DNA of 39,735 nt, taken from assembly GCA_016936535.1 (NCBI GenBank), contig JAFGXP010000025.1, forward strand, positions 1 to 39,735, given 5' to 3'. Under the pieces are notes generated by a model. It saw only the letters and a program-made list of their open reading frames with translations. It ran no database searches and was not told the DNA's origin. The translations under genes and the position numbers were made by a program. How positions within the stretch are numbered: the first letter of the stretch is position 1; every line of letters begins with the position of its first letter. Shown in pieces: positions 1-39,735 of this stretch. The stretch comes from Thiotrichales bacterium. GTDB lineage: Bacteria; Pseudomonadota; Gammaproteobacteria; Thiomicrospirales; Thiomicrospiraceae.

Positions 1-1
1 C

Positions 2-658
2 GCAGGTTCGGTAGATCGCGTTGTGGACGGTGTTACCGATGTGGTTGATGGATTGGTTGGTACCGATACCGAAAACTTGGATGCCGGCTTGAATGAAGTG
101 ACCACCGATGTTCAAGAGCTGTTGACTGGAGAACAAACTTTGTCTGAGGTCGCTGAGAGTTTGCTGGGAGGCAAGTCTAATCAGGGGACAGCTGGTGCGG
201 TAGATAATTTGGTTGACGGATTAACCGATACCTTAGATGGTTTGCTCGGAACAGATACCACGGAATTAGACAATGCGGTAAATGATGTCACGACAGCGTT
301 GGGCGGAATTGTCGGTGGTCTATTCGGTGGTTTAGGGTTGAATGCCTTGGCGCGTTCGAGCTCGGTGGATGCAGAGACCGAAACCCAGCTTAATGCCAGT
401 GGATTAGAAAACACGCTTCTCGTCGACGCGGATTTAGCTTTGAATGCATCGGAACTCATGATTGACGGTATCGAAGCAGATGAAGTAATGAATCAATTGG
501 ATTCTTTGGTCGGGGATACGGTTACCGAGCTTAATGCCCCCGCTAGCAATACGGTTGAGACCGTTGTCAATACCGGCAACAGTCTGGTCGAGAGTGTGTT
601 GCTAAGTTCAAATAATCTTTTGAATAACAGCGGGTCTGATAACAACGGTTTGATTTAA
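2..658 (+). CDS. 3' end of a repeat-containing, probably surface or secreted protein (5' truncated by the window)
   Basis: The reading frame is open from the first base, so the GTG at 23 is probably internal and the gene starts outside the window. The visible part is acidic and rich in Val, Asp, Leu, Thr and Asn, with one Met-initiated stretch and no Cys. It holds two diverged copies of a unit of about 43 residues that starts AGSVDRVVDG at nt 2 and AGAVDNLVDG at nt 194, a period of 64 residues. Both copies share the core VDGxxGTDTxxLD (in the form VVDGLVGTDTENLD and TLDGLLGTDTTELD). A Gly-rich linker (GGIVGGLFGGLGL) and an Asn/Ser-rich tail follow. Such composition fits an extracellular or collagen-like/adhesin-type protein, but I recognise no family. 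A terminator follows at 733-759. Confidence 0.6.
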   Translation, partial: AGSVDRVVDGVTDVVDGLVGTDTENLDAGLNEVTTDVQELLTGEQTLSEVAESLLGGKSNQGTAGAVDNLVDGLTDTLDGLLGTDTTELDNAVNDVTTALGGIVGGLFGGLGLNALARSSSVDAETETQLNASGLENTLLVDADLALNASELMIDGIEADEVMNQLDSLVGDTVTELNAPASNTVETVVNTGNSLVESVLLSSNNLLNNSGSDNNGLI

Positions 659-706
659 CTTTAATGACAGATGAAAAGTCGATTTACATTGCATAAAGCA
701 AGCATC

Positions 707-759
707 GGATAACAAGGATGTTATCCCTTTCCAAGGCGCTCGGTTCGGCGCCTTTTTTT
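707..759 (+). terminator. Rho-independent terminator with an upstream hairpin
   Basis: A 7-bp inverted repeat (AAGGCGC at 733-739, GCGCCTT at 748-754) is followed by a T run to 759: a canonical intrinsic terminator for the gene ending at 658. A second hairpin lies just before it (GGATAAC 707-713, GTTATCC 720-726, loop of 6). Confidence 0.8.
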
Positions 760-822
760 ATGGGTGCGTATTTATCTGGGGGTAAGGCGTGTAAAATAAG
801 CGCCAGAAAAAAAGGGGAGTGG

Positions 823-1524
823 ATGCAGCTAATCTATCAGCATGCCGATTTTATTGTGGTGAATAAACCGGCAGGTATGTCGTTTCACGGTCAGACCGAT
901 GAAGCAGGCCTTTTTAGTGAAGGCGTGGTCGATTTGGCGGCAAGAGCCTTTGGTTATAAGAAGCTTTGGCCGGTGCACCGTCTAGACACGATGACCTCAG
1001 GTTTGCTTATTTTAGCGACCCATGTTCAGGCAGCAGCAGAATTTGGTGCCCTGTTTGCAAATCGTATGGTGGCAAAATATTACTTGGCATTGAGTCATAA
1101 AACGCCCAAGAAAAAACAAGGTTGGATTAAGGGTGACATGGTCGCAGCGCGGCGCGGCAGCTATAAGCTGCTGCCGAGTCTGGAGCAGCCAGCGATTACC
1201 CAATTCCATTCGACTTCACTCGAGCCCGGGTTGCGTCTATTTTTATTAAAGCCTCATACTGGCAAAACGCATCAGTTAAGGGTTGCGTTAAAAAGTTTAG
1301 GTAGCCCAATTATCGGTGATTTGCGTTATCAAGCAACTGAAGTGGCTGCCGATTTTGACCGTGGCTATCTGCACGCTTATGGTTTGCGATTTTTATGGCA
1401 TAAGGATTGGATAGAGATTTGCCAAGCACCAGGAGAAGGTAGCTTGTTTCAACAGGCCAATTTGCATCGTCAGTTGGCACAGTGGGGCCCACCTTGGCAG
1501 GTTTTTGAGTCGAAAGGAGCGTAA
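823..1524 (+). CDS. RluA-family RNA pseudouridine synthase
   Basis: Converts a specific uridine in RNA to pseudouridine in the cytoplasm; the target cannot be told from sequence. The catalytic motif HRLDTMTSG is present, with the catalytic Asp at residue 55, preceded by the family's N-terminal NKPAG motif. At 233 residues it lacks an S4 domain and resembles the short single-domain RluA-like proteins (TIGR01621 type). I chose ATG 823 because GGGGAG lies just upstream and the homologous region begins there; the frame extends upstream to 718 but that part runs through the preceding terminator. A -10-like TAAAAT lies at 793-798. The stop codon abuts the next gene, so the two are likely co-transcribed. 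Confidence 0.88.
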   Translation: MQLIYQHADFIVVNKPAGMSFHGQTDEAGLFSEGVVDLAARAFGYKKLWPVHRLDTMTSGLLILATHVQAAAEFGALFANRMVAKYYLALSHKTPKKKQGWIKGDMVAARRGSYKLLPSLEQPAITQFHSTSLEPGLRLFLLKPHTGKTHQLRVALKSLGSPIIGDLRYQATEVAADFDRGYLHAYGLRFLWHKDWIEICQAPGEGSLFQQANLHRQLAQWGPPWQVFESKGA

Positions 1525-1962
1525 ATGTTAAGCGAAAAATTTTGGGAAAGAAAAACCCTAGCCCAGATGAACGATCTAGAGTGGGAGGCATTGTGTGATG
1601 GCTGTGGCCTGTGTTGCTTAACAAAGTTACAGGATGAGGAAACGGATGAGGTCGTTTATACCCGAGTGGTCTGTCCCTATTCGGATCCGAAAACGGCTCA
1701 ATGTCGGGATTATGCAAATCGTTCAGTCAATGTACCGGCATGCGTTCAATTAACTCGGCAGAGAGTCGCAGAATTTGATTGGTTGCCAGATACTTGTGCC
1801 TACCGAATGCTGCATCGGGGTCAGTCGCTGCCAGATTGGCATCCACTGATTTCAAAAGATAAAGAGAGCTTACGCAAAGCCGGAATTGGTCTATTGGCCA
1901 TTCCGGTGGTCGTGGATACCGGAACGCTCGACTATGAAGATTATGTCATTGAGCATCCTTAA
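1525..1962 (+). CDS. ycgN: YcgN family (UPF0260 / YkgJ-type Cys cluster) protein
   Basis: A 145-residue soluble protein of the YcgN/UPF0260 family, which belongs to the wider YkgJ group of putative Zn- or Fe-S-binding proteins. The diagnostic cluster CDGCGLCC sits at residues 24-31, followed by Cys50, Cys60 (in CPYSDPKTAQC) and Cys73 (VPAC), enough to bind a metal or cluster. The role of the family is unknown. ATG follows the stop of the pseudouridine synthase directly, with GGAG eight bases upstream, so the pair is one transcription unit. It converges on slyD. Confidence 0.88.
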   Translation: MLSEKFWERKTLAQMNDLEWEALCDGCGLCCLTKLQDEETDEVVYTRVVCPYSDPKTAQCRDYANRSVNVPACVQLTRQRVAEFDWLPDTCAYRMLHRGQSLPDWHPLISKDKESLRKAGIGLLAIPVVVDTGTLDYEDYVIEHP

Positions 1963-1974
1963 AAGATGCTCAAT
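1948..1974. terminator. Hairpin between convergent genes
   Basis: A perfect 10-bp inverted repeat (ATTGAGCATC at 1948-1957, GATGCTCAAT at 1965-1974) spans the ycgN stop codon. There is no T run on either side, so it may act as an mRNA-stabilising end or a weak terminator between ycgN and slyD. Confidence 0.45.
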
Positions 1975-2020
1975 CAATGACGTTCATAAACAAGAAAAGT
2001 GAACGCTAAGCAAGGTCGTG

Positions 2021-2503
2021 TTAATGGTGGTGGTGACCGCCAACGCCATGCGCGTGCCCATGAGCGATTTCGTCTTCAGTAGCCGCACGAACGCCGGTAA
2101 TTTCAATTTCAAAAGTTAGGTCCATTCCAGCCAATGGATGATTGCCATCTACGGTAACTTGACCGTTTTCAACCTGAGTCACTTCGACCGAATGCATGCC
2201 ATGTTCGGATTGCGCTTCAAACCGCATTCCCACTTCAATTTGATCGACACCCTGGAACATTTCCATTGGGACAATTTGTACCAACTGCTCAACACGTTCA
2301 CCGTAAGCATCGGCAGCAGCGACCTTAGCCGTAAATTTATCGCCAACGGTTTTTCCTTCCATCTGCACTTCCAAACCGGGAATGATGTTGCCATAACCGT
2401 GTAGATAAGCGAGTGGTTGGCCGTTTGAAGCATCAAGGGTTTCACCTGCCTGATTAGTAAGTGTGTATTCAAATAGGCCGACGACATCTTTACAAATATT
2501 CAT
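2021..2503 (-). CDS. slyD: FKBP-type peptidyl-prolyl cis-trans isomerase SlyD
   Basis: Cytoplasmic prolyl isomerase and chaperone; in Escherichia coli SlyD also supplies nickel for hydrogenase maturation. The order is the usual one: N-terminal FKBP strand (MNICKDVVGLFEYTL), the GNIIPGLE segment near residue 40, the inserted chaperone flap, then the second half of the FKBP fold. The C-terminal tail is short and His-rich (HGHAHGVGGHHHH), a metal-binding feature. At 160 residues it is shorter than the 196-residue E. coli protein because of this reduced tail. I start at the ATG at 2503; an upstream in-frame ATG at 2542 would add 13 residues with no family match. Confidence 0.93.
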   Translation of the reverse strand: MNICKDVVGLFEYTLTNQAGETLDASNGQPLAYLHGYGNIIPGLEVQMEGKTVGDKFTAKVAAADAYGERVEQLVQIVPMEMFQGVDQIEVGMRFEAQSEHGMHSVEVTQVENGQVTVDGNHPLAGMDLTFEIEITGVRAATEDEIAHGHAHGVGGHHHH

Positions 2504-2631
2504 AAATAAGTTTCCAAGTTTAGTAGGTTGATTGAAATTCACCGAGTATCATACCGTCACTTGTGCCGAAAAGCACATCTGCGCAAGCTTAGAAATCATC
2601 AGAACATTATTCACAATAAGGAGTAGCGTGC

Positions 2632-3054
2632 ATGTTATGGCTTAAGATGTTTCACATTTTATTTATGATGTCGTGGATGGCGGGGATTTTTTACTTACCG
2701 CGAATCTTTGTGCATTTTGTTGAGGGGAAGGCGGCTGGACAAGACGTGGCGCGTTTGGCGATTATGGCCGAAAAACTCTACAAGTTTATGACCATTATGA
2801 TGATGCTCGCGATTGGCACGGGCATTTGGCTGTGGTTAGCCTATTTCCCTTTGGCACAAGGCATGGGCTGGCTGCATGCTAAAATTGTGGTGGTTGGTCT
2901 GCTTTTGGTGTATCACCTCTGGACCAAAAAACGGATGTTGGAAATGAAACAAGGGCATTTAAATCACAGCGGTGTTTATTACCGTTGGGCAAATGAAATT
3001 CCATTGGTGTTGGCAACTGCAATCTTGATTCTTGTGGTCATTAAGCCTTTCTAA
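2632..3054 (+). CDS. hemJ: HemJ-type protoporphyrinogen IX oxidase (UPF0093)
   Basis: Small integral membrane enzyme that oxidises protoporphyrinogen IX to protoporphyrin IX in heme synthesis, in organisms lacking HemG/HemY. The 140-residue protein starts LWLKMFHILFMMSWMAGIFY, the family's N-terminal signature, with the conserved His at position 8. It has four hydrophobic segments (about 5-22, 52-72, 80-98 and 118-138) and WLHAKI in the third, also family-typical. GGAG lies upstream of the ATG. It appears to be monocistronic; 22 bases beyond its stop lies a terminator pointing the other way. Confidence 0.87.
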   Translation: MLWLKMFHILFMMSWMAGIFYLPRIFVHFVEGKAAGQDVARLAIMAEKLYKFMTIMMMLAIGTGIWLWLAYFPLAQGMGWLHAKIVVVGLLLVYHLWTKKRMLEMKQGHLNHSGVYYRWANEIPLVLATAILILVVIKPF

Positions 3055-3075
3055 GAAAGCGATTTTTTTGTCCCC

Positions 3076-3112
3076 AAAAAAAAGCCAAGCTGCAGTAAAA
3101 CAGGCTTGGCTT
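3076..3112 (-). terminator. Intrinsic terminator on the minus strand with no visible gene
   Basis: Read on the minus strand: a 9-bp stem (AAGCCAAGC / GCTTGGCTT, plus-strand arms 3082-3090 and 3104-3112) followed by a run of eight T (plus-strand A 3076-3083). No minus-strand gene lies upstream before the promoter region near 3330, suggesting a small RNA. Confidence 0.75.
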
Positions 3113-3302
3113 GACCATCGTTATCGCTCAAACTTTTAGGAGAGTTAGCCTTAAGGCACGACGCGATATCGTGGATAAGAGGAGGTTAAAACAAAAAAAC
3201 GCGCCTCGATTCACTCAAAGTTCATCCTATCTTTTTATGATTACCCTTTCATGGCACGAATACGTCAATAAAATGAATTTTTGCAGCAAATTGAGATGAA
3301 CG

Positions 3303-3349
3303 CATTCTCAAAAATAAAATTAATGAGAATGATTTGTTTTTAGTATAAT
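3303..3349 (+). promoter_or_regulatory. Fur-box-like operator overlapping a promoter
   Basis: AATGAGAATGATTT at 3322-3335 matches the hexamer-repeat style of Fur boxes. Together with ATTCTCA at 3304-3310 it forms a 7-bp inverted repeat (TGAGAAT at 3324-3330). A perfect -10 TATAAT lies at 3344-3349, so the operator would cover the -35/spacer region: an arrangement for iron-dependent repression of the gene at 3529. The -35 is poor. Confidence 0.6.
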
Positions 3350-3528
3350 AGAGCCCGTCTGGCAAAAGTCAAGACAAAATCTTTTCCAAAGCGTCAAAAT
3401 GCCGATTGAAGCGAAACCTATTTGGGCTTGCTTACAGAAGCAAATACCCGTCTAAGCTTGTTTTGCATAGGCGCGCATAAGCTTTGTTAAAAAGTTTTCT
3501 ATTTTTAAAATACATTGAGGAGCAGAAC

Positions 3529-3786
3529 ATGGCTCATTCACACTACGCGATTGCCACGCGCGAAGCGCTAACGGAAAGCGAGATTGCTGCCAATGAATTG
3601 GCGGTGGCTTTGCCAACGCAAGTACTCGAACGTTTAATTCAAGAAGGAAGGCTTAATCCAAGCGAGCTAAGACCGCTGCATCCTCGGGCAAAAGTGCAAA
3701 TACGGCAATATTGTTTAAGTGCTTGCCAAGGTCGTAATTGTTACAGCTGCATTTTTCAACAGCAGTGCCAATTTAAATCGAGTTGA
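3529..3786 (+). CDS. Small Cys-rich protein of unknown function, probably iron-regulated
   Basis: I do not recognise this 85-residue protein. The first 60 residues look helical and carry no signal peptide. The C-terminal third has five Cys in the pattern C-x3-C-x4-C-x2-C-x5-C (from QYCLSACQGRNCYSC), which could bind a metal or Fe-S cluster. The N-terminus has two His (MAHSHY). ATG 3529 is chosen because GAGGAG lies 6 bases upstream; the frame runs further upstream without a better start. The Fur-box-like promoter about 180 bases upstream suggests induction on iron limitation. It stands alone, before rimO. Confidence 0.65.
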   Translation: MAHSHYAIATREALTESEIAANELAVALPTQVLERLIQEGRLNPSELRPLHPRAKVQIRQYCLSACQGRNCYSCIFQQQCQFKSS

Positions 3787-3950
3787 GTTCACTCAAACTC
3801 ACTCAAGGGCCCAGGCATAGAAGCTTTTAGAAGCTGTTTCTCACGATCGCTATTGCTGAATCTTTTGTGATACAGGTTCGGCCAAATCCGCTATCGTTCC
3901 AATCGGCTTTGGGCTAGAATAACGCCACTTTTTTAGCGGTGGTAAACAAA

Positions 3951-5327
3951 ATGTCTAAACAAAATCCAACGGTCGGTGTGATTAGCTTAGGGTGTCCTAA
4001 AGCGACAGTAGATACCGAACGCATTCTGACGCAATTGCGTACCGAGGGTTATCAACTCACCAACAGTTATGAAGATGCGGATACCGTTATTGTCAATACT
4101 TGTGGGTTTATCGACAGCGCGGTTCAAGAGTCTTTGGATACGATTGGCGAAGCCTTGGCCGAAAATGGCAAAGTGATTGTGACGGGCTGCTTGGGCGCGC
4201 GCGCTGAAGAAATTTTAAAAGTGCATCCCAAAGTGCTCGCGGTTTCTGGGCCTGCCGCGTACGCGGAAGTCGTCTCAGCAGTCCACAATGTTATCGCGCC
4301 CCCGCCGTATAACCCGTTTGTCGATTTGGTCCCGCCGCAGGGGATTAAACTAACGCCAAAACATTATGCCTATCTAAAAATATCCGAAGGCTGTAACCAC
4401 CGTTGTACTTTCTGCATTATTCCGTCGATGCGGGGCGATCTCATTAGCCGTCCGGTTGCTGACGTCTTAACCGAAGCGAAAAAACTGCAGGCGGCAGGGG
4501 TCAAAGAGTTGCTAGTGGTCTCACAAGATACCGCGGCCTATGGGGTAGATGTTAAATATAAAACCGATTTTGCCGATGGTCGTCCGACTAAAACGTCAAT
4601 GGTTGGTTTGGCACAAGCCCTGGGTGAACTCGGTGGGATCGACAATTTTTGGGTGCGTTTGCATTACGTTTACCCTTACCCGAATGTGGAAGAGGTTATT
4701 CCCTTAATGCGCGACGGCAAAATTTTGCCCTATCTGGATATGCCGTTGCAACACGCCAATCCGCGCATTTTAAAAGCGATGAAACGTCCGGGAAATGTCG
4801 AAAAAACACTTGAACGTATCAAACAATGGCGCGAACAGGTGCCGAATCTGACCATCCGTTCAACATTCATTGTTGGCTTTCCAGGTGAAACGGAAGAAGA
4901 ATTCCAAGATCTACTCGATTTCTTAGAAGAAGCACAGTTAGACCGAGTCGGTTGCTTCCAGTATTCACCGGTGAATGGCGCGGTGGCCAACGATTTAGCT
5001 CCACCTGTTCCAGATGAAGTAAAACAAGACCGTTGGGAGCGTTTTATGCAAACGCAACAAGCGATCTCTGCGAATAAAATGCAAGCTAAAGTCGGGCAAG
5101 TGATGACGGTGTTGGTCGATGAAATTGACGATGAAGGTGCCATTGCGCGCTCTATGGCCGATGCGCCCGAAATTGACGGACTGGTCTTTATTGAAGACGG
5201 CTTTCATCTGCAACCGGGACAGTTTGTAAAGGTAGAAATCGTCGCTGCAGATGAGTATGACCTTTGGGCAAAACCGATTGGTGAATTTGCTCAAGACACG
5301 GACACATCGTTTATCGAATTGGGTTGA
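3951..5327 (+). CDS. rimO: Ribosomal protein S12 methylthiotransferase RimO
   Basis: Radical SAM enzyme that adds a methylthio group to the beta-carbon of an Asp of ribosomal protein S12. The N-terminal domain has the auxiliary-cluster Cys at 15 (SLGCPK), 51 (NTCGF) and 80 (TGCLG). The radical SAM domain has C148-x3-C152-x2-C155 within [14 protein letters not shown]-terminal TRAM domain covers roughly the last 65 residues and ends in DEYDLWAKP. The 458-residue length fits E. coli RimO (441) closely. I use ATG 3951 rather than the GTG at 3939, since the homologous part begins at MSKQNP. TAGAAT at 3915-3920 is a likely -10. A strong terminator follows. Confidence 0.96.
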
Positions 5328-5364
5328 GACTTGGTTGGTCATACCACCGGTTGAACCTGTTTTA

Positions 5365-5390
5365 AAAACCCGCCTTTGCGGGTTTTTTTT
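5365..5390 (+). terminator. Rho-independent terminator of rimO
   Basis: AAACCCGC (5366-5373) pairs with GCGGGTTT (5378-5385) around a short loop and runs into eight T ending at 5390. It overlaps the upstream extension of the nitroreductase frame, which supports the later start at 5421. Confidence 0.88.
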
Positions 5391-5420
5391 ATGGCTTTTT
5401 CACTGTCGAACGAGGAAAAA

Positions 5421-6089
5421 ATGAAGGTAAGTCAAGCGTTACTACAACGACGCTCCACCCGTGCGTTTCAAACGCGTCCGGTCGAACGCACAAAAATCGA
5501 ACAAATTCTTGAACACGCGAAATGGGCACCTTCAGGTGTAAACCTTCAGCCTTGGCGCATTTACGTTGTAACTGGCACAGCAAAGCAACGTTTGTCGAAA
5601 CAACTTTTGGCAGAATTTGCCTCTGGACGCAAGGCGCAAATGGATTACCAATACTATCCCTTGGTGTGGAAACCGATTTTTAAGCAGAGAAGAGATGCGC
5701 TTGCTCAAGCCATGTTTGGGTTACTGAAGATTAAGCGTGACGATCAAGGGGCTCGTTTTAGCCAGTGGTCACGAAACTATCTGGCATTTGATGCGCCTTG
5801 TATGTTGCTTTTCAGTATCGATGAGTCACTGCAAACAGGATCTTATCTCGATTACGGTATGTTTTTGCAGTCGATTATGCTGATGGCGGAAGAGTTGGGC
5901 TTGGCGACCTGTGTTCAGGCGTCTCTCGCAGAATACCCAAACATTTTGCGTGAGTTTATCGGAGCGGAAAATGCCCCCCATTTTGTATGCGGCATGGCGC
6001 TGGGCTACGCCGCCCAGGAAGCCGAAATTAACCAATTGCGGCCGTCGCGCTTATCTCTATCCGACTTGGCAACGTTTATCGAGATTTAA
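5421..6089 (+). CDS. Nitroreductase family flavoprotein
   Basis: FMN-dependent oxidoreductase of the NADPH-dehydrogenase/nitroreductase fold, usually reducing nitro compounds or quinones with NAD(P)H. The N-terminal flavin-phosphate motif RRSTRAF is at residues 10-16, followed by WAPSGVNLQPWRIYVVTG near 38-55. A segment near 150 (LGLATCVQASLAEYPNILREF) matches the family's second flavin-contact region, and FVCGMALGY lies near the C-terminus. ATG 5421 has GAGGAA at the right spacing; an earlier ATG at 5391 lies directly on the rimO terminator's T run. The substrate is unknown. Confidence 0.88.
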   Translation: MKVSQALLQRRSTRAFQTRPVERTKIEQILEHAKWAPSGVNLQPWRIYVVTGTAKQRLSKQLLAEFASGRKAQMDYQYYPLVWKPIFKQRRDALAQAMFGLLKIKRDDQGARFSQWSRNYLAFDAPCMLLFSIDESLQTGSYLDYGMFLQSIMLMAEELGLATCVQASLAEYPNILREFIGAENAPHFVCGMALGYAAQEAEINQLRPSRLSLSDLATFIEI

Positions 6090-6198
6090 TTTTTTCTTGA
6101 TTTCATTTCTTACCCCATCATACAATTTTCAAAAAAGAAATAAAGAAGGTTTTTGCCAATAAATATGCAAAATTTTTAATAAACAAAGAGACATTAAG

Positions 6199-7032
6199 AT
6201 GGAATTTTCTAAAGACGAGATCACGCCCGAAGCCATTCACCAAGCGTTATTTCAGTTAAGGCAGCAAATTGCCTTTTTGGGTCAACGCTTAGCAGACTTG
6301 TCGGAAGGGGAATTGTCTATTTGGATACCCAGCGGTTGGCGTAATCCAAAATTAAGTCCATTGGAACAACTGCGCGCACATCTAACCACGGTTGTCTTTC
6401 AACCTGGGCAAGACGCTAAAGAGACAACACTCTTACCAGGAGTGGTGTGCGTAGAGGAAAATTTCATGCGTGAAATCGAGCAACTTAATGCAGCGAAACG
6501 GCATTTTAAATTACGAATGCAGTTTGCTAAGAAAACCTTGGGACGCAGTCCTTATTTGAGTTTGGTGCAACAAGTGGTTCATCCGCACTCTATCAGTCTG
6601 TTGCAACTGTATCGTGATTTTCGTTGTTTTTACCCGCCCGTAACCGAAGTGCAGTTTTCATGGGTTTTTAAGGAAACGGCCACGGTTAAACTGAGTGCGC
6701 AGGGGGCGATAAAACACATCGTTGAGCAGATTGAAAATCAGAAAATTCAAAAGGACTTGTTAGCGAAGGTGGCTAAGTTAGGGGATGTTGAGTTTCTTTA
6801 TCAGCGGCAAATTGCGCCACATCTTCAAGCGAATTTAAAGTTTGAAACAGAGCGGCCAATGGCAAAGAAGATTCATTCACCCGTATTCCTGCTTCAAAAA
6901 GCGTTTCCGATTTTACCCAATCATGATCTGCCAATGGAGCCAACGGCGCTCATTAAACCGCGAGCGGTTCGAAAGGATAAGAAAGTATGGCAACGTCTGT
7001 ATTCAGGTTTAAATCTTTATTATGCTCAATAA
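6199..7032 (+). CDS. tus: Tus-like replication terminus site-binding protein (Ter family, divergent)
   Basis: A 277-residue basic protein without signal peptide or membrane segment. Compared from memory with E. coli Tus (309 residues), motifs appear in the same order. LLPGVVC (near 78) stands for RLPGVLC. SISLLQLYRDFRCFYPP (near 131) stands for LITLNAYRTLTVLHDP. VQFSWVFK (near 151) stands for LRFGWANK, the strand holding DNA-contacting residues in Tus. The tail LYSGLNLYYAQ stands for IPRLHLYVAD. Tus binds Ter sites and stops forks from one side. The match is motif-level only, identity looks low, and the family is best known from Enterobacterales and relatives. The next gene overlaps its last 11 bases and encodes a DNA repair enzyme. 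The start has a weak AAAGAGA ribosome site. Confidence 0.72.
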   Translation: MEFSKDEITPEAIHQALFQLRQQIAFLGQRLADLSEGELSIWIPSGWRNPKLSPLEQLRAHLTTVVFQPGQDAKETTLLPGVVCVEENFMREIEQLNAAKRHFKLRMQFAKKTLGRSPYLSLVQQVVHPHSISLLQLYRDFRCFYPPVTEVQFSWVFKETATVKLSAQGAIKHIVEQIENQKIQKDLLAKVAKLGDVEFLYQRQIAPHLQANLKFETERPMAKKIHSPVFLLQKAFPILPNHDLPMEPTALIKPRAVRKDKKVWQRLYSGLNLYYAQ

Positions 7033-7531
7033 ATCGTTTATTTGTGGCTTCCCACCTATTTTGTGCGACCGACCTAAAGTATTGATTTTGGGGACCATGC
7101 CCAGCGTTCAATCTTTGCAAAACCAATTTTATTACGCCCATCCTCGCAATGCCTTTTGGCCCATTATTGCCCACCTAAGTGGGTTAAGCTTAAACAACGA
7201 GAGTGATAAACGCCAAGCATGCGAGTTACTTGGCATTATGGTTTGGGACGTATTAGCTTCATGTCAACGCTCGGGAAGTCTGGATAGTGCCATCAAACAA
7301 CCACAAGCAAATGATTTTGTGACATGTTTTCAATCCTACCCAAGCATCGAAGCGATTTTTTTTAACGGCCAATCCGCGGCAAAACTGTTTAAGCAGCAGG
7401 TTGTGGCTAAAGGATTTCTGCCAAAACACTTGCATTGGTGTACTTTACCTTCGACCAGTCCCGCCAATGCACGCTTAAAAATTAGCGATAAATTATTGAT
7501 TTGGGAAGAAAAAATCCGTCCGTTCCTGTAA
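7022..7531 (+). CDS. DNA-deoxyinosine glycosylase (hypoxanthine-DNA glycosylase, UDG superfamily)
   Basis: Removes deaminated adenine (hypoxanthine) from DNA, starting base-excision repair. The 169-residue protein has the family's motif 1 as ILGTMPSVQSL with QFYYAHPRNAFW just after it, an FNGQSAAKLF segment in the middle (residues about 113-122), and motif 2 as LPSTSPANA near 142-150, typical of the TIGR04274 group. The ATG lies 11 bases inside the Tus-like gene, so translation is probably coupled. A TAAAAT at 7529-7534, at its end, may be a promoter for trhP. Confidence 0.88.
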   Translation: MLNKSFICGFPPILCDRPKVLILGTMPSVQSLQNQFYYAHPRNAFWPIIAHLSGLSLNNESDKRQACELLGIMVWDVLASCQRSGSLDSAIKQPQANDFVTCFQSYPSIEAIFFNGQSAAKLFKQQVVAKGFLPKHLHWCTLPSTSPANARLKISDKLLIWEEKIRPFL

Positions 7532-7578
7532 AATACTAGCCTTTCATTTTCAACCACTTTTTAGCTAGGAGATTTGCC

Positions 7579-9120
7579 TTGCAAGCAGAGACTCAAAACA
7601 GTTCAATCAAAGTCATATCTGAACTTCTGTCACCGGCGGGAACGCTGAAGAATATGGAATATGCCTTTGCGTATGGAGCGGATGCGGTCTATGCCGGTCA
7701 ACCGCGTTACAGCCTACGGGTTCGTAATAATGAGTTTAACGAAGAGAACTTAGCCAAAGGGATTGCGCGGGCGCATCAACTGGGTAAAAAGTTCTATGTG
7801 GTATCGAACATCGCGGCGCACAATTCCAAGGTCAATACCTACATGAAAGACATCGCGGCGGTCATTGCGATGAAACCGGATGCGTTGATTATGTCTGATC
7901 CAGGCTTGATTGCGATGGTGCACGAAGCCTATCCCGAACAGGAAATTCATCTTTCCGTACAATCCAATGCCGTGAACTGGGCGACGGTCAAATTCTGGTA
8001 CAAAAATGGCGTGCGTCGCGTGGTGTTGTCGCGCGAGTTGTCGATTGCCGAAATCCGCGAAATCCGCGAAAAAGTGCCGGAAATGGAGCTGGAAGTTTTT
8101 GTGCATGGTGCCTTGTGTATCGCCTATTCTGGGCGTTGCTTGTTGTCGGGTTATATCAATAAACGTGACGCCAACCAAGGGACTTGCACCAATGCTTGCC
8201 GTTGGAACTACAACACCTATGAAGCCAAGGAAGATGAGTCTGGCGATGTAGTCGGCGTGGCAATCAACCAAGTGCAAATCAAAAATATTACCGATTTAAC
8301 CGGAACCACTGGACGCTCTGCTCCAAAGCAAAACGTCTATAACCCGACATTGGGTGAAGGTGAAACCACCGATCAGATGATGCTGCTTGAAGAAGAGGGG
8401 CGTCCGGGCGAGTTGATGCCGGCGTTTGAGGACGAGCACGGTACTTATATCATGAACTCGAAAGACCTGAGAGCGGTTGAGTTGATTCCTGAATTGGTAG
8501 ATTTAGGGGTGCATTCTTTGAAAATCGAAGGGCGGACCAAATCGCATTACTATGTAGCGCGTACGGCTCAGGTGTATCGGAAAGCGATTGACGATGCTTT
8601 GGCAGGTAAACCCTTTGATCGCTCTTTGCTGGATGATCTCGAAAGCCTTGCCAGCCGCGGTTATACCGAAGGTTTTCTGCGCCGCCATGTGCATTCGGAA
8701 TACCAGAATTACGAATACGGCGTCTCCAAATCCGAACGCCAGCGTTTTGTCGGTGAAGTGGTTGATGTGGTTGAGCGTGAGGGACGTTCTTTCTTGGAAA
8801 TCGACGTCAAAAATAAATTCTGTGTCGGTGATTCGATTGAAATTATGTCGCCGGTCGGCAATGTTTCTCTAGTGCTTGATCATATGCAAACCCATCACGA
8901 TGAGGTGGTCGATTGCGCCAAGGGTTCTGGTTGGCTAGTACGAATTCCTAATCCTTTCAAAGATTTAGATAAGGAGACCTTGTTGTTTTGTTTGGTGATG
9001 CGTAACGAGTCTTGGGGCGGTGATGTCAAGCGAGATGCGGCTGCAAAACAGGCTAAGCTACAGCAAGATAAGCTTGATGAAGCCAACCGTGCTGCTGCGC
9101 AGGCTAAAAAAGTCGGTTAA
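7579..9120 (+). CDS. trhP: tRNA hydroxylation protein TrhP (YegQ, peptidase U32 family)
   Basis: U32-family protein related to E. coli TrhP/YegQ, which is needed for 5-hydroxyuridine formation at wobble position 34 of tRNA. The N-terminus (ELLSPAGTLKNMEYAFAYGA) is the typical start, and the U32 signature EVFVHGALCIAYSGRCLLSG lies at residues 172-191. Cys180, Cys187, Cys203 and Cys207 (GTCTNACRW) are the likely Fe-S ligands. At 513 residues it is somewhat longer than E. coli YegQ, with an internal acidic insert (about 215-285) and a charged C-terminal tail. The start is TTG, with AGGAG 8 bases upstream and no ATG near. The ferredoxin gene follows after 45 bases. Confidence 0.88.
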   Translation: MQAETQNSSIKVISELLSPAGTLKNMEYAFAYGADAVYAGQPRYSLRVRNNEFNEENLAKGIARAHQLGKKFYVVSNIAAHNSKVNTYMKDIAAVIAMKPDALIMSDPGLIAMVHEAYPEQEIHLSVQSNAVNWATVKFWYKNGVRRVVLSRELSIAEIREIREKVPEMELEVFVHGALCIAYSGRCLLSGYINKRDANQGTCTNACRWNYNTYEAKEDESGDVVGVAINQVQIKNITDLTGTTGRSAPKQNVYNPTLGEGETTDQMMLLEEEGRPGELMPAFEDEHGTYIMNSKDLRAVELIPELVDLGVHSLKIEGRTKSHYYVARTAQVYRKAIDDALAGKPFDRSLLDDLESLASRGYTEGFLRRHVHSEYQNYEYGVSKSERQRFVGEVVDVVEREGRSFLEIDVKNKFCVGDSIEIMSPVGNVSLVLDHMQTHHDEVVDCAKGSGWLVRIPNPFKDLDKETLLFCLVMRNESWGGDVKRDAAAKQAKLQQDKLDEANRAAAQAKKVG

Positions 9121-9165
9121 AAGTTTGGACCTCGGGATGCCCCTGTGGTCAAAATAGGAAAATAA

Positions 9166-9423
9166 ATGGCTTTAAAAATCCTAGAAGGGTGCATTAACTG
9201 CGATATGTGCGAGCCGGAGTGTCCGAACAAGGCCATTTTTATGGGCGAGAAAGTCTATGAAATTGATCCGGACCTCTGCACTGAGTGTGTCGGTTTCTAT
9301 GATAAACCGACTTGCTTAAGTGTCTGTCCAATTGATGTCATTATCAAAGATCCAAACCGTATTGAATCGCAGGAAACCTTGTATCAAAAATTTGTGCAAT
9401 TGGTTAATGACAATAAAATATAG
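9166..9423 (+). CDS. yfhL: YfhL-type 2[4Fe-4S] ferredoxin
   Basis: An 85-residue soluble ferredoxin of the Allochromatium (Alvin) type. The first cluster motif is C9-x2-C12-x2-C15-x3-C19-P. The second is C38-x2-C41-x8-C50-x3-C54-P, with the 8-residue insertion that marks this subgroup and lowers redox potential. The C-terminal helix (residues 65-85) is also typical. It follows trhP closely; supplying electrons or cluster maturation to this RNA hydroxylation enzyme is an inference from adjacency. The hairpin at 9438-9460 may end the transcript. Confidence 0.9.
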   Translation: MALKILEGCINCDMCEPECPNKAIFMGEKVYEIDPDLCTECVGFYDKPTCLSVCPIDVIIKDPNRIESQETLYQKFVQLVNDNKI

Positions 9424-9437
9424 TCTTTTCTTTGTGT

Positions 9438-9460
9438 CGCGTAGAGCCCAACTTTACGCG
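9438..9460 (+). terminator. Stable hairpin after the ferredoxin gene
   Basis: A 9-bp stem with one G-T pair (CGCGTAGAG 9438-9446, CTTTACGCG 9452-9460) and a five-base loop starts 14 bases after the stop. No T run follows directly, so termination is possible but not typical. The stretch from 9461 to 9625 holds nothing else I can call except TAGAAT at 9586-9591, a possible -10 for the next gene. Confidence 0.4.
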
Positions 9461-9625
9461 CTCATCTGATGCTTTTCCCCCATGGTTTTGCTTCGCTTAT
9501 TGGCAATTCAACACTAAAAACTATCTCCGCATAAATTTGCTGTAAAAGCCCCTGCGGCGCCAGTTTGTCTCTATGGATTTGTGCTAGAATTCGCTGAAAA
9601 TTTGCAATGGCTCCAAGGAGGGGAA

Positions 9626-12247
9626 ATGCATCTCATATTTGTCATCGCGCTACTGGCATCCGCACTGTTTGGCGGTTACGCTTACATGAACAAGCCCATG
9701 ATTGAACCGGCTTGGACCAACCAAATTCCGGGTTTTGCCTTCTCCCCTTACCAAAAGGGCCAAAGTCCGTTTGATAACACCTTTCCAACGCCGCAAGAAA
9801 TTGCCAGTGATCTGGAAATCCTGTCTGGTAAAGCCCACGCCATTCGTACTTACAGTGTTGGCGGTGTGTTTGGCGAAATTCCAAAACTTGCCTATCCGCA
9901 CAATATCAACCTGACCTTAGGGGCTTGGTTGGGGCCAAATCAATTGGATAATGCAAGTGAGGTGAGTCGTTTAACCCAACTGATCGAAGAGCCGCCATAC
10001 AATGTTGTGCGCGCGATTGTCGGGAACGAGGCGTTGCTGCGTAAAGATATGAGCGAAGAAGAACTCACGCACTGGTTACGTTGGGTACGTTCTAAAGTTT
10101 CGGTTCCGGTCAGTACCGCTGAGCCGTGGCACGTATGGATTAAGCATCCTGATTTGGCTAAAGAAGTCGATTTTATTGCCGTGCATATGCTCCCGTTTTG
10201 GGAAGGAATTGCGCTGGATCAGGCGGTGGATTATATCGTAGATAAAATGCACTTATTGGAACAGACTTTTCCCGATAAACCGATTGTCATTACCGAGGTG
10301 GGTTGGCCTAGTAATGGACGTGCGATTAAGCAAGCCGAGGCCTCGCAAGCCAATCAGGCCATTTTTATGCGTCGCTTTGTGAGCCGTGCGCAAGAAGAAA
10401 AATACGTCTTTTATATGATGGAGGCGTTTGACCAGCCTTGGAAAAACCGTTTAGAAGGCAGTATTGGTGGACATTGGGGTCTGTATGACGTTGAACGTAA
10501 ATTGAAGTTTGAGCAAGAACAACCCATTATTGCCCACCCAGAATGGCGTTTCTTGGCGGCCGCTTCCGCGCTTTTAGCCATTATTCTGTTGTTGTTGCTC
10601 TTGATTGACAGCAGTGCCTTACGGAAACGCGGCCATACGTTTTTAGGTTTGTTGGCATTTGCGATTTCCAGCTTGGTCATATGGATGGTGTATGACTTTA
10701 CGTTGGAGTATCACAATTGGGTCAGTATTTTGGTTGGTGTCCTGCTGCTCATTGGCGTGGTTGGGGTGATTGTTGTGATTTTGGCTGAAGCGCATGAATG
10801 GGCTGAAGCGATCTGGTATCGGCAGCGACGTCGGCCATTAATTGAAATCCCGATTGGGCAAGGCTCAGCTCCAATGGTTTCGATTCATGTTCCAGCCTAC
10901 AACGAGCCGGCGGAAATGATGAAACAAACTCTTTATGCTCTTAGCCAGTTGGACTATCCGAACTTTGAAGTCTTGGTGATTGATAACAATACCAAAGACG
11001 AAGCCGTTTGGCGTCCTGTTGAAGCCTACTGTGCAGAGCTCGGTGCGCCTTTTAAATTTTTTCATGTTGCCCCCTTAGCAGGATTTAAAGCCGGAGCGTT
11101 GAATTATGCATTGGCGCGAACAGCTCCCGAAGCCGAAGTCATTGCCGTAATTGACAGCGATTACGTGGTGCGTCCTGATTGGCTGAAGCGCATGGTCGGT
11201 CAATTTAATGATCCGAAGGTGGCGATTGCTCAGGCTCCCCAAGATTATTCCGATTACCGACAAAATGCGTTTAAAGCCATGTGTTATGCCGAGTATAAAG
11301 GGTTTTTCCACATTGGAATGGTGACGCGCAATGAACGAAATGCGATTATTCAACACGGCACCATGACCATGGTACGTCGCTCGGTTTTAGAGGCGGTAGG
11401 GGGTTGGGGTGAATCGACAATCACGGAAGATGCTGAGCTGGGCTTGCGTATTTTTGAGGAAGGTTACGAAGCCGTTTACAGTGAGCAGAGTTTTGGTCAA
11501 GGATTAATGCCGGATACCTACATTGACTATAAAAAGCAGCGTTATCGTTGGGCATACGGTGCCATGCAAATTTTGCGGGAACACGCGGACGCCTTTTTGC
11601 ATTGGCGGCCAACAAAGCTGAAATCGGGGCAGAGATACCACTTTTTTGCGGGCTGGTTGCCTTGGATTGCCGACGGTTTCAATTATCTCTTTACCTTGAT
11701 GGCGGTGTTTTGGACCTGGTTAATGATTTATGATCCGATTCAATTTAATGCGCCAGATTGGAAAATTGCCTTGATTCCGTTAATTTTCTTTGGTTTTAAA
11801 ATTGTCAAAATGTTGGCCTTGTATATGGGACATGTTGGCGCACCTTTTGCCACCGCTGCAGCCGCCGCACTTGCGGGCTTATCCTTATCGCATACTATTG
11901 CTAGAGCGGTTTTATCCGGCTTATTTATTGGTCGAAAGATGCCATTTTTACGTACACCAAAAATGGCCGATAGCCATAATTTATGGCAAGCGGTGCTGGA
12001 TGCGTATGAGGAGCTGCTGATTGCATTACTGTTACTGGCCAGTGCCGGAACGCTTTATTATCATTTTGGCTTTGAAACCTTAGAAATTACCCTGTGGATT
12101 TCGGTTCTCATGGTGCAGACGCTGCCATATTTATCTGCGCTAATTTTGTCTTTTATCAGTGCGCGACCAAGCTTGCCGGGGAATTGGATGCGTTTTAAAC
12201 CACGTCCGCAGCCTGTCGAGCCTTCCACCCTTAAGGAGAGTCAATGA
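9626..12247 (+). CDS. GH17-GT2 fusion membrane protein, beta-glucan synthase type (NdvB-like)
   Basis: An 873-residue inner-membrane enzyme. After an N-terminal membrane anchor comes a periplasmic glycoside hydrolase family 17 domain (about 25-300) with both catalytic Glu: E135 in VGNEALLR and E224 in ITEVGWPS. Two or three membrane segments follow (about 310-390). A cytoplasmic family 2 glycosyltransferase then has VSIHVPAYNEP, DSD at 510-512, TED at 600-602 and QRYRW at 638-642. Several membrane segments close the protein. Pseudomonas aeruginosa NdvB has this same architecture and length and makes cyclic beta-(1,3)-glucans. The GH17 part would act as transglycosylase on the product. ATG 9626 has a perfect AAGGAGGGG. 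The stop overlaps the next start (ATGA). Confidence 0.88.
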   Translation: MHLIFVIALLASALFGGYAYMNKPMIEPAWTNQIPGFAFSPYQKGQSPFDNTFPTPQEIASDLEILSGKAHAIRTYSVGGVFGEIPKLAYPHNINLTLGAWLGPNQLDNASEVSRLTQLIEEPPYNVVRAIVGNEALLRKDMSEEELTHWLRWVRSKVSVPVSTAEPWHVWIKHPDLAKEVDFIAVHMLPFWEGIALDQAVDYIVDKMHLLEQTFPDKPIVITEVGWPSNGRAIKQAEASQANQAIFMRRFVSRAQEEKYVFYMMEAFDQPWKNRLEGSIGGHWGLYDVERKLKFEQEQPIIAHPEWRFLAAASALLAIILLLLLLIDSSALRKRGHTFLGLLAFAISSLVIWMVYDFTLEYHNWVSILVGVLLLIGVVGVIVVILAEAHEWAEAIWYRQRRRPLIEIPIGQGSAPMVSIHVPAYNEPAEMMKQTLYALSQLDYPNFEVLVIDNNTKDEAVWRPVEAYCAELGAPFKFFHVAPLAGFKAGALNYALARTAPEAEVIAVIDSDYVVRPDWLKRMVGQFNDPKVAIAQAPQDYSDYRQNAFKAMCYAEYKGFFHIGMVTRNERNAIIQHGTMTMVRRSVLEAVGGWGESTITEDAELGLRIFEEGYEAVYSEQSFGQGLMPDTYIDYKKQRYRWAYGAMQILREHADAFLHWRPTKLKSGQRYHFFAGWLPWIADGFNYLFTLMAVFWTWLMIYDPIQFNAPDWKIALIPLIFFGFKIVKMLALYMGHVGAPFATAAAAALAGLSLSHTIARAVLSGLFIGRKMPFLRTPKMADSHNLWQAVLDAYEELLIALLLLASAGTLYYHFGFETLEITLWISVLMVQTLPYLSALILSFISARPSLPGNWMRFKPRPQPVEPSTLKESQ

Positions 12248-12924
12248 ACGTTAAATTAGAACTCATCAGTTTTAAGTTATGTCCGTTTGTGCAGCGTGCC
12301 GTTATCGTACTCAAACACAAACAAATCGATTTTTCGATCACCTACATTGATTTACAAAATCCGCCAGACTGGTTTCAGTCTATTTCGCCTTTAGGCCAGG
12401 TACCGGTTTTAAAAATCGGCTTAGAAGACCGTGAGGAGTTGTTGTTTGAATCGGCGGTGATTCAAGAGTATGTCGATGAGATTACCCCACCGCGTTTGCA
12501 CCCAGCGGATCCGCTGATAAAAGCCAAAAATCGCGCTTGGATGAGTTTTGGCAGTGAGATTTTGTTTGCGGCCCATACGATGGTAACCCACAAGGAGGCT
12601 GGGGTTTGCGCTGAAAAAGCCACGCAGATTGAAGCAAAGTTGCAACAGCTTGAGGCACAACACAGCGGCGGTGACTTTTTTAACGGGTCGGCGTTTCAAT
12701 TAATTGACGCGAGCTACGCACCGCTGCTTATGCGTTTGGATCTGATTGAGCAATTTTGTGGGCAGAATCTATTGGCAAAAACACCAAAACTGGCGCATTG
12801 GTCAAGGGGTTTGGCGCAGCTACCAAGCGTTCAGCAATCGGTGGTTGAGGACTTTCCATTGCGCTATCGACAGGTGATTGTCGATGCGCAGGGCCATTAT
12901 GCTCAAACGCATTTACGTGGGTAA
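12244..12924 (+). CDS. Glutathione S-transferase family protein
   Basis: A 226-residue cytosolic protein with an N-terminal thioredoxin-like domain (residues 3-85) and a helical C-terminal domain. CPF at 13-15 puts a Cys at the catalytic position, as in omega/lambda-like classes that catalyse thiol transfer or deglutathionylation. The glutathione-contact elements VPVL and ESAVIQEY follow (about residues 54 and 70). The start codon overlaps the stop of the glucan synthase gene (ATGA) with AAGGAGAG upstream, so it is translationally coupled; the functional link is unclear. The substrate is unknown. Confidence 0.85.
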   Translation: MNVKLELISFKLCPFVQRAVIVLKHKQIDFSITYIDLQNPPDWFQSISPLGQVPVLKIGLEDREELLFESAVIQEYVDEITPPRLHPADPLIKAKNRAWMSFGSEILFAAHTMVTHKEAGVCAEKATQIEAKLQQLEAQHSGGDFFNGSAFQLIDASYAPLLMRLDLIEQFCGQNLLAKTPKLAHWSRGLAQLPSVQQSVVEDFPLRYRQVIVDAQGHYAQTHLRG

Positions 12925-13825
12925 ACCCCACGTGAATCCTTTTGGCTCCCTGCCTCTTCTGCCGTTGCTTTTTGGGATGCTGGTTTTGACCAGCAATCTC
13001 TCGATGGCAACCACGCCACAAGAGTCAAAGACTGTTCTGGCTTGGCAAATCCTCGCCTTAACTCCGTCCGATTTACAGAAAATTGGCGCGCGCATTTACC
13101 AAAATGAAGGGGCATCTAAGCCAGAAAATTTACTGTTCTGGAGTGAGAAAGAACCTTTCCCTTCGCTCGGAATTGCCCACTTTATTTGGTTGCCGCAGGG
13201 GCTTGATGTTCCGTTTGTACAAACCTTTCCGCAGCTCATGCTATTTTCTCGACACAATTTTCCTGAAGTACCGATTCCTCAAATCGATTTGCTTTATTCA
13301 AACGTTGCGCCTTGGCCAAATCGCACGGCATTTTTGCTCGCGAAATCCAGCGGCGAATTGCAAGAGCTGCAAAGTTGGTTGGAAGACAATGTCGATATTC
13401 AAGCCGCGTTTGTCGTACAGCGGTTTTGGGAAGGGCAGGCGCGTCTATTTACGAAGGTCGCGGCAGAAGAACGCGAGCAACTGGAAACGAAATTGCAACA
13501 GATGATGCGCTTTCCAGCCGGGCTGTTTGCGTTAATTGATTATGCAAATTTTAAAGGCTTTGGCGATGATCCGCGCGAGCGTTATCAAGGCGAAGGTTGG
13601 GGGCTCTTGCAGGTCTTGCAGCGGATGCCGAATCGAATTCTATCGAATCCAATGCCAGGTGAAGAGCGTGTTCATTCTTTGCAGTCCACTCAAGTTTTGA
13701 ATGATTTTATTGAGGCAGGACAGGCGGTATTAGCACAACGAGTCGCTTTGGCGCCCAATTCGCAACGAGAAATCGCTTGGCTAAAGGGGTGGCAAGCTCG
13801 AATCGCGCTCTATGCGCAGCCCTAA
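12899..13825 (+). CDS. Secreted or periplasmic protein of unknown function
   Basis: I do not recognise a family with certainty. The N-terminus looks like a signal peptide with a long n-region (MLKRIYVGKPHVNPFGSL, then a hydrophobic stretch and a cut near SMA-TT). The mature part, about 270 residues, has no Cys and no further membrane segment. Conserved-looking features are a segment near residue 45 (ALTPSDLQKIGARIYQNE), SLGIAHFIW near 85 and NFKGFGDDPRERYQGEGWG near 213-231. The last two suggest an enzymatic or sugar-binding fold, but I will not assign one. ATG 12899 lies inside the end of the glutathione S-transferase gene, with AGGG at good spacing; an in-frame ATG at 12884 is the alternative. 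It completes a three-gene unit with the glucan synthase. Confidence 0.7.
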   Translation: MLKRIYVGKPHVNPFGSLPLLPLLFGMLVLTSNLSMATTPQESKTVLAWQILALTPSDLQKIGARIYQNEGASKPENLLFWSEKEPFPSLGIAHFIWLPQGLDVPFVQTFPQLMLFSRHNFPEVPIPQIDLLYSNVAPWPNRTAFLLAKSSGELQELQSWLEDNVDIQAAFVVQRFWEGQARLFTKVAAEEREQLETKLQQMMRFPAGLFALIDYANFKGFGDDPRERYQGEGWGLLQVLQRMPNRILSNPMPGEERVHSLQSTQVLNDFIEAGQAVLAQRVALAPNSQREIAWLKGWQARIALYAQP

Positions 13826-13871
13826 TGTCTAGGTCTAAGGATGGACTAGAACGCACTTTTAAACCAATAAA

Positions 13872-13891
13872 CCACGCCACGCCACGCCACG
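13872..13891. repeat. Short tandem repeat, four copies of CCACG
   Basis: Four perfect copies of the pentamer CCACG lie in the 139-base gap between two convergent genes, followed by a TCGTC-like repeat to about 13902. No gene or terminator is evident in the gap. Confidence 0.8.
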
Positions 13892-13964
13892 CCTCGTCTC
13901 GTCTTTATGGCATCCTTTCTTCTAAATCACTTTTTCAAGCGCCCTCTCTTTTATTCTCAGTCGT

Positions 13965-14618
13965 TTAGAATGAAGCGTCAGTTTGCAAATGCCTTGCCGC
14001 ATCGATATGCCAATAAATCGGGTCGGCAGCTTGCCATTCATCGGGATCATGGCTAATCAGCAGTAAAGTATTTTTTTGTTCCAAATGGTGTTCAACTAGC
14101 CATCCGGCAAGCCGTTGTCGAGTGGGGCGGTCAAGCGCGCTGAAGGGTTCGTCCAATAACAAAATCGGCGGTCGGCGCATCAGGGCTCGTGCCAGTGCGA
14201 GACGCTGCTGCTGGCCACCGGAAAGTTGATGCGGATACTGCTGCGCATAGGGCGTCAATCCCATAATGGCTAAGAGTTGGTGAGCACGCTCTGGATTGGC
14301 GTGCGCAAACAGCAATTGTTGGAGCGCTCTTTGTTTGGGAAATAAGGCATATTGCTGCCACACGATGCCGATTGGGCGTTGAAAGCTTGGAACCGAGCAT
14401 CGGTTTGCATCTTGCCAAAGTTGTTCGCCAAAGCGAACGTGACCGGAGAATTGTGAGGGCAAACCGCAGAGTGCACGCAGTAAGCTGGTTTTACCGCTGC
14501 CGGATTCGCCGCTTAATACCGTTAAACGCTTGCTTTGCAGGCTGGCTTGCCAATGAACTGTCTGAGGACCGTCGGCAGAGACAAGCTGCCCCTCTAAATC
14601 AAAGTGAAGCGAAGCCAT
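13965..14618 (-). CDS. modC: Short ABC transporter ATPase, molybdate/tungstate type (ModC-like without the Mop domain)
   Basis: Energises the ModB permease. All ATPase motifs are present: Walker A GESGSGKTS (37-45), signature LSGGQQQR (132-139), Walker B ILLLDEP (152-158) and switch His190. At 217 residues it stops after the nucleotide-binding domain, while classical ModC (about 350 residues) carries a C-terminal Mop/TOBE oxyanion-sensing domain. This transporter would therefore lack that cytoplasmic feedback. The start overlaps the end of modD by 20 bases. The assignment rests on the operon more than on the sequence, since such short ATPases resemble several uptake families. Confidence 0.72.
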   Translation of the reverse strand: MASLHFDLEGQLVSADGPQTVHWQASLQSKRLTVLSGESGSGKTSLLRALCGLPSQFSGHVRFGEQLWQDANRCSVPSFQRPIGIVWQQYALFPKQRALQQLLFAHANPERAHQLLAIMGLTPYAQQYPHQLSGGQQQRLALARALMRRPPILLLDEPFSALDRPTRQRLAGWLVEHHLEQKNTLLLISHDPDEWQAADPIYWHIDAARHLQTDASF

Positions 14619-15474
14619 GTTCCTGAGTCGCTTCCAAAGGTTGAATGGTCACCCCAATATCAGCGGGCTTAGCATGATATACCGAACTGAGTACAATCCC
14701 ATCCACGCCGCTGCGGGCATAGTCTTGAATATTTTCAAGATTTACTCCACCGGCAATGACCACTTTTAAATGCGAAAATTGATCTTTAAGCTCACTAACC
14801 CATGGGGTTAAGGTGTTAACGGGAATCTTGTCAAATTGAATCAAATCACAACCAGCTTGGGCTGCAGCCTGTGCTTGCTCAAGGGTGTCGCACTCTACTG
14901 AGATTTTTTTCTCACAGGCCGCCATTTGCATTTTAGGCAGCTTATCTGTTAAAGCGGGACGTCCACCGATGACATTCAGATGGTTTTCAAAGATTAAAAT
15001 GGTTTCAGACAATCCCAAACGATGCGGGTGGGCACCACCATCTAAGATGGCTTTAATCATGGGTTTTTTCATCCCTGGCAGATGTTTGCGCGTTACCAAT
15101 AAAGGAATTGGTTTAATGGCTTCAACTCTTGCCACCATTTGAGCCGTATGGGTCGCGATTCCGCATAAATATTCCAAAAGATTCATCGCAACTTTCCAGC
15201 CGCGGTGCAGGGCATCACTGCGACCAATTACTTCTAAAATCACGCTTCCGGCAGCCACATCGCATCCTGAAGGTGTGCAATGACGAACCTCCGCACCGAG
15301 CAGTTGAAAAATGCGAGACGCTTCTTCCATCATAGTCAAGCGGGTTGGATGACGGCAGGTAATACGTAAACAGGCTGGTTGTTCGGCAATGCCCAGCAGT
15401 TGACTCGTTAGGTCAACCAGGGGCGCGTCTTCATTAATCCAAGCTTCAATTTCATGTGTTTGAAAAAAAATCAT
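14599..15474 (-). CDS. modD: ModD, a NadC-like protein of molybdenum transport operons
   Basis: A 291-residue homologue of quinolinate phosphoribosyltransferase (NadC) found in molybdate operons; its true reaction is unsettled. Visible family features are TRKHLPGMKK near residue 128, KAILDGGAHPHRLGLSETIL near 141-160, and the barrel end with VVIAGGVNLENI and GVDGIVLSS near 240-262. ModD, rather than NadC, is indicated by GGAHPHRLGLSETI in place of the NadC GGGxNHR sequence and by position between modB and the ATPase gene. It is spaced 12 bases after modB and overlaps the next gene. Confidence 0.88.
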   Translation of the reverse strand: MIFFQTHEIEAWINEDAPLVDLTSQLLGIAEQPACLRITCRHPTRLTMMEEASRIFQLLGAEVRHCTPSGCDVAAGSVILEVIGRSDALHRGWKVAMNLLEYLCGIATHTAQMVARVEAIKPIPLLVTRKHLPGMKKPMIKAILDGGAHPHRLGLSETILIFENHLNVIGGRPALTDKLPKMQMAACEKKISVECDTLEQAQAAAQAGCDLIQFDKIPVNTLTPWVSELKDQFSHLKVVIAGGVNLENIQDYARSGVDGIVLSSVYHAKPADIGVTIQPLEATQEHGFASL

Positions 15475-15486
15475 CGTTTTTCCTTT

Positions 15487-16164
15487 TTAACTTCTGGCCG
15501 GTGAACGCGCCAAATAACGTAATACTAAAAACAGGGTGATGGCCACAGCGGCTAATAAAACGCTGTAACCCATGGCGCAGTCAAAATTACCATCCAGAAC
15601 CGAGTTGTAAATGGCAAGGGAAAGGGTGTCGGTTTGGCCAATCAGATTGCCGCCCAGCAATAAGCTCATGCCAACCTCCCCTAAACCTCGTCCCATTCCT
15701 AAGGCTAAACCGGCTAAGAGCGCTGGTAAAATCGAAGGCAAGGTAATATGAAAAAAAGTTTGTAGTGGCGTTTTTCCTAAACAGTATGCCGCTTCGACCA
15801 AATGACGAGTTTCTTGTTGCCAGGCCGTTTGAATCGGTTTAACCACTAAAGGCAGTCCGGCAATGACCGCCGCAATCAATAATGCCTCAAAGGTAAAAAT
15901 CAACTCTATTTGCCAGGTGTCCGGAACCATTTGACTGAACCAACCATCCCGACCAAGCAGCAACAATAGAAAAAAACCGATGGCAATCGGAGGGAAAACC
16001 AAGGGCAAGGTGACCAAAATTTCCAATAATGTTTGTCCACGCCATGCGGGCAAACTGAGCAGCCAAGCGATGGGAACGCCAAGCAAGAGCAACAGCAAAC
16101 CGCTCCAAAGCATAACCGACAAACTGATCCACAGAGGACCTAAACCGCAACTAACGAATAACAC
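15487..16164 (-). CDS. modB: Molybdate/tungstate ABC transporter permease ModB
   Basis: Inner-membrane permease of 225 residues with five to six hydrophobic segments, including the typical ModB run LPLVFPPIAIGFFLLLLLG (near 52-71). The coupling loop that contacts the ATPase is EAAYCLGKTPLQTFFHITLP (about 124-143), a good match to the EAA motif of this class. The next stretch ALAGLALGMGRGLGEVGMSL-like sequence (ending near 170) is also characteristic of ModB/CysT permeases. It lies 17 bases after the binding-protein gene and 12 before modD, so co-transcription is near certain. Confidence 0.87.
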   Translation of the reverse strand: MLFVSCGLGPLWISLSVMLWSGLLLLLLGVPIAWLLSLPAWRGQTLLEILVTLPLVFPPIAIGFFLLLLLGRDGWFSQMVPDTWQIELIFTFEALLIAAVIAGLPLVVKPIQTAWQQETRHLVEAAYCLGKTPLQTFFHITLPSILPALLAGLALGMGRGLGEVGMSLLLGGNLIGQTDTLSLAIYNSVLDGNFDCAMGYSVLLAAVAITLFLVLRYLARSPARS

Positions 16165-16181
16165 AAGCGGTGGCGTCTTAG

Positions 16182-16919
16182 TTACAAGCCATACTTAGCA
16201 AAAATTGTTTTGCCTAGATCGCTTTGTAAAAAGTTTAAAAAGGCATTCACTTCGCTCTGGTTTTCGCCGTCATTGACTGGGGCTGCGACAATTTGAATCG
16301 GATCATAACCGTTTTCCAAAATCTGATAGCCACCAATGCGGTCGCCAAGACCGATGGCATCGGTTAGGTTAATAAAACCGGCGTCGATTTCACGGGCGAC
16401 CAAATAGGCCGATACCTGAGGAACCGTAGCGGCTTGAAGCAGGATGGGCTTAAGCCTTATCGTCAAGTCATGACTCTTAATCCACTCATTGGCGGCGCGT
16501 CCGTAGATGGCTTTTTGCGGATCTGGCATGGCAACGCGACTCAGTTCAGGGTTGGCAAAGTCTTTGGGCAGGCGGATTTCAGGCCGATTTTGTGCCCATG
16601 CAATCACCAATTTGCCTTGGCCGATTCGATGAAACTGTTTAAATGCAGTGCTTTGCTGAAGAAATTTTTGATCGCCAATGACCAATTTGATTTGAGACGA
16701 GGCCTGCGCTTGGCTCAGAATTTGCCGCATATTGCCGTAACTGGCCTGCAACTGAACACCACTTTGCTTTTGATAGGCTTGAATAACTTCCTGCATCGGC
16801 TTTTTATAACCGCCACCGGCCACAAGGGTAAAACCTTCTGCCCAAAGAAGAGGGCTGAAAAAAAAGACACTCAAAAATAATAGCGTCGATCGAGTAGGGT
16901 TCATAGTTGGGTTTCTCAT
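16182..16919 (-). CDS. modA: ModA-like periplasmic oxyanion-binding protein with an atypical binding site
   Basis: Periplasmic binding protein of 245 residues with a signal peptide cut near LLWA-EG. It aligns with ModA in layout, but the site-forming motifs differ. Where ModA has AAASL, it has AGGGYKKPM (about residues 33-41), and where ModA has the Ser-rich second loop, it has ASYGNMRQI (about 60-68). The GDQKF segment (near 82) replaces the ModA SADQKW. The altered loops suggest a different or more selective ligand, perhaps tungstate, but molybdate is not excluded. It starts 3 bases after the outer-membrane protein gene; an ATG five codons in (16904) is an alternative start. Confidence 0.75.
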   Translation of the reverse strand: MRNPTMNPTRSTLLFLSVFFFSPLLWAEGFTLVAGGGYKKPMQEVIQAYQKQSGVQLQASYGNMRQILSQAQASSQIKLVIGDQKFLQQSTAFKQFHRIGQGKLVIAWAQNRPEIRLPKDFANPELSRVAMPDPQKAIYGRAANEWIKSHDLTIRLKPILLQAATVPQVSAYLVAREIDAGFINLTDAIGLGDRIGGYQILENGYDPIQIVAAPVNDGENQSEVNAFLNFLQSDLGKTIFAKYGL

Positions 16920-16922
16920 GCG

Positions 16923-18260
16923 TTAAAAGGTTCCGCCAAAGCGGTATTCAAGTTGAAAAAAGGCTGAATAAGCCGAGTCGTCACCGATAAAAGCTTGTTG
17001 TTGCGCCGTTGCTTGTTGAACGGCTTTGCCTGGCAAGAACAGGCCAACACCGGCTTGAAATCCAAGTTGTCGGCTCAGTTGATAATGCGTAATCAAATCC
17101 ACTTCATCCCCATAGTGGCGACTGCTGGCATTGAGCCCATTTTTGTATGCTCGCCAACTATCTTGGATTTGGTCGGCATAAAAACGATGCAATTCCAGTT
17201 CAAACTGCCAATCACGATGTGGACGATAATTGGCAAGTAAACCGTAGTGTTTTAAGTTGGACCAAGCCATCAAGTTCATCCGCCCGTAATACTTATCGGA
17301 TGCACCATAAGCGCCGTCAAAACGTTCGTTGATTGCGGTTTTTTTATCATCGCCCGAGGCAAAAGCAAGGGTAGATCCCAATTGCCATTTTGGATTAAAT
17401 CGGTAAGAGAGATCCACGTGATAAGCATAAGCGTCCGAGTCCACCGCCAGTCCGGCAAGTTTGGTAACCGAACCCTTTTGCAGTAGGGCGGTTGTGTCCA
17501 ATTTCCAGCCCTGTTTTTGCCAGAGCAAACGCGCGCCAAGGTAATCCAAATTTTTCTCTTGATAATCCGCGCTCTGATCATTCTTTTTTTGGAACGTCAT
17601 GGGTTCAAGCAGCAGATGAGGTGTTGCTTGCCAGTGACCATAGAGTGCCATTCCATCAAAACCATGCCGATGGCCTAAGCTCCAAGCATTGGGGTCATGC
17701 AACATGGTTTTACCCGCAAACACCTCCAGCCAGTTCTTCTCATGTTGCCAACGAAGTTTGGCGGCATCCCAGACCCACTTTCCGGAGTTTTTCCATGCGC
17801 CGGGTCCAAATACGCGATTATTTCCGTATGCAATCGCCTGACGGCCAATTTGCGTTTTGATGGGGCCAACTTCATAGGCCAACCAGGTTTCGCCGAGCTC
17901 GAGTGGATCGCTTTGCGGATTATCTTCAATTCCCGAAAACTCGGTGGAACGCCAATCGGAGTCTTGAAAGCCCCATCCAAAAACGCGGCTGTCTTGCAAG
18001 CTGAGCTTAGCGGAAAAATGTTGATCAAAGCGGTGTTCTAGGCCAACACGCAACCGGCTGAGAAGATAACCATCCTCGGCTTGACCCGATTTTGGCGCTG
18101 AGCCAAGAAATTTGTCATTGAGCTGAAATTGGTATTCGGCTCGCTCACGAATGTCGACAAACCATCGGCTCTTCGCGTCGCTTGCGAATGTTGGAAAGGC
18201 CAGGCTGCCAAGCGTGAGCGCGCTTAGCCAAAACGCAGGGGAGAATGCATCAAGTTTCAA
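16923..18260 (-). CDS. Outer-membrane beta-barrel protein of the alginate-export porin family
   Basis: A 445-residue protein with a signal peptide (cut near TFASD) and alternating amphipathic strands rich in Trp and Tyr, ending in a Phe (YRFGGTF), the usual outer-membrane sorting signal. It resembles the alginate-export (AlgE-like) family: the start RWFVDIRERAEYQF and middle QIGRQAIAYGNNRVFGPGAW (about 133-153) are typical. No alginate genes are nearby. It is the first gene of an operon with modA, modB, modD and an ATPase, with only 3 bases to modA. This makes it a candidate outer-membrane channel for molybdate or tungstate. The barrel assignment is firm; the substrate is inference. Confidence 0.82.
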   Translation of the reverse strand: MKLDAFSPAFWLSALTLGSLAFPTFASDAKSRWFVDIRERAEYQFQLNDKFLGSAPKSGQAEDGYLLSRLRVGLEHRFDQHFSAKLSLQDSRVFGWGFQDSDWRSTEFSGIEDNPQSDPLELGETWLAYEVGPIKTQIGRQAIAYGNNRVFGPGAWKNSGKWVWDAAKLRWQHEKNWLEVFAGKTMLHDPNAWSLGHRHGFDGMALYGHWQATPHLLLEPMTFQKKNDQSADYQEKNLDYLGARLLWQKQGWKLDTTALLQKGSVTKLAGLAVDSDAYAYHVDLSYRFNPKWQLGSTLAFASGDDKKTAINERFDGAYGASDKYYGRMNLMAWSNLKHYGLLANYRPHRDWQFELELHRFYADQIQDSWRAYKNGLNASSRHYGDEVDLITHYQLSRQLGFQAGVGLFLPGKAVQQATAQQQAFIGDDSAYSAFFQLEYRFGGTF

Positions 18261-18313
18261 GGAGAGATTCCTTTTAGTGTTTAAATTTATTTTTTATATA
18301 TTTACTTTGGTAC

Positions 18314-18385
18314 ATATCGAGTTGCGTAGAAAATTAAGACAATCGATATAAAAATAACTCAATATTACTTTTTGGTTATATCGAG
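18314..18385 (-). promoter_or_regulatory. Repeated ATATCGAG-type half-sites upstream of the molybdate/tungstate operon (ModE-like)
   Basis: Three half-sites lie 54-125 bases upstream of the outer-membrane gene: ATATCGAG 18314-18321, TCGATATA 18343-18350 and TATATCGA 18377-18384. The last two form a perfect 8-bp inverted repeat. ATCGATATAAA (18342-18352) matches 10 of 11 positions of the ModE half-site ATCGNTATATA as I remember it; the spacing between halves is wider than in E. coli. No modE gene is in the window. Confidence 0.5.
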
Positions 18386-18424
18386 AGGGCGCACAGTTTA
18401 GAATTTGCAATGTAGGCTTGTCAA

Positions 18425-18472
18425 GTAAGCTTGAGTAAAGCTTAAGATTGATAAGATTTATTTACCTATAAG
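18425..18472 (+). promoter_or_regulatory. CpxR-box-like direct repeat and -10 upstream of the Spy/CpxP-like gene
   Basis: GTAAG-N5-GTAAA at 18425-18439 differs at one position from the CpxR consensus GTAAA-N5-GTAAA. A -10-like TATAAG lies at 18467-18472, placing the box near -47. Confidence 0.45.
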
Positions 18473-18506
18473 AAATACTAGTGGTAGTATGGGCACCAAT
18501 CTTAAG
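18441..18506. repeat. Nested inverted repeats in the leader of the Spy/CpxP-like gene
   Basis: CTTAAGATTG (18441-18450) and CAATCTTAAG (18497-18506) form a perfect 10-bp inverted repeat 46 bases apart. Inside lies a second one, ATACTA-gtgg-TAGTAT (18475-18490). They cover the probable promoter and transcript start of the gene at 18548, so either could be an operator. Confidence 0.7.
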
Positions 18507-18547
18507 TGGATTTTTAACTTTAATTATTGCGTTTTAAGGAGCTTTTT

Positions 18548-19045
18548 ATGCGTAAGTGGATTTTTTCTTCTCTATTCAGTGCCACGGCAGTCTTAATGGC
18601 GCCCCAAGTTATGGCGGAAAAAGGGGTGTGTGAAATGGTTAAACCTACCGTGGAAAACATTCGTGCTAACCTGCATGCTCAATACTTACCTAACTTTATC
18701 CCAGTGGTCGTAAACAGCGAGAAGGAATTAGGATTGAGTGCTGAGCAGTGTCAAGCTTTTAACCAGTTCCGCAAAGAAAAAGCGGTTGTGGGCAAAGAGC
18801 TGGTCGAAAAAATTAACAAAATGGAACAAGAATCGCACGATTTGGCTCTAAATGGAGCGAGCTTGGATGAGATTAAGGCCCGCCACACGCAAATCGCAGA
18901 AGCCCGTGCCAAGCTGATTGAAGGCAAGATGAAATGCCACCAATTCATTAAAAACACCTTGACCGAAGCGCAATACACCCAATTGGTGAACGATGTTTAT
19001 CCAAAACGCCGTGCGATGGCGATGGAAAAGGTTAATGGCAAATAA
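18548..19045 (+). CDS. Spy/CpxP/ZraP-like periplasmic stress protein
   Basis: A 165-residue secreted protein with a signal peptide cut near VMA-EK. The mature part is helical and charged. It has two weak LTxxQ-like motifs, LSAEQCQAF (near 57) and LTEAQYTQL (near 138), the hallmark of the Spy/CpxP family of envelope chaperones and sensor-kinase modulators. Three Cys remain in the mature protein, unusual for the family and possibly metal-related. The start has AAGGAG 6 bases upstream; an earlier in-frame TTG at 18527 is unlikely. It is transcribed away from the molybdate/tungstate operon, preceded by a CpxR-like box and followed by a strong terminator. Confidence 0.72.
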   Translation: MRKWIFSSLFSATAVLMAPQVMAEKGVCEMVKPTVENIRANLHAQYLPNFIPVVVNSEKELGLSAEQCQAFNQFRKEKAVVGKELVEKINKMEQESHDLALNGASLDEIKARHTQIAEARAKLIEGKMKCHQFIKNTLTEAQYTQLVNDVYPKRRAMAMEKVNGK

Positions 19046-19067
19046 GCCTTTGGCTTGAAGAAACCTG

Positions 19068-19094
19068 AAAGCCGGCCAAGCTGCCGGCTTTTTT
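19068..19094 (+). terminator. Rho-independent terminator
   Basis: AAAGCCGGC (19068-19076) pairs with GCCGGCTTT (19083-19091) around six bases and runs into T to 19094, 23 bases after the Spy/CpxP-like gene. Confidence 0.92.
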
Positions 19095-19119
19095 ATACGC
19101 AATTTCTCGTGTCTAGGGT

Positions 19120-20115
19120 ATGATTAGGGCCAATTCCATTTTGCACCCGCTTATGAACGCGTCCCGCTCTACTCAATCTAAACGATTTTTATCTGGCCTG
19201 CCTTGGGCCATTTTGCGCGCGAGTCGTCCGCGTTTTTTGGTTTTGGCGCTGGTCTTACCTTTATGTGCTGCAGCCTTAAGCTATTCGCTCGGCCAGATAC
19301 CCTCTGCGTCTGATTTTTTATTGGTGAGTGTTAGCGCCCTGTTAGCCCACGCCGCAGTCAATTTGCATAACGAAATTGAAGACACCGAATCCGGTTTGGA
19401 TCGCCTGACTCAGCGTACTGCTTTTAGCGGGGGCAGCGGTGCGCTTTTTCCTTTTGAAAAAAATTTACAACCTGTACGATTTGTTTTCTATAGTCAATTG
19501 ATTTTACTGGTTTTTATCGGAACCTATCTCGCATGGTCTGTTTCTTGGTGGATCCTGCTTATGGGCGTGGTCGGCTTGGGATTAATCCGCTTTTATACGT
19601 CTTATTGCACTCGACATTCCACGCTCTATTGGTTGGCTGCGGGTCTCGGTTTTGGCCCCATTCTGTTTTTAGGAAGTTTTTGGGTTTTTTACGGTTCTAT
19701 CACGCTGAGTGCTTTTTTAGTGGCAGCCGTGGTGTTTTTATGGGTCAATAATCTGCTTTTAGTAAACCAACTGCCGGATTTGACTGCCGATGCACAAGTA
19801 GGACGACGCAATCTTTGGATGACGCAAGGTGTAGTTTTCGGTTGGCGGTTGTTTGTGGCGAGTGCATTGCTCAGTGTCTTGTTGCTCATCGCTTTGAGCG
19901 GTGTTTTGCAAAAACCGCTGCTGAGTCTCAGTGCTCTCGTATTGATACCTGCTGGGTGGATTGCCTGGCGTCTTGCGCTCTATTTTAGGCAGCCAAAAAC
20001 CATAAATCTTGCCCCGATTTTAGCGCTGAATGTCATAATAAACGTCATTTTGCCCTTGCTTCTGGCCTTGCTCTTGTCTTGGTCAAGTTTCGATCTGTTT
20101 GATAAAGGTATTTAA
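19120..20115 (+). CDS. UbiA-family prenyltransferase (MenA-like)
   Basis: Integral membrane enzyme of 331 residues with eight to nine hydrophobic segments. The first prenyl-diphosphate/Mg-binding motif is N84-E-I-E-D88-x5-D94, matching the MenA form NDYYDxxxGxD. The second is NQLPDLTADAQVGRRNL (near 214-230). The family attaches isoprenoid chains to aromatic rings, e.g. 1,4-dihydroxy-2-naphthoate in menaquinone synthesis; whether this is a true MenA cannot be decided because no other men genes are here. The start is uncertain: ATG 19120 has AGGG close by, and ATG 19153 is possible. It ends 10 bases before cysM. Confidence 0.78.
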   Translation: MIRANSILHPLMNASRSTQSKRFLSGLPWAILRASRPRFLVLALVLPLCAAALSYSLGQIPSASDFLLVSVSALLAHAAVNLHNEIEDTESGLDRLTQRTAFSGGSGALFPFEKNLQPVRFVFYSQLILLVFIGTYLAWSVSWWILLMGVVGLGLIRFYTSYCTRHSTLYWLAAGLGFGPILFLGSFWVFYGSITLSAFLVAAVVFLWVNNLLLVNQLPDLTADAQVGRRNLWMTQGVVFGWRLFVASALLSVLLLIALSGVLQKPLLSLSALVLIPAGWIAWRLALYFRQPKTINLAPILALNVIINVILPLLLALLLSWSSFDLFDKGI

Positions 20116-20125
20116 GGAGTTTGCC

Positions 20126-21025
20126 ATGTTTGCCACCCTGACGGATTTTGTTGGAAATACGCCTTTAGTGCGTGTGCAACGTCTGCATAACCCTATCAAT
20201 AACAGCGTGGTACTGGCTAAGTTAGAGGGAAATAACCCTGCGGGCTCGGTAAAAGATCGCCCTGCCTTAAATATGATACTTCAGGCGCAAAAACGCGGCG
20301 AAATTCAACCCGGTGATACTTTAATTGAAGCCACCAGCGGTAATACCGGGATTGCGCTGGCCATGGCCGCGGCCTTGTTGGGCTATAAAATGAAATTGAT
20401 TATGCCGGATAACATGAGCATGGAACGCAAAGCCTCCATGGCGGCTTATGGTGCAGAACTGATTTCCGTGACCAAAGCAGAGGGAATGGAAGGCGCTCGT
20501 GACTTGGCTGAGCGCATGGTACAGGCCGGAGATGGGGTCATGCTAGATCAGTTTTCGAATCCTGACAATCCTTTAGCGCACTACCATTCAACTGGCCCTG
20601 AAATTTGGCGTGACACCTCCCATAAGGTGACGCATTTCGTCAGCGCAATGGGGACGACCGGCACGATTATGGGGACTTCCATGTATCTTAAGGAACAAAA
20701 TCCGCAGATTCAGATTGTTGGCGTTCAACCGGAAGAGGGTGCGGCGATTCCGGGGATTCGTCGCTGGCCTGAGGCCTATATGCCCAAAATTTATCAGCAA
20801 ACTCGTGTGGATCGAATTATTGACATGAGTCAGCAGCGTGCCGAAGACACCATGCGAGCCATGGCCAAACAAGAAGGTATTTTTGCTGGCGTCTCTTCTG
20901 GCGGGGCGATGGCGGCGGCTTTGCAGGTTGCGGCCGAAGTAGAAAATTCGGTGGTGGTGACGATTGTATGCGATCGCGGCGACCGTTATCTTTCTACCGG
21001 TGTGTTTAATCAAGGAGTGGTATAA
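20126..21025 (+). CDS. cysM: Cysteine synthase B (O-acetylserine sulfhydrylase CysM)
   Basis: PLP enzyme that forms cysteine from O-acetylserine and sulfide or thiosulfate. The PLP lysine is K43 in NNPAGSVKDRPA, the substrate loop is TSGNTG (near 71-76), and the phosphate-binding loop is GTTGT (near 174-178). The CysM rather than CysK type is indicated by NNPAGSVKDRPA, the short C-terminus and the final CDRGDRYLSTGVF segment. At 299 residues it is close to E. coli CysM (303). ATG 20126 follows AAGGAG. It is tightly linked to the CYTH protein downstream (6 bases). Confidence 0.93.
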   Translation: MFATLTDFVGNTPLVRVQRLHNPINNSVVLAKLEGNNPAGSVKDRPALNMILQAQKRGEIQPGDTLIEATSGNTGIALAMAAALLGYKMKLIMPDNMSMERKASMAAYGAELISVTKAEGMEGARDLAERMVQAGDGVMLDQFSNPDNPLAHYHSTGPEIWRDTSHKVTHFVSAMGTTGTIMGTSMYLKEQNPQIQIVGVQPEEGAAIPGIRRWPEAYMPKIYQQTRVDRIIDMSQQRAEDTMRAMAKQEGIFAGVSSGGAMAAALQVAAEVENSVVVTIVCDRGDRYLSTGVFNQGVV

Positions 21026-21031
21026 ACCGGT

Positions 21032-21532
21032 ATGGCACGTGAAATAGAACGCAAATTTTTAGTACAAGGCACCGATTGGAAAGCTTTAGCACATCAACAC
21101 ACCCACTTTGCTCAGGGTTACCTTACGCCACTGCATGCTGGGGCAAAAAGTTCGGTGCGAGTCCGAATTGAAGGTCAGACGGCTAATTTGAATATTAAAA
21201 GTTTAGAAATTGGTCTAAGCCGTGATGAGTATGAATATCCGATTGCTTTGGCGGATGCTCAGCAGATGTTAGCCAAGCTGGCGGTTGGGCCAGTAGTTGA
21301 AAAAGTACGTTATTTTGTACGCGATGGCACCCACCTTTGGGAAATTGACGAGTTCTTTGGCGATAACCAAGGGTTGGTGGTAGCCGAGGTTGAGTTGGCG
21401 CACGAGCATGAAGCGGTGCGGCTTCCTGATTGGGTGGGTAACGAGGTGACGCACCAAGCTCGCTACTATAATATTAGTCTTTCAGAATATCCGTTCCAGA
21501 GCTGGAGCGAAGCCGAAAAACTCGGTCATTAA
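21032..21532 (+). CDS. CYTH domain protein (inorganic triphosphatase / class IV cyclase-like)
   Basis: A 166-residue single-domain protein starting MAREIERKFLV, the conserved ExExK entry strand of CYTH enzymes. VRVRIEGQTANLNIKS (near 45-60) gives the basic strand residues, and LWEIDEFFGDNQGLVVAEVEL (near 106-126) gives the acidic strands that bind metal and the triphosphate group. Bacterial short CYTH proteins are mostly inorganic triphosphatases; cyclase activity is less likely. No CHAD domain is attached. Confidence 0.88.
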   Translation: MAREIERKFLVQGTDWKALAHQHTHFAQGYLTPLHAGAKSSVRVRIEGQTANLNIKSLEIGLSRDEYEYPIALADAQQMLAKLAVGPVVEKVRYFVRDGTHLWEIDEFFGDNQGLVVAEVELAHEHEAVRLPDWVGNEVTHQARYYNISLSEYPFQSWSEAEKLGH

Positions 21533-21556
21533 GCCGTTATAACAGTGAGAATGTTC

Positions 21557-22882
21557 ATGCAAAGTCCCATTAAAAAACTTACTCGTTTGCTTCTGATGAG
21601 CACGCTTCTTGGCAGCAGTGTCGGAGCGCAAGCCGCTACGAGCGGTCTATTGGATATCTATCGAATGGCGGTGGATTATGATCCAGTTTTATCGCAGGCC
21701 AAAGCCCAGTTTGCCGCGGATCAACAACAACTCAAAGCCTTAGAAGGGGGACTCTATCCGCAGATTAATGCCGGCTGGAATCTTTCGAAAACCGAGGCTT
21801 CTACGCAAAGCCGAGACGTTGGCAGCAGTGATTTAACGGTAACGGTCAATCAAGCGCTTTATCAAAATCAACTTTGGGCGAGAATTGATCAGTCCAAGTC
21901 GGCAGTTATTGCGTCAGAGGTGGCATTACAAACTGCTGAGCAAGCGTTGATTTTGCAAGTGACCGAGGCATATTTCGCCGTGCTTTTAGCTAAGCAGACG
22001 CTGGCGTTGTTTAAATCGAGAGAAGAGGCTGATCTTCTCCAACTGGAGAGTGCTAAGGCATCGGCAGAGGTGGGATTATCCAGCCAAGTTGATGTGTTGC
22101 AGGCGCAATCCAGTTACGACCTTTCTAAATCCAATCGAATTAATGCCGAAAACAGTCTTGATCTTGCCGAAGAGGCGTTATTAAAAATTACCGGACAACC
22201 CTTTGGTAGCTTGAAAGCCTTGCCATTGAAAGTCGAGTTACCCAGTTCTGTGCTCGATTTAACCGGATTGGAGCAACAGGCCCAGCAACAAAATTTGACG
22301 GTGATTGCATCACAGGCGCAGGCCGAAATTGCTCGACAAGAGATTGAGGTACAGAAGTCAGGCGATATGCCGGTGGTTGCCGCCCAAGCACGCTTTAATG
22401 ACACGCGTTATGATCAAAATACTTTTGAAGATTATTCTGGGGCAACGCTTGGCTTAAATGTTACCTTGCCACTCTATACCGGTGGAACAACCCAAGCCAG
22501 TATCAATGCCGCTCGGGCGCAAAATCAAAAAAGTTTAGAAGCCCTTCGTGCTGCAAAAAATCAAGCCCGTCTGGATGCGCGCTCGCAGGTTCGTAATATC
22601 GAACGGGGCGAGTCATTGATTGCTGCGCTGCGTGAAGCGGTTAAATCGAATAATGCTTTTTTAGAAGCGGCCGAAGAGGGCTATAAGGTTGGGTTACGCG
22701 ATTTGCTAGAAGTTTTTAGCGCCCGTGCCAATCAAGTCGATGCGATGAAAAATCTTTTGGAAGCTCAGCATAATCAAGTGCTTAACCGACTCAGATTAGA
22801 ATCGGTATTAGGCGATCTTACGCCAGAAGACTTGCAGGTGTTTGACACACTTCTCACCTCGTCGCCTGAAAATGCCTCTTAA
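21557..22882 (+). CDS. tolC: TolC-family outer-membrane efflux protein
   Basis: Outer-membrane channel component of type I secretion and multidrug efflux. A signal peptide ends near GAQAATS (residue 26), followed by the first outer-membrane efflux domain starting LLDIYRMAVDYDPVL. Long helices with heptad-like Ala/Gln spacing and the second repeat (from about 225) follow. LYTGGTTQASINAAR (about 312-326) is the typical segment before the second helical hairpin. No pump or adaptor gene is adjacent, as with E. coli tolC, so it may serve several partners. The start is uncertain: GTG 21545, ATG 21551 and ATG 21557 are in frame; 21557 gives the most normal signal peptide. The 3' end overlaps the next gene. 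Confidence 0.87.
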   Translation: MQSPIKKLTRLLLMSTLLGSSVGAQAATSGLLDIYRMAVDYDPVLSQAKAQFAADQQQLKALEGGLYPQINAGWNLSKTEASTQSRDVGSSDLTVTVNQALYQNQLWARIDQSKSAVIASEVALQTAEQALILQVTEAYFAVLLAKQTLALFKSREEADLLQLESAKASAEVGLSSQVDVLQAQSSYDLSKSNRINAENSLDLAEEALLKITGQPFGSLKALPLKVELPSSVLDLTGLEQQAQQQNLTVIASQAQAEIARQEIEVQKSGDMPVVAAQARFNDTRYDQNTFEDYSGATLGLNVTLPLYTGGTTQASINAARAQNQKSLEALRAAKNQARLDARSQVRNIERGESLIAALREAVKSNNAFLEAAEEGYKVGLRDLLEVFSARANQVDAMKNLLEAQHNQVLNRLRLESVLGDLTPEDLQVFDTLLTSSPENAS

Positions 22883-24461
22883 CGAAATTGATAAAGTTCG
22901 GACTGAAGGTTTGAGTTTTTCTAAGCGGCTTTTTACGCGTCGTACTTTGGTACGCAGCCTCTCGGTTCTTGCCCCTTTAGCAGGTGCTAATTTCTTGGGC
23001 GGCTGTTCATCGACTCAATCGGATGAGACTATTCGAATGGCGGTCAACACCCGTCCACAAATGCTTGACCCAAGACGAGCGACCGATGCGCTCTCCAGCC
23101 GTATCAATCGTTTGCTATACCGTTCGTTAGTCGATTTTAATGCCCATTTTGAACCGGTTCCGGATCTGGCCGATTGGCAGCAAGTCAGTCCCACCCATTA
23201 TCGATTTCGGTTGCGTGAAAGCAGTACCTTTCATCATGGTGGGGCCTTAGAAGCAAAAGATATTGCCGCCACTTACCAAAGCGTTCTCGATCCAAAACTT
23301 GGTTCTGCGCATCGCGGTGCCTTAAAAAACATCGAAGAAATCACCGTTGTAGATACACATACCATCGACTTTACGCTAAAAGAGGTCGATGCTTTGTTTG
23401 TAGGGCGCTTAGTGATTGGGATTTTACCTGCCGATTTAATCGAAAATGAGCATCCCTTTCATTTGCAACCGGTCGGTTCGGGTCCTTGTCGATTTGTTGC
23501 CATGTCCGAGCAGTGGTTAAAACTCCAACGCCTAAATGACCAGGTGCTATTAGAGTTTGTGCCTGTCAAAGAAGCAACGGTTCGTGTGTTGAAACTGCTC
23601 AAAGGCGAAATTGATCTGCTGCAAAATGATCTTTCACCGGAACTGGTGGCTTATTGTCGCCAGCAAAATTCGTTGCAGGTGCAGTTTCGTTCCGGCACCA
23701 ATTTTGGTTACATTGGTTTTAATTTTGCTGACCCGCTGTTACAGCAAACTGCCTTACGGCAAGCCTTGGCGCATGGGATTGATCGACAAGCGGTTATTGC
23801 CGCCATTTTTCAAGGCCAAGCTCGTTTAGCGCAAGGCTTGCTGGTGCCTGAACATTGGTGTGGTCTAAGCGATCTACCTGACTACGAATATAATCCTGAA
23901 AAAGCAAAACAGCTGCTGAAATCTGTACAGGTACCAGCTGAGCATTTAACGTTAAATAATAAAAATCAAAGGGTTATTAAGTTAAGTTATAAAACATCTA
24001 ATGATCCTACACGAATCCGTTTGGCGACCATTTATCAATCACAACTCAGACCTTTAGGCATTGAATTAAAGATTCAAAGTTATGACTGGGGCACCTTTTA
24101 CAACGATATTAAGCAAGGGCGTTTTCAGCTGTTTAGCTTGGCTTGGGTTGGCGTGAAAAGTCCTGATATTTTTCAATACGCGTTTGCATCCAATGCCATT
24201 CCACCCAAAGGCGCAAATCGTGGTCGTTTTATGGATGCCGAAAGTGATGCATTGATTGCCCAAGCACTCCATAGCCCAGACCTGGCTGAGCAGGCGATGC
24301 TTTATCGGCAATTGCAGCGGCGCTTACATTCGCAACTGGCCAGTTTGCCCTTGTGGTATGAAGACAACTATGCAGTGCAAACGCAGCGGCTTTCACCTTA
24401 TCCACTCTTTACCGATGGGCGCTTTGATGGCTTGCTTAAGGTACAAAAACGGGCCTCGTAA
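22872..24461 (+). CDS. Oligopeptide-type ABC transporter substrate-binding lipoprotein (SBP family 5)
   Basis: A 529-residue binding protein of the OppA/DppA type. It has an unusually long n-region with a twin-Arg (FTRRTLVRSL) and a lipobox LGGC with Cys45, so it is a lipoprotein that could use the Tat route. The binding domain starts MAVNTRPQMLDPRRA and includes YHFRLRES-like and HHGGALEAKDIAATYQSVLD elements around residues 110-135, the family signature region. The start overlaps tolC by 11 bases. With the two permeases it forms an uptake system for peptides or glycopeptides; the transpeptidase and nagZ next to it suggest murein peptides, as an inference. Confidence 0.85.
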   Translation: MPLNEIDKVRTEGLSFSKRLFTRRTLVRSLSVLAPLAGANFLGGCSSTQSDETIRMAVNTRPQMLDPRRATDALSSRINRLLYRSLVDFNAHFEPVPDLADWQQVSPTHYRFRLRESSTFHHGGALEAKDIAATYQSVLDPKLGSAHRGALKNIEEITVVDTHTIDFTLKEVDALFVGRLVIGILPADLIENEHPFHLQPVGSGPCRFVAMSEQWLKLQRLNDQVLLEFVPVKEATVRVLKLLKGEIDLLQNDLSPELVAYCRQQNSLQVQFRSGTNFGYIGFNFADPLLQQTALRQALAHGIDRQAVIAAIFQGQARLAQGLLVPEHWCGLSDLPDYEYNPEKAKQLLKSVQVPAEHLTLNNKNQRVIKLSYKTSNDPTRIRLATIYQSQLRPLGIELKIQSYDWGTFYNDIKQGRFQLFSLAWVGVKSPDIFQYAFASNAIPPKGANRGRFMDAESDALIAQALHSPDLAEQAMLYRQLQRRLHSQLASLPLWYEDNYAVQTQRLSPYPLFTDGRFDGLLKVQKRAS

Positions 24462-24466
24462 AAGGT

Positions 24467-24949
24467 ATGTGTGTACAAGTCATGATTTATCTGTCGTCCC
24501 AAACCTTAGAGGTTTGGCAGGATGCCGTTTGTAAAAAACGTTTTTTCATCAGCAGCGCCAAAGCGGGCAGTGGTAATCAAAAAAATTCCGGACAGACGCC
24601 ATTAGGTCGGCATTATATTCGTGCCAAAATTGGAGCCGGTGTGCCGGTAAACGGGGTCTTCGTTGGTCGCCGTTTTACGGGAGAAATTTACTCAGAGGCG
24701 TTGGCTAAACAGTTTCCGCAACGCGATTGGATTTTAACCCGCATCTTATGGTTATGTGGCTGTGAGTTGGGCCACAATCGGATGGGACAGGTGGATACGA
24801 TGCAACGTTACATTTATCTTCATGGCACACCAGATTCTGAACCAATGGGCGTGCCTTTGTCGCATGGCTGCATTCGGCTGCGCAACCAAGATTTGTTAAT
24901 GCTCTTTGATTGGGTGCGCTGGGGCACGGCTGTGGAGATTTGCCCATGA
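24467..24949 (+). CDS. L,D-transpeptidase (YkuD domain) without signal peptide
   Basis: Enzyme fold that makes 3-3 cross-links in peptidoglycan or attaches proteins to it. The YkuD motif is complete: H119-G-T then SHGC (His133, Cys135) within LHGTPDSEPMGVPLSHGCIR minus ends, with nucleophile Cys135. It is only 160 residues and has no signal peptide or membrane anchor. Most transpeptidases of this fold act in the periplasm, so export is unexplained; a cytoplasmic role on recycled peptides (L,D-carboxypeptidase-like) is one thought. The ribosome site AAAGG sits too close to ATG 24467; 24482 is the alternative. It lies between a binding protein and permease genes, overlapping the permease start by ATGA. 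Confidence 0.87.
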   Translation: MCVQVMIYLSSQTLEVWQDAVCKKRFFISSAKAGSGNQKNSGQTPLGRHYIRAKIGAGVPVNGVFVGRRFTGEIYSEALAKQFPQRDWILTRILWLCGCELGHNRMGQVDTMQRYIYLHGTPDSEPMGVPLSHGCIRLRNQDLLMLFDWVRWGTAVEICP

Positions 24950-25869
24950 TCGCGTTTTTGGTTCGTTTGATCGGCTCGGTGCTCTTGGTTTCCTGGGTGG
25001 TCGGGAGTTTGGTTTTTTTATTATTGCATCTGGTTCCGGGAGATCCGGTCGCGGTGATGCTAGGGGATTGGGCATCACCAGCCGATGAAGCTGTCTTGCG
25101 GGCGCAATTAGGATTGGACTTACCGATTTGGCAACAGTATTGGAACTATCTGTTTGCCTTGATGCAAGGGGATATGGGCCAGTCTTTGTTCTATCAGCAA
25201 CCAGTAACACAGTTGATTGCCGAGCGTTTTCCAATGACCGCGCATTTGGCGGTCATGTCGCTGTTATTGGCGGTGTTGATTGCCTTTCCATTGGGATTTT
25301 GGGCCGCAATGCGCGCGGGGCAGTGGCCGGATCGGTTGTCGATGGGGATTTCTCTGCTTGGGGTTTCGATTCCGAACTTTTGGTTTGGCCCCATGCTGAT
25401 TTTGCTATTTTCTTTGGGGCTAGGGTGGCTGCCGGTGAGTGGTGCTGAACAGTCCGGATCTTGGATTTTACCGACCTTAACCTTAGGAACGGCTTTAGCG
25501 GCCATCTTAGCGCGAATGTTGCGGGCTTCTTTGTTAGAAGTGATGTTTGAAGACTACATTCGCACCGCTCGTGCCAAGGGCTTAGCCGGTTGGCAGGTTT
25601 ATGGTCAGCACGCTTTGCGCAATGCGCTTTTGCCGGTGGTGACGCTGCTCGGTTTGCAGCTTGGAACCTTACTGGGTGGTGCGGTGATTACCGAAGTGGT
25701 CTTTGACTGGCCCGGACTTGGAAATTTACTCGTGGAGTCCATTCAGCGCCGCGATTACCCCGTCGTTCAAGCCTGTATTCTGGTCATCAGTGTGGCCTAC
25801 ATTACGGTTAATGCTCTCACCGAGTTGACCTACGCTTGGCTTGACCCACGTATTCGTCTGCCATCTTAA
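24946..25869 (+). CDS. ABC transporter permease, DppB/OppB type
   Basis: Inner-membrane permease of 307 residues with six membrane segments. The N-terminal LLHLVPGDPVAVMLG (about 24-38) is the DppB signature, and the EAA-type coupling loop is YIRTARAKGLAGWQVYGQHA (about 201-220), followed by LRNALLPVVTLLGLQLGTLL. The start overlaps the L,D-transpeptidase stop (ATGA), so translation is coupled. It pairs with the DppC-type permease 74 bases downstream. No ATPase gene is present in the cluster. Confidence 0.9.
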   Translation: MIAFLVRLIGSVLLVSWVVGSLVFLLLHLVPGDPVAVMLGDWASPADEAVLRAQLGLDLPIWQQYWNYLFALMQGDMGQSLFYQQPVTQLIAERFPMTAHLAVMSLLLAVLIAFPLGFWAAMRAGQWPDRLSMGISLLGVSIPNFWFGPMLILLFSLGLGWLPVSGAEQSGSWILPTLTLGTALAAILARMLRASLLEVMFEDYIRTARAKGLAGWQVYGQHALRNALLPVVTLLGLQLGTLLGGAVITEVVFDWPGLGNLLVESIQRRDYPVVQACILVISVAYITVNALTELTYAWLDPRIRLPS

Positions 25870-25943
25870 TTGGCTAAAAAAGGTGTATTTTCGTCTGCAA
25901 TGGCCAAGTGTCTATTTTTAACCCTTTCTGAGAAACGCGCCAT

Positions 25944-26753
25944 ATGATAGGAAAATTCAGTCGTTTGCTGTTAATTCTTTGGCTGCTAATGGCATTGGCC
26001 GCCTTCAGTATTGGCGATGAGGCAAACCGGGTTCATTTAGAGCGATTGCTGCAACCGCCCAGCATGGAAGCGTGGTTAGGAACCGATGAGCTAGGTCGTC
26101 CCTTGCTTGAACGCTTGCTTTTAGGCGCGCAAACTTCGTTGATTGTGGCTCTAAGCGTGGTCGGATTTTCGGCGATGATTGGCACCTTTATTGGTTTGGC
26201 CAGTGCCTATTACGGAGGATGGGTTGACCGCCTGCTGACGAAAGTGATTGAGGTGTTTTTAGCTTTTCCAGGGTTGTTGCTCGCGATTGCTTTGGCAGCG
26301 GTTTTGGGTCCTGGCATTGAAAACGTTATTTTTGCGTTGGTAGTGGTGGGATGGGTCGGCTTTGCCCGTTTAGCACGGGCGCAGACCCTCAGTTTGCGTC
26401 ATCGCGAACATATTTTGGCGGCCAAAGCGCTCGGCGTGCCGCACCATCGCATTTTAAGCCGTCATCTGTTGCCGCTGATTTTGGCACCCTTGGGGGTTGA
26501 GGCAACTTTTGGTATTGCAGGAGCGGTCATCGCCGAAGCCGGCCTATCCTTTTTAGGGTTAGGGGTGCAGGCGCCAGACGCGTCTTGGGGCAACATGATT
26601 AAAGAGGGAACTCGCTATCTGCTGGTTGCACCGCATTTGGTCTTAGCGCCTGGACTGGCGCTCATGCTGTTAGTCTTGGCGGTAAACTTACTGGGCGATC
26701 AATGGCGTGATCATTTGGATGTGCGTCTGCGCAGCCAAAATCGCACCAAATAG
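25944..26753 (+). CDS. ABC transporter permease, DppC/OppC type
   Basis: Partner permease of 269 residues. It has LGTDELGRPLLERLLLGAQT near 45-64, the DppC signature, five to six membrane segments, and the coupling loop EHILAAKALGVPHHRILSRH (about 152-171). The C-terminal WGNMIKEGTRYLLVAPHLVLAPG (about 214-236) is also typical. It completes the membrane part of the transporter; the ATPases (DppD/DppF type) must come from elsewhere. nagZ follows after 53 bases. Confidence 0.9.
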   Translation: MIGKFSRLLLILWLLMALAAFSIGDEANRVHLERLLQPPSMEAWLGTDELGRPLLERLLLGAQTSLIVALSVVGFSAMIGTFIGLASAYYGGWVDRLLTKVIEVFLAFPGLLLAIALAAVLGPGIENVIFALVVVGWVGFARLARAQTLSLRHREHILAAKALGVPHHRILSRHLLPLILAPLGVEATFGIAGAVIAEAGLSFLGLGVQAPDASWGNMIKEGTRYLLVAPHLVLAPGLALMLLVLAVNLLGDQWRDHLDVRLRSQNRTK

Positions 26754-26806
26754 CTTTCAAAATCCCATAAAAGAACGAAGATAAAAAAAGTATCAAGGAA
26801 AACAAA

Positions 26807-27877
26807 ATGGCGAGTAAACCGGGAAAGGCAATGTCACTAGGTTCAATCATGCTCGATGTACAGGGCTTGAGTTTGAGCGCCATTGAGCGCGAACAACTGT
26901 TTGACCCTAAGGTGGCCGGCGTGATCCTGTTTAGTCGTAATTTTGAATCAGCCGAGCAATTGCAAGCCTTAACCGAAGAAATCCACGCGCTGCGTCATCC
27001 GCGTTTGTTGATTGGGGTGGATCATGAGGGGGGCCGCGTGCAGCGCTTTCGTCATGGATTTAGCCGTTTACCACCCATGCGCTTGCTCGGAATGCTGCAG
27101 AAAGTCGATCCGCAAGGTGCACGAGACACGGCGCAAAAAATTGGATGGTTAATGGCCAGTGAGCTGTTGAGTGTGGGGGTAGATTTTAGCTTTGCGCCGG
27201 TGTTGGATTTGGACTATGGAGGCTCAAAGGTGATTGGCGACCGCTCGTTTGGAGCAAATGCCGAGCAAGTAAGCGATTTGGCTTTAGCCTTAATGAAAGG
27301 GATGCACCAAGCGGGCATGGCAGCCGTTGGTAAGCATTTCCCCGGTCACGGTTTTATTGAGGCCGATACCCATACCGAAATTGCGATGGATCCGCGTCCT
27401 TTAGCACAAGTTTGGCAACACGACATTCAACCCTTCTTGCGGTTGATTGAGCAGGGATTGGATGCGGTGATGCCAGCACACGTTATCTATCCGCAAGTTG
27501 ATGCCTTACCCGCCGGTTTTTCGCCCTTTTGGCTGACGCGCGTTTTACGCCAACAGTGTCACTTTGAGGGTGTGATTGTCAGTGACGATTTATCGATGCA
27601 AGCCGCCGCCGTTTTTGGCGAGGCTCCGCAACGCGTTGCCCGCGCCTTGCAAGCCGGCTGTGATTTGGTCTTGGTTTGCAACGATCCTGCTGCAGCGCAA
27701 CAGGTGTTGGCGGAACTGCCGTTTGAAGACAATTTATTGAGTCATGCACGCCTTATTCGATTGCATGGGCAAAGCCGTATCCCTTGGTCGAAGCGACACT
27801 ACTCGCCGCAATGGCAAGCCGCCATCAGTGCCCTTGATCATTTAAATGCTTGGGCGGAGCAGCACAGCCGTTTCTGA
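26807..27877 (+). CDS. nagZ: Beta-N-acetylhexosaminidase NagZ
   Basis: Cytoplasmic GH3 enzyme that removes N-acetylglucosamine from anhydro-muropeptides during cell-wall recycling. Visible are VDHEGGRVQRFR (71-82), the KHFPGHG loop (176-182) whose His is the acid/base, and SDDLSM (from 259) with the nucleophile Asp. At 356 residues it is close to the E. coli enzyme (341). ATG 26807 has AAGGAA upstream; a second ATG at 26831 would also include all family motifs. It follows the transporter/L,D-transpeptidase genes in the same direction. Confidence 0.95.
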   Translation: MASKPGKAMSLGSIMLDVQGLSLSAIEREQLFDPKVAGVILFSRNFESAEQLQALTEEIHALRHPRLLIGVDHEGGRVQRFRHGFSRLPPMRLLGMLQKVDPQGARDTAQKIGWLMASELLSVGVDFSFAPVLDLDYGGSKVIGDRSFGANAEQVSDLALALMKGMHQAGMAAVGKHFPGHGFIEADTHTEIAMDPRPLAQVWQHDIQPFLRLIEQGLDAVMPAHVIYPQVDALPAGFSPFWLTRVLRQQCHFEGVIVSDDLSMQAAAVFGEAPQRVARALQAGCDLVLVCNDPAAAQQVLAELPFEDNLLSHARLIRLHGQSRIPWSKRHYSPQWQAAISALDHLNAWAEQHSRF

Positions 27878-27943
27878 GCCGATTGCCGGCGCTTTGCCGC
27901 GATAGATTTTTTAAGATAAAGATGAGTTAAGCCGAGAACAAAG

Positions 27944-29134
27944 ATGGATTTCAGTATTTTTTTAAATTCGGGTTTTTTGGCCGAAAGCTGGCATCAACTG
28001 GTGATTTTGTTTGGTGGGCATGTCTGGTTATTGATGGTCACGGTGATTCTAACGGTGACGGCTTTAGCAGACTTATTGCAACGACGGGTGTTGACTGCTT
28101 TACACCGATATTTACAAAAACATAACAAGCGAGTATTTGACAGTTTTGTCGATGCGGCCCGCGCGCCTGCCTCTTTTTTTATTTGGGTAACCGGCACGGT
28201 ACTGGCCCTAAACACCTTGATTCTTAAGCTCGGTATTTATGTTGATTTAATTAAGCATATTAATGACTTTAAATCGACCATTCTGACCTTATCGGTTGGC
28301 TGGTTTGTGATTCGCCTGGTGCAACGTTTGGAAAGCTACCTAAAGGATCGCGCTGAAGAGGATGATCGCTTTGATCAGGTGATGGTTGAAGCACTTGCCA
28401 AAATCATCAAATTACTCGCGTTTGTCTTAACGGGCTTGTTTTTCCTCAATGCATTTGGCGTGAGTTTAACCGGCTTGTTAGCATTTGGTGGGATTGGCGG
28501 GATTGCGGTTGGTTTTGCGGCCAAAGACTTATTAGGCAATGTATTAGGCGGATTGATGCTGTACATCGATAAACCGTTTACCGTGGGTGAGTGGATTCGC
28601 TCACCAGACAAACAAATTGAAGGCACGGTGGAACATATTGGCTGGCGCATGACTCGGGTGCGCACATTTGATATGCGTCCCTTGTACATTCCGAACGGTA
28701 TTTTTGCCAATATTTCGATTGAAAACCCCTCGCGAATGACCAATCGACGTATCCATGAAACCATCGGTTTACGCTATGCCGATGCGCACAAAGTCAAAGT
28801 CATTATTGACGAGGTGCGTTCCATGTTAATTAATCATCCAGACATCGACAGCAGCCGCACACTCATTGTCAATTTCAATAACTTTGGCCCGTCTTCATTG
28901 GATTTCTTTATCTACACCTTTACCAAAACCACCAATTGGGTCTTGTTTCATGAGATCAAGCAGGATGTGTTGTTGAGAGTCTTAAACATTATTCTGCAAC
29001 AGGGCGCGGAAGTGGCATTTCCTACCCGAACACTTATGTTTGAGGGCAGCCATCCATTTGGCGGCCAACCCGGCACGATTGAAGAGAGTAAAGCACTTTC
29101 AAACCCCCAGTCCAGCGAAGCACAGCGTGAATGA
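27944..29134 (+). CDS. MscS-family mechanosensitive channel (YnaI/YbdG-like)
   Basis: Inner-membrane channel that opens under osmotic downshock. There are about five hydrophobic segments before the pore helix. The pore-lining helix is Gly/Ala-rich (GLLAFGGIGGIAVGFAAKDL, about 177-196). The beta domain has DKPFTVGEWI and EGTVEHIGWRMTRVRTFD, and a C-terminal alpha/beta domain ends near 375. The 396-residue length and the NIxIENPSRMTNRRI segment point to the longer YnaI/YbdG-like subgroup rather than MscS itself (286). Confidence 0.92.
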   Translation: MDFSIFLNSGFLAESWHQLVILFGGHVWLLMVTVILTVTALADLLQRRVLTALHRYLQKHNKRVFDSFVDAARAPASFFIWVTGTVLALNTLILKLGIYVDLIKHINDFKSTILTLSVGWFVIRLVQRLESYLKDRAEEDDRFDQVMVEALAKIIKLLAFVLTGLFFLNAFGVSLTGLLAFGGIGGIAVGFAAKDLLGNVLGGLMLYIDKPFTVGEWIRSPDKQIEGTVEHIGWRMTRVRTFDMRPLYIPNGIFANISIENPSRMTNRRIHETIGLRYADAHKVKVIIDEVRSMLINHPDIDSSRTLIVNFNNFGPSSLDFFIYTFTKTTNWVLFHEIKQDVLLRVLNIILQQGAEVAFPTRTLMFEGSHPFGGQPGTIEESKALSNPQSSEAQRE

Positions 29135-29224
29135 GGCGATAGACAGAAAATCGGTTTTAATAAAAAACCATTAAATCCGGCGTTTTTGTCTGTTTTAGGG
29201 TTCAACGTCAGGTTAAAAAGGCCC

Positions 29225-29887
29225 CTAGCGCGCGTCGAGAGTCGAAGCACTGCTGCGTTGCAGATGCGCTTGCTGTTCTAATTGCGCCTTTAGATTTTTT
29301 AATGACTGATAGGGCATGTCCACAGCCATGCTGTTCGCCAAACAGCTTGGGAGCATCCCACCGGGTTCCGCAGCCACTTCAAAAGTGACCTTGGTTTGTG
29401 CTTGAGAAACTTTTTCTAACTGCCAAAAACCGTTTAAGGTCTGAATTCGAACTCGATTAGGATTTTCTGGCAGCGCATTCGGCTGTGCTTGTAATTGGAT
29501 GATAATTTTTTCTGGATTACGGTCATCTATGCTGACTTGAGTCACACTGTCACGGTCACTTACCGGCCAGGGGGCATCGGTCACGCTGTAAATTAAAAAA
29601 CGTTTTTCATCCAGACGTTTAAGCTGTTTGGCTTCAAGTGTATTGAAATACCAATCTTTGGCTTTTGGCGTGTCAGCAATAAAATCGAATACCTGTTGAA
29701 TCGGCACGGCAATCAACACTTCACCGCGGAAAGCACGGAAATTAGTGTGCTCGAGTTTTTTGGTCCAAACCCGAACCTCTTGATGATCGACTGTCGTTTG
29801 CTCCTGCCAAGCAAGAGCAGGCTGAAAACTAAGCCCTAAAGATAAAAAAGATAAGGCTAAGACATTCAAAGAAGGGAATAAACGCAT
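29225..29887 (-). CDS. Secreted START-domain (SRPBCC fold) protein
   Basis: A 220-residue protein with a signal peptide (cut near ALA-WQ) followed by a START/lipid-binding helix-grip domain. VPIQQVFDFIADTPKAKDW (about 60-78) and the tail PYQSLKNLKAQLEQQ match the START group. APWPVSDRDSV (near 105) is a frequent motif of bacterial START proteins. It probably binds a lipid in the periplasm; the ligand is unknown. The start at 29887 has AAGGAT upstream on the minus strand; a palindrome CTTATATAAG (29897-29906) overlaps that ribosome site, and TATAAT (29926-29921) is a likely -10. It converges on the MscS gene. Confidence 0.82.
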   Translation of the reverse strand: MRLFPSLNVLALSFLSLGLSFQPALAWQEQTTVDHQEVRVWTKKLEHTNFRAFRGEVLIAVPIQQVFDFIADTPKAKDWYFNTLEAKQLKRLDEKRFLIYSVTDAPWPVSDRDSVTQVSIDDRNPEKIIIQLQAQPNALPENPNRVRIQTLNGFWQLEKVSQAQTKVTFEVAAEPGGMLPSCLANSMAVDMPYQSLKNLKAQLEQQAHLQRSSASTLDAR

Positions 29888-30107
29888 AGCGAAATCCTTA
29901 TATAAGAAAAACATGATTTGATTATAATCCAAGCCATATCTGAAATATATAAGAAACTATTAATGTGTTTGCCGGCAAGAAGGGTGGGAAAACAAGTACG
30001 ATTCCCAAGCGGAAGCACTGCAGCGGATGCCTGCGTTTGAATACCTAAAGAAAATAGACTGAGAGAGAGCGGCATCGCGTTTAATCAAAGAGCGATGCTC
30101 AAACGAC

Positions 30108-31130
30108 TTAAAGAATAATGACTTCCGGTTCGAGGTAGATGCCGAACTGATGATTGACCGTTTCTTGCACCATTTGCGATAGTTCGGCCAGTTCGCTGCC
30201 AGTGGCGCCACCCAAGTTGACCAGAACCAGAGCGTGTTGCTCAGAAACACCGGCATAGCCTTGCGATAAGCCTTTCAAGCCGCATTGTTCAATTAGCCAA
30301 GCAGCAGGAATCTTGTAGCTGCCATCCAGCATCTTATGATGCGGCAGGCCGGGATATTCTTCATGCAACGTTTGAAAATATTCTGCGCTTACAATCGGAT
30401 TCTTAAAGAAACTGCCCGCATTCCCCTGTTTGCAGGGATCTGGAATCCGACTTTGACGGATGCGAATGACCTGCTCAAACACCATCATTGGCGTAATCTT
30501 ATCTTTCTCGATGCCTTTTAAAGCCTCTTTTAAAGGCTCGTAAGATAAGTTGGCTTGCCCGTGTGCCAATTTGCGTAAGCGAATAGTGACTCGATAAACC
30601 AACAGACGGTTGACATACTGCTGCTTAAAAATGCTGGTGCGATAGCCAAACAAACACTCGGAATTACGAAATTCTCGATGCTGACCGTCAAACAAATTCA
30701 AGGTCTGCACTCGAGTAATAACATCTTGAGCCTCTGCGCCATAAGCGCCAATGTTTTGCACAGGAGCCGCACCCACCGATCCTGGAATCAGCGCCAAATT
30801 TTCTAACCCCCACCAATTTTGCCGCACCGTGTATAAGACCAGGTCATGCCATTTCACTCCTGCGCCCACGGTTAGCCACACATTTTCATCATCCTCTTTC
30901 ACCAAACGAATTTTATTAAAGGTACAACGTAGGGTGAGGCCGGGAAAATCTTTGGTAAACAACAGATTGCTGCCATCCCCAATAACGCGCCACGGCAAGG
31001 ACGCCAGCTTAAAATCGGTGCGTAAAGTCAGAATATCACTCTGTTTATTCACTTCGACGTAATAATGGCTCTTAATATCCACATGAAAACTATTGTGGTT
31101 GAGCAGCGAGTAGTTAGCTTGGATGTGCAT
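30108..31130 (-). CDS. murB: UDP-N-acetylenolpyruvoylglucosamine reductase MurB (type I)
   Basis: FAD enzyme that reduces UDP-GlcNAc-enolpyruvate to UDP-MurNAc in peptidoglycan synthesis. The FAD-binding domain shows VIGDGSNLLF (near 49-58) and GLENLALIPGSVGAAPVQNIGAYGAE (about 113-138). The catalytic Ser lies in GNAGSFFKNP (near 237) and the catalytic Glu in the terminal LEPEVIIL. The 340-residue length and the inserted loop of the substrate domain make it type I, like E. coli (342). It is divergent from the NSS transporter gene, sharing an 88-base promoter region. The gap 29933-30107 beyond its stop holds nothing I can call. Confidence 0.95.
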   Translation of the reverse strand: MHIQANYSLLNHNSFHVDIKSHYYVEVNKQSDILTLRTDFKLASLPWRVIGDGSNLLFTKDFPGLTLRCTFNKIRLVKEDDENVWLTVGAGVKWHDLVLYTVRQNWWGLENLALIPGSVGAAPVQNIGAYGAEAQDVITRVQTLNLFDGQHREFRNSECLFGYRTSIFKQQYVNRLLVYRVTIRLRKLAHGQANLSYEPLKEALKGIEKDKITPMMVFEQVIRIRQSRIPDPCKQGNAGSFFKNPIVSAEYFQTLHEEYPGLPHHKMLDGSYKIPAAWLIEQCGLKGLSQGYAGVSEQHALVLVNLGGATGSELAELSQMVQETVNHQFGIYLEPEVIIL

Positions 31131-31153
31131 AAGGATGAGGTCTGGGGCTTGTG

Positions 31154-31159
31154 TATAAT
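31154..31159 (+). promoter_or_regulatory. Probable -10 of the NSS transporter gene
   Basis: A perfect TATAAT preceded by TG lies 60 bases before the ATG, within the short region shared with murB. The -35 is not recognisable. Confidence 0.5.
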
Positions 31160-31218
31160 GGGCAAAATTTGCCGGATGAAATTGGCTCCATTATAAAGGA
31201 ATCTAAAAAGGAAACTCT

Positions 31219-32664
31219 ATGGCCCAGCAAAAACTTTCCATGCCAACTTGGTCTTCACGCACCGTTTTCTTACTGGCAGCGATTGGTTCCGCTGTTGGAT
31301 TAGGAAATTTATGGAAGTTTCCTTATGTGGCCGGCGAAAACGGAGGCGGGGCTTTTGTACTGGTCTATTTAGCGTGTATTTTACTGATTGGCGTTCCCGT
31401 ACTAATTGCCGAGCTGACATTAGGGCGCAGTGCGCGTGCCAATCCCATTCAAGCCATGCATCAGCATACTCAACAAGATCGCGCCAATAAATTGTGGGTT
31501 GGACTCGGTGTAAACGGCATGTTGGCTGGGATTTTGATTCTTTCGTTTTATTCGGTGATTACCGGTTGGAGTTTGGCCTACTTTTTTGACAGTCTGCAAG
31601 GTGATTTTTTGCAGATACCGCCAGCTCAAGCCGAGCAGCACTTTGCAGCGCTCTTGGCAAGCCCTTGGCAATTGCTGTTTTGGCATACGCTGGTAATGAT
31701 CATCACTACATCCATCGTTGCCCGTGGCTTACGCAGTGGCATTGAGAAAGCCATCAACATTATGCTGCCGGGATTATTGTTGATTTTAATGGTGTTATTG
31801 ATTTATGCGGTCGGCACCGGCGCTTTTGCAGAAAGTTTTGCTTTTTTATTTACACCTGACTTCTCAAAACTCAGTTGGCAGGGCGTTTTAGTAGCGATGG
31901 GGCACGCCTTCTTTACGCTGAGCATTGGTATGGCGGCAATGATGGTCTATGGAGCCTATTTAGATCAGCGGACCTCAATCGTTAAAGCCAGTTTGGTGAT
32001 TGCGGTGGCAGACACCCTGATTGCCTTGTTGGCCGGTTTAGTCATTTTTTCGATTGTGTTTGCCAACCAGTTACCGCCAAGTTCTGGCCCAGGGTTGCTG
32101 TTTCAAACATTGCCGATGGCATTTGGGCAAATGTGGGGCGGCTGGTTTTTTGGTACCTTGTTTTTTGCGCTGGTCTTTTTTGCCGCACTGAGTTCCGCCA
32201 TTTCATTATTAGAACCGACTCTCAGCTGGTTAGAACACAATCGGGGCATTGGGCGGATGAAAGGCGCGCTTGGATTAGGCGGCCTCGTCTGGTTAATCGG
32301 TATTGGAACGGTTTTATCGTTCAACCAGTGGAGTGAACTGACGTTAATCGGCGATAAAACCGTGTTTGCGCTGCTGGATTTTCTGACAGCCAATATACTC
32401 TTGCCGGCTGGTGGTTTACTGATTTGTCTTTATCTGGCTTGGGTGATGGCCAGACCGCGTCGTCAGGCGGAGTTACGCTTAGAAGGGATATGGCAAACCC
32501 TGTTGCTTTGGGATTTGCGTTGGGTTGCTCCGCTCGCCATTCTCTGGGTGTTTGTTTCCAATTTGTTTTCCGCTTCTTCAACTGCCTTATGGGCATTCTT
32601 AAGCGTTTTGGTTTTGTACGGTTTTTTTGTGGCTTATCAAACTCGCAGCCGTGAAGAAGCGTAA
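31219..32664 (+). CDS. Sodium-dependent NSS (SNF) family transporter
   Basis: Inner-membrane Na+-coupled symporter of amino acids or similar amines. The 481 residues hold 11 or 12 membrane segments. The first has the NSS signature AAIGSAVGLGNLWKFPYVAG (about 20-39), whose unwound part binds substrate and sodium, and is followed by NGGGAFVLVY. GHAFFTLSIGMAAMMVYGAYL (about 231-251) is helix 6, and FALVFFAALSSAISLLEP (about 315-332) is helix 8 with the Na2-site residues. The substrate cannot be inferred. AAAGGAA lies before the ATG. Confidence 0.93.
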   Translation: MAQQKLSMPTWSSRTVFLLAAIGSAVGLGNLWKFPYVAGENGGGAFVLVYLACILLIGVPVLIAELTLGRSARANPIQAMHQHTQQDRANKLWVGLGVNGMLAGILILSFYSVITGWSLAYFFDSLQGDFLQIPPAQAEQHFAALLASPWQLLFWHTLVMIITTSIVARGLRSGIEKAINIMLPGLLLILMVLLIYAVGTGAFAESFAFLFTPDFSKLSWQGVLVAMGHAFFTLSIGMAAMMVYGAYLDQRTSIVKASLVIAVADTLIALLAGLVIFSIVFANQLPPSSGPGLLFQTLPMAFGQMWGGWFFGTLFFALVFFAALSSAISLLEPTLSWLEHNRGIGRMKGALGLGGLVWLIGIGTVLSFNQWSELTLIGDKTVFALLDFLTANILLPAGGLLICLYLAWVMARPRRQAELRLEGIWQTLLLWDLRWVAPLAILWVFVSNLFSASSTALWAFLSVLVLYGFFVAYQTRSREEA

Positions 32665-32909
32665 GTGTAGAGCAAGAGTAAAGTAGAGTAGAGCAAATCA
32701 GCATAGAGCAGACAGAAAGGCGTAATCCCAAGATGGGCGTTACGAATTGAAGAAAGTGCAGAACCGATTGCGATTGCCCACAGCAAGGTCAATTCAGCAT
32801 TACATTCTAGGCTGGCTTTGCAACTCATCGTCATCGCGCTGGAATCGCTGGAATTGCGCTTGATACGCAGCTTAATCACCGAGTTTGCCTTAGGGGGTTT
32901 CTGAGGCAA
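32665..32909. repeat. Candidate dispersed intergenic repeat (unconfirmed)
   Basis: Part of a 678-base stretch without a credible gene. It begins with irregular TAGAGCA/TAGAGTA repeats (about 32667-32707) and a hairpin (CGTAA and CCC arms around 32721-32744), then GC-richer sequence unlike the AT-rich DNA after 32910. The minus strand is open for 90 codons (32909-32637) but overlaps the transporter gene and has no ribosome site. The texture resembles intergenic repeats I associate with gammaproteobacteria; only a search can tell. Confidence 0.35.
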
Positions 32910-32913
32910 CTGA

Positions 32914-32935
32914 TTTGTTGTTTTTTTACAACAAA
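32914..32935. terminator. Hairpin with T-rich loop
   Basis: TTTGTTGT (32914-32921) and ACAACAAA (32928-32935) form an 8-bp stem with a T-only loop. There is no T run after it on either strand, so its role as terminator is weak. From 32936 to 33199 the DNA is AT-rich with no gene or motif I can name. Confidence 0.35.
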
Positions 32936-33199
32936 ATGGTTTTTAAAATTCTTATTTACGGGTATTTTTGTGCGCTTGTCATGGCTAAACCGCATTTACT
33001 TGACATTGTGAATCTCAAAAAGGCCCTTGAAGTCTGTTGCAAAAATGCATTTACCATTTCTTTTATATGGTAATTTTTCAATAAGGTTTTGGAGACTTTT
33101 AAGAGATTCTTGCCTTATCTGAAATTAAATATCTTTAAAAAACAATGCTTTAAGTATTTATTTCAGAAAATCATCAGTTTCTTTAATAATTTATTTCTA

Positions 33200-33229
33200 T
33201 TGAGACATATATTTTTTTTGTAGTAAATT
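33200..33229 (+). promoter_or_regulatory. Probable porin promoter
   Basis: TTGAGA (33200-33205), 18 bases, then TAAATT (33224-33229), with AT-rich DNA upstream as for strong promoters. This predicts a leader of about 107 bases before ATG 33343. Confidence 0.42.
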
Positions 33230-33258
33230 GCCAAATGAGAGTGATACAGTGGCCTCCG

Positions 33259-33310
33259 GTAAAGATTCTAGACCGTAAAGAATATTTACAGACTGGGATC
33301 CAATCTTTAC
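33259..33310 (+). promoter_or_regulatory. Structured 5' leader of the porin mRNA
   Basis: GTAAAGATT (33259-33267) pairs perfectly with AATCTTTAC (33302-33310). In the loop, GTAAA (33275-33279) pairs with TTTAC (33285-33289). The repeated GTAAAG allows alternative pairings, so the leader could switch or serve as an sRNA target or stabiliser. Confidence 0.6.
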
Positions 33311-33342
33311 AAAAAACAAAAATCGATTCATGGAGACTCTTA

Positions 33343-34317
33343 ATGAAAAAGACGCTACTTGTTGCAAGCTTGGCTACGCTATTTGCGACACCTTCAATGG
33401 CTAACAATACCCTTTACGGCGATTTCCGCGCTTCTTTGAACACTGGCGACCTAAACGGTGCCGACAACAACGCTAAAATCGAAAACAACGCTTCACGTTT
33501 CGGTCTAAAAGGTTCTCAAGGTAACGACGGCCTAAAAGCTATTTACCACCTAGAAATGGGCGCAAACAACGATAGCAACGGTGATGCACTGACTGCTCGT
33601 TTCTACTTTGCTGGTCTAGAAGGTTCAATGGGTAAATTGATTTATGGTCGTATGTCTACTCCATACAAAATGACTGGTGTTGCACAAGACCCTTTCTATG
33701 ATACCTCTGCAGGTGCAGGAAATGCCGGTTCTAACTACGGTTACTCAAGTCTAATCAACGGCTTTACCGATAACTCTTTCGCTTACTATTCACCAAGCTT
33801 CGGCGGTTTGAGCTTCAATGCGAGTGCATCGATTGATGACTCAGCAGAAGACAATCACGCTTATGCGGCAGGGATTCAATACAAAGCAGGTGGTTTCACT
33901 GCTGGTGTTAACCATATGATGATTGACGACACTGCAACTTCTGCAACCGTTGCCGGTTCTGATGGTCTAGACAGCGCAACTCGCGTTTATGCTGGCATGA
34001 AAATGGGTGCGTTCGGTGTGAATGCGTCTTACGAAATGCTTGAAAAAACGGCTGGTGGCGATGATGCAACATTGATGAACGTTAACGCAACTTTCAAAAT
34101 GTCTTCTGCGCTAACTGCGGCTGCAAGCTACGGTAAAGTTGAAGATGGTATTGGTACTTCTGGTCTAAATGCTTCTGGTGACAATATCACTGCGGGTATT
34201 TTCTACAATGTATTGCCAAAAACCACCGTGCATGCACTTTACACCAACACAGATTATGATGCGGCTGCTGTTGCAGACCGTGACGGTGTTGCTATCGGTG
34301 TAAAACAAATGTTCTAA
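33343..34317 (+). CDS. General porin of the outer membrane
   Basis: Trimeric diffusion porin type, 324 residues. A signal peptide MKKTLLVASLATLFATPSMA is followed by NNTLYGDFRASL, the first strand typical of proteobacterial porins (Porin_4). ASRFGLKGSQGNDGLKAIY and FAGLEGSMGKLIYGRMSTP (about residues 47-110) are conserved strands around the constriction loop. The chain ends KQMF with the terminal Phe needed for outer-membrane assembly. Codon use is strongly biased (many CTA, GGT, GCA and AAC), unlike the neighbours, as in very highly expressed genes. ATG 33343 has GGAG upstream; the open frame before it is the leader. A strong terminator follows. Confidence 0.93.
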   Translation: MKKTLLVASLATLFATPSMANNTLYGDFRASLNTGDLNGADNNAKIENNASRFGLKGSQGNDGLKAIYHLEMGANNDSNGDALTARFYFAGLEGSMGKLIYGRMSTPYKMTGVAQDPFYDTSAGAGNAGSNYGYSSLINGFTDNSFAYYSPSFGGLSFNASASIDDSAEDNHAYAAGIQYKAGGFTAGVNHMMIDDTATSATVAGSDGLDSATRVYAGMKMGAFGVNASYEMLEKTAGGDDATLMNVNATFKMSSALTAAASYGKVEDGIGTSGLNASGDNITAGIFYNVLPKTTVHALYTNTDYDAAAVADRDGVAIGVKQMF

Positions 34318-34367
34318 TTTGACTGGGCCGTTCTAAGCGCATTATCTCGCCTAGAAGCACCCGTCTG

Positions 34368-34397
34368 AAAAAAGCCAGCTTATTGCTGGCTTTTTTT
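34368..34397. terminator. Bidirectional Rho-independent terminator
   Basis: AAAAAAGCCAGC (34368-34379) and GCTGGCTTTTTT (34385-34396) around TTATT, with T to 34397. The A run before and T run after make it work for the porin gene and, on the other strand, for the DUF3087-like gene. Confidence 0.93.
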
Positions 34398-34428
34398 GTT
34401 TTCTAAGCTTTTCAAGAGGCGTCCAGCA

Positions 34429-34959
34429 TTATTCATCTGGATTTAAGGGATAGGCTTGAACCGATTCGGGATCAAATCCCCATTGATTGAGTTCAAGACC
34501 AAGCGCCTCCATCTGCTGTTCTAATTGACGCTTTTCTGCTTGCAAATCCAGAAGGGCGCTGCTGTTTTGTTCAAATTGATGCATTTGCGTTAAACCAAGA
34601 TGATAGAAACGCAAAATTTTCATCGCTTTGGGGTCTTGCTGTTCTACCGCTTGCTGAATCGGTCTTAAACGATTGGTAATGTGCATTAAATTGCGTTTTA
34701 AACGGAAGCCGTACATCGCCTCATACATAAAAGGCTTGGTCGATAAAAATTGTTTAAAAATAAAAGCGGTAATCAGAAGCCCAACAAATGCGCCCATAAA
34801 GTTCAAAACCATTGGGCTGTTGCTGTAAGGTCCAAGATAATACAGGCTTAAGCGGGCAAAAATAAAGCCAATTACCATAAATACCGCAAGCATCAATAAA
34901 GTGACATTACGAGATTTACGTCGATAAACCTCAGGTTCTATCTCTTCCAAATAAAACAT
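34429..34959 (-). CDS. DUF3087-like membrane protein
   Basis: A 176-residue protein of unknown function. A short cytoplasmic start (MFYLEEIEPEVYRRKSR) precedes two membrane helices (about 19-40 and 52-70). Then comes EAMYGFRLKRNLMHITNRLR (about 80-99), which I associate with the DUF3087 family, and a cytoplasmic coiled-coil-like tail (about 130-160). It converges on the porin gene and shares its terminator. No operon partner is visible. Confidence 0.72.
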   Translation of the reverse strand: MFYLEEIEPEVYRRKSRNVTLLMLAVFMVIGFIFARLSLYYLGPYSNSPMVLNFMGAFVGLLITAFIFKQFLSTKPFMYEAMYGFRLKRNLMHITNRLRPIQQAVEQQDPKAMKILRFYHLGLTQMHQFEQNSSALLDLQAEKRQLEQQMEALGLELNQWGFDPESVQAYPLNPDE

Positions 34960-35077
34960 CGTGATTGCTCCTATAGCGTAAAGGTTGGGTTTGTGCTTAT
35001 AAATGTAGGTGGTTTTGGGATTGGTCTGTTAACCTTTTGAAAGAAAAGGCTTTTATGGGCTATAAAATAGGCAGTGC

Positions 35078-35177
35078 AGCCACTCCGAGAAACGAAGTGA
35101 GTAAGGAAAACCGACTGGCATTTTGGGCTGACTTGATTTCAGCGAAAGCCACACCGAGCGGGGATTCTCGAATCCCC
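35078..35177. other. Intergenic element with direct repeats and a perfect hairpin
   Basis: Within the 264-base gap 34960-35223, AGCCACTCCGAG (35078-35089) recurs as AGCCACACCGAG (35147-35158), followed directly by a perfect 7-bp hairpin GGGGATT-CTCG-AATCCCC (35160-35177). No gene is visible; a small RNA or dispersed repeat is possible. Confidence 0.4.
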
Positions 35178-35223
35178 AGACCATCATTCATTAAACGGTT
35201 AATGAAATCTTGAAATTCAAATC

Positions 35224-36042
35224 TTAATTCGGTGCGCCCGCCAGTTTTCCGGTTGTGTCTAAATCATGATAGCGTTTGCAGGCCTCAAGGACATATTGAC
35301 CACAGGCAACGCTGTAGAGATTTTTGGCTTGAATTAAATCTTGACGAACTAGATTCTCAAAACCTGTAACGTACATATTGCCTAAGGCAAACGCACCTTG
35401 TGGTGATTTTTGTGCGCTGGCCGATTCCAGCAACTGAATGGCTTTGGTGCGCTCAGCAGGGACCTTGCCCTCTAAAATCCATTTCGACAAGATGACTTTG
35501 GCTTGGGCATTTTCTTTTTGTACGGCTTTTTCCATCCAGCTCTGCGCTTCAGCAAAATTGGCGGTAACGCCAGTACCGCCGGTTTCGTATAACATTCCAA
35601 GGCGTGTCATGGCTAAGGCTTCGCCACGTTCAGCCGCTTTCTCAAACCAGAAAAGGGCATTTTTAGCATTCTGAGCTACGCCAACGCCATCGGCATACAT
35701 CACGCCGGTGTTATACATGGTTAGGGTGTAAATCGGCTCTAATAGGTTGTCACGCATCGCCTGACGCGCCAACTCACGATGCCAATGAAAGGATTGCTGA
35801 TAATCAACTTGGCGTGAGTTCACGGCATCGCCATAAACCCGTGCCAACTGATAACGCGCTTTGGGATCGCCGTTAATCGCGAGTTTGCATACTTTAAGTG
35901 CTTCGCCCTGAAAGCTGTTCAGGCAAGCGTTAGGGTTAAAAGCGTATAAGGGCGCGCTGGCGAGAAGCAAACCAAAGCTTAAGCCTTGAGCTACGCGTAA
36001 AGCCGGACTTGGAAGGGTATCTTTTGGGCTGAAGTTTTTCAT
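35224..36042 (-). CDS. Secreted Sel1-repeat protein
   Basis: A 272-residue protein with a signal peptide (cut near LYA-FN, residue about 33) and helical Sel1/TPR-like repeats. Clear units are MYADGVGVAQNAKNALFWFEKAAERGEALAM minus its ends (about 115-145), LGMLYETGGTGVTANFAEAQ and ALGNMYVTGFENLVRQDLIQ. Sel1 repeats mediate protein contacts, often in envelope signalling. Four or more Cys occur, two early and two in the last repeat (VACGQYVLEACKR). The start at 36042 is chosen because the signal peptide begins there; the frame is open upstream to 36243 but would run into the riboswitch region. It is divergent from thiC. Confidence 0.82.
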   Translation of the reverse strand: MKNFSPKDTLPSPALRVAQGLSFGLLLASAPLYAFNPNACLNSFQGEALKVCKLAINGDPKARYQLARVYGDAVNSRQVDYQQSFHWHRELARQAMRDNLLEPIYTLTMYNTGVMYADGVGVAQNAKNALFWFEKAAERGEALAMTRLGMLYETGGTGVTANFAEAQSWMEKAVQKENAQAKVILSKWILEGKVPAERTKAIQLLESASAQKSPQGAFALGNMYVTGFENLVRQDLIQAKNLYSVACGQYVLEACKRYHDLDTTGKLAGAPN

Positions 36043-36204
36043 AAAGTCTTCGTTATTTTTTAAGCGTGAATCGGTGAGTGAGATAAGAGCGGCTAATATA
36101 ACGAATTTAGCGCCAACACTCAATTTAGCCTGGTTGGAACAGATTGGAATGGGTGAGGTTTTGCCAAGTAAAAAAATCTGGGTTCTCATGGCATCATTTT
36201 TGGT

Positions 36205-36210
36205 TATACT
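36205..36210 (+). promoter_or_regulatory. Probable -10 of the thiamine operon
   Basis: TATACT lies 12-15 bases before the riboswitch, putting the transcript start close to the first riboswitch helix. The -35 is poor. Confidence 0.5.
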
Positions 36211-36221
36211 AAGCAACAAAT

Positions 36222-36309
36222 TTGTCGGAGTGCCTTTAGACATAGGCTGAGATCGCGCAAGCGGGATCCGTAGAACCTGATCTGGTTAGTACCAGCGAAG
36301 GGAACAAGC
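36222..36309 (+). promoter_or_regulatory. TPP riboswitch (THI element)
   Basis: The conserved parts are all present: CGGAGTGCC at the 5' side, GGCTGAGA (36246-36253), and ACCTGATCTGGTTAGTACCA followed by GCGAAGGGA (36275-36303). The outer helix is TTGT (36222-36225) with ACAA (36305-36308). Binding of thiamine pyrophosphate should lower thiCOS expression. No T-run terminator follows, so control of translation is more likely; 140 bases separate it from the thiC start. Confidence 0.95.
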
Positions 36310-36421
36310 GTCAGATTGAGTGTTGTTGAATCGCTTTTGACCGTGTCATTTTTTAGGTTTTTGCGTCGTCACCACTCTTTTTCTCTCTTACAAGATGTCT
36401 AACGAGCTCTTCGCCTGATGA

Positions 36422-38406
<1,985 letters not shown>

Positions 38407-38407
<1 letters not shown>

Positions 38408-39528
38408 TGTCCAGTCAACCGAAACGCAAAATTGCGATTCTGGGCGCGGGTCTGTTGGGAAGATTGCTGGCATGGCAACTGCATGAGCATGCACATATCG
38501 ATCTCTATGATCAGGATTTGGGCAATGCCGATGAGAGTGCTGCTTTTTTAGCGGCCGCTATGTTGGCCCCCATGGCCGAATCTGCTGAAAGCGGCCGAGG
38601 CATTATGCATTTAGGTCAACTGGCCTTGCGTTTATGGCCTAAGCTTTTGGCGGGCTTGCCGGAGCCCGTGTTTTTTCAGCAAAACGGTTCTTTAGTCTTG
38701 GCGTTTGCCGCTGATCGAAGCCATTTTGATACCTTGCGTGGCCAGTTAAAAGGGAATGCACCAGAGGACTACCAGACTCTGGATGCTGCCGCGATTCTAA
38801 AGCTTGAGCCTGAATTAAATGCGCGTTTTGCCCATGGGCTTTTTTTGCCGAATGAGGGGCAGTTGGATAATCGTCAACTGCTACGCGTTCTGGCGGGGGC
38901 CTTACGCAGTCGTTCGCAAGTGCAGTGGCACACTTCGGCCTATGCTCAACTTGAAGATCAGCAGTTGCTGGTGAATGGCGAGCCAGTACTGGAACACGAT
39001 TGGGTAATTGATTGTCGCGGAATCGGGGCCAAAGAAACTCAAGCCGATTTACGCGGAGTACGCGGTGAAGTCATTCGAGTCCGAGCGCCGGCAGTAAACC
39101 TAAATCGACCTGTACGCCTCGTTCATCCGCGCTATCCGCTTTATATTGCGCCGAAACCCGAACACACCTTTGTGATTGGGGCGACACAAATTGAAAGCGA
39201 AGACCGTCGAGCACCGACCGTGCGTTCTGCACTGGAATTGCTTTCCGCCTGTTTTTCCGTTCACAGTGGTTTTGCCGAAGCGGAAATCTTGGAAATCCGT
39301 TCCGGTCTGCGTCCAGCTTATCGAAATAATCATCCGCAGATGCGGGTTAAAGGGCGAGTAATCAGTTTGAATGGTTTATTTAGACACGGTTATCTGCTTT
39401 CACCGGTTATGGTCGATTTGTGTCGCAGTTTTTTATTGCAACAGCCGATTGACGGTCGCTATCTCGCCGCTATGCCAAGTTTGTTGCTGGTCGAGCCGGA
39501 GCCTTTGGCCAAGGAGCGTGTTGGATGA
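38407..39528 (+). CDS. thiO: Glycine oxidase ThiO
   Basis: FAD enzyme that oxidises glycine to iminoacetate (dehydroglycine) for the thiazole half of thiamine. The 373 residues open with the dinucleotide fold KIAILGAGLLGRLLAWQL (8-25; GxGxxG at 13-18). Other family marks are EPELNARFAHGLFLPNEGQLDNR minus its ends (near 138-158) and FVIGATQIESED with the later RSGLRPAYRNNHP (near 300). Position in the thiC-thiO-thiS order supports ThiO over other DAO-family oxidases. Start and stop overlap both neighbours, so translation is coupled. Confidence 0.92.
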
Positions 39529-39722
39529 AACTGTGGATTAATGGTCAAGAATTTGACTATGCCGATAACCTTACCTTGTTAGAAGTTTTGCAGCAATTTG
39601 CCGCCAAAGCACCGTTTGCGATCATGATAAATCAGGAGTTTATTGCTCAATCGCAATACTCCACGCAGGCGTTACACGAGGGCGATCAAATTGAAGTATT
39701 TAGTGCCATTCAGGGTGGCTAA
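39525..39722 (+). CDS. thiS: Sulfur carrier protein ThiS
   Basis: A 65-residue ubiquitin-like protein ending in the Gly-Gly (SAIQGG) that is adenylated and converted to thiocarboxylate to donate sulfur to the thiazole. The start overlaps thiO (ATGA), and a possible ribosome site (CAGGA) just before the window's end suggests another gene, probably thiG, follows immediately. Confidence 0.95.
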   Translation: MKLWINGQEFDYADNLTLLEVLQQFAAKAPFAIMINQEFIAQSQYSTQALHEGDQIEVFSAIQGG

Positions 39723-39735
39723 CAACCAATCAGGA

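Follow-up and report, generated by a model that had tools for sequence, protein, structure and literature searches.

In the window (the whole stretch of DNA analysed, 39,735 nucleotides long), the genes for the binding protein and both permeases of a peptide-type ABC importer stand together with genes for a YkuD protein and NagZ, and we asked what such a transporter carries, what energizes it and what the two enzymes do beside it. The reading that we favour, and consider somewhat probable from the gene content, is that the cluster codes for a muropeptide importer of the ABC type, which takes the place of AmpG or works in addition to it, functions in the manner of YejBEF-YepA of Agrobacterium and uses a borrowed ATPase. 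The genes concerned are as follows.

21032..21532, + strand: CYTH-domain gene (Pfam CYTH, 67.5 bits)
21545..22882, + strand: tolC-type gene (TIGR01844, 241.8 bits, cut-off 225), a conserved neighbour in the family
22872..24461, + strand: family-5 lipoprotein substrate-binding protein, SBP (Pfam SBP_bac_5, 209 bits)
24467..24949, + strand: ElsL-like leaderless YkuD protein (Pfam YkuD, 73 bits; NCBIfam ElsL, 194.9 bits)
24946..25869, + strand: DppB/GsiC-type permease, permease B (BPD_transp_1, 148 bits; Opp2B, 355.6 bits)
25944..26753, + strand: DppC/NikC-type permease, permease C (BPD_transp_1, 115 bits; Opp2C, 267.8 bits)
26807..27877, + strand: NagZ (Glyco_hydro_3, 275 bits; NCBIfam PRK05337 beta-N-acetylhexosaminidase, 465.2 bits)
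27944..29134, + strand: mscS-type gene (Pfam MS_channel_2nd, 67 bits), a conserved neighbour

Profile searches placed all five cluster genes, from the SBP to NagZ, at the positions and in the order and families given by an earlier note on this DNA, and the NagZ score was well over the curated cut-off of 207 bits. The overlapping starts described there were found at two junctions: the ATG of the SBP (22872) lies within the final 11 bases of the tolC-type gene (end 22882), and the ATG of permease B (24946) and the stop of the YkuD gene (24949) share the sequence ATGA, while the remaining cluster junctions are short gaps of 5, 74 and 53 bases. The list of open reading frames and the profile searches revealed no ATPase gene in the cluster, in agreement with the earlier observation, and the ATPase must come from elsewhere. 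A scan for promoters and terminators returned 8 and 15 sites versus 11.2 and 15.7 in shuffled sequences and gave no signal.

Conservation of the order in relatives, a check that had been proposed earlier, was assessed in 37 genomes of the window's family, which yielded 35 ElsL loci including the window's own; two of the 37 had no ElsL match. In all 35 loci permease B lies no more than 300 bp downstream of the YkuD gene, and permease C comes next in 33, the two others running into contig ends. NagZ lies downstream within 2.5 kb in 27 of the 29 loci with room, and the SBP was found within 6 kb upstream of the YkuD gene in 28 of the 35 loci and elsewhere in four. This gene order is beyond chance. 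The gene set recurs in other Gammaproteobacteria. Of the named loci (80 of the 351 found by the SBP profile alone), 75 have room for a neighbouring gene: ElsL comes directly after the SBP in 48 of them, and in 15 the SBP has neither ElsL nor permease B beside it. Permease B is present without ElsL in 12 of 69. The CYTH-domain gene is also a neighbour in 32 of the same 80 loci.

Analysis of the YkuD protein indicated that ElsL is by far its best family (7.6e-58, model positions 7-153 of 164), the score being below the cut-off of 270 set for this exception-type NCBIfam model. The protein consists of the YkuD domain alone (residues 5-158 of 160 aa), and no leader-like segment was seen by hydropathy, the only property used here, with a top 19-residue value of 0.73. 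It carries the motif SHGCIR, whose catalytic Cys was present in 99 of 100 relatives, the remaining one (L116) being cut by a contig end. Sequence search retrieved no solved structure close to the ElsL class (best 28.6 bits). The ElsL-type L,D-carboxypeptidase class is itself already described, and ElsL of Acinetobacter baumannii acts in the cytoplasm on disaccharide tetrapeptides (PMC8649774). The signal-less transpeptidase of the earlier note is thus a leaderless YkuD enzyme indeed, but by best family it is probably a cytoplasmic L,D-carboxypeptidase of the ElsL type. Since it is ElsL-like, of the two activities that had been suggested, the trimming and the exchange of peptide ends, trimming is the probable one; an L,D-transpeptidase with exchange activity was rejected as a reading, the protein being leaderless and ElsL-like.

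AmpG is a single major-facilitator protein, unrelated to ABC importers. No AmpG over cut-off was found in the 37 genomes of the window's family (two distant matches), and in the window's own genome, 97.5% complete, TIGR00901 gave no match at E <= 0.001; 18 of 21 other genomes of the class had AmpG over cut-off. In the window's family ElsL was found in 35/37 genomes, AnmK in 35/37, Mpl in 37/37 and LdcA in 1/37. The cluster may therefore be AmpG's replacement in this family. Strict replacement everywhere was ruled out: of the 80 named loci 50 were taken for the AmpG search (L107, L153, L155, L174 and 26 others were outside it), and an AmpG-like match was found in 26 of these 50 SBP-bearing genomes, 22 of them over cut-off; of the six class genomes in the panel that carry the SBP, five had one as well. 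Weak or split matches being counted as AmpG present, the absence of AmpG from named genomes showed no link with the type of cluster: AmpG was lacking in 11 and present in 9 genomes with SBP-ElsL-permeases, and the corresponding numbers were 5 and 12 for SBP-ElsL, 2 and 4 for SBP-permeases, and 6 and 1 for the SBP alone. When the window's family is entered as a single lineage, AmpG was absent from 25 of 56 SBP-bearing genomes versus 1 of 15 SBP-lacking class genomes (Fisher p = 0.0065), a result that is only suggestive because it is confounded by kinship, by the drawing of genomes and by the uncertain completeness of the named bins. Parsimony on a FastTree tree of the SBPs (79 rows, excluding locus L133, whose SBP had been miscut to 18 aa; many weak forks, and possibly different from the species tree) required at least 8 AmpG changes, which is only suggestive for the same reasons.

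Under the favoured reading, the lipoprotein SBP, whose lipobox Cys is invariant across 29 aligned sequences, would capture a peptidoglycan fragment in the periplasm, most likely an (anhydro)muropeptide, and hand it to permeases B and C for inward transport. Uptake would be driven by a fused two-domain ATPase of a second peptide-importer operon. In the cytoplasm the two enzymes of the cluster would be the first to process it: NagZ would take off GlcNAc, ElsL would remove the terminal D-Ala of the tetrapeptide to leave a tripeptide that Mpl could reuse, and AnmK would handle the anhydro-sugar. The importer would have replaced AmpG in the window's family and would elsewhere often work alongside it.

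The search for the missing ATPases, also proposed earlier, revealed one peptide-type ATPase gene in the window's genome, which is fused and lies on another contig; its best family is YejF (599 bits, under the cut-off of 834), and it belongs to an operon that also encodes a large SBP and a second pair of permeases (B2 and C2). Of 24 SBP-bearing genomes, 17 have just one ATPase gene or one pair of neighbouring genes (one fused gene in 15, one pair in 2), and the rule of one ATPase gene in every SBP-bearing genome holds for these 17 only. More ATPase genes or additional pieces were seen in genomes G047, G062, G063, G065 and G068, G061 carries two pieces on separate contigs, and G044 (75% complete) has none.

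Which ligand the cluster serves was weighed on the SBP. In MppA, the L-Ala of the murein peptide is held at its free amino group by Asp439 (PMC6022919), and the position of this MppA/DppA amino anchor is I in 74, V in 24 and L in 11 of 109 SBPs (locus L133 excluded), with Asp in none. Because this residue is absent, the cargo is more likely a sugar-linked muropeptide than a free murein peptide, so that of the murein-peptide import and processing proposed in the earlier note the recycling role is likely and the cargo needs amending. Free peptides (L-Ala-D-Glu-mDap with or without D-Ala), released by a periplasmic amidase, imported in the manner of MppA-Opp and trimmed inside by ElsL, with NagZ a mere neighbour, would suit the place of the ElsL gene between SBP and permeases, and the presence of AmpG in many of the genomes would suit a different cargo. 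Apart from the lost Asp, such a route leaves NagZ without a role despite its conserved place downstream, and permeases and NagZ stay linked even in three loci in which the search gave no ElsL (L157, L166 and L171); we regard it as unlikely. Transport of something unrelated, for instance nickel complexes or dipeptides, had been named as the finding that would overturn the proposal, the recycling genes then being neighbours by chance or co-regulation. Permease B indeed passes the cut-off of Opp2B ('nickel ABC transporter permease'; 350 bits), the best model of permease C is Opp2C, under its cut-off of 300, and NikZ and DppA are among the structural neighbours of the SBP. The fold searches, made with a predicted model (mean pLDDT 88), retrieved family-5 SBPs of many ligands with near-equal scores and are therefore uninformative on the ligand, whereas the SBP scores far below the curated cut-offs of DppA (126 versus 1005) and NikA (124 versus 393), lacks the Asp of DppA, and belongs to a cluster whose linkage to ElsL and NagZ is maintained across many lineages. 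These points make such a cargo less likely, and we consider it very improbable.

Muropeptides might also enter through the second operon, as by YejBEF in Agrobacterium, with the window's transporter carrying something else. That operon holds the only peptide-type ATPase gene found, and a match to this ATPase is present in 37/37 genomes of the window's family. Its SBP, however, has Asp at the amino-anchor position in the window's own genome, G026 and G057 (not in G063), like binders of free peptides. Moreover, six class genomes with the ATPase homologue (E <= 1e-90) and without an orthologue of the window-type SBP all retain AmpG, and the linkage of ElsL and NagZ to the window's transporter was not seen beside any second operon in the loci mapped. 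We consider this route quite unlikely, and a muropeptide importer encoded by the window's cluster is the reading kept below.

As the earlier note had supposed, the literature searched held no description of a gene set of this make-up, nor any of wall-fragment recovery in AmpG-lacking bacteria outside the Alphaproteobacteria. For the latter the cluster offers a concrete candidate consisting of SBP, permease pair and ATPase, a transporter partner for ElsL, and a case of two permease pairs seemingly sharing one ATPase. More tentatively, it is possible, if short of probable, that it represents, next to YejBEF-YepA, a second and distinct class of muropeptide importers of the ABC type, which is widespread in Gammaproteobacteria and in bins titled Nitrospira or Nitrospirales, has taken AmpG's place in whole lineages, and consists of an ATPase-less SBP-permease module with ElsL and NagZ, powered by the fused ATPase that a separate peptide importer supplies in trans.

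Compared with known systems, the proposed importer would share its cargo and pathway position with AmpG, the protein missing from the searches of the window's family. With MppA-Opp of Escherichia coli it has in common a family-5 SBP, DppB/DppC-type permeases and, as proposed here, a murein-derived cargo, but the amino-binding Asp439 of MppA (PMC6022919) is not kept in the window-type SBPs. ElsL of A. baumannii is likewise a leaderless YkuD protein with the catalytic Cys motif in a setting without LdcA; it works with AmpG, and the terms 'ABC transporter' and 'NagZ' are absent from the main text of that report (PMC8649774). The ABC importer proven for muropeptide uptake, YejBEF-YepA of Agrobacterium tumefaciens (PMC9790009), has, like the system proposed here, a family-5 SBP, a pair of BPD permeases and a double ATPase in fused form, in a species lacking AmpG; its SBP gene is likewise apart from the ATPase gene, AmpG occurs alongside in some species, and its muropeptide cargo is the one proposed for the window's importer. 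The window's permeases differ in scoring far under the Yej models (YejB 115.5 versus 445, YejE 106.2 versus 439). YepA is reported from Alphaproteobacteria only, and A. tumefaciens is reported to have no L,D-carboxypeptidase or Mpl (PMC9790009), whereas here ElsL and NagZ are part of the cluster and Mpl is present.

Analyses of the window confirmed all five genes that the earlier note had described as a peptide-type importer with an L,D-transpeptidase gene inside, followed by nagZ, at the following positions:

22872-24461, family-5 lipoprotein substrate-binding protein (SBP)
24467-24949, YkuD gene (ElsL-like)
24946-25869, DppB-type permease (permease B)
25944-26753, DppC-type permease (permease C)
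26807-27877, NagZ

The last 11 bases of tolC overlap the SBP start, and the bases ATGA belong both to the end of the YkuD gene and to the beginning of permease B. On the same strand, the cluster is preceded by cysM, a CYTH gene and tolC and followed by an mscS gene. The genome (2.12 Mb in 49 contigs, the window being contig C42) is 97.5% complete. The CYTH-domain gene (window 21032-21532) was also identified in 32, and cysM in 20, of the best 80 of 351 SBP loci, often just 5' of the SBP; any link of this triphosphatase-type domain with the importer system is tentative. In the window's family, SBP leaders carry a twin-arginine pair ahead of the lipobox Cys (window 22872-23010 and loci L045, L048, L050, L051 and L053) and look like Tat-type lipoprotein signals; the pair is missing from some SBPs outside the family.

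The best NCBIfam family of the YkuD protein was the cell-wall-recycling L,D-carboxypeptidase ElsL (7.6e-58, 194.9 bits; next best 29.8), the score lying below the cut-off of 270 of this exception-type model. The catalytic Cys is kept in the window protein and in 99 of 100 relatives, the exception being truncated at a contig end. Hydropathy revealed no leader-like segment in the window protein, in keeping with the signal-less enzyme proposed earlier, and its designation as a transpeptidase gives way to that of a probable carboxypeptidase. ElsL of A. baumannii is described as a leaderless, cytoplasmic YkuD carboxypeptidase that removes D-Ala from disaccharide tetrapeptides, with orthologues reported chiefly in Gamma- and Betaproteobacteria (PMC8649774). 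Since LdcA (PF02016) was not found in the window's genome and matched in just 2 of the 58 genomes of our panel, the carboxypeptidase role here likely falls to ElsL.

The panel comprised the window's genome, 31 of its genus, 5 more of its family and 21 more of its class. ElsL was present in 35 of the 37 family genomes and gave a strong match in 14 of the 21 other class genomes. The gene order proved to be conserved in relatives: permease B follows ElsL in 35/35 family loci and permease C in 33/35, and NagZ lies within 2.5 kb in 27 of the 29 loci with room. The SBP was found upstream within 400 bp in 16/35 and within 6 kb in 28/35 family loci; in four (L047, L049, L056 and L069) it was not upstream despite ample sequence. 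Its place 5' of ElsL is taken in L047 (2393-7767) and L049 (1958-7333) by a gene run coding for a secretion-type protein, a double ATPase and two membrane proteins, whose make-up resembles that of an ABC drug exporter. In L045 (5026-7661), genes for radical SAM, Memo and AMMECR1 proteins separate SBP from ElsL, similar ORFs occupying this interval in L046, L052 and L053. L045 also carries, between permease C and NagZ, an opposite-strand MOSC-domain gene (10131-10574) that is missing in the window; similar ORFs occur at this position in several family loci.

Outside the family, the compact order SBP-ElsL-permease B-permease C-NagZ was found in G046 (L071), the same gene set in dispersed form in G047 (L086), SBP-ElsL in G051 and G044, and ElsL-permeases in G057, with the SBP on a separate contig; ElsL lies immediately 5' of NagZ in G038 and side by side with it in G055. 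An SBP profile scan of species genomes yielded 351 loci, the best 80 of which were used for counts. Where there was room, the SBP in these loci is directly followed by ElsL in 48/75 and by ElsL and then permease B in 19/69, and the full run through NagZ occurs in 14/52. Permease B follows without ElsL in 12/69 (nine with Nitrospira or Nitrospirales titles), and neither gene follows in 15/75, including Thiotrichaceae, Thiomargarita and Thioploca bins. The Nitrospira/Nitrospirales-titled loci, L102, L130 and L143 among them, read SBP-permease B-permease C, and in both such genomes examined (L228, L233) a different operon holds a pair of separate ATPase genes. SBP-permease B-permease C-NagZ without ElsL occurs in L157 (9932-15563) and L166 (9722-15467), in whose genomes no real AmpG was found. 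L136, with a gammaproteobacterial-type SBP-ElsL locus, is titled 'Halobacteria archaeon', probably a mislabelled bin.

A search for the oligo_HPY tail revealed one peptide-type ATPase gene in the window's genome (C49:49431-51101), whose product of about 557 aa is a fusion of two ATPases (best family YejF, 599 bits, below the cut-off of 834). It is the last gene of a second peptide-importer operon, whose SBP (752 aa) extends past the end of contig C10 and whose permeases B2 (cut by the contig end) and C2 lie with the ATPase on C49; in G019 and G026 these genes form one uninterrupted run. The ATPase was matched in 37/37 family genomes, in some in pieces. Among the 24 SBP-bearing genomes tested, a lone gene of this kind or one pair of neighbours was found in 17, additional genes or fragments in five, two fragments on different contigs in one, and no such gene in one genome that is 75% complete. 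Five loci (L099, L121, L134, L136 and L158) carry a same-strand match to the ATPase (53-64% identity) about 7-9 kb 5' of the SBP, which in L121, L134 and L158 takes the form of a fused protein of 668-669 aa. The simplest reading is that one ATPase would serve both permease pairs. Tandem fused double ATPases close peptide-importer operons in two SBP-bearing genomes, G063 and G065 (L225 5541-9277, 576 + 668 aa; L226 4649-8368, 560 + 676 aa). In three of four mapped family genomes (the window's, G019 and G026; not G032) the ATPase gene is convergent with genes that we take to be yciK, a HAD phosphatase gene and ubiG. The phosphatase scores best, though below cut-off in each case, against the models for phosphoglycolate phosphatase (161.5 bits) and for MupP, a recycling enzyme (151.7 bits); a possible mupP gene faces the ATPase gene (C49:47900-51100; L176 7167-11228).

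No family genome (37 examined, including ten of 99-100% completeness in a single contig) had AmpG (TIGR00901) above the cut-off; distant matches of about 140 bits occur in G023 and G031. Among the 21 other class genomes it exceeded the cut-off in 18, with a lower match in G042 and none in G046 and G054 (0.4 Mb). AnmK was found in 35/37 family genomes (424 bits in the window's) and Mpl over cut-off in 37/37 (607 bits). With NagZ, ElsL, Mpl and the anhydro-sugar kinase all retained, a cell would be expected to take up muropeptides by a route other than AmpG. Among 50 SBP-bearing genomes from the scan, 22 have AmpG over cut-off, four have weak or split matches (G063, G087, G088 and G107), and 24, genome completeness not given, have no countable AmpG (one at 22 bits); AmpG is also present in 5/6 SBP-bearing panel genomes outside the family. 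By these counts about half of the genomes hold the SBP module and AmpG side by side, and loss of AmpG appears to have happened more than once; parsimony on a quick SBP tree gives at least eight AmpG changes. All six class genomes with a fused-ATPase homologue and no SBP orthologue keep AmpG; these small numbers point to the SBP module, not to the ATPase's own operon.

As to the ligand, we take Asp408 of DppA (mature protein numbering) to be the counterpart, in position and role, of MppA Asp439; at this position chain 1dpp reads GWTGDN and chain 8z1z, titled DppA D436R mutant, reads R. MppA Asp439, near Trp436, is reported to bind the free amino group of L-Ala (PMC6022919). All 109 SBPs of the present group retain the Trp three positions ahead of the Asp site but have I (74), V (24) or L (11) in place of the Asp, which makes a ligand whose alpha-amino end is free unlikely. 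The second-operon SBP has the Asp in the window's genome, G026 and G057, not in G063. In muropeptides L-Ala is amide-linked to MurNAc, and such a ligand fits both the missing anchor and the adjoining NagZ. These features do not name the ligand, since the fold of the SBP model (pLDDT 88) is also that of binders for nickel, opines and sialic acid, with close scores, and permease B passes the NCBIfam Opp2B 'nickel permease' model (355.6 vs cut-off 350). The latter result slightly raised our estimate for an unrelated substrate, which we still regard as very improbable, and slightly lowered that for muropeptide import and processing by the cluster, the reading we favour by a modest degree.

No description of the cluster was found among the matches listed in the literature on ElsL, NagZ and AmpG/ABC-transporter recycling; known parts are combined here in an unusual and widely conserved way, and the candidate role is a strong one. 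Of the systems described, YejBEF-YepA comes closest: in A. tumefaciens it was established as the muropeptide importer by deletion, muropeptide analysis and AmpG complementation (PMC9790009), and by analogy the window system would work the same way. However, its permeases score far under the YejB and YejE models and YepA is, in the available text of that paper, reported from Alphaproteobacteria only, so the window system is not a member. That it forms a second class of ABC muropeptide importer, distinct from YejBEF-YepA and supplanting AmpG in whole lineages, is a tentative proposal whose chances, also slightly lowered by the Opp2B match, we put a little short of even.
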